Source of the DNA: Rhodospirillales bacterium
GTDB taxonomy: Bacteria; Pseudomonadota; Alphaproteobacteria; ATCC43930; CGMCC-115725
Length of the DNA: 64,000 bases
NCBI GenBank assembly: GCA_028288725.1
Contig: JAQGIC010000037.1
Location: forward strand, 1-64,000
Reading direction: 5' to 3'
A program made the position numbers and the translations under genes. Within the stretch, counting starts at the first letter, position 1; every line of letters begins with the position of its first letter. Shown here one piece after another: positions 1 through 64,000 of this stretch. Under the pieces are notes generated by a model. It did not search any database. It was not told where the DNA came from and saw only the letters and a list, made by a program, of their open reading frames with translations.

Positions 1-2378
1 GCCAGGTCGTTGGTCTCCTTGCCGGCGATTTCCAGCATGGACGCGATCAGCGTCATGCGCTCGAAACCCAGCATGTCGACCGAGCCCTTCAAGGCATGGG
101 CCTCGCGGCCGATGACTTTCAGGTCGCCCGATGCCGCATGCTCGGCCATGCGGACGAGGCGCGAGCGGCTGTCGCGCAGGAAGACCGAGGTGATCGCCTG
201 GGCCGCCTCGGCGCCGACCTCGTCATTGAGCTTGTCCCAGGCGGAGGGATTGGCGACCATCAAGTCCGCGGGGGCGCCGTCGGCGCTGCTCTGTCCCTCC
301 ATCGCCATATAGGGCGCCATGGCGCGGGTCAGGTCGGACCAGCGGAACGGCTTGGTCACGACCGACTGCATGCCCGCCGCGATGCAGCGTTCGTGATCCT
401 CGCGAAAGGCGTTGGCGGTCACGCCGACGATCGGAATCCTGCCGAGCGGACCCGGTAGCTGGCGGATCAGTTTCGTCGCTTCCAGCCCGTCCATCTCGGG
501 CATCTGCATGTCCATCAGCACCATGTCGTACGGTATGGATTTGACCGCGGTCACCGCTTCCGCGCCGTTCGCGACCGTGTCGACGCGCAGGCCCAGCTTC
601 TCCAGCATGGTGACGACGATGATCTGGTTGGTCGGATTGTCCTCGGCGACCAGCACGCGCCCGCCGCGCACGAACTGCGGCAGTTCCTCCTCGACATGCT
701 CGCCGGCGCCCGGTGTCTCCGACAGCGGGTCGCCCTTGCGAAGCGGCACCCGGAACCAGAAGGTGCTGCCGCGGCCAACCTCGCTCTCGACCTCGATCAT
801 GCCGCCCATGCCGTCGACCAGCCGTTTGCAGATGGCGAGCCCCAGGCCGGTGCCGCCGAAGCGGCGCGCCACCGAGCTGTCGACCTGGCTGAATTCCTGG
901 AACAGCGACGAGCGCGCTTCGGGTGCGATGCCGATGCCGGTGTCGGTGACGGCGCAGGCGACGATGGCGCGGCTCTCGCTCTCGGCGATCAGGCGGACGT
1001 CGATCGTGACCGAGCCATGCTCGGTGAACTTGATCGCATTGCCGGCCAGATTGACCAGGATCTGCCGTAGTCGGCCCGGATCGCCGATCAGGCCATGCGG
1101 GATATGGGGATCGATCTTGCCCTTGAGCTTCAGGCCCTTGACGCCGGCGCGCGGCGAGGTGATGGCGAGCACGCTGTCGACCAGTTCCTGGAAGCGCACG
1201 GGCACCTGTTCGAACTCGAGCTTGGCCGCGTCGAGTTTGGAATAGTCGAGAATGTCGTTGATCACCTGCAACAGATGTTCGGCCGAGACGCGCAGCGTAT
1301 TGGCATAGCGCCATTGGGCCGGCGTCAGTTCGGTATCGAGCAGCAGGCCGGTCATGCCGATCACGCCGTTGATCGGCGTCCGGATCTCGTGGCTGACCGT
1401 CGCCAGGAAGGCGGCGCGCGCGCTGTTCGCCCGGTCGGCGTCGTCGCGCGCCTGTTTCAGCGCGGCCTCGGCATCGCGCCGGTCGGTGACGTCGGTCAGC
1501 GTCCCGGTCAGGATCTGCTCGCCCTCGACGCCGTCCTGCCCGAAGAAGATCAGCATCGAGCACCAGCGCTGGGCGCCGTCGGCGGTGCGATAGCGGAATT
1601 CCTCGGTCGCGGTCGCGTGGCTGTCGAGCGAGGCGATGGCCTGGATCAACCGGCGGCGATCCTCGCTGAGCGCGTAGGACAGGGCGCGCCGGTCGAGCGA
1701 GGCGGTGATCTCATAGCCGGTAAAGGTCGACCAGGCCCGGTTCAGGAAGCGCCAGCGGCCGTCGAGCCCGACCTGAAAGATCACTTCGTTCAGGCTATCC
1801 AGCACCGAGCGATAGCGGTTGCGGCTGGCGGCCAGCATCGCCTGGACCTGCCGCTCGCGATGCATCTCGGCGGTGGTGACGGTGTAGGCCTGGCGCAGTT
1901 CCAGCTCGTCGACGATGACGGCCGCCAGGGTCTCCAGCATGCGGATCTCGGGCGGCAGCACCAGGCGGGGCGAGGGCGACAGGCCGGCGAGCGTGCCGAC
2001 GACCATGCCATCGGCCAGGCGCAGCGAGACGCCGGCATAGAAGCGGACGCCGAGCGCGCCGGCGACGGCCGGATGCTTGGCGAACACGGGATCGCTGGAC
2101 GCGTCGCCGACGGCCAGCACGCCCGAATGCGGCGTCGCCCGGTCGAGCGTCAGCAGCGAGCGCACGCCCTCGATCGCATTGGTGCCGATGCAGGATTTGA
2201 TGGTCGGCAGGCCGTCTTCGATCAATTCCAGCACCGCGATCGGCACGCCCAGCAGGTCCGAGACCAGGGCGGTGATGCGGTCGAAGGCGGGTTCGGGCGG
2301 AGTCGGCAGCCGGGCGTGACGATAGGTCAGGTCGAAATCGATGACCGTGGCGGCATCGGGCGGCCCCTTGGCTCTCAT
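1..2378 (-). CDS. Hybrid sensor histidine kinase (GAF-PAS-HisKA-HATPase-REC-Hpt), SypF-like; C-terminus runs off the window start
   Basis: Own minus-strand translation from ATG at 2378: GAF-like N-terminus, PAS, '[21 protein letters not shown]' H-box, '[20 protein letters not shown]' ATPase motifs, REC '[25 protein letters not shown]', Hpt 'AHALKGS'. Missing from the ORF track because the stop is outside the window. Confidence 0.92.
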
Positions 2379-2381
2379 GGC

Positions 2382-4067
2382 TTAGACGAGCGTCTTCGAT
2401 TGCATCTTGCGATAAAGCGTCGAGGGATTGACGCCGAGGGCCGCGGCGGCGCGCGAGATATTGCCGCCGGCGGCGGCGATCGCGGCCTTGATCGTCTCGC
2501 TCTCGGCCAGTGCCAGCGGCTTCAACTCGCGTACCCGCCCGCTCGGCTTTTCCAGGGGGGGGAACTGTTCGCGCTTGCGATAGAGCGTCGATGGACTGAT
2601 CTCAAGCCTTGCCGCCGCCTGCAGCACGTTGCCGCCGCACTGTTCCAGCGCCAGCTCGATCAGGTCCCGCTCCAGCTCGGACAGCGAGAACGAGGCCTGC
2701 GCAGTCGCCTCGGCGGGCGCTTGCCCGTTCGCGGCCGATATCGCCGGCATCGGGTGGAGGCTGGGTGCCGCGGGCGCCGGGGCCGGGGCGGGGCGGACCT
2801 GCGACAGCGGCGCCGGCAGCATGAAGGGCACGACGGTCTCGCCGTCGTTCAGCAAGACGATCTGGCGCACGACGTTCTGCAACTGGCGCACGTTGCCGGG
2901 CCAGGCGTAGTGCACCAGGATGCTCTCGGTCTCCGGCGAGAAGCGCTGGAACGCCCGGCCTTCCTCGCGGGAATATTCGGCCAGGAACCGGCGGGCGATC
3001 AGCAGCACGTCGTCCTCGCGCTCGCGGATCGGCGGCAGCAGCAGCGGCATGACGTAGAGCCGGTAGTACAGATCCTCGCGGAAGCGGCCGGCCTCGACCT
3101 CCTTCAGCGGATCGCGGTTGGTCGCCGAGATGAAACGAACATCGACCTTCTGGGTCTGCGTGCCGCCGACCTTCTGAAAGGTGCCGGTCTGGATGAAGCG
3201 CAGCAGCTTCGCCTGCAGCCCGACATCCATCTCGCAGATTTCATCGAAGAACAGCGTGCCGCCATCGGCGCGGCTGCCGGCGCCCTCGCGGTCGGCCACG
3301 GCGCCGGTGAAGGCGCCCTTCACATGGCCGAAGACCTCGCTCTCGATCAGGTCTTTGGGGAAGGCGGCACAATTCAAGGCGATGAACGGCTTGTCCTTGC
3401 GCGGGCTCCGCAGGTGCACCGCCTCGGCGGCGAGTTCCTTGCCCGTGCCGCTTTCGCCGGTGATGAACACCGGCGCCTTGGACTGGGCCGCGATGTCGAC
3501 GATGCGATAGACGCCGCGCATGGCGAGCGAATTGCCGACGAAGCCGCAGAACTGGTCGCTATCGCCCGGGGTGTCGAACGTATCGACGATGCGGCGCAGG
3601 TTCATCCGCTCCAGCGCATTGTCGAGCGTGACGAACAGACGCTCCGGCGCGAACGGCTTAACCAGGAAATCCGACGCCCCCTCTCGCATCGCCTCGACCG
3701 CGATGTTGATCGAGCCATGGGCGGTGATGACGACGACCGCGGTGTTCAACCGGCGCTGGGTGATCCATTTCAGGATCTCCATGCCCGACATGTCCGGCAG
3801 TTCGATATCGAGCAGGACGGCGGCATAGCTGGTCTCGGCCAGCGCCGCGAGTGCGGCGGTGCCGGTCTCGCAATGCAGGGTATCGTACGGACCGCGCCGT
3901 AGATATTCGAGATAGACCCGGGCGATCGACGGATTGTCTTCGACCAGGAGCAGCGGATGCCGGCCGGTCAATATCTTCTCCCGAACGCCCTGTGCAGCGT
4001 CTGTTCTACCATGTTCAGTCGTAGCCGATGACACAGACCATGCTGTCGTCCGCCGTTCTTCCGCCAT
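2382..4067 (-). CDS. Sigma54-dependent response regulator (REC-AAA+ with GAFTGA, two C-terminal Fis-type HTHs), SypG-like
   Basis: REC 'PLLLVEDNPSIARVY', 'GESGTGKELAAEAVH' Walker A, 'GHVKGAFTGAVADREG', two 'ISPSTLYRK/VNPSTLYRK' HTH motifs. Start may be as far in as 3986. Confidence 0.93.
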   Translation of the reverse strand: MAEERRTTAWSVSSATTEHGRTDAAQGVREKILTGRHPLLLVEDNPSIARVYLEYLRRGPYDTLHCETGTAALAALAETSYAAVLLDIELPDMSGMEILKWITQRRLNTAVVVITAHGSINIAVEAMREGASDFLVKPFAPERLFVTLDNALERMNLRRIVDTFDTPGDSDQFCGFVGNSLAMRGVYRIVDIAAQSKAPVFITGESGTGKELAAEAVHLRSPRKDKPFIALNCAAFPKDLIESEVFGHVKGAFTGAVADREGAGSRADGGTLFFDEICEMDVGLQAKLLRFIQTGTFQKVGGTQTQKVDVRFISATNRDPLKEVEAGRFREDLYYRLYVMPLLLPPIREREDDVLLIARRFLAEYSREEGRAFQRFSPETESILVHYAWPGNVRQLQNVVRQIVLLNDGETVVPFMLPAPLSQVRPAPAPAPAAPSLHPMPAISAANGQAPAEATAQASFSLSELERDLIELALEQCGGNVLQAAARLEISPSTLYRKREQFPPLEKPSGRVRELKPLALAESETIKAAIAAAGGNISRAAAALGVNPSTLYRKMQSKTLV

Positions 4068-5586
4068 TTCGCATCAGGTGGGCACGCAGCAGACCGTCCG
4101 CCATGACCGAAGGCGAGCGGGCCGCGAGATCGATCAGGTCGTTCTTGAGCGCCTCGACCGCGGCCGCGGCCAGATCCGGATCGGGCGATTCGACGAAGCC
4201 GTCGGTCACCAGCACGATCCGGTCGCCCGGCTTCAGCACGACGGTCTTCGCCTCGTAGGTCTGGCCGGGAACCAGCCCGATCAGCCCGCCCTCGACCGGC
4301 ACTTCCTCGACACCGTCGCGGGTTACCAGCAGCGGATAGGGTTGTCCGGCGTTGGAGACGACGACTGCGCCGTCGGCACCCAGCCAGCAGCCGAGCGCCG
4401 TCAGCGTGGCGCCTTCCAGAAGGCCTTCCTCGCACAGCAGGTCCGACAGTTTGGCGATGAAACTTCCGGGGCCGACCTCGTGGCCCATGCCCAGCGCCGC
4501 GCCCTTGACGAAGCCCAGGTTGGCCATGGCGAGCGGCCAGGCGCCCAACCCGTGGCCCATCGCATCGCACATCAGCAGCTGGAAGCCGTCGGGCGTATGG
4601 CGATGCCAGATCAGGTCGCCGCCGGCGACGTTGATGTTGATCGAGGCGCCCGCCGAGATGCGGCGGGCGGCCAATGTATAATTCCCGACCTGTTCCGGCA
4701 GCGTCTGGGACGGAAAGCGCGTCGTGTTCGCGACGATCTCGGTCTGGCGGAGCGCGCGCATCTGGCTCTGTCGCTTCAACAGCCGCTCCAGCACCTGGAG
4801 CAGGCGCTTCTTGTCGAGCGGCTTGTACAGGAGATCGTCGATGCCGGCGTCGTTGGCCGCCGCCGAGGCGCCGGGGCTCCGGTCGCTGGTCAGGAACAGG
4901 AACGGCACCAGGCCCAGCTCGGGTTCACGCGATAGCCGGTCCCGGAACGACAGGCCGTCGTCGTCGGGCATATGGATGTCGGAAATGATGACGTCGGGGC
5001 GCTGCAGCTTCGCCTCCAGTTCGGCCTCGGCCGCGGTCGCGCAGGCGCACACGGAATAGCTGCCCTTCAGGTAGGCTTCGATCGTCATGCGTTGGACCGG
5101 GTCGTCATCGACCACGAGAATGCGCGGAACGGCGGTTGCAGTCGGTTGCACGCAGCGCACCATGAAACGGTTGACCTCGCCCTGGCCGGAAGAGCGCCAA
5201 GTCCGCGGAACATAGAGATGTTGTGGGAATCGGGAAGCCACGATGTAGAGCCCGCGGCCGGATTCCTGCAATGGGTCGGGACGTCGGCCGGTCCGATCGC
5301 GGAATGACGACGCTTCGCGCAGCAAGGGCCGGCCGTCGTCGGCGACGACCAGGGTCCATTCGGTATCGTGCCGCTTCAGCTCGGTCCGCAGCCGGGTCGC
5401 GCCGTCGGCATGCTCGGCGACATTGATGCCGATCTCCGCCAGAGCCACGCCCAGGTCCTCGCCCATTTCGCGGCCCAGCGGCAAGTGCGCCACGAAGGCG
5501 TTGAACGCACGGCGCAGATCGCGCACGCCGGCCAGGGTCGGCACGGCCTCGCCTGTCCACAACACCTCCTCGGCATCCATCTTCAC
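4015..5586 (-). CDS. RsbW-like HATPase - REC - SpoIIE/PP2C phosphatase protein, SypE-like
   Basis: N-terminal 'EIGINVAEHA..DDGRPL..ESGRGLYIV' HATPase motifs, central REC 'RILVVDDDPVQR..DVIISDIHMPDDDG', C-terminal 'VAGGDLIWH..MCDAMGHGLGA..LVTDGFVE'. Confidence 0.9.
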   Translation of the reverse strand: MKMDAEEVLWTGEAVPTLAGVRDLRRAFNAFVAHLPLGREMGEDLGVALAEIGINVAEHADGATRLRTELKRHDTEWTLVVADDGRPLLREASSFRDRTGRRPDPLQESGRGLYIVASRFPQHLYVPRTWRSSGQGEVNRFMVRCVQPTATAVPRILVVDDDPVQRMTIEAYLKGSYSVCACATAAEAELEAKLQRPDVIISDIHMPDDDGLSFRDRLSREPELGLVPFLFLTSDRSPGASAAANDAGIDDLLYKPLDKKRLLQVLERLLKRQSQMRALRQTEIVANTTRFPSQTLPEQVGNYTLAARRISAGASININVAGGDLIWHRHTPDGFQLLMCDAMGHGLGAWPLAMANLGFVKGAALGMGHEVGPGSFIAKLSDLLCEEGLLEGATLTALGCWLGADGAVVVSNAGQPYPLLVTRDGVEEVPVEGGLIGLVPGQTYEAKTVVLKPGDRIVLVTDGFVESPDPDLAAAAVEALKNDLIDLAARSPSVMADGLLRAHLMRNGGRTADDSMVCVIGYD

Positions 5587-5890
5587 TTACCCGAGCCTTT
5601 GCGCACGGAGGACGGGTGAGCGGCTGCGGCGCTTGTCGTCGTGTCGATCGCCTTTCAGCCTGCTCATTGTGTCTCCTTACGATCGTCCCGCCTGCGGAAC
5701 GGATGAAGTGTCAATTGGCTCTATGCAATTCTGCGTCCAACCGCCGGTCGAAAGCTAGTCGCTTGGTAACCATAACGCTGCGATTGAACGGGATCCGAGG
5801 AATCCGCGTAAGCGTCCCAGGCTGCGAGCGGTTTTTGCAAACTGGCAGGCAGTCTGCGTCGCATGCCGCCGGCAAGGGCCCGGCGTCCGC

Positions 5891-7732
5891 TCATTGCCCG
5901 CGCCCCCCGACCATGACGGCGATCGTCTTCCACAGGATATGCAGATCCATGCGCAGCCAGCGCCAGAAATCCATGATCGACAGACCATAGGCATGGTCGA
6001 ACAGCACCTTGGAGCGCACGTCGTCCAGGCTTTCGTCATAGCCCTGGTTGATCTGGGCCAGGCCGGTGATGCCGGGGCGGATGCCGTAGGTCCGTTCGGC
6101 GAAGAACGGGATCGCGTCCTCCAGCCGATGGGTGATGCCCGGCCGCTCCGGCCGCGGGCCGACCAGCGACATGTCGCCTTTCAGCACGTTGACGAGCTGG
6201 GGAATCTCGTCCAACCGGCTCTTTCGCAGGAACCGGCCGACCGGTGTGACGCGCGGATCGTTCTTGGTCGCCCAGATCGGCCCGGTGCGGGCCTCGGCGT
6301 CGACATACATGGTGCGGAACTTCAGCATCATGAACAGCTCGGTCCGATCCGGCAGCGAGCGCCCGATGCGCATCTGCCGGAAGATCACCGGGCCGGGCGA
6401 GTTGAGGCGGACGGCGACGGCGACCGGCACGGCGAAGATCAGTCCGACCAGCAGCCCGATCAATGCGCCGACGATGTCGAAGGTGCGCTTGGCGATCCGC
6501 GTCTTCAGCGAAATATGAGTCGCCTTCCCGAACGGATCGTCCTCGCCGACACGCTGCCAGCGGCCGGATTCCAGACCCAGCAGATAGCGCGTGCCGCCGA
6601 TGAGCGCCGCCCAATGGCCGGCGACGAGATAGTGCGTGAGCTCGATCGGCTTCGGCCAGCGCCGGGCCGGCTGGACCAGTTTCGGCACGCTCGCCGCATA
6701 GAACAGGATCTGCAGCAGCGTCAGCATCCCGAAGAACAGCGAGCCCCGGCACCACAGCCAGATCGAGCCGGCAAGGGCGAGGATCATCAGATAGGGCGAG
6801 AGCGCGCGCAGCACCTTGCCGGAGCCGAATGCAAACGCGAGCACGCCGTGGCGCGGGTGCAGCACGCGGGCGAGCCGCATCATCTGCTGCATATTGCCGG
6901 CGGCGATGCGGCGGCGGCGGCGCTGGTCCTGCGACAGGCTGGCGACTTCCAGTTCGGTCGCGACGATCCGCGGCTCGTAGATGCCGCGGTAGCCCCGCGC
7001 GGCGATCGACATCGGCAGAATGAAATCGTCGTTGATCGTGTCGTCGGGCAGCGGCCGGAACAGGCCGGCACGGAAGAAATAACCGGCGCCGTGGCAGCCG
7101 ATCAAGACGCCCAGCGCCGCCTCGCGCCGCTTGTTCTCGGTCTGATAGCGCCAATAGGCGGCCTCGCCCTCGGTCCCGGCCTCGGCGAACCGATAGGTCG
7201 CGGCGACGGTGCCGACGCGCGGATCGGCGAAATGGGCGGCGGCGATCCTGAGCGCTTCGGGATTGAGCAGGGCGGATGCATCGGTCAGACAGACGATATC
7301 GCCCAGCGGCCCCCGCAGGACGTCGTTCAGCACGGCGACCTTGCCGCGATTGTCCGGAAAATCGCGGATATCGGCGTCGAGCACCGGCTCCAGCGTGGCG
7401 GCCGCGCTGGCGACACCGGCCGTGGCGTCGCTGCAGCCGTCGCAGGCGACGATGACGTCGAACCGGTCGGCCGGATAGTCCAACGTCCGCAGATTGTCGA
7501 TCTTGGCGGCGATCACCGCCGCTTCGTTATAGGCCGGCACGACGACCGTCATGCGCGGCAGAGCCTCGTTCGGGACGGCCGGCGGCACTGCCGGCGGGCG
7601 CCGGCCGGCGCGCCGCAGAATCAGCGGATATCCGGCATGATGATAGGCGAGCAGTGCGATCGCGATGAGCGTGGCACCGCCGATCAGCAGGTCGAGGGCG
7701 ATGAGCGCGTCCGAGGCCACGGGTGAGGTCAT
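5891..7732 (-). CDS. Fused GT2 glycosyltransferase and priming bacterial sugar transferase (SypQ+SypR-like)
   Basis: N-terminal 'MTVVVPAYNEAAVI..DGCSD', C-terminal 'KRTFDIVGALIGLL..LKFRTMYVDAE..SRLDEIPQLVNVLKGDMSLVGPRPERP'. Confidence 0.92.
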   Translation of the reverse strand: MTSPVASDALIALDLLIGGATLIAIALLAYHHAGYPLILRRAGRRPPAVPPAVPNEALPRMTVVVPAYNEAAVIAAKIDNLRTLDYPADRFDVIVACDGCSDATAGVASAAATLEPVLDADIRDFPDNRGKVAVLNDVLRGPLGDIVCLTDASALLNPEALRIAAAHFADPRVGTVAATYRFAEAGTEGEAAYWRYQTENKRREAALGVLIGCHGAGYFFRAGLFRPLPDDTINDDFILPMSIAARGYRGIYEPRIVATELEVASLSQDQRRRRRIAAGNMQQMMRLARVLHPRHGVLAFAFGSGKVLRALSPYLMILALAGSIWLWCRGSLFFGMLTLLQILFYAASVPKLVQPARRWPKPIELTHYLVAGHWAALIGGTRYLLGLESGRWQRVGEDDPFGKATHISLKTRIAKRTFDIVGALIGLLVGLIFAVPVAVAVRLNSPGPVIFRQMRIGRSLPDRTELFMMLKFRTMYVDAEARTGPIWATKNDPRVTPVGRFLRKSRLDEIPQLVNVLKGDMSLVGPRPERPGITHRLEDAIPFFAERTYGIRPGITGLAQINQGYDESLDDVRSKVLFDHAYGLSIMDFWRWLRMDLHILWKTIAVMVGGRGQ

Positions 7733-8799
7733 GCGGCGTAAAGCTGATCGTAGCCGCGGACCATGGCGGTGATATTGCGCGACGCGACGACGAAGTCGCG
7801 CGGATCGGTGAGGCACGGCAGGCTGATCGCCTGGTCGAGGGCCGTCGTCAGGCCGGCCTCGTCACCGTCCTTGATCAGGTAGCCGGTCGACGGGCACAGC
7901 GCGTCGCGGACGCCGCCGACGTCGAGCGCCACCGCGCGCACGCCGGACGCCTGGGCCTCCAGCAGGGATAGCGGCAGGCCCTCGTGGCGGGACGCCAGGC
8001 AAAACACGTCGAGCGCCTGATAAAAGCGCGGCATCGTATCGACCCGGCCCAGGAAATTGACCCTGCCGTCGAGGCCGAGCGCGGTCACCTGCGCCGTGAG
8101 ATTGGCAAGCTCGCTGCCGCTGCCGGCGATCGCGAGGGTGGCCGGGGTGTCCAGCCTGGCGAAGGCTTCGATCAGGCGGTCGACGCCCTTGACGGTTTCC
8201 AGGCGGGCGGCGGTGCCGATGATGGGCCCTTCCAGCGGCAGGCCCAGCGCCGCGCGGGCGGCATGCTGGTCGCCGGGCAGGAAGCGGTCGGTATCGATGC
8301 CATTCCAGATCACCGTGGGCCGGCACCCGGGAATGGCCCGGCGCAGCGCGTCCGCCACGATGTCGGCGTCGGCGGCGAGCGCCGGGCGGGCGAGGCTCAG
8401 CGCCAGCCGCTCGACCATGCGCCGGCGGCGTCCGGCCAGATGCCAGGCATCATGTTCGGTATGGACGACATGGCGGATCCCGGCGAGCCGGGCGGCGACG
8501 CCGCCATAGATCAGCGGGCCGATGTGGTGGGTATGGACGATGTCGATGTTCAGCCGCTTGAACAGGCGCCGCAAGTCCATCAGCAGGCGGGGCGCCACGC
8601 CCGGCTGCTTGTCCATGCCATGCAGCCGTCCGGACAGCTCGCCGGCGCGGGGCCAATTCGCCAGGATCGTTTCCGGTCGGCCCTCCAGGCTGATCACATG
8701 GACCTCGTCGGCGGACGCGCCGAGCCGCGCCAGGTCCAGCACGATCGTCTCGATTCCGCCGGGCTGCAGATGTTGAACCACCTGCGCCACCCGTCTCAC
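7729..8799 (-). CDS. GT4-family glycosyltransferase
   Basis: 'QHLQPGGIETIVLDLARLG', 'IIGTAARLETVKGVDRLIEAFARL', 'ASRHEGLPLSLLEAQASGV'. Confidence 0.9.
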   Translation of the reverse strand: MRRVAQVVQHLQPGGIETIVLDLARLGASADEVHVISLEGRPETILANWPRAGELSGRLHGMDKQPGVAPRLLMDLRRLFKRLNIDIVHTHHIGPLIYGGVAARLAGIRHVVHTEHDAWHLAGRRRRMVERLALSLARPALAADADIVADALRRAIPGCRPTVIWNGIDTDRFLPGDQHAARAALGLPLEGPIIGTAARLETVKGVDRLIEAFARLDTPATLAIAGSGSELANLTAQVTALGLDGRVNFLGRVDTMPRFYQALDVFCLASRHEGLPLSLLEAQASGVRAVALDVGGVRDALCPSTGYLIKDGDEAGLTTALDQAISLPCLTDPRDFVVASRNITAMVRGYDQLYAA

Positions 8800-10316
8800 G
8801 CTACGGCCCCTCGGGCCTTGTTACTGGAAGAAGGGCCGATATCGATCCTGCCGTCGGCGGTGAACCCGTCGTCGAACAGCAGCGGGATGGTGCTCAGCAC
8901 AGGCGCCTTGACCAGCCGCTCCAACTGGGCGACCGACCGGATCGAGCTGTCGAGCAGTTCGGCGACGAATGCCATGGCCACGCCCAGGACGAGCGCGCCG
9001 ACGCAGCCGGCGACGAAGAACATCAGCAGCGGCAGGTTGACCGTCACCGGCAGGCCCGGGCGATCGATCACCTTGATCTGCTCGGGTAGTTCGAAATGGC
9101 CGAGATCGACGGTCAGGCGCGCGGTCTCGAAGCGCTTCAGCAGTGAATCGTAAAGATCGCGCTGGGTCCGGGCCTCGCGATCCAGGTCGTTCAGTTCGCG
9201 CTCGACCCCGCCGAAGGCCTCGGTCTTGGTTTCCATGTCGGCGACATCCTTGGTCAGGCTGTCGATTTCGCGTCCGAGACCCTTGACCTTGGCTTCGGCC
9301 GTCTGCAGCCCGGTCAGCTGCGAGATCAGCAGGGGCTGAGTGCCGCTGCCCGGCTGCGAGCCGTTGGCGCCGGTCGGCGGCGGCAGGTCGGCCTGCATGG
9401 TCGAGGCGCGGTTCCACAGCTGCGCCAGATCCTCGGTCGAGAGCGACTGGGCCTGCTGGATCTGGCGCGCGCGCTCTTCCTGCAGCCGCTCCAGCTGATG
9501 GATGGCGCCCTGAACCGCGCTATGCTCGTCGGTATAGCGGGCCCGCAGCATGGCGAGCTGGCCCGAGATCTGGACGATCTGCTCTTCGATCTTGCCGACG
9601 ATCGGGTTGGCCGAGGCCAGGCGATCGCGCAGGCTCTGCTGCGTCGCCTCGGCCCCGGCCAGCTCGGTCTTGCGCTGCTGCAGCGTGTCGCGCAATAGCG
9701 ACAGGCGCTGGATATTGGCGGCGTGCAGTTCGGGCAATTGATCGGAATGCCGGTTGCGGAAGGTGGCAAGCGCTATCTCGGCCTTCTCCACGTCCGCCTT
9801 CTTCTCCTTGATCTTGTCCGACAGGAACACCTCGGAATTCGCGACCGAGGACTGGCCAGGCGCGCGGATCGCCTCGATGAAGCGGATGGCGACGACTTCC
9901 AGTACCTGGGTCATCTGGTCGGGACTGCGCGAGCGCATCTTGAGTTCGACCAGGTCCTTGCCGACCAGTCGGGCGGTCAAGGCGCGGGACAATTGCTGAA
10001 CGATCGCCTCGCGGTCGGCGTCCGAACCGTTCTCGGGCACCAGCTTCAGGCTGTTGACCACATCCCACAGGATGTGCCGGCTCTGCAGCAGGACGGTCAG
10101 CCCGTCCATCCGGTCCTTCAGGTTGGTCTGGACGGCCAAATCCTGCACGACCGGGTTATTGGCGATTTCCTGGACCAGGATGGTCATGCGCGTCTCGTAG
10201 ATGCGGGGCGCCAGAATGCCGACGATCAATCCGAGCAGGGGCAGTACGACGAACGGGGCGACGACCAGATAGCGTCGCCGCCATCCCGCCAGCAGCACCG
10301 TGCTCAGCAGAGCCAT
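8796..10316 (-). CDS. Chain-length determinant Wzz/GumC-like protein
   Basis: Two TM segments flanking coiled coil; 'YETRMTILVQE', C-terminal 'LPEQIKVIDRPGLPVTVNLPLLMFF'. ORF can extend to 10388. Confidence 0.88.
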   Translation of the reverse strand: MALLSTVLLAGWRRRYLVVAPFVVLPLLGLIVGILAPRIYETRMTILVQEIANNPVVQDLAVQTNLKDRMDGLTVLLQSRHILWDVVNSLKLVPENGSDADREAIVQQLSRALTARLVGKDLVELKMRSRSPDQMTQVLEVVAIRFIEAIRAPGQSSVANSEVFLSDKIKEKKADVEKAEIALATFRNRHSDQLPELHAANIQRLSLLRDTLQQRKTELAGAEATQQSLRDRLASANPIVGKIEEQIVQISGQLAMLRARYTDEHSAVQGAIHQLERLQEERARQIQQAQSLSTEDLAQLWNRASTMQADLPPPTGANGSQPGSGTQPLLISQLTGLQTAEAKVKGLGREIDSLTKDVADMETKTEAFGGVERELNDLDREARTQRDLYDSLLKRFETARLTVDLGHFELPEQIKVIDRPGLPVTVNLPLLMFFVAGCVGALVLGVAMAFVAELLDSSIRSVAQLERLVKAPVLSTIPLLFDDGFTADGRIDIGPSSSNKARGAVA

Positions 10317-10323
10317 GTCGAAC

Positions 10324-10830
10324 TTAACGGACAATCGCTTGGTCTCCAAAATCGAGCCGCGCTGTGTTCGGCGGCTGACCGACGTCATAGCGCGTCTGGG
10401 TCACATGCAACGTCGCAGGCAAATGTTGCGCCACAAAGCGCGCGTGACGGTTGGCGGCCAGGGCGGCCGCCATCGGCGACGGATCGTCGGACGGCCCGAC
10501 GATCAACACGGCATCCCGCTGCGTGCCGGCGATCGCCGTCAGTTGCTGAAGATCGTTGTTCGGGATTGACAGGGAGCCGTCCTGATCGACGACCCTGAGC
10601 GTGATCGGGTCGGGCGTCGATTTCTCAGGCTTGCCGCGGGCCTTTGCCAGCATCTCCTCGACCGTCATCGGCTTCTGCGGGTTCGCCTTCGCCGCTTCCT
10701 GCTGCAGCAGCAGCCGGTCGCTGGCGGGGATCAGCTGCGCCGGTGCCTGACTGGCGCAGCCGGTCAATACCCCGGCCGACAGCAGGATGCCGAGACAGGA
10801 CCGGGCGTGTTTCGGCGAACGGCGCTGCAT
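10324..10830 (-). CDS. EPS-locus lipoprotein, possibly degenerate OmpA-like
   Basis: Lipobox 'LLSAGVLTGCAS'; 'ALAANRHARFVAQHLPATLHVTQTRYD' resembles part of an OmpA-like domain. ORF can start at 10884. Confidence 0.65.
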   Translation of the reverse strand: MQRRSPKHARSCLGILLSAGVLTGCASQAPAQLIPASDRLLLQQEAAKANPQKPMTVEEMLAKARGKPEKSTPDPITLRVVDQDGSLSIPNNDLQQLTAIAGTQRDAVLIVGPSDDPSPMAAALAANRHARFVAQHLPATLHVTQTRYDVGQPPNTARLDFGDQAIVR

Positions 10831-10885
10831 CACTCTCCTGACGATCTGGTCCGGTCCGGCCCGGCTATGGCAAGTTGCGATCATC

Positions 10886-13354
10886 TTATCGCAAATTGCG
10901 CGCGAATTGGATCAAGTCGCCGCGCAATGCGATAAGATCGACTTCCGGTCGAACCGTGCCCTTCCACTCGCCCGGTACCGCGCGGCGGATCTTGGCCAGC
11001 AATGAACCGGCGTCCTTGTTCGTGGCGGCAAGTCCCTCGAGCCAGGCCATCCAGCGGGCGTCGTCGACGCCGCGGGCGATGCGCAGCAGCCCATCGTCGA
11101 TATCCGGTACCGCCAGGCAGGATTGCTCGGTGATCGGCAACAGCATGATATCGGCCTCGCGCCCGTCGGTCGGGTCGAACGGATCGGCGGTCGGAATGCG
11201 GCCGTGCCATTGCAGGTAGCCCGACGCGCCCGAGCGCCACAGATAGAAGCCGGCCGCCAGTTCCATGTTCGGCATGTTGTAGAGCCAGGGCACGGTGCCT
11301 CTGGCGCGGATCTCCTTCAACTCGTCGGCATCGATGCCGAACCCGGTGTTGAGCAAGGCCACGTCGAACAGGGGCAGCAGTTTCCGATCTTCCTTATGGT
11401 TCAAATGACCGGCGACCTTGGCGTCGGGTATAATGCCTCGCAAATTGCGACGGATGCGTTCCAGATCCTCGGGCATCGAACCGGGGTTGCCCGGCTCATC
11501 CGCGATCGACCAGAGCGGTCCGGTCTCGCCGCGTTGCCGCAGCAGCCGGTCGAGCAGGCTCAGCGGTCCACCGATGCCGTCGATACCGACGCCGGCGATC
11601 AGGCGCTTCAGCGGGGCATAGGCCAGCACCGGGCCGGTGAAGCCGGCGTCCCGAACCAGCGCCATTTGGTTGGCGAAGCGGGTCAGATGATTGGCGTCCG
11701 GCGTGACGAGCGCGGGCGAGACGCTGGTCAGGCCCAGGCGGACCATGAAATTGAGGTCGCACGACGCCGCCCGGTCGCGGGCCGCATCGGACAGGTTGAA
11801 CCAGTCATCGTAGGGCGGATCCTCCAGATAGACGCCGACGCCCTGGGGCGCCGCGGCGAGCGTCACCGGCAGCACCTCGATCTCGAACGATTGGGTGGTG
11901 CTATGGCCGTTGGCGGCGACCGTGACCGAGCCCTGGTAGATGCCCGGCGGCGCCTTTTCCGAGGCCTGGATGATCATGTTGATCCGGCGCGGCAGGCCGG
12001 CGCGCAGCGCCATGTTCTCCATGTCGCCGCGCAGATGGTCGGCGGTCACTTCCAGAACCGCGATCGACGGATCGTAGCGGGTATAGCGCCACTGCCCCCA
12101 TCGCATCTCGGTGAACAGCTCGCGATTGCCCAGCGCCGCCGCATGGACCGTGACGGTCGCCTGCTTCGCCTCGTCGTCCGACAGCGCCATGAAATCCAAG
12201 CTGACCAGGCCGCCGCGCGCGACCGATCGCCTGGGTAGGACCTGGGCCTGGGCCGCGGGCGGACGCCAGCCCGGAACGGCGACGGCACCCGACTTCAGCA
12301 GGCCGATGCTGAGGTTGGCCGGGATCGGCCCGCCCTTGTCGAAGCCGGTGACCGGCCAGCGCTCCAGGAACCGTTCGCGCCGGGCGGCCTGCACCGCCTG
12401 CAGCGCCTTGTAGCCGTTGGCAGCCGGCTCGATCAGGACGGCCGACAGGAAGGTCGCCTCCAGCCCGTCGCCCGACTGCTCGATGGTCAGCCGGCCGTCG
12501 GTCACCGGCACATTGATCGTGACCAGGCCGCCGCGCCGGCGGCCGAACAGGGTCCAGGGATCGCCGTCGGCCAGCGCCTCGCCGTCGCGGCCGGCATAGT
12601 AGACGCTATGGATCCATTGCGCCGGCGTCAGGTGATATTCGAGCGCGGTATGGCCGTTCACCACGATCTTGCGATTGAGCTCGTGCGGCAGGAATTCCCA
12701 CTCGCCGACATCCTCGCTCCACAGGGTGACGGTCCAGTCGCCGTTCTGCCAAGGCACCACGAACTTGTCGACGCCGCGCAGGCCGGTGCCGATCAGGCCG
12801 TCGCCCGACGGCCGGGTGATCGCGATCTGGGTCTTGCCGATCAGACGCGGGTCATTGGCGATGAGCGGCTCGAACCCTGGAAACACGGCGCCCCCGCCCG
12901 GGCCCAGCTTCCAGCCATGGGCGCCGTCCGGCAGGCTGAAGCCCACTTCCACGGAAATCTTGCCGAGCGTCACCGCCGGTTGCCCGTCGCCGGCGAAGAC
13001 GATGATGCGGCGGATGTCGGTGATGTCGATCTTGCGGCCGGACGGTGTGACCCATTGGCCCGGCAGCGAGCGGATGCGGAACGGGCCCGGCGGCACGATA
13101 CGCTCCTCGCCCAGGCGCTGGGCATAGCCATTCGACTGGCCGTCGTCGACGCGCAGCACGACCAGTTCCGGCGCCCCCGATGTGTTCTCGCCGACGATCG
13201 ACAGTTCGGTGTTCCGTTCGAGTTTGAGCGGCGGCGAGAAATCATGGGAGGACGGCGTGCGTCCATTGCCCAGCGGCAGCTCTTGGATCGCGCCGGCCGC
13301 CCGGGCCTGGGTGAGCGACAGCGCGGCGGCGAGCGCCAGCAACAGGAGTCTCAT
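10886..13354 (-). CDS. Secreted glycoside-hydrolase-like (DUF4091-like) protein
   Basis: Signal peptide 'MRLLLLALAAALSLTQARA'; ~820 aa; C-terminal barrel-like half 'GFYLWRSGASGYLQWHGRI'; overlaps the upstream GT stop. Confidence 0.7.
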   Translation of the reverse strand: MRLLLLALAAALSLTQARAAGAIQELPLGNGRTPSSHDFSPPLKLERNTELSIVGENTSGAPELVVLRVDDGQSNGYAQRLGEERIVPPGPFRIRSLPGQWVTPSGRKIDITDIRRIIVFAGDGQPAVTLGKISVEVGFSLPDGAHGWKLGPGGGAVFPGFEPLIANDPRLIGKTQIAITRPSGDGLIGTGLRGVDKFVVPWQNGDWTVTLWSEDVGEWEFLPHELNRKIVVNGHTALEYHLTPAQWIHSVYYAGRDGEALADGDPWTLFGRRRGGLVTINVPVTDGRLTIEQSGDGLEATFLSAVLIEPAANGYKALQAVQAARRERFLERWPVTGFDKGGPIPANLSIGLLKSGAVAVPGWRPPAAQAQVLPRRSVARGGLVSLDFMALSDDEAKQATVTVHAAALGNRELFTEMRWGQWRYTRYDPSIAVLEVTADHLRGDMENMALRAGLPRRINMIIQASEKAPPGIYQGSVTVAANGHSTTQSFEIEVLPVTLAAAPQGVGVYLEDPPYDDWFNLSDAARDRAASCDLNFMVRLGLTSVSPALVTPDANHLTRFANQMALVRDAGFTGPVLAYAPLKRLIAGVGIDGIGGPLSLLDRLLRQRGETGPLWSIADEPGNPGSMPEDLERIRRNLRGIIPDAKVAGHLNHKEDRKLLPLFDVALLNTGFGIDADELKEIRARGTVPWLYNMPNMELAAGFYLWRSGASGYLQWHGRIPTADPFDPTDGREADIMLLPITEQSCLAVPDIDDGLLRIARGVDDARWMAWLEGLAATNKDAGSLLAKIRRAVPGEWKGTVRPEVDLIALRGDLIQFARNLR

Positions 13355-14484
13355 GATAACCCGTCGATCAGAGTGGCGACCTGGGCGGCGCGCGCCTCCC
13401 AGGTCTCGGAACGGACCCGGTCGCGGCGCTCGGCACGCCGCGCATCCGGTTCGTGGAGGGATTGCTCGATCGCGGCGACGAAGCCGGCCGCGTCGGGCGC
13501 GATCGAAATCAGATCGGCATAGGCATCGAGCGCCGGAAACGGCGTCGAGACGATCGGTTGGCCCGTCGCGAGATATTCCCGCAGCTTCAAGGGGTTGCTC
13601 GCCCGGATCTGCGCATTGTCGATGAACGGCAGCAGCGAGACCTGCCAATGCTGGCAATAGCCCGGCAGGGCCGAATGCGGGCGGGGTCCGATCAGCCGGA
13701 CGTTCGGGACCGACGTCAGCCGCTCGACCGGCACGCGCACTTCGCCGATCACCAGAAAGGTCCAACCGGGCAGGCGCCGCGCGGCCTCGGCCAACAACGC
13801 CTGGTCCAGCCACGCCGACAGGCTGCCGTAGAACCCGGCGACCGGGCCCTCGGGCAGATCCGGCGCGCGCGGGGCCGGCGCCGCGAACAAAGCGATGTCG
13901 GCGCCATGGGGTAGCATCAGGGTTTTCGCGGTCGGGAATCTCGCGGCCAGCGCCGGGGATGCCGCCAGGATTCGGTCGGCCTTGGCCGCGAGCCGGGTCT
14001 CCGCCCGGGTCACCGGCCCATGATCGACCCCGGCCAGATGGGCGAAATCATCGCCGCAATAATAGAGCGTCGCGCGTTCGCCGAACGCGCCCATCAGATC
14101 GACGACCGTCGGCAAGGACGCCCATAGCACCGGCCGGACGATGCCGCGCGCCGCCATCACCCGGCGGACCTGGCGCCCGACCAGCCGGCGGTTGAGCCAC
14201 GCGGCCAACGGGTTGCCCGGCCAGGGCAGCGCCAGCGGCGCCACGACGGACAGGTTGGGCGGAACCGGTTCGCGCTCGACCGGGCCGCCGGACCGGCCGA
14301 ACAGGGCGGCCCGCAGCTTCTGGACGATCCGCTTCAGGTCGGCGAAACCCAGGCGCGGCCGGCGCAGGCCGATCGAATTGACCCAGACGACGCGCCGGTC
14401 GGCGGCCAGCCGCTTGACCAGATGCTGCGTGCTGCTGGGATGACGCCCCCAATCCTCGCCGAAGACGATCAGATCGGCGGTCAT
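13351..14484 (-). CDS. Glycosyltransferase (GT4-like)
   Basis: 'LIVFGEDWGRHPSSTQHL', 'LPHGADIALF', 'VAGFYGSLSAWLDQALL', 'NPLKLREYLATGQPIVST'. Confidence 0.85.
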   Translation of the reverse strand: MTADLIVFGEDWGRHPSSTQHLVKRLAADRRVVWVNSIGLRRPRLGFADLKRIVQKLRAALFGRSGGPVEREPVPPNLSVVAPLALPWPGNPLAAWLNRRLVGRQVRRVMAARGIVRPVLWASLPTVVDLMGAFGERATLYYCGDDFAHLAGVDHGPVTRAETRLAAKADRILAASPALAARFPTAKTLMLPHGADIALFAAPAPRAPDLPEGPVAGFYGSLSAWLDQALLAEAARRLPGWTFLVIGEVRVPVERLTSVPNVRLIGPRPHSALPGYCQHWQVSLLPFIDNAQIRASNPLKLREYLATGQPIVSTPFPALDAYADLISIAPDAAGFVAAIEQSLHEPDARRAERRDRVRSETWEARAAQVATLIDGLS

Positions 14485-15287
14485 TGACCACCGGACAGGG
14501 AACGCACGATTTTCGCCGGCGCCCCGGCGGCGAGCACGAAGGCCGGCAGATCCCTGGTCACGACCGAGCCGGCCGCGACGACCGTACCCCGGCCGATGGT
14601 GACGCCGGCCGAAACGGTGACGCCGGTCGCCAGCCAGACATCGTCTTCCAGCACGATATCGCCGATCTGGTCGGCGGTGTCGGACAGGCCCGCGGCGCGG
14701 GCGGCGGCGTCGAGCGGGTGGCCCGGGTAGCCAGCCAGAAAGGCGCGGCCGGCGATGCGGACATTGTCGCCGATCGTCACGCGGCCGCCGACCGCGATGG
14801 TCGTCTGCCAGCCGATATCGACATTGCGGCCGACCGTCAGGATCGGGTCGTCGCTGGCCGCCCGGCCGCTGAAGGTGCTCTGGGCCGAGACCCGGCAATC
14901 CGCGCCGAAGCTGAGGCGCAGCCGGCCCAGCACCAGCGGCATGCCGCCGTAGAGATAGAGGTTGGCGGCGGGCGCTTCGAGCCGCGATTGGAACAGGGGC
15001 GTCCAATAGAGCGCGCGGGTCAGATTGGCGAACAGGCCGGATAGCGCCAGATGCAGCGCATAGAGCGGCTTGTGCAGAACGGGGAGGACCGGAACGGCGC
15101 CGCCGCGCGCGGCTTTGGCCAGGCGCCACACCCGCTGCGCCAGCGGGCTGTCGCCACGTTTTGCCCAATCCTTCAATCCCACCAGCATCGGCCGCCCTGT
15201 CTCAAGCTGTCCCCGCGTCGCTTCCTGCGACTTGGGCCTCCCCGCGCCCTCGTCCTGCAGGAGACGGGCCAACTCGGGTTTTCTCAA
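14481..15287 (-). CDS. Left-handed beta-helix acyltransferase (SypM-like)
   Basis: Hexapeptide repeats 'VTIGDNVRIAGRAF..IGDIVLEDDVWLATGVTVSAGVTIGRGTVVAAGSVVTRDL'. Confidence 0.88.
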   Translation of the reverse strand: MRKPELARLLQDEGAGRPKSQEATRGQLETGRPMLVGLKDWAKRGDSPLAQRVWRLAKAARGGAVPVLPVLHKPLYALHLALSGLFANLTRALYWTPLFQSRLEAPAANLYLYGGMPLVLGRLRLSFGADCRVSAQSTFSGRAASDDPILTVGRNVDIGWQTTIAVGGRVTIGDNVRIAGRAFLAGYPGHPLDAAARAAGLSDTADQIGDIVLEDDVWLATGVTVSAGVTIGRGTVVAAGSVVTRDLPAFVLAAGAPAKIVRSLSGGQ

Positions 15288-16750
15288 GGCTCCGGCGGAT
15301 CGTCCTCGTCCACGACGTCGCCGGCCGCCATGCGACCCGCGAAACGCGAAACCGACAGGGCCAGGGCCAGCAGAATATAGATCGGCCAGGTGAAGCCCTG
15401 GGTCAGGAAGCTGCCCGACACGATGAAGCTCGCCAGACCCGCCAGCACCGCCTGGGCGATGGCATAGGCCTCGAGATTCATCCGGACGCCCTCGGCGCGC
15501 AACCGGTCGAGCGTGCGCAGCGCGCCGAACGAGCGTTTGACCGTGGCCCCGACCAGCACCAGAAACAGGATCAGGCCGACGAAACCGGTCTCGGCCAACA
15601 CGCCGAACCAGGTGCTGTGGACGGCCTTGGCGAAACCTTCCCAGTTCGAGGTGTAGAAGTAGAAATTGCCCGGGAAATTATCGATGCCGACGCCGAACAG
15701 CGGATGATCGAGCGCCATGCGAAAGGCGGCCTGCCAGGCATAAAGCCGGCCGGCGGCGGACTCGTCGACCATGCCCGCCTCGGCGGCGCCGCCCGATTGG
15801 CGACCGGAAATGCCGGCAAGCGCGAACAGCGCCATGGCGCCGAGACCGCCGACGCCGATGGTGACGACGCGCGATTTGATGGTGCGGAGCGCGAACACGG
15901 CGAACACGGCGGCGGCGCCCAGCAGGCCGCCGCGGCTTTTCGTGTCGAGAATGGCGATCAGGATGATGATGGCGCTGATCAGGCCGAATATTCGATTCGA
16001 CCAGCTCATGCCGGGCGACAGCAGATAGGCGACGGAGAACGAGATCGGGAACAGCAGCACGAGCGAGAGGTCGTTCGGATCGCCCAGCAGCGAGCCCATC
16101 TCGCGCCCGATCGTGACGCGCGTGCCCTCGACCAGATTGATCGGATCGCCGGTATTGTGGATCGCGACCAGCGAGACCGCGAGCCCGGCCGCGACCAGCA
16201 CCTTGCCGGCGAGCGCCAGTTCCCGCGGATTGCGCGCCAGCCAGGCGATGGCCGGCACCATGATGGCGATCTTGCTGTAGGTGTCGATCCAATAGGACAT
16301 CGAGTTCGCGCGATTGGTTGCGAACAGGATGCCGATCGTCACCTGGGCGAAGAACAGCGAGAAATAGGTCAGCTCCCGAGACCAATAGGGCTTGATCCGC
16401 CCGATCGCGAGCTGGGTGCCGAGGACGAGCATGCTGGCGACGGCGAGCAGCAACGGCAGATGCAGATTATATAGTTGCGGAAACGCCTCGTGCAGCCGGA
16501 AGAACGACAGGGCGATGAAGGACAGGCACAGAATATACGGCTGCTTGATGACCAGCGCCGTGGCGATCGGCGCGAAGGCCAGCCCGACGATCAACAGGGG
16601 CGACGGCAGGTAGAACCACAGCAGGCCGGCCCCGATCGAGACGCCCAGGCCGATGGCGATCTGACGGCGCAGCGCGCGCTTGACGCGTTCCGGATCCGCC
16701 AGATCCAGCTCGTCCGGCAGATTGCGCTGGTGAAGGTGCTCGATCGCCAT
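15284..16750 (-). CDS. O-antigen ligase/polymerase family membrane protein (Wzy/SypL-like)
   Basis: Polytopic; 'LLGDPNDLSLVLLFPISF', 'SRGGLLGAAAVF', 'HPLFGVGIDNFPGNF..VHSTWFGVLAETGFVGLILFL'. Confidence 0.88.
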   Translation of the reverse strand: MAIEHLHQRNLPDELDLADPERVKRALRRQIAIGLGVSIGAGLLWFYLPSPLLIVGLAFAPIATALVIKQPYILCLSFIALSFFRLHEAFPQLYNLHLPLLLAVASMLVLGTQLAIGRIKPYWSRELTYFSLFFAQVTIGILFATNRANSMSYWIDTYSKIAIMVPAIAWLARNPRELALAGKVLVAAGLAVSLVAIHNTGDPINLVEGTRVTIGREMGSLLGDPNDLSLVLLFPISFSVAYLLSPGMSWSNRIFGLISAIIILIAILDTKSRGGLLGAAAVFAVFALRTIKSRVVTIGVGGLGAMALFALAGISGRQSGGAAEAGMVDESAAGRLYAWQAAFRMALDHPLFGVGIDNFPGNFYFYTSNWEGFAKAVHSTWFGVLAETGFVGLILFLVLVGATVKRSFGALRTLDRLRAEGVRMNLEAYAIAQAVLAGLASFIVSGSFLTQGFTWPIYILLALALSVSRFAGRMAAGDVVDEDDPPEP

Positions 16751-18162
16751 CAGGCGGGCCGCCGGAAACGTGCCGGTACGGGCGCCAGGCCCAGGGCCAA
16801 GGCCATGACGCCGGCGGTCAGGCAGCCGGCACAGAGTGCCAGCCCGCCGCTGAACCAGTTCAGCCCCGCCGGCGCAAACCAGGCCGCGACGGCGGCGAAG
16901 GCGGCATACAGCATCAGCCGCGCCCAAGGCAGGTTGAGCGGGACCCGTCGCTGGCTGTCGATCATGAACAGCACGAGGCGCGCGACATAGGCGGTCACGG
17001 TCGCGATCACCGCGCCCATCACGCCCAGTACCGGGATCAGCAGCAGATAGGCCGCGAGCGCCACGCCGGCCGAGGCGAGATTGATCACGGTCGGCCGCGA
17101 AGTGCCGCGGCCGGTGAAGGAGCCGACGTTCAGCAGGTCGCCGGCATGCTGCGCCACCGCCCCGATGATGAGCCACGGTACGTAACGGATGGCGCCATGA
17201 TAGGCGGGTGGGGTCATGAGGGTGACGAGCACCGGCCCGCCGATCGCGACGCCGAGGCAGATCCAGGTCAGGTAGGTGAGCCCGAACGTCACCGTGCGCG
17301 CACTCCTTTCGCGGCCTTGCGGCTCGCTCAGAATACCGATCCGGCGGGGGAACCACCAGAGACCGAACGGCTGAAATAGCAGAGGGGCGATTAACGCAAC
17401 CTTTGCGGCGATGGCATATTCGGCAAGGGCCGCGACCGGAACGACCGGGGCCAGCAGCAACCGGTCGAACGATCCCAGCACGAAGCCACCCAATCCGGCC
17501 AGCACCAGGGGCGAGCCGTAGCGCATCAGCACGCCGGCCATGGGCAGGTCGAACCGCACGCCGGTCGCCCGCGCCTGCTGGACCGCGAGGATCAACGCGG
17601 TCAGCGCCGCCGCCGCGAGCCCCGCCGCCATCACGCCCGGTACGCCCAGATCGGCGTTGAGCGCCACCACGATCAACGTGGCCTGCAGCAACGAACGCAG
17701 GCCGATCATGGCCAGATAGAAACTCGCCCGATCGGTCAGCCGGAGCCAGGCGAGCGGCACCTGGATAGCCCCATCCAGCGCTACGGAACCCAGCAGCAGC
17801 CGCAGCGCCATGGGATCGACCGCGGGCCCCAGCAGTCGCTGGATCAGGCCGCTCGCGCCTTGCAGTGCCAGAGCCGCCACGGCCCCCAGCATCAGGATCA
17901 GACCGAAGGCGGCCGCGGCGATCCGCCGGCGGGTCGGCGCGTCCCGGGCGTCGCCGATGAAACGATAGAGCGCATCGACCAGGCCGAAGCCCAGGACCAC
18001 GGTCGCGACGTCGGCCAGGCTCTGCATCAGTTCGATCGAGCCATATTCGGTCGTCGACAGATGACCGGTGACGAACGGCACCATGACGATGGCGAGCCCG
18101 CGGGCCAGCGCCACGGACAGGGCATAGAACAAGGCCTGGCCCAGCGGCTTGCGCAGACCCAC
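16750..18162 (-). CDS. Polysaccharide flippase Wzx-like (SypK-like), GTG start
   Basis: Polytopic MOP-type protein 'GQALFYALSVALARGLAIVMVPFVTGHLSTTEYGSIEL'; GTG at 18162 overlaps upstream stop. Confidence 0.87.
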   Translation of the reverse strand: MGLRKPLGQALFYALSVALARGLAIVMVPFVTGHLSTTEYGSIELMQSLADVATVVLGFGLVDALYRFIGDARDAPTRRRIAAAAFGLILMLGAVAALALQGASGLIQRLLGPAVDPMALRLLLGSVALDGAIQVPLAWLRLTDRASFYLAMIGLRSLLQATLIVVALNADLGVPGVMAAGLAAAALTALILAVQQARATGVRFDLPMAGVLMRYGSPLVLAGLGGFVLGSFDRLLLAPVVPVAALAEYAIAAKVALIAPLLFQPFGLWWFPRRIGILSEPQGRERSARTVTFGLTYLTWICLGVAIGGPVLVTLMTPPAYHGAIRYVPWLIIGAVAQHAGDLLNVGSFTGRGTSRPTVINLASAGVALAAYLLLIPVLGVMGAVIATVTAYVARLVLFMIDSQRRVPLNLPWARLMLYAAFAAVAAWFAPAGLNWFSGGLALCAGCLTAGVMALALGLAPVPARFRRPA

Positions 18163-19328
18163 TAGATGGCCTCGACCAACCGGGACAGGGTCTCCGCCTG
18201 CCGGACGTCCGTGAAGCGATCGAGCACCCGCGCCCGGGCGCCCCGGCCCATCGCCGCGCGCCGGGCCTGGTCGAGCGCCAGGAACCGCTCCAGCATGGCG
18301 AGCAGGCTCGGCCGGTCGCCCGGCTCGGCCAGAAAGCCCGAAGCCGCGTCGACCGTTTCCTTCAAGCCCATCTGCCGTGTCGCGATCACCGGCAGGCCCA
18401 TCGCCATCGCCTCCTTGACGACCAGGGGCCCCGTGTCCTTGAGCCCGTCCGCCGCCGGGCGGAACGGCCCGACGAATGCCATATAGGCCGGACCCTGCTC
18501 GGCAATCCACTCGCTCGAACGGGCGCCCAGGAAATCGACGCGATCGCCGAGCCCCAACTCGGCCGCCATGGCCGTCAATTCGGGCTTCAATCCGCCGTCA
18601 CCGACGATGTCGAGGCCGGGACGGCGCTCGGCCGGCAGTTGGGCCAGCGCCCATAGCAGATCGTCGACGCCCTTGCAGTCGATCAGCCGGCCGACGAACA
18701 GCAGACGATGGTTCGGCGTCACCTCGGGCCGGGGTCGGAAGCGTTCGGCATCGACGCCGCACGGCGCATTGAAGATGGGCGCCGCGGGGGCCAGAGCGAC
18801 AAGATCGGCGCGCATATCCTCGCAGACCGCCAGCGCGGCATCGGCGCCGAGCAGCTTCGGCGCCAGATCGATCGGGTGCTGATAGACGTCATGGCCGTGG
18901 CAGACGAAGCTGACGCCGGCGCCCATCAGCCGGGCGGCGACGATGGCGTGGGCAGTGCCGGCCTGGGCGAAATGGGCATGCAGATGGGTGCAGCCGCGGG
19001 CGCGGGCCGCCGCGGCGATTCGGGCCGAGCTCCACAGCAGCGACCGGCGCGGCAAGCCCTGCTGCGCGCGGACGAAGCGCAGCGCCGCGCGGAGCCCGCG
19101 GCCGGCGCGGGGCAGCAATCCCGCGACCGCGCCGGCGGGGACCTGGTCCAGATAGAGCGCCATCGCCGCGATGTCGCCGCTGTCCGGCTGCCGGGGCGCG
19201 TCGAGCCGGGTCATGACGATCGGCACGACCCGATGACCGCGCCGCATCATCGCGCGCATCTCGGTCAACACGAAGGTTTCGGACAGAACCGGAAAATTGG
19301 CCAGCACATAGCCGATCGTCTTCATCAA
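18162..19328 (-). CDS. GT4-family glycosyltransferase
   Basis: 'FPVLSETFVLTEMRAMMRRGH', 'HLHAHFAQAGTAHA', 'LLFVGRLIDCKGVDDLLWAL', 'VVKEAMAMGLPVIATR'. Confidence 0.92.
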   Translation of the reverse strand: MMKTIGYVLANFPVLSETFVLTEMRAMMRRGHRVVPIVMTRLDAPRQPDSGDIAAMALYLDQVPAGAVAGLLPRAGRGLRAALRFVRAQQGLPRRSLLWSSARIAAAARARGCTHLHAHFAQAGTAHAIVAARLMGAGVSFVCHGHDVYQHPIDLAPKLLGADAALAVCEDMRADLVALAPAAPIFNAPCGVDAERFRPRPEVTPNHRLLFVGRLIDCKGVDDLLWALAQLPAERRPGLDIVGDGGLKPELTAMAAELGLGDRVDFLGARSSEWIAEQGPAYMAFVGPFRPAADGLKDTGPLVVKEAMAMGLPVIATRQMGLKETVDAASGFLAEPGDRPSLLAMLERFLALDQARRAAMGRGARARVLDRFTDVRQAETLSRLVEAI

Positions 19329-19438
19329 GGCCCCTCACTGGCGCATGAGGGGGTGCGCGCCGTGCCAAATTATTCATACCATGAAAGGCGGTTGCGACGC
19401 ATAGTCCGGACCGTCCCGGCCCGCCACGAGAGGGTTGA

Positions 19439-20368
19439 ATGCAGCCTCGCCTGAGCGTCGTCGTCCCGACGCGCGATTGCCTCGACTATTTGCCGGCGGC
19501 CCTCGCCAGTCTGCGCGCGCAGGCGATCGCGGATCTGCAGATCATCGTGGTCGACGATGGTTCGACCGACGGGACTGCGGCCTATATGGCGGCCGAGGCG
19601 GCCAAGGATCCGGCGCTCACGATCGTGACGCGCGGCGGCGGCGGCGTGGCGGCCGCGCGGAATGCCGGCATGGCGGCGGCTGCCGCGCCGATCATCGGCT
19701 TTCTGGATGCCGACGATGTCTGGCGTCCCGGCGCCGTCGCCGACCGGCTGGCGGCGCATGAGGCCGATCCGGGGCTGGTGCTGAGCTTTGCCGACTATGA
19801 ACACGTGACGCCCGCGGGCCTCGGCCTCGGCACCTGCTACGCCTTCTGGCCGCGGTTCCGCCGGTTCATCGATGGCCGGCACGGGCTGCTGCCGCTCGGT
19901 CCCCGCGCGCTGGCGCTGCTCTATGCCGAGAATGTCGTGGGCACCTCGACCGTGCTGGCGCGCCGCGACGCGCTCGAGGCCGAGGGCGGGTTCTCGACCG
20001 AGTTTGCCTCGGCCGAAGATTGGGACCTCTGGCTGCGCCTCGCCCAGCGCGGCCGCGTCGCCTGTTCGACCGCGATCGCCACGACCTATCTGGTACGGCC
20101 AGGATCGCTGTCGCGCGACCGTCCGACCTTGATCCGATGCCTGAAGCAGATCGCCGCCCGCCATGGCGCCGTCGCGGCACTGATGAGTCCGTCGGCGTGG
20201 CTCGCCTGCCGTTCGCGCATCGCGGTCGCCGAGGCGGAACATGCGCGGATCGTCGGGCATCGGCCGGTTGCTCTGGCCCAGCACCTGCTGGCGCTGCTGC
20301 TGGCCCCCTCGCGCCGGCTCGCCCGGGCCGCCGCGTCGGACGGCGCGCGGCTAATGGGGCTCAGATAG
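19439..20368 (+). CDS. GT2-family glycosyltransferase
   Basis: 'LSVVVPTRDCLDYLPAALASLRAQ', 'IVVDDGSTDGT', 'AARNAGMAAA..LDADDVW'. Confidence 0.92.
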   Translation: MQPRLSVVVPTRDCLDYLPAALASLRAQAIADLQIIVVDDGSTDGTAAYMAAEAAKDPALTIVTRGGGGVAAARNAGMAAAAAPIIGFLDADDVWRPGAVADRLAAHEADPGLVLSFADYEHVTPAGLGLGTCYAFWPRFRRFIDGRHGLLPLGPRALALLYAENVVGTSTVLARRDALEAEGGFSTEFASAEDWDLWLRLAQRGRVACSTAIATTYLVRPGSLSRDRPTLIRCLKQIAARHGAVAALMSPSAWLACRSRIAVAEAEHARIVGHRPVALAQHLLALLLAPSRRLARAAASDGARLMGLR

Positions 20369-21380
20369 CGGCACCCGCCGCGCGATATTCCCGCAGCACG
20401 GCCTCGATGCCGCGCGCGACGGAGAAGCGGGCGGCGATGGTCGCCCGGGCCTGATCCGCCAGGGTGCCGCGGGCTTCCGTCGGCAATTTGGTCCAGGCGC
20501 CGATCGCGGCGGCCAGCGCGTCGAGATCGCCGGCCGGTGCCAGGAAGCCGTTTCGCCCAGGCTCGATCAGATCGGGCAGGCCACCGACGGCAAAGGCCGC
20601 GACCGGCACGCCGTGGGCCATGGCTTCCAGCGCCGCCAGCGGCAGGCCTTCATGGCGCGACGACATCACCAGGAGGCCGATCTCCGACCAATGGGGCGCC
20701 ATCGGGACAACCCGCCCCAGAAACGCGACCTCGGGGCCATGACGGCTTTCCAACGCGGCCCGCATCGGCCCCTCGCCGTAGATCGTCAAGCGCTGGCCCG
20801 GCAGGCGGGTGCCGAGCGCGCAAAACAGATCGGGCCCCTTCTCGAAACTCAACCGGCCGACGAAGGCCACGCGATCGTGCGGCCCCGCGATCGAGGCTGC
20901 GTCCGGCAGGTCGACGAAATTCGCGATCAGCGCGACCGGGGCGGGCAGGGCGCCGGCGATGGCGGCCGAGACGGCGATCCGGCGCCCCAGCCGCGCGGTC
21001 ATCCGATCCAGCAGCCCATAGAGCCGCAGCCGGCCGGTCCCCGGTTCGCCGGCGTGAAAACTCGAGACTACGGGCCGGCCCGCGATGCGCGCGGCCAGAC
21101 GGCCCATGATCCCGGCCTTGTAGCCATGGGTGTGCAAGACCGCCGGGCGGCGTCCGCGGAGCGCACGGATCAGGCCGCGAAACCCGCCCGACAGGGTTTC
21201 ATGTGCGAGGCCCGCCTGATCCAGGGCGGCGCGCAGGGGATGGTTGCCGTAGTCGGCCCAGAACAGCACGCGTGGTGCCTGACCGGCCTGGGCGAGACCC
21301 GCGGCCAGTTGCAAGACATGGCTCTCGATCCCGCCCAAATCGCGGCTATCGAGCAGCAGCCAGATCTCGGTTTTGGCCAT
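20361..21380 (-). CDS. GT4-family glycosyltransferase
   Basis: 'DLGGIESHVLQLAAGLAQAG', 'VAFVGRLSFEKGPDLFCALG', 'SSRHEGLPLAALEAMAHGVPVAAF'. Confidence 0.9.
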   Translation of the reverse strand: MAKTEIWLLLDSRDLGGIESHVLQLAAGLAQAGQAPRVLFWADYGNHPLRAALDQAGLAHETLSGGFRGLIRALRGRRPAVLHTHGYKAGIMGRLAARIAGRPVVSSFHAGEPGTGRLRLYGLLDRMTARLGRRIAVSAAIAGALPAPVALIANFVDLPDAASIAGPHDRVAFVGRLSFEKGPDLFCALGTRLPGQRLTIYGEGPMRAALESRHGPEVAFLGRVVPMAPHWSEIGLLVMSSRHEGLPLAALEAMAHGVPVAAFAVGGLPDLIEPGRNGFLAPAGDLDALAAAIGAWTKLPTEARGTLADQARATIAARFSVARGIEAVLREYRAAGAAI

Positions 21381-21520
21381 CGCGACAACCTCAGGCTTTT
21401 TCCCCGACCTCGCGAGGATTGATTTGCAAAATGCAAAGAAAAAGACCGCATATTGCGGCAACTCTTTGCGGAAATTGACGATTCGGCGTTGATTTGAACC
21501 CTCTCAAGGGCTTCGTTCGA

Positions 21521-21535
21521 TGGTACGTTGTTTGC
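21521..21535 (+). promoter_or_regulatory. Predicted sigma54 (-24/-12) promoter upstream of the STAS gene
   Basis: TGGTAC-GTTGT-TTGC versus consensus TGGCAC-N5-TTGC: one mismatch, correct GG-N10-GC spacing, 46 bp before the ATG. Confidence 0.75.
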
Positions 21536-21581
21536 GGGAGTAGATCGGAGCGGGGATCGTATCCGACATGGAGCAGTCAAT

Positions 21582-21899
21582 ATGCAAGCAACCTTCATCG
21601 AACCCAACACGGTGGTTCTCACCTTGGAAGGGGAATTCGATGCGCTTGCGGTCGTTGATGCCCGTCCGATGCTCGAAGGCATCGTCGCCAACAGCGATTC
21701 CGATGTCGTCATGGATTTTTCGGGGGTCGATTTTCTCGACTCCTCCGGTATCGGCTGTCTCGTGTTCGTATTCAAACGCCTGTACGCGGCCAAGCGGACC
21801 CTGACGTTGCAGGGCCTGCGCGATCAGCCTCAGCGCCTGATCCAATCGCTCAGGATCGACAAGGCCATCCCGACGCGACCCGTCGGCGCGGCAGCCTGA
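21582..21899 (+). CDS. STAS-domain anti-sigma-factor-antagonist-like protein (SypA-like)
   Basis: 'MQATFIEPNTVVLTLEGEFDALAV..VVMDFSGVDFLDSSGIGCLVFVFKRL' with candidate phosphorylatable serine in DSSG. Confidence 0.9.
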   Translation: MQATFIEPNTVVLTLEGEFDALAVVDARPMLEGIVANSDSDVVMDFSGVDFLDSSGIGCLVFVFKRLYAAKRTLTLQGLRDQPQRLIQSLRIDKAIPTRPVGAAA

Positions 21900-21901
21900 G
21901 A

Positions 21902-22291
21902 TTGCTCGTGCGGGTGTTTTTTCGCCCGACCCTCGGGGTCGTGGCGCTGCTTTCCCTGGCCGGCTGCACCGAGGATTGGCCGAGCTACGGCCATGGCGGC
22001 ATCGCGGAGCTCCGGCCGATTCCGCTCAAGCCCGAAGCGGCCGCGCTCAATCTTCAATTGAGCTGCTTCAAAGGGCTGATCGATCGGTATAAGGCTTCGG
22101 ATGCGGCGGCCTATTCCAACGCGACCTTGCCGCGCGCCGAGACTCTGAGCGCCCGGATCTCCCGCGAGATCGCGGGCGGGCTGCTGCCGGATGCACGCTA
22201 CGACATGGAAACCCTCAAGGTGATGGTGGTCGATCTGACGGACGCCGCCGAAATGCCCACCGACAAGGTCGATCAATGCGCCGCTTCCTGA
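21902..22291 (+). CDS. Putative EPS-locus lipoprotein
   Basis: Lipobox 'LLSLAGCTED'; between STAS gene and export gene, overlapping the latter. Start TTG 21902 or GTG 21908. Confidence 0.7.
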   Translation: MLVRVFFRPTLGVVALLSLAGCTEDWPSYGHGGIAELRPIPLKPEAAALNLQLSCFKGLIDRYKASDAAAYSNATLPRAETLSARISREIAGGLLPDARYDMETLKVMVVDLTDAAEMPTDKVDQCAAS

Positions 22292-24579
22292 TCGGCCGTC
22301 CGCTGCGGACCCTTTTGGCTCTGCTGCTCGTCGTCCTGGGGCTGGCGGGCGCGTCGCAGGCCTGGGCGCAACAGCCGGCGGACGGCGGCGTGCCGCCGTT
22401 GCAGGCTCCGCCCGGCGGCAACGGCAATCAGTACCAAAATCCGAGCGCCAATTCTCAGCAGGCTCAGCGGGCGCCGGTCACGCCCGGCGCGCTGCAGAGT
22501 TCGGCGGAAGCTTCGACGCCGGATACGCAGGTCCGGATCGGCGACGTGCTGTTCCTGTCGCTGCCGGGCGAGGACACATTCAACAAGACCTTCCAGGTCG
22601 ACCGGCGCGGCAACCTGCTGCTGCCCGAGGTCGGTCTGGTCCAGGTCGCGGGCCTGACCATCGCCCAGGCCCAGGTCAAGATCCATGATCTGCTGGTCCG
22701 CGCGTTCCGCGATGTCTCGCGCTTCGATCTGGCGCTCAAGGAACGACGGCTGCTGGTGACCGTGCTGGGCTTCGCCCGCAATCCCGGCCCGGTCGAACTG
22801 TCCGGCGACGCCACGGTGCAGATGGCGATCAACATGGCCGGCGGCCTGGCCCAGGGCGCCCAGCTAGACCGGATGCAGGTCCGCCGCGGCAAGGAAGTGC
22901 AGATCTTCGACTATAAGAAATATCTCGATACCGGCGATCCGTCGGTGCTGCCGAAGCTGGAGCCGCTCGACGAGATCTTCGTGCCCGCCTCGCCGCTGAC
23001 CGGCAACGTCCAGGTCGACTTCGACCCGCATACGCTCGCCGCGGCCGGCGACGCCGGCGACGACCGGACGTCGATCAAGGTGTTCGGCGAAGTCAACCAA
23101 ACCGGTTCGTTCGCCTTCAAACCCGAAGCGACGATCGTCGAATACATCATGCGGGCCGGCGGCGTGACCCGCTTCGCCACGACCGACGGCATCCGCGTCG
23201 TGACCAAAGGCAAGCCGCAGACCTTCAGCCTGAAGGACTATCTGGATTCGGGCGACAAGAAGCTGCTGCCCGAGATCGGGCCGGGCACGACGATTTTCGT
23301 GCCGAAGGAACTTGAAGAGATCAAGGGCGGCGCCAGCACCATCTATGTGATGGGCGAGGTGGCGAAGCCGGGCGCGTTCGAAATCAAGCTCGGCGTCGGC
23401 TTCCTCGACGTGCTGGCCAATGCCGGCGGCCCGACCCGCTTCGCCAACACCAACGAGATCCGCATCCTGAAGGCCAATGGCGGGGTCGAGAATTTCGATC
23501 TGCTGGCCTATACCGAAACCAAGAGCAAGCGGGTGGCCCCGCCGAAGCTCGGGCCGGGCGATACGATCTTCGTGCCGGAGAAGCAGCAGGAAGAGGGCGG
23601 CAGCTGGCTGAAGAATTCGCCCGACAAGGTCGTGCGCATCATCGGCGCCATCAACAGCCCCGGTCGCTACGAATGGAACGATGAGATGACCATCCTGGAT
23701 CTCATCGCCGAGGCGGGCGGACCGGCAGATCGCGCCAATACCTCGCATATCGAGATCCTGCCCGGATCCAAGGAAGTGGGCGCAAATACCGCGGTGCAGA
23801 TTTTCGACCTGGCGTCGCTCGTCGAAAAGGGCGGCCGGCTCGATCAGTTGCCGAAGCTGAAGCCGGGCTGGACGATCAGCATTCCGACGCTGCCGCAGAG
23901 CAATGGCAACGACAACCGCTCGTCCTGGCTGCAGCAGCCGGCCGAGACCTCGATCTATGTGCTGGGCGCGCTCCGCAATCCGGGCCGCTATGCCTTCAGC
24001 AAGAACATGCATTTCCTCGATATCCTGAGCGCCGCCGATGGTCCGGCGCCCTCGGCCGATCTGGAAAACATCCGCATCACCCATCGCCGGAACGGCAATG
24101 GCAAGCCCAGCATCACCAAGCTCGACCTGACCGCTTATTTCTCCAGCGGCGACGACCGGCTGCTGCCGGACGTTCAGCCGGGCGACGTCATTTATTTCCC
24201 GGACAAAAGTGCCGACTGGCTGGCGCTAGGCAAGGAACAGACGGTCCGGGTCCTGGGCTCGGTCAATAAACCCGGCCGCTACAAGTTCAACGATACGATG
24301 ACCCTGCTCGATCTGCTGGCCGAAGCGGGCGGCCCGACCGCCGATGCGTATCAGGAAAAGATCGTGGTGGTGAACTTCGCCCGCGGCCAGGATCAGGCCG
24401 AGACGTTCAATCTGGTGCATTTCGCTAAGACCGGAAATTTCCAGGAGCTGCCCGTGTTGCGCGCGGGCGACACGGTCTATGTGCCGAACGCGACGCAGAG
24501 CGATTGGCAACAATTCATAAGTGGCGTGCGCGATACCGTGTCCGTGTTGTCGATCTTCGCCCTCCTCGGAAAGCTCTGA
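22276..24579 (+). CDS. Polysaccharide export protein with repeated SLBB domains (Wza/SypC-like)
   Basis: Signal peptide; '[47 protein letters not shown]'; repeated 'GxxxxPGxxxF..[12 protein letters not shown]..GDTIFVP' units. Confidence 0.93.
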
Positions 24580-24580
24580 C

Positions 24581-25294
24581 GTGACGCCGCTGCCGATCCA
24601 TTACGCCGAAGTGCAGCGCATGTATGCCGCGACCGTCGCGCGCGGCCTGCGGCTGCTGGCGGTCACCGCGGCTGAGGCGGGCGAGGGTGTATCGACCATC
24701 GCCTATGCGCTGGCCCGGCGCGCGGCTGCGGCCGGCGAGCGGACGCTGCTGGTCGAATTCAACATGTTCCGCCCGTCGCTGGCAGCCCGGCTCGGCATTC
24801 CCGAAAAGGCCGCCTGGCAGTGCGACGCGGAATCCTCCTTCGCCGCGATGACGGAATTTCCCTCGATCCGGCTTTCGCTGCTGCCGGCCCCGCGGGGGCT
24901 GTCCGGCCTTGAGCTGATCCGCTTCTCCGACAATCGGGCGATGGGCGATCTGTTCGCGGCCTGGCGCGCGCGGTTCGACGTGATCATCTGCGACTGCTCG
25001 GCGGTCAACCGCACGAACAGGGGCAATATCGCGGCCTCGTCGGTCTGCGAGGCCGGGGCGGCGGCGATCCTGACCGTGCTCGCCGGCCAGACGCCGGCCC
25101 GGCGGGTGACCGAGGCGGTGACCAGCCTGGCGGAGTCCGGCATCACCGTGACCGGGACCATCCTCAACAAGCGTTTCGATCCGTCGCTCTATCAGGAACT
25201 CATGCGCGAAGCGAAGCGGATCGAGCCGTTCTGGCCGAACATCGCCAAACGCATCCGCCGCTTCACCGAGACCAACCGCAAGGTGCTGAGCTAG
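24581..25294 (+). CDS. CpsD/BY-kinase-like P-loop protein with degenerate Walker A
   Basis: '[60 protein letters not shown]'; GTG start. Confidence 0.82.
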
Positions 25295-25331
25295 TCTCGC
25301 TGCCGGCGTAGTTTTCGACGAGGCCGGAAAT

Positions 25332-25658
25332 ATGATGCAGCTGACGATCCACGATGCGCTCGCGGCGCTGGGCGACAGGGGCGAGACCTATCTGAAGCTG
25401 TTCGCCCAGCCCGCCCTGGACATCGCCCTCTACAAGCCAGACCGGACCGATCCGCAAACGCCGCATCGGCGCGACGAGATCTATGTGATCGCGACCGGAT
25501 CCGGAAGCTTCGTTCAAGCGGACGAAACCCGTCCGTTCGGTCCGGGCGATCTTCTGTTCGTGCCCAAGGGCGTGCCGCACCGGTTCGAAAACTTCACCGC
25601 GGATTTTTCGACCTGGGTGATCTTCTTCGGCGAGGTGCCGGCCGAGCCGCTACCATAA
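25332..25658 (+). CDS. Small cupin-domain protein
   Basis: 'HRRDEIYVIATGSGSFVQADETRPFGPGDLLFVPKGVPHRFENF'. Confidence 0.85.
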   Translation: MMQLTIHDALAALGDRGETYLKLFAQPALDIALYKPDRTDPQTPHRRDEIYVIATGSGSFVQADETRPFGPGDLLFVPKGVPHRFENFTADFSTWVIFFGEVPAEPLP

Positions 25659-26144
25659 GGCCGGCCACCGGGGCTTGGCACTGCAATCCAGCGGGTTGGC
25701 CACCGCCAGGAACGGCTGCGGCGAAGCCACCGAAAGACCGACGGCCCGGCCGATCGCCCGAAGGGTCTCGAATGCCAGGAAGCGGGCGAGCGGGGGTGAT
25801 TTGCTCTCGCCGCCGCCATAGACGAAGCTCGCCTTATAGAGGCCCGGCGGCGTGAACTGGCGCAGCAGATCGTCGCCCTCGGCGCTGCCCGACAGCACGA
25901 CCACCATCAGCGGCCGGGCACAGGCCGGCGGCTGAAAGCGCAGCGCGCGCACGACGCCGCCGGTGACCAGATCGACCGACGCCAGGGGCGTGAACCCCTG
26001 TTCCCCCAACGTCTTGGTGATCTCGGATTCGGCGATATCGCGGCCGTTACCCAGGTGGGTGTTGTAGCGGACGATCTTGGCCGTCAGGCTCACCCCGAGC
26101 AACACCAGCAGCACGAGCGCCAGCAGCATGCGCCGCAGAACCAT
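25650..26144 (-). CDS. Exosortase-associated membrane-anchored protein of unknown function
   Basis: Single N-terminal TM; start overlaps the end of the exosortase-like ORF. Confidence 0.65.
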   Translation of the reverse strand: MVLRRMLLALVLLVLLGVSLTAKIVRYNTHLGNGRDIAESEITKTLGEQGFTPLASVDLVTGGVVRALRFQPPACARPLMVVVLSGSAEGDDLLRQFTPPGLYKASFVYGGGESKSPPLARFLAFETLRAIGRAVGLSVASPQPFLAVANPLDCSAKPRWPALW

Positions 26145-26976
26145 TCGAAAGTCCCCAATGTGTCACGACCAGGGTGGCGATCAGGATCGCAAGCTCGGTC
26201 GTGGTCTGTCCGATCGGTCCATGCGCCAGCTCGTAGTCGGCGGGACCGAGCCCCATGATGGTGAGGCGCGTCAGGTTGATGAGGATGACCGCGAGTGCGA
26301 CCAGCAGGGCCGCCGCCAGATCCCGTCGCTCGAAATGCGGGCGCAGCCAGCGGGTCAGGACCAGCCAGGTCAAGAGCGCCAGCGAGATATTGGCGAAGGA
26401 TGAGCAACTCATCAGCACGGCCAGCACCATGCCCTGGTCGGTTTCGATCAGGTTGCCGGTGACGACCGAAGAATGGCCCAGCAGGCCCAGCGTCGTGCGG
26501 GCCAGCACCGCATCGATATGCAGCAGCCAGGGCGACAGCATCTTCATGGCGGTCGCGACCCACAGTTCGCGTGCGCCGGCGGCGATGAAGATGAGGACGC
26601 CGGCGCGATAGTGGATGTCGCGCGGCCGGCGCAGGATTTCCCAGATGCCGAGCGCCACGACCGCCATCGCTGAAAAGCCGCTGCTCGGCACCGTCACGCC
26701 GACGGCATAGAGCAACAGCGCCAGCACGTCCCAGCGGTCGATCGGCCGTTCGGCCGTGGCCCGCGAGCCCAGCACCACCGCGCCCAGCAAAGCCAGATAG
26801 ACCGGCCAGCCGCTGCCCAATCCGCCGCTGAGCGCGCCGACGACGCCCCATTCGTCGATGGCCTCGATTGCCGGCCGCACCAGCGCGTTGGCGATGCCGA
26901 TCGCCATCAGAGCCACCATCAACCGGGGGCGGCCGAATGCCGGGAAGGATGGGGTGAAGGCGAGGCTGCGAGCCAT
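26047..26976 (-). CDS. Exosortase/archaeosortase family protein
   Basis: Polytopic; candidate catalytic Cys 'VLMSCSSFANISLALLTW', Arg 'LINLTRLTIMGL', His 'YELAHGPIGQTT' in the order expected for exosortases. Confidence 0.8.
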   Translation of the reverse strand: MARSLAFTPSFPAFGRPRLMVALMAIGIANALVRPAIEAIDEWGVVGALSGGLGSGWPVYLALLGAVVLGSRATAERPIDRWDVLALLLYAVGVTVPSSGFSAMAVVALGIWEILRRPRDIHYRAGVLIFIAAGARELWVATAMKMLSPWLLHIDAVLARTTLGLLGHSSVVTGNLIETDQGMVLAVLMSCSSFANISLALLTWLVLTRWLRPHFERRDLAAALLVALAVILINLTRLTIMGLGPADYELAHGPIGQTTTELAILIATLVVTHWGLSNGSAAHAAGARAAGVARGEPDGQDRPLQHPPG

Positions 26977-27026
26977 GGGATTTCCGACCCTGCGGGCGGC
27001 GTAATGCCGCCGAGATCCTCTGTCTA

Positions 27027-27041
27027 GCATAGTCGGTGCCA
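27027..27041 (-). promoter_or_regulatory. Predicted sigma54 (-24/-12) promoter upstream of the exosortase gene
   Basis: Minus strand TGGCAC-CGACT-ATGC: perfect -24 and GC of -12 at exact spacing, 50 bp before the ATG at 26976. Confidence 0.7.
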
Positions 27042-27170
27042 GGCCGCCCCATCGGATGCCCTTGACGCGGAATGTGTGACAGTTCGAAATGGACGAAGCT
27101 TCATCTTCGGGCAAGCAATCCCGGTCAATGCTTCCTATATGAAGACTGGTGGTATCGAGGAGAATCGATC

Positions 27171-27299
27171 ATGGGCTTCTTGGCGATCTTGATCAGCGGT
27201 ATCGGTCGGGCACTTGGCTGGCTTACGCCGGAACCGGCGGGCGAGCTTAAGCCGATTCCGATCCCGGTGCGCGATCAGCGGCCGCGCCGCCGCCGCTGA
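27171..27299 (+). CDS. Small 42-aa protein, hydrophobic N-terminus and Pro/Arg-rich C-terminus
   Basis: MGFLAILISGIGRALGWLTPEPAGELKPIPIPVRDQRPRRRR after 'gaggag'; fills the space between exosortase and asmA-like genes. Confidence 0.45.
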   Translation: MGFLAILISGIGRALGWLTPEPAGELKPIPIPVRDQRPRRRR

Positions 27300-29324
27300 T
27301 CAGTGGTGGGCCGCCGGCGCGTTTTTGCGTGTCGGCACAGCATTTTTGGTGACCGTCGGTTTGCCGCTGACCGGCTTCGTTGGCGTCTTGGCGCCGGCCC
27401 CCACGTCCTGAAGCAGCGACTTGCAGTCGCTGTCCTCGCCCAGCCCCAGTTGAATCGTCGGAATCAGCGCGCCCAGCGGCGTCAGCAGCACGCCCAGTAC
27501 GGCGGCAGCGCCGCCCCGTTCGGCCAGAGCCGTCGGATCCGGCGCGATGCCCGGGCTCTTCAACGTCCCCTTGATATCGATCGGCGCCGGGATCGCGCCG
27601 ATGCTGAAGTGCTTCGGATCTGTCGTCAGCTGGTAATCGACCTGTTCCTGCGCCAGATCGATATGGCCCTTGCCGATCACGTTCGCCTCGGTCGTATCGA
27701 CCAGGAACAGCCGGCTCTGCAGATCGCCCTTGGCGAGGCCGGCATCGAAGATCATGCAGCGCACCGGCGCGCGGTTCGGCAAACCCAGCAGCGACAGCAG
27801 CGAATTGCCGAAATCGAGCCCGGCCAGATTGACCAGCAGCGCGCTGATGTCGCCGCCGGTCATGAACAGCTTCACGTCGCCATTGCCCTGGCCCAGCATC
27901 GCCGCCAGCGAATTGCCGGTCGTGTCGATCTTGATCTGCCCGCCGATCGTGCCGGCGCCCTCGAAAACGCCGGTCGATTTCATCAGCCGGCCGACATCGA
28001 CCTTGTGGAAATCCGCGTCGCCGACAAGATGGACCAGCGGTCCCTGGGCATCGAGCGTCAGGTTCAGCGCGATCTGGCCGGTACCGACGGCGAAACTCAA
28101 CGGGTGCAGACGGATTTGGCCGTTCTCGACCGACAGGTCGGCCGACAGATTGTCGATCGGCGTCGACTGGCTTTCGATCCGCTCGCCGCGATATTTCACC
28201 TCGATATCGGCCGAGCGCAGCTTCGGCAGATTGATCGGCGTGTCGGGCAGTAGCTTCGGACTGGCCTCGGCCTGCTTGCGTTCGGCCTGGTGCGTATCGT
28301 TCTTTGCGTCGGCCTTGCCCGGCGTGGCGCCGATGAAACCGGCGAGATCGGCCATCACCAGCTTGCGCGAGGTCAGATCGCCGGTGACCAGCGGCAGGTC
28401 GCCCTGGCGGATCTCGACGCCGATATCGCCATTCAAATCGCTGGCGCCGACGGTGCCGGCGAACTGGCGGAACAGGATCTTGGCGGCGCTGTAATCGAGC
28501 TTGCCGGTCAGGTGATAGGCGGGGGTCGGCGCCAAGGGGATGCCGGTCAGCGAATAGAGATCGGCCAGATCGCGGCCCCTCAGATCGAGCGTCACGTTGG
28601 CGCCGGCGAATTCCATCGGCCGTTCGACCGTGCCCTTCAGCGCCACATGGGTGCCGCCGTTCGACGCGGTCAGGTCGATCGGATAGGGCTTGGCCGGATC
28701 GCGTAGCGACAGGAGCGCGCCGCCGATGAACTTGCCGTCGACGGGCTGGTTGGCATAAGTGCCCTTGGCCTCGATCACGAGCGCCGCTTCGTCGCCCTTC
28801 GCCGGCTGGCGGGTCTCGACGTTCAGCGCGAAATCGGCCTGGGGCTTGCCTGCGACCACATGAATTTTACCGGCCGTGATGATCAGCGAGCCGATCTGGG
28901 GCGCCGGTTTGTCGGATTTCGGTGCGTTCGGATCGCCGAACTGCCAGTTGGCGGTACCGGACGGTGCCTGTGCCAGTGCGAAATTCGGGCGCTCGATCGC
29001 GATCTCCGGGATCAGGATGGGTCCGTGGAACAGGCTGCCGATATCGACCCGGACCGACAGGCGATCGATCGTGCCCATCGTCTTGTCGCCAGGGAAATTC
29101 TCGGGATTGGGGATGGTCACGCTGTCGAACACCAGCAGCGGCTGGCGGGCGAGGCGCACATCGAAATGCCCGATGGCGATCGGGCGGCCGAGAGCCGACG
29201 AGGCCTGCCGCTGGGCGAGGGGTCGCAGCCAGTTCCAGTCCCAGAAGAGAACCAGGATCACGATGATCAAGAGGGGAGTACCGAGCCCGATGGCCCAAAG
29301 CCGGAAGCGTCGCCTCGATGCCAT
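27300..29324 (-). CDS. AsmA family protein
   Basis: N-terminal TM then 'ASSALGRPIAIGHFDVRLARQPLLVFDSVTIPNPENFPG'; C-terminal AsmA-like repeats. Confidence 0.88.
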   Translation of the reverse strand: MASRRRFRLWAIGLGTPLLIIVILVLFWDWNWLRPLAQRQASSALGRPIAIGHFDVRLARQPLLVFDSVTIPNPENFPGDKTMGTIDRLSVRVDIGSLFHGPILIPEIAIERPNFALAQAPSGTANWQFGDPNAPKSDKPAPQIGSLIITAGKIHVVAGKPQADFALNVETRQPAKGDEAALVIEAKGTYANQPVDGKFIGGALLSLRDPAKPYPIDLTASNGGTHVALKGTVERPMEFAGANVTLDLRGRDLADLYSLTGIPLAPTPAYHLTGKLDYSAAKILFRQFAGTVGASDLNGDIGVEIRQGDLPLVTGDLTSRKLVMADLAGFIGATPGKADAKNDTHQAERKQAEASPKLLPDTPINLPKLRSADIEVKYRGERIESQSTPIDNLSADLSVENGQIRLHPLSFAVGTGQIALNLTLDAQGPLVHLVGDADFHKVDVGRLMKSTGVFEGAGTIGGQIKIDTTGNSLAAMLGQGNGDVKLFMTGGDISALLVNLAGLDFGNSLLSLLGLPNRAPVRCMIFDAGLAKGDLQSRLFLVDTTEANVIGKGHIDLAQEQVDYQLTTDPKHFSIGAIPAPIDIKGTLKSPGIAPDPTALAERGGAAAVLGVLLTPLGALIPTIQLGLGEDSDCKSLLQDVGAGAKTPTKPVSGKPTVTKNAVPTRKNAPAAHH

Positions 29325-29394
29325 GCCTCGCCTCCCTCGGCTGATAATGGACAAGCCCATATAGCACTTTGCAGGTCACCAACAGCCAAAGGCG

Positions 29395-29412
29395 GCAACT
29401 GGATCCAGTTGC
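29395..29412. promoter_or_regulatory. Perfect 18-bp palindrome in the divergent asmA-like/CYTH intergenic region
   Basis: GCAACTGGATCCAGTTGC is its own reverse complement. Confidence 0.5.
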
Positions 29413-29464
29413 GCACGGACACCGATGTGACACAGTTGGACCTCGCGGCGAGGGAAGATTGATC

Positions 29465-29974
29465 GTGCAGACCGACCCGGTCGAGATTGAACGGAAATTC
29501 CTGGTAAACGGCCAGGCCTGGCGCGAGGGCGCTACGGGGGAGCCGATTTCCCAGGGCTATCTGCCGACCGCGGACAAATGCTCGGTTCGCATCCGGATCG
29601 TCGGGGCGCGGGCGTTTCTGACCGTCAAGGGGCCGCCGGTCGAGGGCGCGCGCGCCGAGTTCGAGTATCCGGTGCCGGTCGATCACGCGGCCTCGATGCT
29701 GCGTCAATTCTGCCAGGGCCGCATGATCGCGAAGCGACGCTACAGCCTGCGCCATGGCGGACGGATCTGGACCGTGGATGCGTTCGAGGGACCGCTCGCC
29801 GGCCTGCTGCTGGCCGAGGTCGAGCTCGACCATGTCGGGCAGGCGGTCGATCTGCCGCCCTGGCTGGGACGTGAGGTTACCGATGATCCGCGCTATCTGA
29901 ACAGCGCGCTCGCCGCGGCGCCGGCGCCGCCCGATGACGCGTGCGATGCCGATCGGAGCGGCCAACCCGTTTGA
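29465..29974 (+). CDS. CYTH-domain protein, GTG start
   Basis: 'VQTDPVEIERKFLVNGQAW', 'RIRIVGARAFLTVKGP', 'EFEYPVPVDHA', 'LLLAEVELD'. Confidence 0.9.
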   Translation: MQTDPVEIERKFLVNGQAWREGATGEPISQGYLPTADKCSVRIRIVGARAFLTVKGPPVEGARAEFEYPVPVDHAASMLRQFCQGRMIAKRRYSLRHGGRIWTVDAFEGPLAGLLLAEVELDHVGQAVDLPPWLGREVTDDPRYLNSALAAAPAPPDDACDADRSGQPV

Positions 29975-30166
29975 GCGTCGGCCGGCCAGGCCGTAGCGCC
30001 CGGCCGCTCAATCGCTTCAGGACAATTCGTTCCCGGGAAAATCCTGGGCATCGGTGCCGGCGGCATGGAGCCTTGCCGGCCCCGGGGTGTTGAACAGACG
30101 CCCCACCCGCCAGACCAGCTCTGCAGTCTGCCGCAGAACGCCCTCTTTTCCCGCAGGAGCCCCTAC

Positions 30167-32305
30167 GTGACCGAGATCGTCAAACGGACCATTCGCGAAG
30201 GCCTGCCGCATCCGCGGGGTGCAACCTGGGACGGTGCCGGTACCAATTTTGCGCTGTTTTCCGCCAATGCGACCAAGGTCGAGGTCTGCCTGTTCGACGG
30301 TAGCGGCGCCCAGGAGCTGCAGCGCATCGAACTCCCCGAGTTCACCGACGAGATCTGGCACGGCTATCTGCCCGACGTGGCGCCGGGGCAGCTCTACGGC
30401 TACCGGGTCCATGGACCCTACGCGCCGGAGGAGGGCCACCGTTTCAACCCGAACAAGCTGCTGCTCGACCCCTATGCCCGGGCCCATGCCGGCAAGCTCG
30501 TGTGGAACGACGCCTGCTTCGGCTACACCATCGGCCATGACGAGGGCGACCTGTCGTTCGACGAGCGCGACAGCGCCGAATTCATGCCGAAATGCGTGGT
30601 GACCGACACGGCGTTCGACTGGCGCGAGAGCCGCAGCCCGCTGGTGCCGTGGGACCGCACGATCTTCTACGAGACCCACGTGCGCGGCTACACCATGCGC
30701 CATCCGGCCGTGCCGGAGGAACTGCGCGGCAGTTTCGCCGGCCTGGCGACGAAGGAGGTCATCCAGCATATCAAGGCGCTGGGCGTGACCTCGGTCGAAC
30801 TGCTGCCGGTCCATATGTTCGTCAATGACAGCCCCCTGCTCGACAAGGGGCTGACGAATTACTGGGGCTATAATTCGCTGGGCTTCTTCGCGCCCGATCC
30901 GCGCTACGCCGCCGACCCGCAGCGCAGCGTCGCCGAATTCAAGGATATGGTCTCGGCGCTGCACGATGCCGGGCTCGAGGTCATTCTGGACGTGGTCTAC
31001 AACCACACCGCCGAGGGCAACGAGCGCGGGCCGACCCTGTCGTTCAAGGGCATCGACAACGCGTCCTACTATCGCCTGATGCCGAAGGAAAAGCGCTTCT
31101 ACATCAACGATACCGGCACCGGGAACACGCTCAACATCAGCCAGCCGCGCGTCATCCAGATGGTGACCGACAGCCTGCGCTATTGGGTGAACGAGATGCA
31201 TGTCGACGGCTTCCGCTTCGACCTTGGCACGATCCTGGCGCGCGAGGTCAACGGCTTCGACAATCAGAGCGGGTTCCTGAAGGCCTGCGGCCAGGACCCG
31301 GTGCTGGGCGGGGTAAAGTTGATTGCCGAGCCGTGGGATTGCGGCCCGGGTGGCTATCAGGTCGGCGGATTTCCGCCGGGCTGGGCCGAATGGAACGACA
31401 AGTTCCGCGATACGGCGCGCGATTTCTGGCGGGGCGAGGCACCGGCGGCGACACTGACCCCACGGCTGTGCGCGTCGGGCGACATATTCAACCATCAGGG
31501 CCGCAAGCCCTGGGCCAGCGTCAATTTCATCACCGCGCACGATGGCTTCACGCTGAACGATATCGTGACCTACAACGACAAGCACAACGAGGCGAACGGC
31601 GAGGACAATAACGACGGCAGCGCCGACAATCGCTCGTGGAACTGCGGCGTCGAGGGGCCGACCGACGATCCCGAAGTCGTGGCGTTGCGCGACCGGCAGA
31701 TCCGCAATCTGCTGGCGACCCTGCTCTTGGCCCATGGCACGCCGATGCTGCTGGCCGGCGACGAATTCGGCCGGACCCAGCAGGGCAACAACAATGCCTA
31801 TTGCCAGGACAACGAGATCAGCTGGGTCGATTGGGGTTTCGGCGAGCGTGGTCGGGATCTGATCCATTTCGTCGAGCGCTTGACCGCGTTGCGCCGGAAC
31901 TTTCCGATCCTGCGCCGCCAGCGTTTCCTGACCGGCACGATGAACGAGGAGCTGGGCGTCAAGGACGTCACCTGGATCAACGCCTCGGGCATCGAGATGC
32001 CGGACGGGGATTGGGCCGACGAGACCATGCGCTGCTTCGGCATGCTGATGGACGGCCGCGCCCAGCCGACCGGCGTGCGCAAGCGCGGCGACGACCGCAC
32101 CCTGCTGGTGATCTTCAACAGCCACTATGATCTGGTGAATTTCTCCCTGCCGGAATCGGCCGGCCACGCGACCTGGACCCTGCTGATCGATACCAACGTG
32201 CCCGACCATCCGGGCGAGGAGGAGTTCGCGACCGGCGAGGCCTATCAGGTGACCGGACGCTCGGTCCTGGTCTTCGCGCTGGATTCGGACGAGCACACGC
32301 CGTAG
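30167..32305 (+). CDS. glgX: Glycogen debranching enzyme
   Basis: 'PHPRGATWDGAGTNFALFSANATKVEVCLFDG', 'VILDVVYNHTAEGN', 'VDGFRFDLGTILARE', 'LLAGDEFGRTQQGNNNAYCQDNEISWVDW'. Confidence 0.95.
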   Translation: MTEIVKRTIREGLPHPRGATWDGAGTNFALFSANATKVEVCLFDGSGAQELQRIELPEFTDEIWHGYLPDVAPGQLYGYRVHGPYAPEEGHRFNPNKLLLDPYARAHAGKLVWNDACFGYTIGHDEGDLSFDERDSAEFMPKCVVTDTAFDWRESRSPLVPWDRTIFYETHVRGYTMRHPAVPEELRGSFAGLATKEVIQHIKALGVTSVELLPVHMFVNDSPLLDKGLTNYWGYNSLGFFAPDPRYAADPQRSVAEFKDMVSALHDAGLEVILDVVYNHTAEGNERGPTLSFKGIDNASYYRLMPKEKRFYINDTGTGNTLNISQPRVIQMVTDSLRYWVNEMHVDGFRFDLGTILAREVNGFDNQSGFLKACGQDPVLGGVKLIAEPWDCGPGGYQVGGFPPGWAEWNDKFRDTARDFWRGEAPAATLTPRLCASGDIFNHQGRKPWASVNFITAHDGFTLNDIVTYNDKHNEANGEDNNDGSADNRSWNCGVEGPTDDPEVVALRDRQIRNLLATLLLAHGTPMLLAGDEFGRTQQGNNNAYCQDNEISWVDWGFGERGRDLIHFVERLTALRRNFPILRRQRFLTGTMNEELGVKDVTWINASGIEMPDGDWADETMRCFGMLMDGRAQPTGVRKRGDDRTLLVIFNSHYDLVNFSLPESAGHATWTLLIDTNVPDHPGEEEFATGEAYQVTGRSVLVFALDSDEHTP

Positions 32306-32307
32306 GC

Positions 32308-33180
32308 CTACGTCAGCGCCGCCCAGAAATCTTCCGCCGCCGGGCTCTGCCGGGCCTTGGCGCGGAAGAGGCGGATCTCGACCGGCGCGTCCCATTCCGG
32401 GTCGCCGGCGCGCACCAGGACGGACCGTTCGAGATCGTCCGCGATCAGGCTCCGCGGCAGCCAGGCGATGCCGCGGCCGTCGAGCGCCATGGCGCGCAGC
32501 ACCGTCGCCAGATGCGAGGTGAAAACCGTGTCGAGCGGGGTTGCCGCCCCGGCGGCCCCGGCGATCCGGCCCAGTGCCGAGTCCGGGCTATAGGCCAGAT
32601 GCGGCACGGCTGCATCGCCCAACCGGAAGCGCGCCCGCCCGTCCGCCTCGGGCGCCGCGACCGGCATCAATACGTCGTCGCCGACCCGGAGCGATTTGAA
32701 CGGTCCGGCATCGAGCTGGCCGGCGAGCGCCGGATGATGGTGGCACAGCAGGAACTGCGCCTGGCCGGCCCGCATGATCTGCTCGCACGCCCGCATGGTG
32801 TCCGACACCAGATGGACCGGCCCCAGCCGCGTGCGCGCCTCGAGCGAGCGCAGCCAGACCGGAAAGAAGGTCAGCGACAGCACATGGGTCGCTGCAAAGC
32901 GTAGGCTGGCGGCCGCAGTGTCGGCGAACTGGCGGATCTCCTGGCATCCCTGCAGCAGCCGTCGCACCAGATCCTCGGCGATCGGCCGGAACCGCTCGCC
33001 GGCGGCGGTCGGCGTCACGCGATGGGTCGCCCGGTCGAACAGCGGGGCGCCGACCCACTCTTCCAGCGCGCGGATGCGCCGGCTGAACGCCGGCTGGGTC
33101 AGGTGACGGGTTTCCGCCGCGCGACTGAAATTGCCGGTGTCGACCAGGGCCAGAAAATCTTCGAGCCAGGAAAATTCCAT
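32308..33180 (-). CDS. LysR-family regulator
   Basis: 'MEFSWLEDFLALVDTGNFSRAAETRHLTQPAFSRRIRALEEWVGAPLFDR'. Confidence 0.95.
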   Translation of the reverse strand: MEFSWLEDFLALVDTGNFSRAAETRHLTQPAFSRRIRALEEWVGAPLFDRATHRVTPTAAGERFRPIAEDLVRRLLQGCQEIRQFADTAAASLRFAATHVLSLTFFPVWLRSLEARTRLGPVHLVSDTMRACEQIMRAGQAQFLLCHHHPALAGQLDAGPFKSLRVGDDVLMPVAAPEADGRARFRLGDAAVPHLAYSPDSALGRIAGAAGAATPLDTVFTSHLATVLRAMALDGRGIAWLPRSLIADDLERSVLVRAGDPEWDAPVEIRLFRAKARQSPAAEDFWAALT

Positions 33181-33213
33181 GGGGTCAGAATTCCATCAGG
33201 CGATGCCGATCCG

Positions 33214-33233
33214 ACATTGAACGTTCCGAATGT
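33214..33233. promoter_or_regulatory. Candidate LysR operator between lysR and tarD
   Basis: Inverted repeat ACATT-N10-AATGT in the divergent intergenic region. Confidence 0.4.
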
Positions 33234-33305
33234 GGCATTGGCCGCGAAGCCGCGTCCATCGCTATCGTCGCATAACGTCCAACGCCCACCGGCCGGAGAG
33301 AAGCC

Positions 33306-34472
33306 ATGCGGATCGTCGAGATCCGGGAGACGACCGCCTCGATCGCCTCCCCGATCGCCAATGCTTATATCGATTTTTCCAAGATGACCTGCTCGGTCGT
33401 GGCATTGATCACCGACGTGATCCGCGACGGCAGGCCGGTCGTCGGCTACGGCTTCAATTCGAACGGCCGCTATGGTGCCGGCGGGCTGCTGCGCGAGCGG
33501 TTCCTGCCCCGACTGACCGAGGCCGCACCCGACAGCCTGCTCGACGAGAGCCGCGACAATCTGGATCCATTCAAGATCTGGGACACGATGATGAAGAACG
33601 AGAAGCCGGGCGGGCACGGCGAGCGCTCGGTCGCGGTCGGCACGGTCGACATGGCGGTCTGGGATGCCGTCGCCAAGATCGAGGGCAAGCCGCTCTATCG
33701 CGTGCTGGCCGATCGATTCCGCGGCGGCGTCGCCGACGACAAGGTCTGGGTCTATGCCGCCGGCGGCTATTACTATCCGGGCAAGGATCTGACGGCACTC
33801 CAGGACGAGATGCGCAGCTATCGCGACCGGGGCTATCGCGTGGTCAAGATGAAGATCGGCGCGGCTCCGCTGGCCGAAGATCTGCGCCGGATCGATGCGG
33901 TGCTGGAGATCGTGGGCGAGGGCGCCAACCTGTGCGTCGATGCCAATGGCCGCTTCGATCTGGAGACCTCGATCGCCTATGCCGAGGCGCTGAAGCCCTA
34001 CGGCTTGTTCTGGTACGAGGAGGCGGGCGATCCGCTCGACTATGCGCTGCAGGCCGAACTCGCCAATCATTACGACCGGCCGATGGCGACGGGCGAGAAC
34101 CTGTTCTCGCACCAGGACGCGCGCAACCTGATCCGCCACGGCGGGATGCGGGCCGACCGCGATTTCCTGCAGTTCGACTGCGCGCTCAGCTACGGCTTGG
34201 TCGAATATCTGCGCACGCTCGATATGCTGGCCCGGAACGGCTGGTCGACCCGCCGGGTCGTGCCCCATGGCGGCCACCAGATGTCGCTCAACATCGCCGC
34301 CGGCCTGCATCTGGGCGGCAATGAATCCTATCCGGACGTCTTCAAACCGTTTGGCGGCTTTGCCGATGGCATCCGGGTCGAAGACAGCTACGTCGGGCTG
34401 CCCCAGGCACCGGGCATCGGCTTCGAGACCAAGGCGGAGCTATTCAAGGTGATGCGGGAATTGAGCCTGTAG
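33306..34472 (+). CDS. tarD: Enolase-superfamily D(-)-tartrate dehydratase-like enzyme
   Basis: 'VVGYGFNSNGRYGAGGLLRERF', 'NEKPGGHGERSVAVGTVDMAVWDAVAKIEGKPLYRVL', 'MATGENLFSHQDARNLIRHGGMR', 'PHGGHQMSLNIAAGLHLGGNESYPD'; matches TarD as remembered. Confidence 0.85.
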   Translation: MRIVEIRETTASIASPIANAYIDFSKMTCSVVALITDVIRDGRPVVGYGFNSNGRYGAGGLLRERFLPRLTEAAPDSLLDESRDNLDPFKIWDTMMKNEKPGGHGERSVAVGTVDMAVWDAVAKIEGKPLYRVLADRFRGGVADDKVWVYAAGGYYYPGKDLTALQDEMRSYRDRGYRVVKMKIGAAPLAEDLRRIDAVLEIVGEGANLCVDANGRFDLETSIAYAEALKPYGLFWYEEAGDPLDYALQAELANHYDRPMATGENLFSHQDARNLIRHGGMRADRDFLQFDCALSYGLVEYLRTLDMLARNGWSTRRVVPHGGHQMSLNIAAGLHLGGNESYPDVFKPFGGFADGIRVEDSYVGLPQAPGIGFETKAELFKVMRELSL

Positions 34473-34579
34473 CGGGCCCCAAATTTCTGCCGGACCCAGG
34501 GATCTAAAACCGGGATGAGGAGTTGAAGTAGGCGGTCGCGAGATCGCCAACCAGTCAACACGCATTTCGGGGAACGACC

Positions 34580-34738
34580 ATGCCCTATGACCGGACCGAT
34601 CCCCGCGACGAATTGTCCGACGAACGGACGGAGCTGGCTACCGCCGCCGAGCCCGGGGAGGATGAGTTGGCGACCGCGCTCGCCGCGTTGTTCTCGATGT
34701 TCGGCGGCCAAGTGCTGGACAGCACACCGCGCGACTGA
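34580..34738 (+). CDS. Small 52-aa acidic hypothetical protein
   Basis: MPYDRTDPRDELSDERTELATAAEPGEDELATALAALFSMFGGQVLDSTPRD, followed by a terminator. Confidence 0.45.
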   Translation: MPYDRTDPRDELSDERTELATAAEPGEDELATALAALFSMFGGQVLDSTPRD

Positions 34739-34768
34739 GGCACCGCGACACTCCCCGTGAAAAATAAG

Positions 34769-34791
34769 CCCCGCCCTTGTGGCGGGGTTTT
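34769..34791 (+). terminator. Rho-independent terminator
   Basis: CCCCGCC-CTTGT-GGCGGGG-TTTT. Confidence 0.85.
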
Positions 34792-34804
34792 GCTGTCGAC
34801 GCCT

Positions 34805-34940
34805 GGCGCGGCGGCCGTTCCGTCGGCACTCGCCCGGCGCGCGACGAGCCAGCGGTTCTCCAGCCGTTCGATGACATCGCCGATGGTCGAGCGGTCGAAG
34901 GCGATCAGCGCCGACAGCGGCGTCAGCGGCGAGTGTAGAA
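34805..34940 (-). pseudogene. MarR-family regulator remnant
   Basis: Minus frame 'SPLTPLSALIAFDRSTIGDVIERLENRWLVARRASADGTAA' resembles the MarR recognition region without the rest of the domain. Confidence 0.5.
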
Positions 34941-34979
34941 GCCGCGCCGGTCTGCCGTCCACACCGGGCCGCCACCCGG

Positions 34980-36281
34980 TCAGAACAGGCCGGCGCCGCT
35001 CAACGCGCCGAACACGCCCAGCACGGTCGTCACCGAAACCAGGACCACGACCACGGCATAGTAGGGGCCTTGCAACCGGGCTTCGGCTGGCAGCGCGAAC
35101 CGGGCGAGGGCGACCAGGAAGCCCAGGACCAGCGGCAGAAGCAGCGCGTTCAGGATCTGAACGCCGACGTTGAGCGCGACAAGGTTGGGCCAGAGGAGCA
35201 CGAGCAGCGCGCAACCGACCACGCCTGCGCAATAGATTCCATAGAACCATTTCGCATCCCACGGTCTGAGCTCGAGCGAGCGTTTATAGCCCGCGACCTC
35301 GCCAACGCCCCAGGCGAGCGCCAGCGTGACGACGATGGCCGCGACCATGGCCGCGCCGAGAATCCCGAGCGAGAACACCAGCTTGCCGGCGCCCTGGCCG
35401 AGGAAGGGGACCAGCGCGTTCGCAAGATCACCGACCGTCTGGAGGCCGGGACCGTCGCCGGTGCCGCGCGCCTGCCCGATCGTGGCGGCTGCGGCGACCA
35501 GCACGGCGGCCATGACGAGTTGCGTGATGAAGGCGCCTGCCGCCGTGTCGACGCGGGCTGCGCGCAGATGCTCGGGCCCCAGCCGTTTTTCCGCGATGGC
35601 GCTCTGCTGATAGAACACCATCCAGGGCATGATCACGGCGCCGATGTTGGCGGCGGCCAGATAGGCGTAGTCCTTGTCGGCCCAAGGGATGTCGAATGCG
35701 TTCGCCACCACGGCGCCGGGGCTCGGGCCCGCCCACCAGGCGACGGCGAAAAAGGCGAGTTCGAATAGGCCGAGCGCGATCGCGATCCGTTCGACCCGGC
35801 GATAGGATCCGGTCAGCACCACGCCCAACAGAAGGAGCACGGCCAAGGCCAGGCTCACCGCGCGCGGCAGGCCGTAGAGTTCGCCCACGCCGGCAACGCC
35901 CGACAATTCGGTCACCAGGGCGCCCATGACCGCCACGGTCAGGCCCGCGGCCGAGACCCAGGCCCAGAAGCCGCCGAAGCTGTCGCGGATGAGTTCGCCA
36001 TGGCCGCGCCCGGTGAAGATGCCGAGCCGCACGGTCATCTCCTGAACGACGTAGAGGATCGGCACGAGCAGCAACTGGAGCAGCAGCAGCCGATAGCCCC
36101 ATTGCGCGCCGCTTTGGCCGGCCGTGATGATGCTGCCGACATCGGTATCGGCCAGCATGACCACCAACCCCGGCCCGAACACGGCGGCATAGCGCTTCAC
36201 AGACGAGCCCAAGGCAACCGGCGCCGGCTGCCGGGGGCGGACCCGGCGGCCGCTATCGTCGAATTGGATCATCGTGCCCAT
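34980..36281 (-). CDS. Nramp-family-like divalent metal transporter with non-canonical motifs
   Basis: 'FGPGLVVMLADTDVGSIITAGQSGAQWGYRLL', 'GAVIMPWMVFYQQSAIAEKRL', ~11 TM segments. Confidence 0.85.
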   Translation of the reverse strand: MGTMIQFDDSGRRVRPRQPAPVALGSSVKRYAAVFGPGLVVMLADTDVGSIITAGQSGAQWGYRLLLLQLLLVPILYVVQEMTVRLGIFTGRGHGELIRDSFGGFWAWVSAAGLTVAVMGALVTELSGVAGVGELYGLPRAVSLALAVLLLLGVVLTGSYRRVERIAIALGLFELAFFAVAWWAGPSPGAVVANAFDIPWADKDYAYLAAANIGAVIMPWMVFYQQSAIAEKRLGPEHLRAARVDTAAGAFITQLVMAAVLVAAAATIGQARGTGDGPGLQTVGDLANALVPFLGQGAGKLVFSLGILGAAMVAAIVVTLALAWGVGEVAGYKRSLELRPWDAKWFYGIYCAGVVGCALLVLLWPNLVALNVGVQILNALLLPLVLGFLVALARFALPAEARLQGPYYAVVVVLVSVTTVLGVFGALSGAGLF

Positions 36282-36851
36282 CTGCTGTGACTGAGAACTG
36301 TTTGCAAGTAGCGCAGGTGCAAGGGCGGGTCAAGCGCGCGGTCTCGTCGCACCGGCGCGGGCGGCGGGCCATCGTTCGTGATTCGGGGGGGAATTGGCGC
36401 ACCCGACAGGATGCCCATCGGCCCACCGCTCAAGCCGCGCGGATACGACAGTGTCGAATTCGCCGGCACGTAATGCGACAGAAAATGAAAGATTTCATCG
36501 GATTTGTTATTTTAATTTTTATGAACCTGTCCAATTGAAACTAACATCTTATTGTATGCGTGGAGAGCGGGGGCAAATTCCGTCTATATTCTATTAGTAA
36601 TTGTCGGAAATACAATGGAACGACGCAATATTTATACTGCAAGAAAACAATGCGGCGCTGATTTCACCGCTTCTCTTCGCGAGAAGGCGTGAGACCTGTG
36701 GTCGCATCCCGGGACGAAAGTCAAAATGTCCCATGGGCCGGGCAGGATTGGACCAAACATCATAACGTCACCGCTGTGATTACGCTGGCCGCACTATGGC
36801 GGCCGATCGTCTGGGCAGCCGGTTCCGAATAGGCGAACTGGGAAAGAACTG

Positions 36852-37424
36852 ATGACGAAGAGACGGCTCCTTCTGGGATGCGCCATGGTGGTTGCGTTCA
36901 CCGCCATGGGCGGAACGCAGGCTTTGGCGGCGGGCGACGGCCAATCTTCGGCACCGAAAACCTTCAGCGTTTCGGTCAAAGGCTGGGTACCCGGGTTCGG
37001 GCGCGGCGAGCTTGAACCCTTCATCGCAAAGGAGATGGATCAGGCGGCGGTCGCCGGCTGGCATTTCATCCCGGCGCCGGCCGACGCGGCGGCCGCACCC
37101 GACCGCGTCGAATGGCGATTCAAGCCGAACCGCTACGCAGGCGGACTGACCTATCGTCGTACGGGAATCGTGCGGCGGATTGACAGGATCTTCGGTAAGC
37201 ATCGATTGGTCAGCGTCGAGGCCCGGCTTTATCGGAATGGCGAGTATGAGCTGCGCGAATCGGCGCAACCGACCATCCAGGGCGGCCCGCGCGATGCCGA
37301 TCTCCAGAAGCAGATCATGGACATGACCCGGTCGCTCGAAAGCGCCTCCAACCCCGGTGTCGAGCCGAATTCTGATCCGCTGCCGGCCTCGAACGTCGCA
37401 GACCTGGTCATGCCTTCGCACTGA
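36852..37424 (+). CDS. Exported hypothetical protein
   Basis: Signal peptide 'MTKRRLLLGCAMVVAFTAMGGTQALAA'; 190 aa. Confidence 0.6.
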   Translation: MTKRRLLLGCAMVVAFTAMGGTQALAAGDGQSSAPKTFSVSVKGWVPGFGRGELEPFIAKEMDQAAVAGWHFIPAPADAAAAPDRVEWRFKPNRYAGGLTYRRTGIVRRIDRIFGKHRLVSVEARLYRNGEYELRESAQPTIQGGPRDADLQKQIMDMTRSLESASNPGVEPNSDPLPASNVADLVMPSH

Positions 37425-37443
37425 CGCGCCCGGGCCAGTCCGA

Positions 37444-38352
37444 TCACCCCGCTGTCTTCGCGACCCGTATCACCAGCTCGCGCAGCCAGCGGTGCGCGTG
37501 GACTCCGCTGACCCGGCGGTGCCACAGCATGGCGGTGGTCAGGTTCGGCGACGGAAACGGCAACGACAGGATCGTCAGCGACGCGAGCCGCGAGAACTCC
37601 CGCGCCGCCCGCTCGCTGATGACGGCGATCATGTCCGATTGGAGCAGGGCCGCCCATGTGGCCAGCAGCGGTGCACGCAGCGCCACCCGCCGCGACAGGC
37701 CTTCGCGGGCGAGCGCTTCGTCGACGAACGCTATCCCTTCGCCCGAGGAGGTGATTACCAGGTGAGGCGCCGCGGCGAAAGTCGCCATGGTCAACGCTCC
37801 TTGTGCTTCCGCCGGATGTCCGCGACGCATGAGCACCACGAAGCGATCATGAAGCAGGCGGACGTCGCTGAAGCGGTCCCCCGGCGCCGCGGTCGCGCCG
37901 ATCGCGAGCGCGAGGTCGCCGCGATCGAGCTGTTCGGCGAGATCCAGTGTCCCGCTCGGCCGGAAGTCCAGGACGACACCAGGTGCCTCGGCGGCAGCCG
38001 CGGCGGCGAGGGGGGCTGCCAGCACCAAGGCCGCGTGGTTGTTCACCGCAATCGCAAAACGCCGCTCGGCCGTCGCAGGCATAAAGGATGCTGCGCTATC
38101 GAGTGTCGTCCGTAACCGCTGAAGCGCCGCCCGAACGCCGTCCGCCAGGTTTTCCGCCTGAGGCGTCGGCGCCATGCCCTCGGGGGTGCGGATGAAGAGA
38201 TCGTCCTGCAGCGCATGGCGAAGCCGGGTCAGCGCATGGCTCAGCGCCGGCTGGGCCATGTTGAGGCGGGCCGCCGCCTTGGTGACGCTCCGTTCCTGCA
38301 TCACGGCGTCGAACACGACCAGAAGGTTGAGGTCAAGCGAGCGCAGGTTCAC
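37444..38352 (-). CDS. LysR-family regulator, GTG start
   Basis: 'VNLRSLDLNLLVVFDAVMQERSVTKAAARLNMAQPALSHALTRLRHALQDDLFIRTPEGM'. Confidence 0.93.
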   Translation of the reverse strand: MNLRSLDLNLLVVFDAVMQERSVTKAAARLNMAQPALSHALTRLRHALQDDLFIRTPEGMAPTPQAENLADGVRAALQRLRTTLDSAASFMPATAERRFAIAVNNHAALVLAAPLAAAAAAEAPGVVLDFRPSGTLDLAEQLDRGDLALAIGATAAPGDRFSDVRLLHDRFVVLMRRGHPAEAQGALTMATFAAAPHLVITSSGEGIAFVDEALAREGLSRRVALRAPLLATWAALLQSDMIAVISERAAREFSRLASLTILSLPFPSPNLTTAMLWHRRVSGVHAHRWLRELVIRVAKTAG

Positions 38353-38393
38353 GTGACGACACTCCGGGCGCGAAAGGCGCCTGCGGCCGGACG

Positions 38394-38421
38394 ATAGCAC
38401 GGTTCTATGCCGGCCAGGCAT
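38394..38421. promoter_or_regulatory. Candidate LysR operator(s)
   Basis: ATAG-N7-CTAT (T-N11-A) abutting ATGCC-N5-GGCAT in the divergent intergenic region. Confidence 0.5.
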
Positions 38422-38496
38422 ATCGCAGTGCCGAGCATACATTGGAAGTCCCGCTGCCGCCGGTCCATCTTCGGGGCCTGCGGATGGAGGCGGGCG

Positions 38497-39165
38497 ATGG
38501 AATGCTGGCAGAAGACGACGCTCGGCTGGATCGGTGGGCGATCCGATCAGACGCGTCCGGAATTGCTGGTCGTCGTCCTGGCTGACGAAACGACCCCCGC
38601 TGGCGTCATGCGGGATGTGGTCACGGCATGGTCCGCGACGCTGCCGCGGACACTCTTCCTGATTTTCGACCGCGTCGCCGACCGGTTCGGCATCGAATCC
38701 TGGCTGACGACAGCGCTTGAAGAGGCAGGCTTGCCGCCCAGCAGGCTGCTGCTCGTCGGCGTGAGAGACGCCGGGAGCTTTGGTCTGACGATCGCGCTCA
38801 CGGCACGTCATGCCGGCTTCGCGGGCTTGCTGGCCTATGACGCAATCCTGGAGGGGATTGCAGATCAGGCCGGGCCGGCGTGGCGGCCCAAGATCCGCCT
38901 CATCGGCCGCAATGGCGAAGGCCGTTCCAACGATGATCTGTTTGCCCGCATGATCCACGAGCTGAGCGCGTTCGGACTGGACGTCCGGGGAACCCTGCTG
39001 CTCGATCCGGGGTGGACACCGTCGTCGATCAGGATCGGAGCGTCCTATCTGGCCGAGCTCTCGGCCGCGGCTCTGGGTGTTCCGCGTTCCGGCGGCGACA
39101 GCGGTTCCTCGACCCAATCGGGCTCGCGACAGCCGCCGAACATCGCCCCGGCGCGGCCTCGATGA
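38497..39165 (+). CDS. Alpha/beta-hydrolase-like hypothetical protein
   Basis: 'PELLVVVLADETTPAG..LLLVGVRDAGSFGLTIALTARHAGFAGLLAYDAIL'; ORF can start at 38407, which overlaps the candidate operator. Confidence 0.5.
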   Translation: MECWQKTTLGWIGGRSDQTRPELLVVVLADETTPAGVMRDVVTAWSATLPRTLFLIFDRVADRFGIESWLTTALEEAGLPPSRLLLVGVRDAGSFGLTIALTARHAGFAGLLAYDAILEGIADQAGPAWRPKIRLIGRNGEGRSNDDLFARMIHELSAFGLDVRGTLLLDPGWTPSSIRIGASYLAELSAAALGVPRSGGDSGSSTQSGSRQPPNIAPARPR

Positions 39166-39298
39166 TCAAACCGCTCCCGAACTCTGGACTGTCCCGTCTG
39201 TGCGCCCTCGCGGCGGCCCGGTCGATGCGGCGGTCGGCAGTCCATGGGCTTGCCGGCATGAAACGACGGCCCTCGGGGCCATTGCCCAGGAGCCTCCC

Positions 39299-42200
39299 AT
39301 GATCCGTATCGTCAAGATCGCGCTCCACCGTCCTTACACGTTCGTCGTGATGGCGGTGCTAATCCTCATCTTCGGCACGGTTTCGGCGTTGCGGACGCCG
39401 ACCGACATCTTCCCGAACATCGACATTCCGGTGATCAGCGTCGTCTTCTCCTATAACGGCCTACCGCCGGACGACATGTCGGGGCGAATCGTCTCGTTCT
39501 ATGAACGTGCGCTCAGCCAGACGGTCAACGATATCGAGCATGTCGAATCCCAGTCGATCCCGAACTACGGCGTCGTCAAGATTTTCTTTCAGCCGACCGT
39601 CAACATCAACGCGGCCTTGGCTCAGGTCACCAGTCTGTCCCAGACCGTGTTGAAACAGATGCCGGCCGGTATCACGCCTCCATTGATCCTCAGCTTCAAC
39701 GCATCAAGCGTGCCGGTCCTCCAACTCGCTCTCTCCAGCGAGACGCTCTCCGAGACCAAGCTCTACGATTACGGGACGAGCTTCATCCGGCCGCAGCTGA
39801 CGTCGGTTCCGGGCGCCGCCATCCCTCTGCCCTATGGCGGCAAGGTTCGCCAAGTCCAGGCCGATCTCAACCAGCAGGCGCTGCACAGCTACGGCATTTC
39901 GGCGAACGACGTGGTCGGCGCCCTGTCGCTTCAGAACCTGATCACACCGGTCGGCACCCAAAAGATCGGCAAGCGCGAATACACGGTCAATCTGAACGAC
40001 TCGCCCAAGGAGATCGAGGCCTTCAACAATCTTCCGATCAAGAAGGTCAACGGTACGATCGTCTATATGCGCGACGTCGCCTATGTGCATGACGGCAGTC
40101 CGCCGCAAACCAGCGTCGTCCACGTCAACGGCAAGAGCGCCGTACTGCTGGGCGTCGTGAAATCCGGCTCGGCTTCGACGCTCGATATCATCTCGGGCAT
40201 CAAAAAATTACTGCCCCATGTCGCCGAGGGCCTGCCGGCAAGCCTGCATCTGACCGCCGTCGGCGATCAGTCGGGTTACGTGACCAGCGCCGTGTCCGAC
40301 GTCATCCGCGAGGGCCTTATTGCCGGCGCGTTGACCGCCATGATGATCCTGCTGTTCCTCGGCAGCTGGCGATCGACCTTGATCATCACCGTCTCGATCC
40401 CACTCGCCGTCCTGTCGGCCGTTACAGCTCTTTCCGTGCTGGGCGAGACGATCAACGTCATGACGCTGGGCGGCCTTGCGCTTGCTGTCGGCATTCTGGT
40501 CGACGATGCGACGGTGACGATTGAGAACATCAACCGCCATCTGGAACTGGGCGACGAGCTCGAAACCGCGATCGTGAGCGGCGCGCGTCAGATCATCGTG
40601 CCGGCCACCGTCTCGCTGTTCTGCATCTGCATCGCGTTCCTGCCGATGTTCGGCCTGGGCGGCGTCGCGGGCTATCTGTTCCGTCCGCTCGCGGAAGCGG
40701 TCATCTTCTCCCTGATCGCCTCCTACGCCCTGACTTACACACTGGTGCCGACGATGGCGCATTTTCTCCTGCGCCATCAGGTCCATCAGCCGGCGGGCCG
40801 GAGCCGCAATCCCTTGGTTCGGTTCCAGCAGGGATTCGAACGCCGCTTCGAGCGGGTGCGTGCGGGTTATGAAAGCCTTCTGCAACTGGCTTTGCAGAAC
40901 CGCGGCAAGATGATCGCCGGCGTGCTGGGCGTCAGCCTGCTCTCTCTGGGGCTCACCCCGGTTCTGGGCGAGAATTTCTTCCCTGCCGTCGATGGAGGTC
41001 AGATCAAGCTCCATGTCCGTGCGGCGACCGGAACCCGGATCGAAGAAACCACCAAGCTGTCGGACGAGGTAAGCGCACTGATCCAAAAGGTCATTCCGGC
41101 CGATGAGATCGACGGCGTGGTGGTCAACGCAGGCATCACCGCCAGCGGCATCAACACCGCCTACAACAACTCGGGCACGATCGGCGTGGAAGATGCCGAT
41201 GTCCTGGTCAGCCTCAAACCGAACCATGCGCCGACCGACGGTTACATCAAGACCTTGCGCGAGCAGCTGCCCCTCCGGTTTCCCGGCAACACCTTCTCCT
41301 TCCTGCCGGCCGATATCGTCGGCCAGGTCCTGAATTTCGGCGCGCCCGCCCCAATCGATCTGCAACTCGTCGGGAACGATATCCAGGCGAATCGGAAATA
41401 CGCCGACGACCTTCTGGCGAGAGTCCGTCGCGTTCCCGGCATCGCCGATGCGCGGATCCAGCAGGCCTTCGATCAACCGACCTTGAACGTCAATTTCGAC
41501 CGATCTCTCGGAGACCTGGTCGGTCTCAACGAGCGGGACGCGGCGACGACTCTGCTCGACACGCTTTCAGGTAGCTCGCAGACCGCGCCGACCTATTGGC
41601 TCAACCGCAAGACCGGCGTGTCCTATGCGGTCTCGATCCAGACACCGCCGCGCGACCTCACGAGCATGAGCGGTCTTCAGAACGTGCCGCTGACCGCCGG
41701 CACCAGTGCGGACAGCAGCTCGCAATTGCTGGGCGGGCTGGCGACGATCGATCGGGAGCCCAGCGACGCCATCGTCTCGCACTACAATGTCAGGACCGCC
41801 ATCGATATTTACGCAACGACCCAGGGCCGCGATCTGGGCGCCGTCGCTGCTGACATCCGCCAGATCATGCGGGACACGGCCCACGATCTGCCGCGGGGTG
41901 CCGATCTCGACCTGCGCGGGCAAATCGCGACGATGGCGAGCGCCTACCAGCAGCTGTTTACCGGCCTCGCCTTCGCGATCGTGCTGATCTACCTGCTGAT
42001 CGTGGTTAATTTCCAGTCCTGGCTTGACCCGTTCGTCATCATCATGGCCCTGCCGAGCGCTCTTGCGGGCATCGTCTGGATGCTGTTCACGACCGGCACG
42101 ACGCTGTCCGTTCCGGCCTTGACCGGCGCCATCATGTGTATGGGGGTCGCGACCGCGAACAGCGTGCTGGTGATCAGTTTCGCACGCGAACGGCTTGCCG

Positions 42201-42475
42201 CCGGCGCCGATGCGGTCACAGCGGCGCTCGAGGCGGGTGCCACCCGTTTCCGCCCCGTGCTGATGACGGCCCTGGCGATGATAATCGGCATGCTGCCGAT
42301 GGCGATCGAGCCGGGCCAGAACGCGCCGCTCGGCCGCGCCGTGATCGGGGGCCTGCTGTTCGCGAGCTGTGCGACCCTTCTCTTCGTGCCCGTCCTCTTC
42401 AGCCTTGTCCATTCCCGCGATCGCAAGCCGCCGCAGACGCTGGCGCCCGCCAATGGAGCCTCGACCCATGGCTGA
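39299..42475 (+). CDS. RND efflux transporter permease
   Basis: 'MIRIVKIALHRPYTFVVMAVLILIFGTVSALRTPTDIFPNIDIPVISVVFSYNGLPPDDMSGRI', 'GGLALAVGILVDDATVTIENINRHLE'. Confidence 0.96.
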   Translation: MIRIVKIALHRPYTFVVMAVLILIFGTVSALRTPTDIFPNIDIPVISVVFSYNGLPPDDMSGRIVSFYERALSQTVNDIEHVESQSIPNYGVVKIFFQPTVNINAALAQVTSLSQTVLKQMPAGITPPLILSFNASSVPVLQLALSSETLSETKLYDYGTSFIRPQLTSVPGAAIPLPYGGKVRQVQADLNQQALHSYGISANDVVGALSLQNLITPVGTQKIGKREYTVNLNDSPKEIEAFNNLPIKKVNGTIVYMRDVAYVHDGSPPQTSVVHVNGKSAVLLGVVKSGSASTLDIISGIKKLLPHVAEGLPASLHLTAVGDQSGYVTSAVSDVIREGLIAGALTAMMILLFLGSWRSTLIITVSIPLAVLSAVTALSVLGETINVMTLGGLALAVGILVDDATVTIENINRHLELGDELETAIVSGARQIIVPATVSLFCICIAFLPMFGLGGVAGYLFRPLAEAVIFSLIASYALTYTLVPTMAHFLLRHQVHQPAGRSRNPLVRFQQGFERRFERVRAGYESLLQLALQNRGKMIAGVLGVSLLSLGLTPVLGENFFPAVDGGQIKLHVRAATGTRIEETTKLSDEVSALIQKVIPADEIDGVVVNAGITASGINTAYNNSGTIGVEDADVLVSLKPNHAPTDGYIKTLREQLPLRFPGNTFSFLPADIVGQVLNFGAPAPIDLQLVGNDIQANRKYADDLLARVRRVPGIADARIQQAFDQPTLNVNFDRSLGDLVGLNERDAATTLLDTLSGSSQTAPTYWLNRKTGVSYAVSIQTPPRDLTSMSGLQNVPLTAGTSADSSSQLLGGLATIDREPSDAIVSHYNVRTAIDIYATTQGRDLGAVAADIRQIMRDTAHDLPRGADLDLRGQIATMASAYQQLFTGLAFAIVLIYLLIVVNFQSWLDPFVIIMALPSALAGIVWMLFTTGTTLSVPALTGAIMCMGVATANSVLVISFARERLAAGADAVTAALEAGATRFRPVLMTALAMIIGMLPMAIEPGQNAPLGRAVIGGLLFASCATLLFVPVLFSLVHSRDRKPPQTLAPANGASTHG

Positions 42476-43700
42476 TCTAATTCATCGCCCGCGGGAAGAG
42501 CCCATTTCCGCAAAGATCATCGACACGCGCCAGCCCCACCGCCTTCGAGTGGTGGGCGGACTGGTTATCATCCTCGCCGGGGCGGTCGTCGCTATCGGTC
42601 TCTACGAGCGCGCAGATTCCAAGTCCGCGCTCGTCCGGTGGACCGACCAGCAAGCCGTCCCGACCGTGATGCTTGCCAAGATCGACACGGGCGCCGCCGT
42701 CCGGCCCTTGTCGCTTCCCGGAGCGATCCAGGCCGACAACAGCGCCGCCCTCTATGCTCGTGTCAGCGGCTATCTTCGAAGCTGGAGCTCGGATATCGGC
42801 GCTCACGTCGCGGCCGGCCAAGTTCTGGCGACGATCGACACGCCGGATCTCGACCAGCAGCTGGATCAAGGCAAGGCCGATCTCGCCAGTGCCGAGGCCG
42901 CCGAACAGCTTGCGGACCTGACCGCCAAGCGGTGGCAAACGCTCGTGGCCTCGCAGTCGGTGGCGCAGCAGGCCGTCGACGAGAAGATTGGGGATGCGGT
43001 GGCCAAGAAAGCGGTCGCCGAGGCCGCCCGGGCCAATGTGCGGCGGCTGGAAGCGCTTGCAAGCTTCAAGCAAATCGTGGCGCCGTTTGACGGGGTCATC
43101 ACCGCCCGCAAAACCGACATCGGCGCCCTGATCAATGCGGGCAGCGGCGGCACCACGCAGCAGCTGTTCGAAATCGCGGACCTGCGTAAGGTCCGGATCT
43201 ACGTTCAGGTGCCGCAGGCCTTCACCGCCGACCTTCGCCCGGGGCTGAAGGCGACGTTCGACCTGCCGCAATATCCTGGCCAGCAATTCGACGCGACGCT
43301 GGTCAGCACCTCCCAGGCGGTCGCGCTCAATTCCCGCAGCATGCAGGTCGAACTCCAGGCCGACAACGCCACCGGCAAGCTATCGGCGGGTGCCTATTGC
43401 GACGTGCATTTCCAGGTGCCGAACGATCCGAGCGTCCTGCGTCTGCCGGCGACGGCACTGGTGCCCAACAGCCAAGGGGTCGACGTTGCCGTCGTGGGCG
43501 CCGACGACAAGGTGGCCCTGACCCCGGTCAAACTCGGGCGGGATTTCGGTGAAAACGTCGAGGTGGTCAGCGGATTGCGGGCCACAGACCGCGTCATCGA
43601 CAGCCCGTCCCAAACGATCCGGACCGGCGATCCGGTTCGGATCGTTTCAACGACCGCTTCAAGCGAGACCGAAGGCCCGCCGCAAGGGAAGGGGAGATAG
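42468..43700 (+). CDS. RND periplasmic adaptor (MFP)
   Basis: 'ALYARVSGYLRSWSSDIGAHVAAGQVLATIDTPDLDQQL', 'IVAPFDGVITARKTDIGALINAG'. Confidence 0.95.
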   Translation: MADLIHRPREEPISAKIIDTRQPHRLRVVGGLVIILAGAVVAIGLYERADSKSALVRWTDQQAVPTVMLAKIDTGAAVRPLSLPGAIQADNSAALYARVSGYLRSWSSDIGAHVAAGQVLATIDTPDLDQQLDQGKADLASAEAAEQLADLTAKRWQTLVASQSVAQQAVDEKIGDAVAKKAVAEAARANVRRLEALASFKQIVAPFDGVITARKTDIGALINAGSGGTTQQLFEIADLRKVRIYVQVPQAFTADLRPGLKATFDLPQYPGQQFDATLVSTSQAVALNSRSMQVELQADNATGKLSAGAYCDVHFQVPNDPSVLRLPATALVPNSQGVDVAVVGADDKVALTPVKLGRDFGENVEVVSGLRATDRVIDSPSQTIRTGDPVRIVSTTASSETEGPPQGKGR

Positions 43701-43703
43701 CCC

Positions 43704-44246
43704 ATGTCGCCCCAACGCCTCAGCACCCATCTTCCGAAGAAAGGATCGAACACGATGATACGCCATGCCATTTTGAGCCTTGCGGCTGGGGCGACCACCC
43801 TCGCACTCGTCGGATATGCCAGTTCCCGCGCGGCGACGCCCGTGGACAATTCGCCCGTTTATCGGCCGGTCACGAGCGATCTCATGAACGAGGTCATTCA
43901 GCCACGGCATATCAAGCTATGGCTCGCCGGCAAGGCTGGAAACTGGACCTTCGCGGAATACGAGCGCCACAATCTGCAGGGCGCCTTCAACCGCATGGCC
44001 ATCGCAATCCCCACCTATAAGGGAACGCAAGTGACTGACATGCTTGACGCCTTCGTCAAGCAGCCGTTTGCAGACCTGGACTCGGCGATCAAGGCGAAGG
44101 ACCAAGTCGCGTTCACCAAGGCCTACGGTGCGCTGACCGACGGCTGCAACAGCTGTCATCTGAGCACGGATCACGCCATGGCCGTCATCAAGACGCCGAA
44201 CGCGGCCGCATTCCCGGACCAGGAGTTCGCTCCGCCGAAGCCATAG
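43704..44246 (+). CDS. Exported c-type cytochrome, cytochrome c'-like
   Basis: Signal peptide and a single C-terminal 'CNSCH' heme motif. Confidence 0.75.
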   Translation: MSPQRLSTHLPKKGSNTMIRHAILSLAAGATTLALVGYASSRAATPVDNSPVYRPVTSDLMNEVIQPRHIKLWLAGKAGNWTFAEYERHNLQGAFNRMAIAIPTYKGTQVTDMLDAFVKQPFADLDSAIKAKDQVAFTKAYGALTDGCNSCHLSTDHAMAVIKTPNAAAFPDQEFAPPKP

Positions 44247-44493
44247 GCGCGGGTGGCTCCGAAAACGCGCGGCGAATGGTCGCTCTGAAGAGGGCTTCGC
44301 CCTGCTTGGACCGCCTCGATTGCCGATGGGCGTGGCTGTCCGTCAGGCGGCGCCTTCCAGGCCGGCGATTTCACCCAGGTCGGCGCCGGAGCCAAGCCAG
44401 TTCGATTCCCCTTGAGATGTCGGTGGTATTGTCTATGTGTTCAGCTGAATATGGCGCAACGCGTGCCTTTGACAGGAATTTCGGGAGGGCGCC

Positions 44494-47400
44494 ATGACGG
44501 ACCTAAGCCGCCGCGGCTTCATCAAACTCACCGGTGCCGGGTTGGCGGCATCCAGCCTCGGCGCTCTCGGCTTTGGCTTCACCGGCGAAGCGCTGGCGGC
44601 CTCGGTGCGGCCGTTCAAGCTGACCCATGCGACCGAGACCCGCAACACTTGCACCTATTGTTCCGTCGCCTGCGGCATCCTGATCTACAGCCTGGGCGAC
44701 CGGGCCAAGAACGCGAAGTCCAACATCATCCATATCGAGGGTGATCCGGACCATCCGGTGAATCGGGGGACGCTCTGCCCGAAGGGCTCGGCGCTGCTCG
44801 ACATCGTGCATGCGCCGACCCGGCTGCACTTCCCCAAATACCGCGCCCCCGGCACCAACGAATTCAAGCAGGTCTCGTGGGACTTCGCGCTGACGCGCAT
44901 CGCGACGCTGATGAAGCAGGATCGCGACGCGAACTTCATCGCCAAGAATGACGCCGGGACCACGGTCAACCGTTGGCTCAGCACCGGCATGCTGGCCGCG
45001 TCGGCCGCATCGAACGAAGCCGCCTATCTCACCTGGAAGGTCGCCCGCGCCTTCGGAATGCTGGTCTTCGATAACCAAGCACGTGTCTGACACGGACCGA
45101 CGGTGGCCAGTCTGGCTCCAACATTCGGTCGCGGTGCAATGACCAACACGTGGCAGGACATCAAGAATGCCAACGTGGTCCTGGTCATGGGCGGCAATGC
45201 CGCCGAAGCGCACCCGTGTGGGTTCAAATGGGTCATCGAAGCCAAGATCGAGAACGGCGCCAAGCTGGTCGTCGTCGATCCCCGCTTCACGCGGACCGCT
45301 TCGGTTGCCGACGTCTACGCGCCGATCCGTCCGGGAACCGACATCGCGTTCCTGAGCGGTGTCATCCGCTACCTGCTCGAGAAGGATCGCATCCAGCACG
45401 AGTACGTGCGGGCCTTTACCAATGCCGGCCTGATCGTGAAGGAGGGCTTCGGCTTCGAGGACGGGCTGTTCACCGGCTACAAGGAAGATACCCACAGCTA
45501 CGACCGGTCGAGCTGGGACTACGAGCTCGACGAGAACGGCTTCGCGAAGGCCGACAATACCTGGCAGCATCCGCGTTGCGTGATGAACCTGATGCGCAAG
45601 CACGTCGACCGGTATACGCCGGAGATGGTGTCGCGCATCTGCGGCACGCCGCAGGATAAGTACCTGCAGATCTGCGAGCTGATCGCGAGCACTTCGGCGC
45701 CGGAAAAAGCGCTGACCAGTCTCTTCGCCCTCGGCTGGACGCAGCATTCGGTCGGCGCCCAGAACATCCGCACCATGGCGATGGTCCAGCTGCTGCTGGG
45801 CAACATCGGCGTGGCGGGTGGCGGCATGAATGCGCTGCGCGGCCATTCGAACATCCAGGGCCTCACCGACATCGGCCTGCTGTCGAACGCGATGCCGGGC
45901 TACATGACGCTGGCAACGGACAACGAGCCGAGCTTCGAGACGTACATGAAGACGCGGCTGTTCAAGCCGCTGCTTCCCGGTCAGACGAGCTACTGGCAGA
46001 ATTACCGGAAGTTCTTCGTCAGTTTCCAGAAGGCGCTCTATGGCGGTGCCGCGCGCGCCGACAATGATTGGGCCTACGACTGGCTGCCGAAGGTCGACAA
46101 GGGCCTGTACGACATCATCCGCGCGTTCGATATGATGGCGAACGGCGAGATAAACGGCTACATCTGCCAGGGCTTCAATCCGATGCAGGCGTTCCCGGAC
46201 CGCGGCAAGATCCGCAAGGCACTGGGCAAGCTGAAATTCCTCGTCGTGATGGATCCGCTCGATACCGAGACCTCGCGGTTCTGGGAGGATTTCGGTCCGC
46301 AGAACCCGTCCGACCCGGCCAGCATCCAGACCGAAGTCTTCCAACTGCCGACGACCTGCTTCGCCGAGGAGAACGGCACGCTGGTCAATTCGGCCCGCTG
46401 GCTGCAATGGCACTGGAAGGCGGCCGATGCGCCGGGCGAGGCCCAGACGGACATCTGGATCATGTCCGGGATCTACCATCGGATGCGCGAGATGTACCGC
46501 AAGGACGGCGGTGCGTTTCCCGACCCGATCCTGAACCTTTCGTGGAACTACACGAAGCCTGCCGAACCCGACCCGGAAGAGCTGGCGAAAGAAATGAACG
46601 GCCGGGCGCTGACCGACCTCAAGGACGCGACGGGAGCCGTCACGGTACATGCCGGGCGGTTGCTGGACGGCTTCGCGCAACTGCGCGACGACGGAACGAC
46701 CGCGTCGGGTTGCTGGATCTTCACGGGCAGTTTCACAGAAATGGGCAATCAGATGGCCCGTCGCGACGCGACGGACCCGCGCGAGCAGGGGATCGCGCCG
46801 AACTGGGCCTGGTCCTGGCCCGCCAATCGGCGAATTCTCTATAATCGCGCGAGCGCCGACGTCGCCGGCAAGGCGTGGAACCCGCAGAAGCCGATCATCG
46901 AGTGGAACGGCAGCCTGTGGACCGGCATCGACGTGCCCGACTATGCCCCGACGATCAAGCCGTCCGACTCCATCGGCCCGTTCATCATGAACGCCGAGGG
47001 CATGGGACGCCTGTTCGCCCGCGACCAGATGGCGGAAGGCCCGTTCCCGGAGCATTACGAGCCGTTCGAATCGCCGTCGGAGAACGTGCTGCATCCGAAG
47101 GTGAAATCGAACCCGGCGGCGCGGGTGTTCGCCAGCGACCGGGCGGCTTTCGGCAATGCGACGGACTTCCCTTACGTGGCGACGACTTACCGGTTGACCG
47201 AGCATTTCCACTATTGGACCAAGCACGCGCTGATCAATGCCGTTTTGCAGCCGGAGGAATTCATCGAGATCGGTGAGGTCCTGGCCAAGGAAAAGGGCAT
47301 CGAACAGGGCGGCTGGGTGCGCCTGTCCTCGAAGCGCGGCGTGATCGTCTGCAAGGCCTATGTGACGAAGCGCATCAAGCCGCTGCTCGTGGACGGCAAG

Positions 47401-47568
47401 CCGACCCACGTGATCGGTGTGCCGATCCACTGGGGCTTTACCGGACAGGCGCGCAAGGGGTACGGCGCCAATACGCTGACCCCGTCCGTCGGTGACGCCA
47501 ATACGCAAACGCCCGAGTTCAAGGCGTTCCTGGTCAACATCGAGAAGACCAGCGCCCCTGTGGCCTGA
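44494..47568 (+). CDS. fdnG: Formate dehydrogenase-N type alpha subunit, selenocysteine-containing
   Basis: Tat motif '[13 protein letters not shown]', '[17 protein letters not shown]' Fe-S motif, '[27 protein letters not shown]' with in-frame TGA at 45088-45090. The two track ORFs 44494-45090 and 45103-47568 are one CDS. Confidence 0.96.
45088..45130 (+). promoter_or_regulatory. Bacterial SECIS element at the fdnG Sec codon
   Basis: UGA followed by lower stem GACCGA (45095-45100)/UCGGUC (45125-45130) and apical hairpin GCCA-GUC-UGGC (45106-45116). Confidence 0.88.
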
Positions 47569-47579
47569 AGGAGCCGTCC

Positions 47580-48491
47580 ATGGCAGATCTACAGTCGCAG
47601 GACTACATTCGGCGGTCGGCGTCGACCATGACGCCGCCGTCCATTCGCAATCACGAACAGGAAGTGGCGAAGCTGATCGACGTCAGCCGCTGCATCGGCT
47701 GCAAGGCGTGCCAGTCCGCCTGCATGGAGTGGAACAACCTGCGGCCCGAGATCGGGCATTTCGAGGGATCCTACGACAATCCCCACGATCTGGACCCGAG
47801 CACCTGGACCCTGATGCGCTTCACCGAATGGGAGGACGAAGAGGGCAATCTGGAGTGGCTGATCCGCAAGGACGGCTGCATGCACTGCGAGGACCCGGGG
47901 TGCCTGAAGGCATGCCCGGCGCCCGGCGCGATCGTGCAATATGCCAACGGCATCGTCGACTTCATCAGCGAAAATTGCATCGGCTGCGGCTATTGCGTCA
48001 AAGGCTGTCCGTTCAACATCCCCCGAATCAACCCGGTCGATCACAAATCCTACAAATGCACGCTCTGCTCGGACCGCGTCGGGGTCGGTCTGGAGCCGGC
48101 CTGCGTCAAGGCTTGTCCGACCGGTGCCATCATGTTCGGCTCGAAGTCGGACATGACGGTCTGGGCCGGCGAGCGGATCGAGGAGCTCAAGTCCCGCGGC
48201 TTTTCGAATGCCGGATTGTACGATCCGCCGGGCGTGAGCGGCACCCATGTCATGTATGTCCTGCACCATGCCGACCGGCCCTCGATCTACGCGGGCCTGC
48301 CGGACAGGCCGCAGATCAGCGGCTTCGTCGGTGCGTGGAAGGGCATCCTGAAGCCGGTGGCACTCGCCGGCATCGCGTTCACGGCGGTTGCCGGATTCTT
48401 CCATTGGGTCGTCGCCGGGCCGAACGAGGTGCAGCCGGAGGACGAGGCGGAAGCGCGACACCTGCTGCATAAGGGGGATGATGCGCCATGA
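47580..48491 (+). CDS. fdnH: Formate dehydrogenase beta subunit, 4Fe-4S ferredoxin-type
   Basis: '[15 protein letters not shown]', '[14 protein letters not shown]', '[13 protein letters not shown]', '[25 protein letters not shown]'; C-terminal TM. Confidence 0.95.
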
Positions 48492-49177
48492 CCCACCCCA
48501 AGGGAACGCTGACCCGCAATACCACCGCGGCGCGGATCAACCATTGGATCACCGGTGGCTGCTTCGTGTTGCTGGTGCTGTCCGGCCTCTCGATGTTCCA
48601 CCCGATGCTGTTCTTCCTGTCGGAGCTGTTCGGCGGCGGCCAATGGGCCCGGGCGATCCATCCCTGGATCGGCACCGTACTGCTGGTGAGCTACGCCGGC
48701 CTGATCGTGCAGTTCTGGCGCGACAACCTGTGGAGCCGGGACGACATCGCCTGGATGCGCGCCATCCATCGCGTCCTGGTGAACGAAGAGGAAGGCGTTC
48801 CGGAGGTCCCGCGCTTCAATGCCGGCCAAAAGTTCGTGTTCTGGTCGATGGCGCTGCTGGTTCCGGTGCTGTTCCTGACCGGCCTTGCGATCTGGGAAAT
48901 CTATTTCTTCCCCTACACCTCGATCGAGACGCAGCGGATTGCCGTCCTGATCCATTCCCTGGCGGCCATCGCAGCCATTATTGTCTGGATCGTGCATGTC
49001 TATGCGGCGCTCTGGGTCAAAGGTTCGATCCGGGCGATGACCCAGGGCTATGTGACGCCGGGCTGGGCCTGGCGGCACCACCGCAAGTGGCTGCGAAGCC
49101 TCGCCGCAAGCGGCTCCCCCGGACCGAGGCCGCGTAGCGGCGACAATGCGGCGGCGCGTTCGAGGAAAGGCCGATGA
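48488..49177 (+). CDS. fdnI: Formate dehydrogenase gamma subunit, cytochrome b556
   Basis: '[24 protein letters not shown]'; four TM segments. Confidence 0.93.
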
Positions 49178-50103
49178 GGCAAGGTGAAGTCGCCTCGAAA
49201 GGGTCGTGGACGGGCAATCCGCTCGGGGGCGTCACGGCGCCCGAAGCGCTGATCCTGCCCGATCCCGCCACGCGCTTCTCCCGAACCGCGGAGCGGCTCG
49301 AAGCCTTGTCGACGGGACATCCGATGGCGGATTGGCTGCGCTTCATGGCACGACTTGCGCAAGCCCAGCATATCGCCGCGACCACGCTCAGGCCCATTGT
49401 CGGACCGGAACCGGCGGCGGTGCAGCAGGCCGTGGACGCGGGCATGCCGCCCCTCGCCGCAGATGGGCATCGCCGGGATCCGGTCTGGCGCGACGGTCTC
49501 GCCGTGCTTCTCGATCGTATGGAGGGCGACGCGATACCCGCTCCCGCGCGAACCATCGTGGCGAAGCTGCGCGAGCTGCATGCCGAAGCTCTGGAAGCCC
49601 TGGCCGACGACTTCCTCCTGGGCGGCGTCGCCCCGGACGATGCCGGTGCCGCCCTCTACGTGGCCGCGGCACTGCAGGTCTATTTCACGCGGCTCGCCGC
49701 GGCTTTGCCGGCCGCCTTCCTGCAGCTGCTTCCGGAGCGCGGCTTGTGTCCGTGCTGCGGTTCGACGCCGGTGTCGGGCGTCGTGACCGCATCGGGTTCG
49801 ACGCCCGGCACGCGCTATCTCTACTGCTCGCTCTGTGCCACGGCGTGGAACCACGTGCGGGCAGTCTGCATCACCTGCGGCCAGTCGCGCTCGCTGTCGC
49901 TCAAGGGCATCGAAAGCGATACCGGGGCGGTCAAGGCCGAAACCTGCGACGATTGCCACACCTATGCCAAGATGCTGTACCAGGCGCAGGATATGAAGGT
50001 GGATCCCTTCGCCGACGATCTGGCGTCCCTGGGCCTGGACATGCTGGTCGCCGAAGCGGGTTGGCTGCGTCACGCGCCCAATCCTCTGCTGCTCATCGGA
50101 TAG
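49174..50103 (+). CDS. fdhE: Formate dehydrogenase accessory protein FdhE
   Basis: '[15 protein letters not shown]', '[20 protein letters not shown]', '[15 protein letters not shown]'. Confidence 0.92.
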
Positions 50104-50162
50104 ACGGGCACAAGAGGATCGGCCCCAGCATTCGATCGATCTTTCGCACAGAGAGTTGTCCC

Positions 50163-51209
50163 ATGTCCTCCTCCCCCGTCCGCCTGACCGATCTCGCCCA
50201 TGGCGGCGGCTGCGGCTGCAAGCTCGCCCCGTCGGTCCTGCAGCAGCTGCTCGCCGACCAGCCGCAGACAGCCGTCTACACGCAGTTGCTGGTCGGGACG
50301 GAAACCGGCGACGACGCCGCGGTCTGGCAGATCGACGACCGGCAGTGCGTCATCGCCACGACCGATTTCTTCATGCCGATGGTCGACGACCCGCGCGATT
50401 TCGGACGGATCGCCGCGGCCAACGCGCTGTCGGACATCTATGCCATGGGCGGAAAGCCGATCATGGCGCTGGCCATCCTGGGCATGCCGCTCGGCAAGCT
50501 GCCGGTGGAGACGGTGCGCGCCATTCTGCAAGGCGGCGCCTCGATCTGCGCCGAAGCCGGCATTCCGGTCGCGGGCGGCCATTCGATCGACACGCCCGAA
50601 CCGATCTACGGCCTCGCGGTGATCGGGCTGTGCAGCCCCGGGGATGTCCGGCGGAATTCCGGCGCCCGTCCCGGCGACGCGCTGATCCTGACCAAGGGCA
50701 TCGGCGTCGGCGTCTATTCCGCGGCCTTCAAGAAGCAGGCCCTGCCGGACGACGCCTATGCCGAAATGATCGGCTCGACCACGCTCCTGAACCGGATCGG
50801 CGCGACGCTGGCGCAGGATGGCGCCGTGCATGGCGTGACGGACGTGACCGGCTTCGGCTTGCTCGGCCACGGCCTGGAAATGGCGCGCGGCGGTGGCGTC
50901 CGTCTCGATATCGGCTACGAGCGGATCCCGTTCCTGATGCAGGCCGAGGCTTTGGCCGAGGCCGGGTACGCCACCGGCGCGTCCGGGCGCAATTGGGCGA
51001 GCTACGGCGATGGGGTTATCCTGCCGCCGGGTCTGCCGGCATGGCAGCGCACGCTCCTCACCGATCCGCAGACCTCGGGCGGCCTGCTCGTCGCCTGTGC
51101 CGCGGAGCGGGCTCCGGCCCTCTGCGCCGAGATCGAGGCTGCGGGCTATCCGCGCGCGCGCATCATCGGCTCGGTCGCGTCAGGAGATCCGGCCGTTCGT
51201 ATCCTGTAA
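50163..51209 (+). CDS. selD: Selenide, water dikinase
   Basis: '[17 protein letters not shown]', '[11 protein letters not shown]', '[20 protein letters not shown]', '[18 protein letters not shown]', '[12 protein letters not shown]'. Confidence 0.96.
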
Positions 51210-51227
51210 GGCGGCGTTCGAAGGCGA

Positions 51228-51608
51228 TCAGTGCGCGACGATTTCCTCGATCTTGAGACGCAGTCCGCGGGCATCGAAAAATTCACCCTGATTGAGGATC
51301 GAGCGATCCGTCTCGAGATGTCGCACCAGGGACGCCAAGCGCTGCCTGGCTGTAGCGTCCCGGACCAATCCGGCACGGTCGGCCTGGAAGAGGGCGGCCC
51401 CGTTCCAGGCGGCCCCGGAACTGCCGAACAACCGCACCATGTCGGTCCAGCGCGTCTCGTCGCCGATGACATGGAGGTAGGAGGAGCGCAGCAGTGCCAC
51501 CGAGGTCTCGCCGATCTCGACCAGGACAATCAGCATGGTGAAAGCGCCGATCCGGCCGAAGGTCCGAACCAGCCAGTCGTCGAAATCGGTGACGCAGGCT
51601 GCTGCCAT
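51228..51608 (-). CDS. Conserved-looking small hypothetical protein coupled to selB
   Basis: 126 aa '[51 protein letters not shown]'; its ATG overlaps the selB-frame stop as TGATG. Confidence 0.7.
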   Translation of the reverse strand: MAAACVTDFDDWLVRTFGRIGAFTMLIVLVEIGETSVALLRSSYLHVIGDETRWTDMVRLFGSSGAAWNGAALFQADRAGLVRDATARQRLASLVRHLETDRSILNQGEFFDARGLRLKIEEIVAH

Positions 51609-53677
51609 CAGGAAGGGCTCCGGGGGAAGGTTGGCGGAAGAGAGTGGGAGTCGAACCCACCTGGGACAGGCTCGCTGCCCCACTCGGATTTGAAGTCCGA
51701 ACGCCCCACCAGGAACGAATCTCCTCCATCCGCACCACCCGACGAAAGCACAAAGGGTCCGAACAAGTCCAGTCGGTGCTTGTTGATCCTGCGTAGGTCG
51801 CCTTGACGCAGGGTAACACCATGCCGGTCGAAGAAATCGAGCACCTGGATGGCAACCTTGCGGCCATTGGCGACGCGGTCGCGGAACTGTGCCGCCGTAA
51901 AGGCGCCGCCGTCGGCCAGCGCCGCCTCCTCGGTAAGGATGGCGATCATTTCCCGGACGGTCGACCGCAGGAAAAAATGGTCGTGGCCAATTTCGTCGGC
52001 CCAGCCCATCCGGCTGACGAGCTTGAGAAGCCGGCGGACATCGCGTTCGGGCCGCCCCGTCGCCTCGGCGATATCTCGCACCCGCGGCGGCCGGAATCGC
52101 TCGGTACTTCCTAACCGCGGGGCGATGCCAGTCCAGGCGATCTCATCGGCCGGTGCCAGGCGCACCGTATGGCTCGCCAGCCGGACGAAAGACCCGTCGA
52201 GCACCAGCTCGCCGGCCCGGACCAAGTGCTGCAGGGCGCTCACGAAGACCGGCGCCGGCAGCCGAGGCTGCAGCAATAGTCGGAGCTGTTCCCGGCCGAT
52301 GCCTTGGCGATCGGGATTTTCGACATGATAGGCCGAGAGCTGCTCCGCGAGGCTCGAGCTGAACGCCCGCCAGCGCGCGGGCGCTATCGCAATCCTGGCG
52401 GCGCCGGACTCCAGAACGACCAGCCCGAATTCCTTGACCAGCCGCTCCGTCAGGGTGGTCGGCAGGGCGTGGTCCCGGGCGAAGACCGCCAAGTCCCAGG
52501 CGAAGGGGGGAGCATCCAGCAGGGCGACGAACCCGGCCAAAGCGTCGGTCATTGCAAGGGCCGAGCGCTGTGCCTGCCGTTCCGGCGTGCGCCGGCGCCG
52601 GGTCGGCGGGCGCAGATCGATGAAGCGGCCGCCACCGATCGTGCGCTGGGCTGACGTATCGCGGATGACGAAGCGATCCGGCAGTGCTGCGGCGATGGGC
52701 CGGTCCAGCACCAGCTGCACGTCGGCCGACCCTCCCGGCTGGATCGGGTCGTCGCCGAGCAGGACAATCCGGGCGCCGACCTCGGCCGCGGCATGATGCA
52801 GTCGAACCGGGAACCACTGGCCGAGCGGCTTCGCTTCACCGGGCAGCAGACGCAGCCTGGCGTCGATCCGATCCGTCGGCGCATGCAAAGCGGGATCGAG
52901 CACGACATCGCCGCGCCGGATCGTCTCCTTGGAGATGTCCGGGCCCGTCAGATTGAGCGCACACCGGTCGCCGGCACGCCCGGTCTCGGCCGGGCTGTTC
53001 TGGGCATGGAGCGAGCGCACCCGTGCCGGCAGGCCGGATGGGCTGAGCAGCACCTGATCGCCGACATGCACCGCCCCCGACAGCACCGTGCCCGTGACCA
53101 CGACGCCGATGCCGGACAGGGTGAAGACGCGATCGACCGCAAGGCGGAATCGGGCGTCGGCGGATCGGTCCGCGATCTCAGTGGCGGCAGCCGCGAGACG
53201 GGCGCGCAGGCGATCGATTCCCAAACCCGTGAGCGCCGATACCGGCAGAATCTCGGCGCCCGCCAGCACCGTCCCGGCGGTCGTCGCCCGGATCGCCTCG
53301 GTTACCTCGGCCAGACGCTCGGGCACGCCCAAATCGGCCTTGGTCAGCGCCACCAGGCCGCGCCGAATGCCGAGCAGATCGATGATCGCCAGATGCTCCA
53401 GCGTCTGTGGCTTGATGCCATCGTCGGCGGCGACGACCAGCAGGGCGAAATCGATCCCGCCCGCGCCGGCCAGCATAGTGTGCACGAAACGCTCATGGCC
53501 CGGCACGTCGACGAATCCCAGCACCGCGCCATGCTCGGTCGGCAGATAGGCGAAGCCGAGATCGATGGTGATGCCCCGCGCCTTCTCTTCCTTCAGCCGG
53601 TCGCCATCGATACCGGTCAACGCTTTGACCAAGGCGGTCTTGCCATGGTCGATGTGGCCCGCGGTGCCGATGATCAT
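51608..53677 (-). CDS. selB: Selenocysteine-specific elongation factor SelB; frame extends through selC
   Basis: '[45 protein letters not shown]', '[23 protein letters not shown]'. Stop TGA at 51608-51610, downstream of the tRNA-Sec gene. Confidence 0.93.
51632..51727 (-). tRNA. selC: tRNA-Sec, anticodon TCA
   Basis: GGAGGAGATTCGTTCCTGGTGGGGCGTTCGGACTTCAAATCCGAGTGGGGCAGCGAGCCTGTCCCAGGTGGGTTCGACTCCCACTCTCTTCCGCCA; 96 nt, 8-bp acceptor stem, long variable arm, GGTTCGACTCC T-loop, encoded CCA. Confidence 0.95.
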
Positions 53678-54456
53678 GATGTCTTGTCCGGCAACCGCGC
53701 TTGCGCCCGCCGCTCGGCCTCCGCGATCTCGTCCGGCGACAGCGCTCCCCTGACCGGTCCGAGAAACGGAGCAGCTAGGGTGCTGCCGCCTCTCTGACCG
53801 CGCAGCAGCCACGCCAGCGCCGCTACCCGATCCGGGGGCACGCCGCTGCCGAGATGGCAGGCAGCGCCCAGCATCGCCTGTGCATCGGCATCGCCCAGCG
53901 CGGCCCCGCGCCGCCACCATTCGGCGGCGGCGGCCGGATCGCGCGCCACCCCGACCGCATCGTGATGGAACATCCCCAGCCGGGTCATGGCGGTGGCGAC
54001 GCCGTTCTCAGCCGCTGCAAGCGCCCAGCGGCGTGCCTCGCCGAGATCGGCCGGCATCAGCTCGCCCTCCATCAGCATCCAGCTCAGCATGTCCTGCGCC
54101 GGGCCGTCTCCCTGTAGGGCCGCAAGGCGATAGAGCTCTGCCGCGCGTGTGCCGTCGCTCTCGACCCCGAAACCCTTGAAATAGGCCGTAGCCAAATTGC
54201 GCTGCCCGACCGGATCGCCGCCTTCCGCCGCCAGCGAGAGCCACCGCAGGGCAAGGTCGGCATCGCGCTCGACGCCCAATCCTTCGGAGAAGCAGGCGCC
54301 GATATTGTTCTGGGCGCGCGCCACGCCGGCACGGGCGAGCGGCTCCCACAAGGCCAGCGCCCTGGTGTAGTCGCCGGCGTCGGCCGCCGCACGCGCCTCG
54401 GCCATCGCGTCGCTCCTGGGCGCTCTCCCGGACGTCAGGCGCTCAAGCCAGCGCAT
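53674..54456 (-). CDS. Sel1-repeat (SLR) protein
   Basis: Repeats '[56 protein letters not shown]'; overlaps selA and selB at each end. Confidence 0.9.
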
Positions 54457-55834
54457 GGCCGTCCAGCCCGGACAAAGCCGACAAGAAGGCCGCCTCGTTG
54501 ACGAGGCACCTGAAATCCAGCGTCAGGCCGCCATCCTCGATCCGGCCGATCACCGGCCAATCCAAGGCGCGCAGGGCCGCCGCCAGCGCGTCGAGCACCC
54601 GACCGCCGGCGAGCGGTCGGATGACGAGCCCGGCGCTGGCGATCGTTTCGAGCGGCAGCGCGCCGGACCCGATCTGGCTGCGGCAGGCGCACGGCTGGAC
54701 GGTGAAGGCCGGGCCGACCGCCCGCGCCACGGCCGGCAGCAGCCGGCGCGCCTGGGCCTCGATCTCGGCCGGGGGACGGGCCAATAGCCGCAACGTCGGC
54801 AGGCGTTCAGCCAGACGATCGGGGTCCCGATAGAGCTTCAGTGTGGCTTCGATCGCCGCCAGGCGGATCTTGTCGATCCGGAGGGCACGTTTCATCGGGT
54901 TCCGATTGATGGCGGCGATCAATGCCCGCTTGCCGACGATGAAGCCGGCTTGCGGCCCGCCCAGCAGCTTGTCGCCGGAGAACGTCACGAGCCCGGCCCC
55001 CTCGGCGACCGCCTCGCGCACGGTCGGCTCCCTTTGCAGCCCGAAGCGCGAAAGATCCACCAGGGTACCGGAACCCAGGTCGTTCATCAGCGGGACATTC
55101 GCCGCGTCGGCAACGACGGCCAGTTCCGCGGCACCGACCTCCGCCGTGAAGCCCTGGATCCGGTAGTTGGAGGTATGGACCTTGAGAATCATCCCGGTCT
55201 GCGAACCGAGTGCCGCACGATAGTCCTTGAGATGAGTCCGGTTGGTCGTACCGACTTCGACCAACCGAGCGCCGGCTTGCTGCATGATGTCGGGCATGCG
55301 GAAGGCGCCGCCGATCTCGATCAGCTCGCCGCGCGAGACGATGGCGTCGCGGCCATCCGCCAGCGTGTTGACGGCGAGCAGCACGGCCGCGGCATTGTTG
55401 TTGACCACCGTCGCGTCCTCGGCTCCCGTGAGCGCACAGAGGAGCGCGCGCACATGATCGTCCCGCTCGCCGCGCTTGCCTGCGGAGAGATCGAACTCGA
55501 GCGCCACCGGATCGCGCATGGCCGCCACCGCCGCCTCTATCGCCGCGTCGGCCAGCAACGCGCGGCCGAGATTGGTGTGCAGCACCGTCCCCGTGAGGTT
55601 GAACAGCGGCCGCAAATCGGAACGGTCCTCCGTCTCCAGCAGGGCCGTCGCCTGGAGCGCCAGATCGTCGATATGGGGAACTCCGGCGACACCGGCCTGT
55701 AGCGCCGTGCGAGCGTCATCGAGCACCGCGCGGATCGCATCCGTGGCTGCGCTGCGGCCGAACCGCTGCATCAGCTCCACCGCGGCGCCGGTGTTCAGAA
55801 CGACACTGACCGATGGCAGATCGCGCAGGCCCAC
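54443..55834 (-). CDS. selA: L-seryl-tRNA(Sec) selenium transferase
   Basis: 'LRPLFNLTGTVLHTNLGRALL', 'ATVVNNNAAAVLLAVNTLA', 'VSRGELIEIGGAFRMPDIM', 'FSGDKLLGGPQAGFIVGK'. Confidence 0.96.
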   Translation of the reverse strand: MGLRDLPSVSVVLNTGAAVELMQRFGRSAATDAIRAVLDDARTALQAGVAGVPHIDDLALQATALLETEDRSDLRPLFNLTGTVLHTNLGRALLADAAIEAAVAAMRDPVALEFDLSAGKRGERDDHVRALLCALTGAEDATVVNNNAAAVLLAVNTLADGRDAIVSRGELIEIGGAFRMPDIMQQAGARLVEVGTTNRTHLKDYRAALGSQTGMILKVHTSNYRIQGFTAEVGAAELAVVADAANVPLMNDLGSGTLVDLSRFGLQREPTVREAVAEGAGLVTFSGDKLLGGPQAGFIVGKRALIAAINRNPMKRALRIDKIRLAAIEATLKLYRDPDRLAERLPTLRLLARPPAEIEAQARRLLPAVARAVGPAFTVQPCACRSQIGSGALPLETIASAGLVIRPLAGGRVLDALAAALRALDWPVIGRIEDGGLTLDFRCLVNEAAFLSALSGLDGHALA

Positions 55835-55884
55835 AGGCTTCTAACCTTTCTAGAGGGGCAGATCGCCAAATCAGCCTGGGTGGG

Positions 55885-55908
55885 GGTGCCGAAATCCGGT
55901 TCGGCACC
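55885..55908. repeat. Inverted repeat hairpin upstream of selA
   Basis: GGTGCCGAA-ATCCGG-TTCGGCACC, perfect 9-bp stem. Confidence 0.6.
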
Positions 55909-56022
55909 GTGTTCGGCTTCCAGCCGAGAACGCCAAGCTGCCTCGTGATTTTGGACTGGAACGGCTATCCTGGTCAACGACCGGCGGCGCCTTGTCGGCC
56001 TCGCCATGGGCGAGGAAGCCGT

Positions 56023-56055
56023 GAAGCGGCCGGGGCGTGCGTCCCCGGCCGCTTC
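56023..56055. terminator. Strong 13-bp hairpin between oxdC-like gene and selA; terminator-like without a U-tract
   Basis: GAAGCGGCCGGGG-CGTGCGT-CCCCGGCCGCTTC. Confidence 0.6.
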
Positions 56056-56068
56056 GACGACGCTCGAG

Positions 56069-57331
56069 CTACGCCGGCATCACGCCCGGGGCGTTCTTCG
56101 GAATTTGCGCGATGGCTGCAGGGTCGATGTTCAGCGTCGCGGCGATCATGTCCGGCGGCGTATGGGCCAGCCAATCGGACAGCGAGACCTCCTCGTACCG
56201 GTCGGTCTTGAAGATCTCCATGAAGACGAGATCGGTCGTGCCCGTGTTCTCGACGTAATGGCCGAGATTCTTCAGCACGTAGCCGATGTCGCCCGGGCGG
56301 AAATCGGCGGTGACGGCGGCCGGCCCGGTGTTGAATACCGTCATCCGCCCCTCGCCCTTGATGTAGTACTGCCATTCGTCGGCGTTCGGGTGCCAATGCA
56401 GCTCTCGCATGGCGCCGGGTTTCACCGTGACCAAGGCGGCGGCGATGGTCGTGGACACACGGAAGTTCGTGCTATCGGCGATTTGGATCTGACCGCTCTT
56501 CGTCGCCTTGTTCGGCTTCATCTCCGACAAGCGGAAGACGAAAGGATAGGGCGCAGCGCCGTTCGCCGACATGACTGCCTTCTGGTCGGCGGCGAGCGGC
56601 CCGGGCACCTTGCCCTGGAAGATCCACCTTTGTTGCAGGGGGATGTTTTTGAACACGTCGGCAGGCATGCCGAAATTCTTCGCCAGTACGTCCGGCGGCG
56701 TATGAGCGAGCCAATCGCTGAGCATCAACGTATTATATTCGCCCGCGGCACCTCGATCGAAGGCGAGCACGAATTCGCCACCGTCGGGCCCCAGTCCCTG
56801 GAGCGAATGAGGTGCGCCGCCGGGAAAGTACCAGAGGTCGCCTTCCTTCACGTCCTCGACATAGGGATGCCCCTGGTTGTCGAGCACGGTGACCCGGATA
56901 TTCCCATAGGTCATCACGGCCCACTCGGCCTGCTGGTGCCAATGAAGTTCGCGGATGCCGCCGGCATCGAGCCGCATGTTCACGCCGGCGATCGTGGTGG
57001 AGATCGGGAACGCCTCCGCATTGACCTGGCGCGCCCAGCCGCCGCCTTGAACGCGCTTCGGCGCGATGTTGAAGGAAGACCAGAACAGCGGCATGCCCCC
57101 GACGTCGGTCGGCGGAGGATTCACGAAGGAGGGCAGATTTCCGGCCAGCGCGGGGTTCTGCGGACCCGGGTCCAGCAGAGCCTGGGGGCTCGAATTGATC
57201 GCACCTTGCGGAGGCAGATCAGGATTGCCGAATACGCCGGCAGCGTGGGCCGCCACCGACGTGAGACCGCCGACGGCACCGGCAGCCAGAATCGACCGGC
57301 GGGAGATATTAGTCATGGCCTGGCCCTTCAT
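56069..57331 (-). CDS. oxdC: Tat-exported bicupin, oxalate decarboxylase family
   Basis: Tat motif 'ISRRSILAAGAVGG'; two cupins 'IRELHWHQQAEWAVM' and 'MRELHWHPNADEWQYYIKGEGRMTVF'; 'LSDWLAHTPPDVLAKNFG'. Confidence 0.88.
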   Translation of the reverse strand: MKGQAMTNISRRSILAAGAVGGLTSVAAHAAGVFGNPDLPPQGAINSSPQALLDPGPQNPALAGNLPSFVNPPPTDVGGMPLFWSSFNIAPKRVQGGGWARQVNAEAFPISTTIAGVNMRLDAGGIRELHWHQQAEWAVMTYGNIRVTVLDNQGHPYVEDVKEGDLWYFPGGAPHSLQGLGPDGGEFVLAFDRGAAGEYNTLMLSDWLAHTPPDVLAKNFGMPADVFKNIPLQQRWIFQGKVPGPLAADQKAVMSANGAAPYPFVFRLSEMKPNKATKSGQIQIADSTNFRVSTTIAAALVTVKPGAMRELHWHPNADEWQYYIKGEGRMTVFNTGPAAVTADFRPGDIGYVLKNLGHYVENTGTTDLVFMEIFKTDRYEEVSLSDWLAHTPPDMIAATLNIDPAAIAQIPKNAPGVMPA

Positions 57332-57480
57332 TTTATGCGGCGACGTCTCGATTTAGTCGCCGCCAACGAGTTCTGCTTATTATCGAACACACCCAAAGCT
57401 TATGTTGTGTCTTCAGTATCCAGGCCAATTAAAATAAATTTCATTGCGACCGGTATTCCGCGTGGTGGGCCGATCAGTCA

Positions 57481-58482
57481 TCATAGGACCGGGCGAAAGA
57501 CCAGGATCGAGGCGTCCCGCGCAAGCAGCGAAGCTCGGCGGGCCACGTAGAGACGATCCCACTCGGGCACATAGAGTGACGTGCGGGCCCCAGATGCGGT
57601 CGACACGGAACCGAGCGGATGGAAGCCGTCGGCTTCCTTGCCGAACACCGCCACTTCGCCGCTCCCGCAGCTGACATAAATCCGCGCGATCCTTTTGTCG
57701 AAGAACAGGTCGTCCGCGTCGCCGCAGGTCGGCATCGACGCGACCTGCTTGCCGCTGGCCGTGCCGATCAGGACGAGCTTCGCCGGGCTGCGGAGCACCG
57801 TGGCGAACAGGTTCTCGCCGCTCAGTGCCGCCGGAAAGTTCGCCGATCCGCCCGGCTTCCAGGCCGCCGTCTGCCGCCGGGCGTCCAGGTCGATCACCGC
57901 AATCTGATTGGCGTCCGGCACATTCACGTAGGCCAGCCCGGAGGGCGCAATCTGGAAGCCCTCGGGATGGTCGGCCAGCTTGATGCCGGCGACCTTGGCG
58001 GCGGTCGCCGGGTCGATCACCGCGAGCCCACCGCTGCCATAGCCGACCACGACCGAGCCGTCCCGCGGGTCGATCCGGATGTTGTCCGCGTCGTCGCCCA
58101 ACGGGATCGTCGCCACGGCTGCGAAGTCCGCACCCGTGAACACGTGGACGGTGCCGTCGGCGGCGCTGGCGACGAACAGGCGATCCTGCTTCTCGGCATA
58201 GGCGACGCCCTGCGGTTCCTTGACGCCGGCGATCCGATGGACGACGCGGCCGTTCGCCAGTTCGATGACGTCGACGGTGTCGTTGCCCAGTTCGGCGACG
58301 AACAGGCGCTTGCGCTTCAGGTCCACGGCCATGTGGTCGATCCGGCCCCCGACGTCAGCGAGCGGGATGGTCGCCTCCAGGACGAGCGGCGGTTCGGCGG
58401 CGGCCGAACGGGCCGTCCAGGGTGGGGCCGCGCCGACCAGCAGGAAGCCGACCAGCGCGACGCCCGGAATCCGGCGTTTCAT
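57481..58482 (-). CDS. Exported YncE-like beta-propeller protein
   Basis: 'GRIDHMAVDLKRKRLFVAELGNDTVDVIELANGRVVHRIAG'; start overlaps SOD stop. Confidence 0.85.
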   Translation of the reverse strand: MKRRIPGVALVGFLLVGAAPPWTARSAAAEPPLVLEATIPLADVGGRIDHMAVDLKRKRLFVAELGNDTVDVIELANGRVVHRIAGVKEPQGVAYAEKQDRLFVASAADGTVHVFTGADFAAVATIPLGDDADNIRIDPRDGSVVVGYGSGGLAVIDPATAAKVAGIKLADHPEGFQIAPSGLAYVNVPDANQIAVIDLDARRQTAAWKPGGSANFPAALSGENLFATVLRSPAKLVLIGTASGKQVASMPTCGDADDLFFDKRIARIYVSCGSGEVAVFGKEADGFHPLGSVSTASGARTSLYVPEWDRLYVARRASLLARDASILVFRPVL

Positions 58483-59207
58483 TTCTCGCCGCTGTAGCGG
58501 GTGTAGAGCGATGCGGCGCTGTCCCATCGGATGTTCTGCATGAATGCGTCGACGTAGGCGGCGGCCTTGGCACCGTAGTCCATGTGGTAGGCATGCTCGT
58601 ACATGTCGAGCACCAGCACGGGGCGGCCGCCCGCGAGCGTCGTCGTGTGGTCGGCCGCCCAGCAGTTCACCAGGCGCTTGTCGCGGGGCAAGTAGGACAG
58701 GATCACCCAGCCGGACCCGCCGCCCTCGGCCTTGCCCATCGCCGTGAACTCGGCGCGCCAGCGATCGACGCTGCCGAAGTCCCGCTTGATAGCCTCCTCG
58801 ATCATGCCGCCGGGCTGGCCGTCGCCGCCGATGCCGTCGAAGAACTGCTCGTGCAGGATCATCGAATTGGCGGCGATCAGTTCCTCGCGCTTCAGGCCGT
58901 TGATGACGAAGTTCGGCGCCTTCGCCCAGTCCAGGCTGGCGAGTTCGGCGTCGATCGCGTTCAACCGCTTCACGGCACCGACATAGTTGTTCTCGTAGTG
59001 GCTGGTCAGGATCTTCTCCGACATGCCCTTGATACGGCTCGGATCGAAGGGCAGCGGCTTGATTTCGTAGGACATGGCGGGCTTTCCTGGCTCGGGTGCG
59101 GTTTGGGCGCTGGCGGTGCCGGCGACGAGGCCTGCGGGGATCGTCAGGCTTGCGGCGGTGAGACTGGCGATCTCGATGAACTGGCGGCGATCGATATCAG
59201 CGGGCAT
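58479..59207 (-). CDS. Exported Fe/Mn superoxide dismutase
   Basis: Tat-like leader 'DRRQFIEIASLTAASLTIPAGLVAGTASA'; 'EKILTSHYENNYVGAVKRLN', 'GSGWVILSYLPRDKRLVNCWAADHTTTL', 'VLDMYEHAYHMDYGAK'. Confidence 0.92.
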   Translation of the reverse strand: MPADIDRRQFIEIASLTAASLTIPAGLVAGTASAQTAPEPGKPAMSYEIKPLPFDPSRIKGMSEKILTSHYENNYVGAVKRLNAIDAELASLDWAKAPNFVINGLKREELIAANSMILHEQFFDGIGGDGQPGGMIEEAIKRDFGSVDRWRAEFTAMGKAEGGGSGWVILSYLPRDKRLVNCWAADHTTTLAGGRPVLVLDMYEHAYHMDYGAKAAAYVDAFMQNIRWDSAASLYTRYSGEK

Positions 59208-59559
59208 GGGCGGCCCCCTCGATCGCAAGCCGGTCGATCAGCTGCATGACCCGGCCGGTGATGACGGACCAGGCGATCTTGAAATCGTCGCTTACCGCCG
59301 GGCACTCGTCCCAGCGCTCGATCGGTCGGCCGTCGATCCCGTAGTCATCGAGATCGCGGCTAAACGATACGATCTGGTCGGCACTGGCCCGGCCGATTTC
59401 CAGGTCGGCAGCCCAGTCCTCGACTTGGTCGGGATTCCTCCGGACGCTATGGGGGAGCACCAGGTCGGACGCCGTTTGGCGCCGGACATCGATGATGAGC
59501 GGTGGGGGACAGTCGCCGGGCGACTGATCGAGACTGATTGCGGAGATCGACACGTCCAT
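59197..59559 (-). CDS. Degenerate rhodanese-like small protein
   Basis: 'PPPLIIDVRRQTASDLVLPHSVRRNPDQVEDWAADL' resembles a rhodanese N-half; no catalytic-Cys loop seen. Confidence 0.45.
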   Translation of the reverse strand: MDVSISAISLDQSPGDCPPPLIIDVRRQTASDLVLPHSVRRNPDQVEDWAADLEIGRASADQIVSFSRDLDDYGIDGRPIERWDECPAVSDDFKIAWSVITGRVMQLIDRLAIEGAAHAR

Positions 59560-59729
59560 AGCTCCTCCCACGCCGAAACGGCGGGATGAAGCAGAGCTTG
59601 GACGGAGATCGTCTAATGGGGAGTCTGCGTCCCCGTGCCGCGCAAACTACTAGACCTCGTCAGCGCCTGACAAGTCCCTTCGCGGCATCTTCCGCGCCGT
59701 GCGACAAAGCCGCCCGCCACAGTGAAAAT

Positions 59730-60770
59730 TCACAAACGAGCCGATACGAGACGCGCGATCGCCGCCGGCGCCTGGTCCGGGATGGCGAAGACCGAGCTGA
59801 CGTTGATCTCGCATAGCACATACGTGTCTTCGCCCGACGCGGTGCGCGGTCCATAAAGAAAATCGGCATCCCAGATGATCGGCAACGATGGCGCATCGAT
59901 GCCGAGGACCGCCATCATCTGCGGCGTCCACTCGGTCTCCATTTTGATCCTGAGCGCCTGGAACCGCTCGGTCGAGGCGGGGTGCATGATCCGCGGTCCC
60001 GGTTGCGCCGCATCGGAAGCGGGCCCCTCGGGCGGCGGCGGGATCAGGGCCTTGATGAACTGATGGCCGAAGCCCACGACCTTGTCGGCGCCCATGTAGC
60101 AGCGGATCATGCCGTCGGCCAGGCGCGGCTGGAACGGCTGATCCACAATGCAGCCGTCGGCCGTGAAATACGCCTCGCAGCGCGCCATGAAATCCGCCAG
60201 CGCGAGGTCTTCCGGCACGCTGCCGCGCTGCGCATGCAGCACCCGGACCGCCGCCCTTCCGCCGGGCAGCGGTTCGATCTGTTCGACCTTCCACACCCCC
60301 TGGCCGGCGTTGCCGCGGTTCTGCTTCAGCACCCGCGGGCCGTCCGTTCGCAGCCGCTCCGGAAAAGTCTCGCGGAACTCCGGAGCGGAGCGATAGAGGT
60401 GAGTATCGGTTCCCCACCTGAGATGCTTCGTGCGGTGCAGGACCTCTTTCACGCCCATCTTGAGGATCACGTCGGGATGGGCGCTCACCCACGGCCCGCG
60501 AGCCGCGATGTCGCGCAGCAGCGGGTCGAGCGCGACGCGGGTCTTCCCGTCGTGCAGCGGATCGACCCAGACCAGCACGCCGTCTACCGTCAGGAGCTGA
60601 TCGCGGACCTCGCCCGCGAAAGCCTCATCGTAAACCGCAGGCTCGGCGTGAATGCCGATCGCGGCGAGTTCTTCGAACACGCGATAGAAGCGATTGTTCT
60701 GGGGCGTCGCCGTGTCCCGCGCCTCGCGGCCACCGCGCCAGACCACCGCTACTTTCGCCCGTCTTGTCAT
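59730..60770 (-). CDS. Cj0069-family, ATP-grasp-like protein
   Basis: 'KVAVVWRGGREARDTATPQNNRFYRVFEELAAIGI', 'RVLKQNRGNAGQGVWKVE', 'TYVLCEINVSSVFAIPDQA'. Confidence 0.75.
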   Translation of the reverse strand: MTRRAKVAVVWRGGREARDTATPQNNRFYRVFEELAAIGIHAEPAVYDEAFAGEVRDQLLTVDGVLVWVDPLHDGKTRVALDPLLRDIAARGPWVSAHPDVILKMGVKEVLHRTKHLRWGTDTHLYRSAPEFRETFPERLRTDGPRVLKQNRGNAGQGVWKVEQIEPLPGGRAAVRVLHAQRGSVPEDLALADFMARCEAYFTADGCIVDQPFQPRLADGMIRCYMGADKVVGFGHQFIKALIPPPPEGPASDAAQPGPRIMHPASTERFQALRIKMETEWTPQMMAVLGIDAPSLPIIWDADFLYGPRTASGEDTYVLCEINVSSVFAIPDQAPAAIARLVSARL

Positions 60771-60836
60771 CGTTTCTACCTTCCATTGGGAAGTCGGGGA
60801 CCGTAGGGGGCCGCCGTCTCGCTAGCTAGACCACCA

Positions 60837-61043
60837 TCATACATCGACGATAGCTTCCGGCGGCACCGGGGTCGAAAGCTTGCCATTGCGCCGTTTGCGT
60901 TCGGCAAGAATTTGCCGCCGGCGATGGTCGGTCATCTTCGCCCAACCGCGGATCTCCGCGGCGGTCCGGAGGCAGGCGACGCACCAGCCGGTCTTGCGAT
61001 CCATCCGGCAGATGTCCACGCAGGGCGACGGTACCGCCATCAA
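60837..61043 (-). CDS. DUF1289 family protein
   Basis: 'SPCVDICRMDRKTGWCVACLRTAAEIRGWAKMTDHRRRQIL'. Confidence 0.88.
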   Translation of the reverse strand: MMAVPSPCVDICRMDRKTGWCVACLRTAAEIRGWAKMTDHRRRQILAERKRRNGKLSTPVPPEAIVDV

Positions 61044-62323
61044 GTTGCTGCCGACTGGATTTCGATCGTGACATGCGACAACGAGCCGAACCGCCGCAGG
61101 CGCGCCTGGTAGAACTCCAATCCCCGCGGCTTCGCCGTCGATACCGAGACGATCGCGCCCAGGTGCCCCGGGCCCAGGCGCCAGAGATGCAGGTCGGTCA
61201 ACCGGTCGCCGTCCGCCTCGATTTCCGATCGGATCTTCGCGGCAAGGGCCCGGTCCGGCGTCTTGTCGAGCAGGATGGCGCCCGTGTCGCGAACGAGGCC
61301 GTAGGACCAGTTGGCGATGACCAGCATGCCGACGATGCCCATGACCGGATCCATGAAGCTCCAGCCGAGGAACTTGGCCGCGAGCAGTCCCAGGATCGCC
61401 AGCACGGAAACGGCTGCGTCGGCGAGGACATGAATGAAGGCGGCCCGCATGTTGTTGTCGCGATGGGAGGCGCCGTGCCCGCCGTGCTCGTGTTCCTCGA
61501 ACGCGACCTCATGGGAGTGCGAGTGACCGCTGTGCGATAGACCGAGCCGCACGGTGAAGGCATGGGGCTCCGGAATCTCCTCGACCGACTCCAGGTAGTC
61601 GCCCCGGTTGACGAAGCTGAAGCTCTGCCGCGCGCCGTCCGGACGGATCGTGTCGAGCCTCAGGGACTGGCCGCCGGGCACCGGCATCGGGCCCCGGCTG
61701 CCCTCGAAGCGAACGCGGAAGCGCGGCGGCACACCGTCCTCGAACACCTCCAGCAGCAGGAAGCCATGGCCGGTGTCGATGCGGCGAACTTCATCTGCAT
61801 GATGGTCGTCGTGGGCAGCATGGCCATGACCATGGCCGTGTCCGTGCGAATGGCCATGGTCGCCGCCGCTCAACAGCCAGGCGCTGGCGACGTTGACCAG
61901 CAGACCGAGGAACGCGATCGGGATCGCCACGTCGAAGTCGATCGCGATGGGGCTGAACAGGCGGGAAATCGCCTCGTAGCCGATCAGCAGCGCGATCATC
62001 GCCAGGATGATCGCGCTGGAGAAGCCCGCGAGGTCGCCCAGCTTTCCCGTCCCGAACGCGAAGGACGGGTCGTTCGCATGTTTGCGGGCATAGGTGTAGG
62101 CGGCGGCCGCAATCAGCAGGGCGGCTGCGTGGGTCGACATGTGCAGTCCGTCTGCCACCAGGGCCAGCGAGCCGTATAAGCTGCCGCCGACGATCTCCAG
62201 CACCATCATCGCGCCGCAGAGCGCGATCACGGCCCAGGTCTTCCGCTCGTTCTTGTCGTGTCCGGCGCCGAGGAACACATGGCTGTGGGCCCCGGTGGGC
62301 TCCGCAATCTGGTTTGCCATCAT
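61040..62323 (-). CDS. dmeF: DmeF-type cation diffusion facilitator
   Basis: 'GSLALVADGLHMSTHAAALLIAAAAY', His-rich loop 'GDHGHSHGHGHGHGHAAHDDHH', 'FIHVLADAAVSVLAILGL'; adjacent to an RcnR/CsoR-family gene. Confidence 0.9.
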   Translation of the reverse strand: MMANQIAEPTGAHSHVFLGAGHDKNERKTWAVIALCGAMMVLEIVGGSLYGSLALVADGLHMSTHAAALLIAAAAYTYARKHANDPSFAFGTGKLGDLAGFSSAIILAMIALLIGYEAISRLFSPIAIDFDVAIPIAFLGLLVNVASAWLLSGGDHGHSHGHGHGHGHAAHDDHHADEVRRIDTGHGFLLLEVFEDGVPPRFRVRFEGSRGPMPVPGGQSLRLDTIRPDGARQSFSFVNRGDYLESVEEIPEPHAFTVRLGLSHSGHSHSHEVAFEEHEHGGHGASHRDNNMRAAFIHVLADAAVSVLAILGLLAAKFLGWSFMDPVMGIVGMLVIANWSYGLVRDTGAILLDKTPDRALAAKIRSEIEADGDRLTDLHLWRLGPGHLGAIVSVSTAKPRGLEFYQARLRRFGSLSHVTIEIQSAAT

Positions 62324-62333
62324 CCGGCACTCC

Positions 62334-62612
62334 TCACTTGAAATAGCTGTGAACGACTTCGACCAACTGTTCGACGGCATCCTCCTTGAGGGCGCCAGGG
62401 TCCTTCTCGCGATCAACCAGATGCGTGCGGACGTGATCCTCGACCACTTCGGCCAGCAGGCCGTTCATGGCGCCGCGGCAACCCGCGATCAGATGCATGA
62501 CCTTCTCGCATCCGGCTTCGTCATCGAGCGCGCGTTCGATCGCCTCGACCTGGCCCCGGATGCGGCGGACGCGGTTCAGCAGCTTCTGTTTCTCGCGGAC
62601 GGTATGGCTCAT
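62334..62612 (-). CDS. dmeR: RcnR/FrmR/CsoR-family metal-responsive repressor (DmeR-like)
   Basis: 'RVRRIRGQVEAIERALDDEAGCEKVMHLIAGCRGAMNGLLAEVVEDHVRTHL'. Confidence 0.9.
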   Translation of the reverse strand: MSHTVREKQKLLNRVRRIRGQVEAIERALDDEAGCEKVMHLIAGCRGAMNGLLAEVVEDHVRTHLVDREKDPGALKEDAVEQLVEVVHSYFK

Positions 62613-62623
62613 GATGCCTCCTA

Positions 62624-62641
62624 AGGATAGGGGGGTATCCT
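62624..62641. promoter_or_regulatory. RcnR/CsoR-type operator upstream of dmeR
   Basis: AGGATA-GGGGGG-TATCCT, inverted repeat flanking a G-tract. Confidence 0.8.
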
Positions 62642-62759
62642 ATTTTCGCTGCAACAGAGTCAAGTCGTTTGGTTTCCATCTTGGAGAAGCCCGCAATGGC
62701 TTGACCTTCCCATCATGGGATGGTGGAGGCTGCGGATCCTTCGAGCAACCGAGGTCATC

Positions 62760-63188
62760 ATGCCCGTCAAAACTCTGTCCCGCGCCGCGTTCGGCGGCAT
62801 TCTCTCGCTCCTCGTCGCGGCCATCGGCGTTCCGGCTTTAGCGCAGCAATCCGGGCAGCCGATGCCCGGCATGAAGGGCAATATGCCCGGCATGGACATG
62901 CCGTCCTCGTCGGACGGCAACGGCTCCACGACGGCATTCAAGGCGGCGAACGATAAGATGATGAAGGGCATGGGCGTGCCCCTGACCGGTCAGACGGACA
63001 AGGACTTCGTCGCCGGCATGATCCCGCATCACCAGGGTGCCGTCGACATGGCCCAGGTCGAACTCAAGTACGGCAAGGACCCGCAGATGAAGACGCTGGC
63101 GAAGGACATCATCGCCGCCCAGAAGAAGGAGATCGCCTTCATGCAGGAGTGGCAGAAGAAGCAGGGCGTCGAGCCGACGAAGCAATAG
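62760..63188 (+). CDS. DUF305 (CopM-like) exported protein
   Basis: Signal peptide; 'MPGMKGNMPGMDMP', 'DKDFVAGMIPHHQGAVDMAQVELKYGKDPQMKTLAKDIIAAQKKEIAFMQEW'. Confidence 0.9.
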   Translation: MPVKTLSRAAFGGILSLLVAAIGVPALAQQSGQPMPGMKGNMPGMDMPSSSDGNGSTTAFKAANDKMMKGMGVPLTGQTDKDFVAGMIPHHQGAVDMAQVELKYGKDPQMKTLAKDIIAAQKKEIAFMQEWQKKQGVEPTKQ

Positions 63189-63226
63189 ACGCCGCGCGCC
63201 CGAGCCCATGGCGATGGGCTTGGGCG

Positions 63227-63480
63227 TCAGCGCATGAAGCCGCGTGCCGCGTGCTCCAGGGTCAGCGAAGCCACCATGGTCACGCTCAGCCAGGTCGCCG
63301 GCGACAGGATTCCCGCGGCACGATCCCCAACCGTAACGCCGCGGATCGGACGGTGCGACGCTGATAGAACCAGGCGTTCACGAGTCCGAGCGCGACGAGA
63401 AGGAGCTTCGGCACGAACCATGGGTTCATGCCCGCGACCATGGGGCAGTAGAGGAACAGCGCCGATCGGACTTCACAAAT
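63227..63480 (-). pseudogene. Frameshifted membrane-protein remnant (DUF6644-like)
   Basis: Two minus frames each carry part: 'LFLYCPMVAGMNPWFVPKLLLVALGLVNAWFYQRRTVRSAA' and 'ILSPATWLSVTMVASLTLEHAARGFMR'. Confidence 0.4.
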
Positions 63481-63493
63481 TCGGAGGATAGCC

Positions 63494-64000
63494 GTGCAGG
63501 ATCTTCTCGGAAAAATCGGCCAAGCCGTCCTGATGACCTTCGGCATGTTCTGGCAGGTCGGCTGGAGCCTGGTGCTCGGCTTCGCGCTGTCGGGCCTGAT
63601 CCAAGCCGTCGTCTCCAAGGACCGCATGCGTGCCGCCCTTGGCCGCGACGGCTTCCGGGAAATCGCACTGGCGACCGGTCTGGGAGCGGCAAGTTCGAGC
63701 TGCTCCTACGCGTCGGCGGCGGTGATGAAGACGCTGTTCAAGAAGGGCGCGGCGCTGGTGCCGTCGCTCGCCTTCCTGTTCGCCTCGACCAACCTCGTGA
63801 TCGAACTCGGCATCATCCTCTACCTGCTGATGGGCTGGCAATTCATGGCGGCCGAGTGGGTCGGCGGCATCGTGCTCATCGCCATCCTGTCGACGCTGGT
63901 CCGGCTGACCTATCCGACCGATCTGGTCGAGCAGGCACGCAACCATCCGGAGCCGACGAGCGGACATGAGCATTCCGGCATGACCGCACAGGGCGGGACC
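63494..64000 (+). CDS. YraQ/DUF318-like permease, truncated by the window end
   Basis: 'MTFGMFWQVGWSLVLGFALSGLIQAVVSKDRMRAALGRDGFREIALATGLGAASSSCSYASAAVMKTLFKKGAALVPSLAFLFASTNLV'; GTG start. Confidence 0.88.
   Translation, partial: MQDLLGKIGQAVLMTFGMFWQVGWSLVLGFALSGLIQAVVSKDRMRAALGRDGFREIALATGLGAASSSCSYASAAVMKTLFKKGAALVPSLAFLFASTNLVIELGIILYLLMGWQFMAAEWVGGIVLIAILSTLVRLTYPTDLVEQARNHPEPTSGHEHSGMTAQGGT

Follow-up and report, generated by a model that had tools for sequence, protein, structure and literature searches.

Introduction

Exosortases are bacterial enzymes that presumably cleave proteins and attach them to the cell surface. The canonical exosortase, EpsH/XrtA, is a multi-spanning membrane protein with an active cysteine and the motifs N-x-x-R and H-x-x-x-G, is encoded in exopolysaccharide (EPS) loci, and is accompanied by EpsI, whose gene sits beside that of EpsH and may be fused to it, and by PEP-CTERM substrates, whose genes follow sigma54-type promoters (PMC1569441). 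The cyanoexosortases CrtA, CrtB and CrtC likewise occur in polysaccharide loci, with a small associated gene directly downstream (PMC12188702). In Aquincola tertiaricarbonis, pepA encodes an RpoN-dependent exosortase-type cargo of an EPS/floc system and lies behind the sigma54 elements TGGCAC/CTGCTT (PMC9850573).

Here, we describe a gene pair in a 64,000-nucleotide stretch of alphaproteobacterial DNA (the window) that, judged from its sequence, is best explained as a member of an alphaproteobacterial exosortase subfamily that has yet to be named, together with a dedicated periplasmic helper. With the EpsH/XrtA system it shares the multi-spanning architecture, the Cys, N-x-x-R and H-x-x-x-G motifs, the EPS locus, a partner gene that is downstream or fused, and sigma54-type promoters before candidate substrate genes. 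Unlike EpsH/XrtA, the new family forms a separate clade and has C-S-S rather than C-x-G, its companion has no significant match to the EpsI region, its tail is of the form P-x-P..GxGL instead of PEP, its putative substrates are few and tiny, and the candidate activator encoded in the window falls below the PrsR cut-off. The cyanoexosortases resemble it in the small gene directly downstream and the polysaccharide locus, and two members of the new family match the CrtC model weakly, but the homologues at two loci (L002 and L003) score 16-18 bits against cut-offs of 225-300 bits, the family is alphaproteobacterial, and the tail is different. The parallel with Aquincola pepA lies in an exosortase-type substrate gene placed behind sigma54 elements; the difference is that PepA is a classic PEP-CTERM protein with PrsK/PrsR.

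Results

The initial annotation had described an exosortase-like gene pair with Cys, Arg and His motifs in the appropriate order. Both open reading frames are present on the reverse strand, each with an ATG start: a putative exosortase-superfamily membrane protein of 309 aa at 26047..26976 (-), recognized from the frame and its motifs, and a companion at 25650..26144 (-), overlapping it by 98 bp. The segments MSCSSFAN, INLTRL and AHGPIG follow one another as described, placing the motifs at C191, N234-x-x-R237 and H252-x-x-x-G256. An alternative start for the exosortase, TTG at 27114, would put the promoter within the gene, so we favor the ATG at 26976, which suits both the promoter and the homologues. 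The C-terminus is about 32 aa longer than the end of the relatives, running into the first codons of the companion. An AF2 model (mean pLDDT 89.3, with lower confidence in this extension) contains many helices (residues 16-50, 57-71, 81-95, 99-115, a long one at 121-165, 193-211, 217-241 and 254-277), from which we judge the highly hydrophobic protein to have about eight transmembrane (TM) helices. Fold searches against the PDB returned nothing at E <= 0.001 for either the exosortase or the companion.

The NCBIfam exosortase models, by which the initial annotation had proposed to confirm the family, did not do so: no curated model passed, and only TIGR04178 (17.7 bits, cut-off 23) and ArtE, the best specific model (17.2 versus 95 bits), gave matches, both below cut-off. 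The equivalog and exception cut-offs of the named subfamilies (XrtA, XrtX, CrtA-C and others) were not reached, members of the new family matching these models weakly, while TIGR04178 matched 7 of 14 family members, with a best E of 2.4e-5. PF09721 gave no EpsH match to the window protein or anywhere in this genome, in which no canonical EpsH was found with that model, and Pfam otherwise returned nothing relevant. Membership in the exosortase superfamily is instead supported by profile-profile comparison. Aligned by HHalign against canonical EpsH domains of the same class, the family profile reached 95.1% (E 3.4e-8, 135 columns), with C191, N234/R237 and H252 in register with the EpsH catalytic positions; both N-x-x-R and H-x-x-x-G have been described in EpsH (PMC1569441). 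This homology to EpsH upholds the original identification. Across 14 homologues with 16-30% identity to the window protein, N175, G182, C191, N234, R237, H252 and G256 are the only invariant positions. The active-cysteine motif C-x-G of EpsH reads C-S-S in the window protein, its glycine replaced by serine, at a position that varies in nearly all relatives, with CAG only at L030. In an unrooted tree with long branches, 31 proteins of the new family split from 29 EpsH domains with a support of 100/100.

Homologues occur in at least about a dozen of 385 Alphaproteobacteria genomes, the counts being lower bounds because the batch searches scored few candidates per genome; the contig scan for homologues used a four-row alignment. 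The hosts include two genomes of the same family as the source organism, Bradyrhizobium, Nitrobacter, Microvirga, Siculibacillus and Pseudaminobacter, as well as plasmids of Rhizobium and Microvirga. In Rhizobium sp. WL3, both homologues are annotated "hypothetical protein" and lie inside a polysaccharide/EPS locus. Canonical EpsH was found in at least 52 of the 385 genomes, and, among the matches listed, it occurs together with the new family only in genomes G249 and G363. One further genome of the genus was searched (G001); it is among those with canonical EpsH and has no detected member of the new family, suggesting that one sorting system was replaced by another.

The companion (164 aa) is predicted to consist of an N-terminal TM helix and a small periplasmic alpha/beta domain. 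A homologue adjoins the exosortase in 13 loci, and a companion profile recovered the partner in most of the untrained loci tested, with none in L045 or on the short contig L060. In three Microvirga species, exosortase and companion form a single open reading frame (L050:2328-3716, L053:6760-8148 and L280:5851-7299). Members of the exosortase clade are nearly always accompanied by this small, predicted periplasmic companion. No Pfam or NCBIfam model matched the companion, including DUF3485/TIGR02914 for EpsI, a partner that likewise sits beside its exosortase or is fused to it. Identity with EpsI is unsupported, as HHalign against the EpsI region gave 1.2% and no significant match.

The window also carries an EPS export operon. 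Its first gene (21582..21899, +) encodes a STAS-domain anti-sigma-antagonist-like protein (Pfam STAS) with synteny at L020, L022, L023 and L025. The other genes encode an outer-membrane polysaccharide export protein (22276..24579, +) with Poly_export and six SLBB stretches, for which the best NCBIfam model is TIGR03027 (XrtA/PEP-CTERM system export protein), and a CpsD/EpsG-like tyrosine-autokinase P-loop protein (24521..25294, +; NCBIfam matches below cut-off). In six distant genomes (L020, L022, L023, L024, L025 and L030), the exosortase lies among homologues of STAS, SLBB export, CpsD, Wzz, Wzy, flippase, activator or glycosyltransferase genes, the synteny at L030 being one glycosyltransferase only, and this recurrent setting supports the EPS link that had been proposed. 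The window also encodes a sigma54 activator with a receiver, an AAA domain and two Fis-type HTH stretches (2382..4067, -; Pfam), which scores 351.5 bits against the PrsR model TIGR02915 (cut-off 502.6) and has homologues in two exosortase loci, L024 and L025; it is a candidate activator of the regulon considered below. The segment 4015..5586 (-) encodes a protein with HATPase_c_2, receiver and SpoIIE phosphatase domains (Pfam; synteny in L025), possibly the partner of the STAS protein. Together, the 4015-5586 and 21582-21899 products look like a partner-switching control of EPS, and related genes are present in L025.

At many homologous loci, the gene adjacent to the exosortase encodes a tiny secreted protein composed of a signal peptide (judged by simple rules), a short linker of low complexity and a three-part tail with the consensus G-[AV]-P-[GA]-P-[IVL]-x-G-[AV]-G-L-[PS], followed by a TM helix and an Arg run. 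Small proteins with such P-x-P tails number 17 in 183 kb within 2.5 kb of exosortases, six of these being Bradyrhizobium cases that represent one lineage. By comparison, the more distant flanks (428 kb) hold 3, and about 1.9 Mb of this genome hold 10; the unbiased tail scan spanned 1.99 Mb of its 5.54 Mb. Two tailed proteins adjoin the exosortase in Microvirga ossetica, which was outside the tail training set. No nearby tail protein was found in L020, L023, L026-L028, several Bradyrhizobium loci and two Rhizobium loci, and no NCBIfam sorting-domain model passed for the source proteins of the tail profile. Full-motif tails, scored with a profile that included own-genome tails, occur in the untrained exosortase-positive genomes G134, G363, G033 and G005; this amounts to 4 of 10 untrained positives versus 0-1 of 51 negatives (Fisher p 0.0004-0.002), a post hoc count under a definition of the full motif that was fixed after the matches had been seen. 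Without G363, which has EpsH, the same comparison gives 3/9 versus 1/51 (p about 0.009, hand-worked). The strongest match in a negative genome, G062, is a VPEIDAGAGL tail beside a PF09721 match and belongs to another exosortase system, which we take to be of the VPEID-CTERM/exosortase E type. Its VPEIDAGAGL, TM helix and RRRR resemble the [AV]PGPIAGAGL, TM helix and RRR of the new family, but it has PEI instead of P-x-P, and its exosortase is matched by PF09721, whereas that of the window is not.

The initial annotation had recognized no PEP-CTERM-type substrate in the window, and we agree that the window holds no such protein. It had also proposed a genome scan for PEP-CTERM-like tails, which was negative for the classic form, with TIGR02595 reaching at best 14.1 bits (cut-off 16) in the genome, and yielded two P-x-P-tailed candidates with the tail profile: a protein of 85 aa at C100:85487-85744 (-), MMKSVNSHCEGRLRRPISLGLKAVCLAICLASAAPAALAKNDHGDCSGNCEAEPAPAPTMGGGLLGLVILGGGAVILWRRVRHKA, and one of 65 aa at C97:16182-16376 (+), MNFNAFCKAAALTLAVSAIASPAFAAVSPAPAPVAGASLLGLGVIVAGALALRRRNRDKTAAAKH. 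When a profile of eight neighbor tails was run against all contigs, before own tails were included, the C100 protein was the top match (E 0.003) and the C97 protein the fourth (E 0.74). The profile searches without and with the own tails covered all contigs and scored 150 out of 269 candidates in the one and 121 out of 247 in the other. The C97 protein was chosen from this list because, in contrast to the second and third matches, it is small, has a signal peptide and ends directly in the tail. Both candidates sit on contigs other than that of the exosortase. With cleavage sites placed by eye, the peptides predicted to remain after both cuts have about 19 (C100) and 8 (C97) residues. The apparent substrates of the exosortase are thus tiny secreted proteins with a new kind of C-terminal tag, and the presence of such sorting-signal-like proteins in the genome further supports the exosortase identification.

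Several other tailed proteins were encountered. The C100 tail passes the cut-off of the MYXO-CTERM model TIGR03901 (25.9 versus 20 bits) in an alphaproteobacterial host; this is likely a cross-match, and automatic annotation could be led astray by it. The PepA model gave an E of 0.21 with the C97 protein. At L221 (contig C56 of G363, a genome that also carries canonical EpsH), four tail-profile matches are clustered in open frames of 210-237 aa, bigger than the tiny substrates; the tail that was read is APAPVAGGGLA...RRR. Directly 3' of the pair, L030:8734-9900 and L024:10267-10932 encode related larger secreted proteins that look DUF4114-like by eye, one of them with the tail TAPAPPLEAAAVALLAVAAYVGRRQR. 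A search of this genome for DUF4114, considered as a candidate substrate from L030, gave no match, and its positive control likewise gave no signal.

The initial annotation had also placed a sigma54 site before the exosortase, and the sequence TGGCACCGACTATGC (27027..27041, -), with the GG of a -24 and the GC of a -12 element, indeed ends 50 bp upstream of the ATG. A second sigma54-like site, TGGTACGTTGTTTGC (21521..21535, +), is followed after 46 bp by ATG 21582, where STAS likely starts; the listed STAS start, TTG 21528, would overlap its -12 element. By itself, TGGCACCGACTATGC is not significant, as one 17-mer match at <=1 mismatch was found in the window with 0.69 expected. The pattern TGGYACN5WTGC occurs exactly twice in the 64 kb, at 21521(+) and 27041(-), with 0.25 expected, and both occurrences stand 46-50 bp before a plausible start codon. 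A -24/-12 score of at least 13.5 is reached by 0.275% of random 230-bp stretches (P 0.00275), and the scores are 13.5 for both the exosortase (at 50 bp) and the EPS operon (at 46 bp), 14.0 for the C97 gene (at 70 bp) and 13.5 for the C100 gene (at 38 bp). The first two sites were chosen in the initial annotation, while the C97 and C100 genes were found by their tails, blind to promoters; the high-scoring site 38-70 bp upstream of each constitutes an independent test that strengthens the sigma54 idea.

In a genome scan for promoters of the same motif, also suggested previously, TGGCACN5WTGCW had 10 matches versus 2 for the reversed pattern, and the looser YGGCACGN5TGC had 74 versus 89 in the control. 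Because the looser motif is unenriched genome-wide, the sigma54 case depends on the position of the sites. One TGGCACN5WTGCW match, of the ...ATGCT form, lies 52 bp before a PII (glnB/glnK-like) gene, a classic sigma54 target, and rpoN is encoded in this genome. The initial annotation had suggested that EPS export and protein sorting would come under one activator; no common enhancer motif emerged upstream of the four promoters, where the best shared 16-mers were no better than shuffles. The sites are not conserved before most exosortase homologues, so sigma54 coupling would be lineage-specific. A weaker sigma54-like site, TGGCGCAACATTTGC (10419-10433, -), lies 30 bp before a Wzz-like gene (score 13.0, background P 0.007).

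Discussion

Taking together the homology, the catalytic motif, the conservation and fusion of the pair, the adjacency of the tails and the promoter-like sites observed in the sequences, we consider it probable that the locus represents a novel type of exosortase system that is coupled to EPS export, handles very short substrates and is served by sigma54-like promoters. A very small pre-protein would be exported by Sec and anchored in the inner membrane by its C-terminal tag (P-A/G-P-x-x-G-x-G-L/x, TM helix and Arg run), leaving P-x-P outside. The exosortase would then cleave near P-x-P via Cys191, with Arg237 and His252, and probably transfer the short peptide to an EPS-linked or envelope-linked acceptor, with the companion assisting in the periplasm. 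Since exosortase, candidate substrates and EPS operon each have a sigma54-like promoter, they are probably turned on jointly, and this co-activation may be RpoN-dependent. More tentatively, and with somewhat more doubt than conviction, we suggest that this exosortase subfamily, with one or few very short cargo peptides (low-complexity stretches, rich in Gly/His/Asn/Pro, that span about 8-60 residues from the signal peptide to the tag), could be a device for decorating EPS with peptides, under a joint sigma54 regulon here; its cargo would be exported and attached with exopolysaccharide, rather than being large adhesins.

It is also conceivable, if rather unlikely, that the link between exosortase and substrates is right but that the genes are driven by sigma70, the TGGCAC...TGC matches arising by chance in GC-rich DNA with no joint regulon of EPS and sorting. 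Nearly one match with <=1 mismatch is expected by chance per window, and neither the relatives nor a shared enhancer lend the sites support; against this, four linked genes, two of them chosen without sight of their promoters, each fall in the top ~0.3% of 230-bp stretches, and the ...ATGCT form recurs before the PII gene.

We regard it as unlikely that the exosortase is real but the two P-A-P-A-P-tailed proteins are not its substrates, being ordinary C-terminally anchored proteins or targets of a rhomboid-like or myxosortase-like protease, with coincidental sigma54 sites. The MYXO-CTERM score of the C100 tail and the location of the tailed proteins on other contigs would fit this explanation, as would the canonical EpsH of the exosortase-positive genomes G249 and G363, which may own the tails there. 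Yet the tail profile drew only on genes neighboring homologous exosortases; tails with the full motif turn up in genomes that have the exosortase, as against no more than one in the 51 negatives; MYXO-CTERM is defined by a Cys that is missing from the C97 tail; and both genes have sigma54-like sites where expected.

A degenerate exosortase-fold protein with another membrane role in EPS (e.g., as an assembly or export helper) and no protein sorting would agree with scores below all curated cut-offs, the change of C-x-G to C-S-S and the absence of a match to a solved fold, but is improbable given the tagged small proteins beside the exosortase in many loci and the catalytic residues, Asn and Gly pair invariant in 14 proteins, which are hard to explain without catalysis.

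The family adds an exosortase clade that is missing from the curated models tried and whose hosts are Alphaproteobacteria of soil and plants, Bradyrhizobium, Microvirga and Rhizobium among them. It offers a candidate sorting signal that can be tested and a very small candidate substrate, and it ties EPS export to sorting through a candidate sigma54 regulon. With only 65 residues and a short mature peptide, such a substrate would suit mass-spectrometric identification of the acceptor to which exosortases attach their cargo.

Finally, a 42-aa open reading frame at 27172-27300 (+), divergent to the exosortase, encodes MGFLAILISGIGRALGWLTPEPAGELKPIPIPVRDQRPRRRR; with a hydrophobic start, a Pro-rich middle and an Arg end, an order of parts unlike that of a sorting tail, its product is possibly a small membrane protein.
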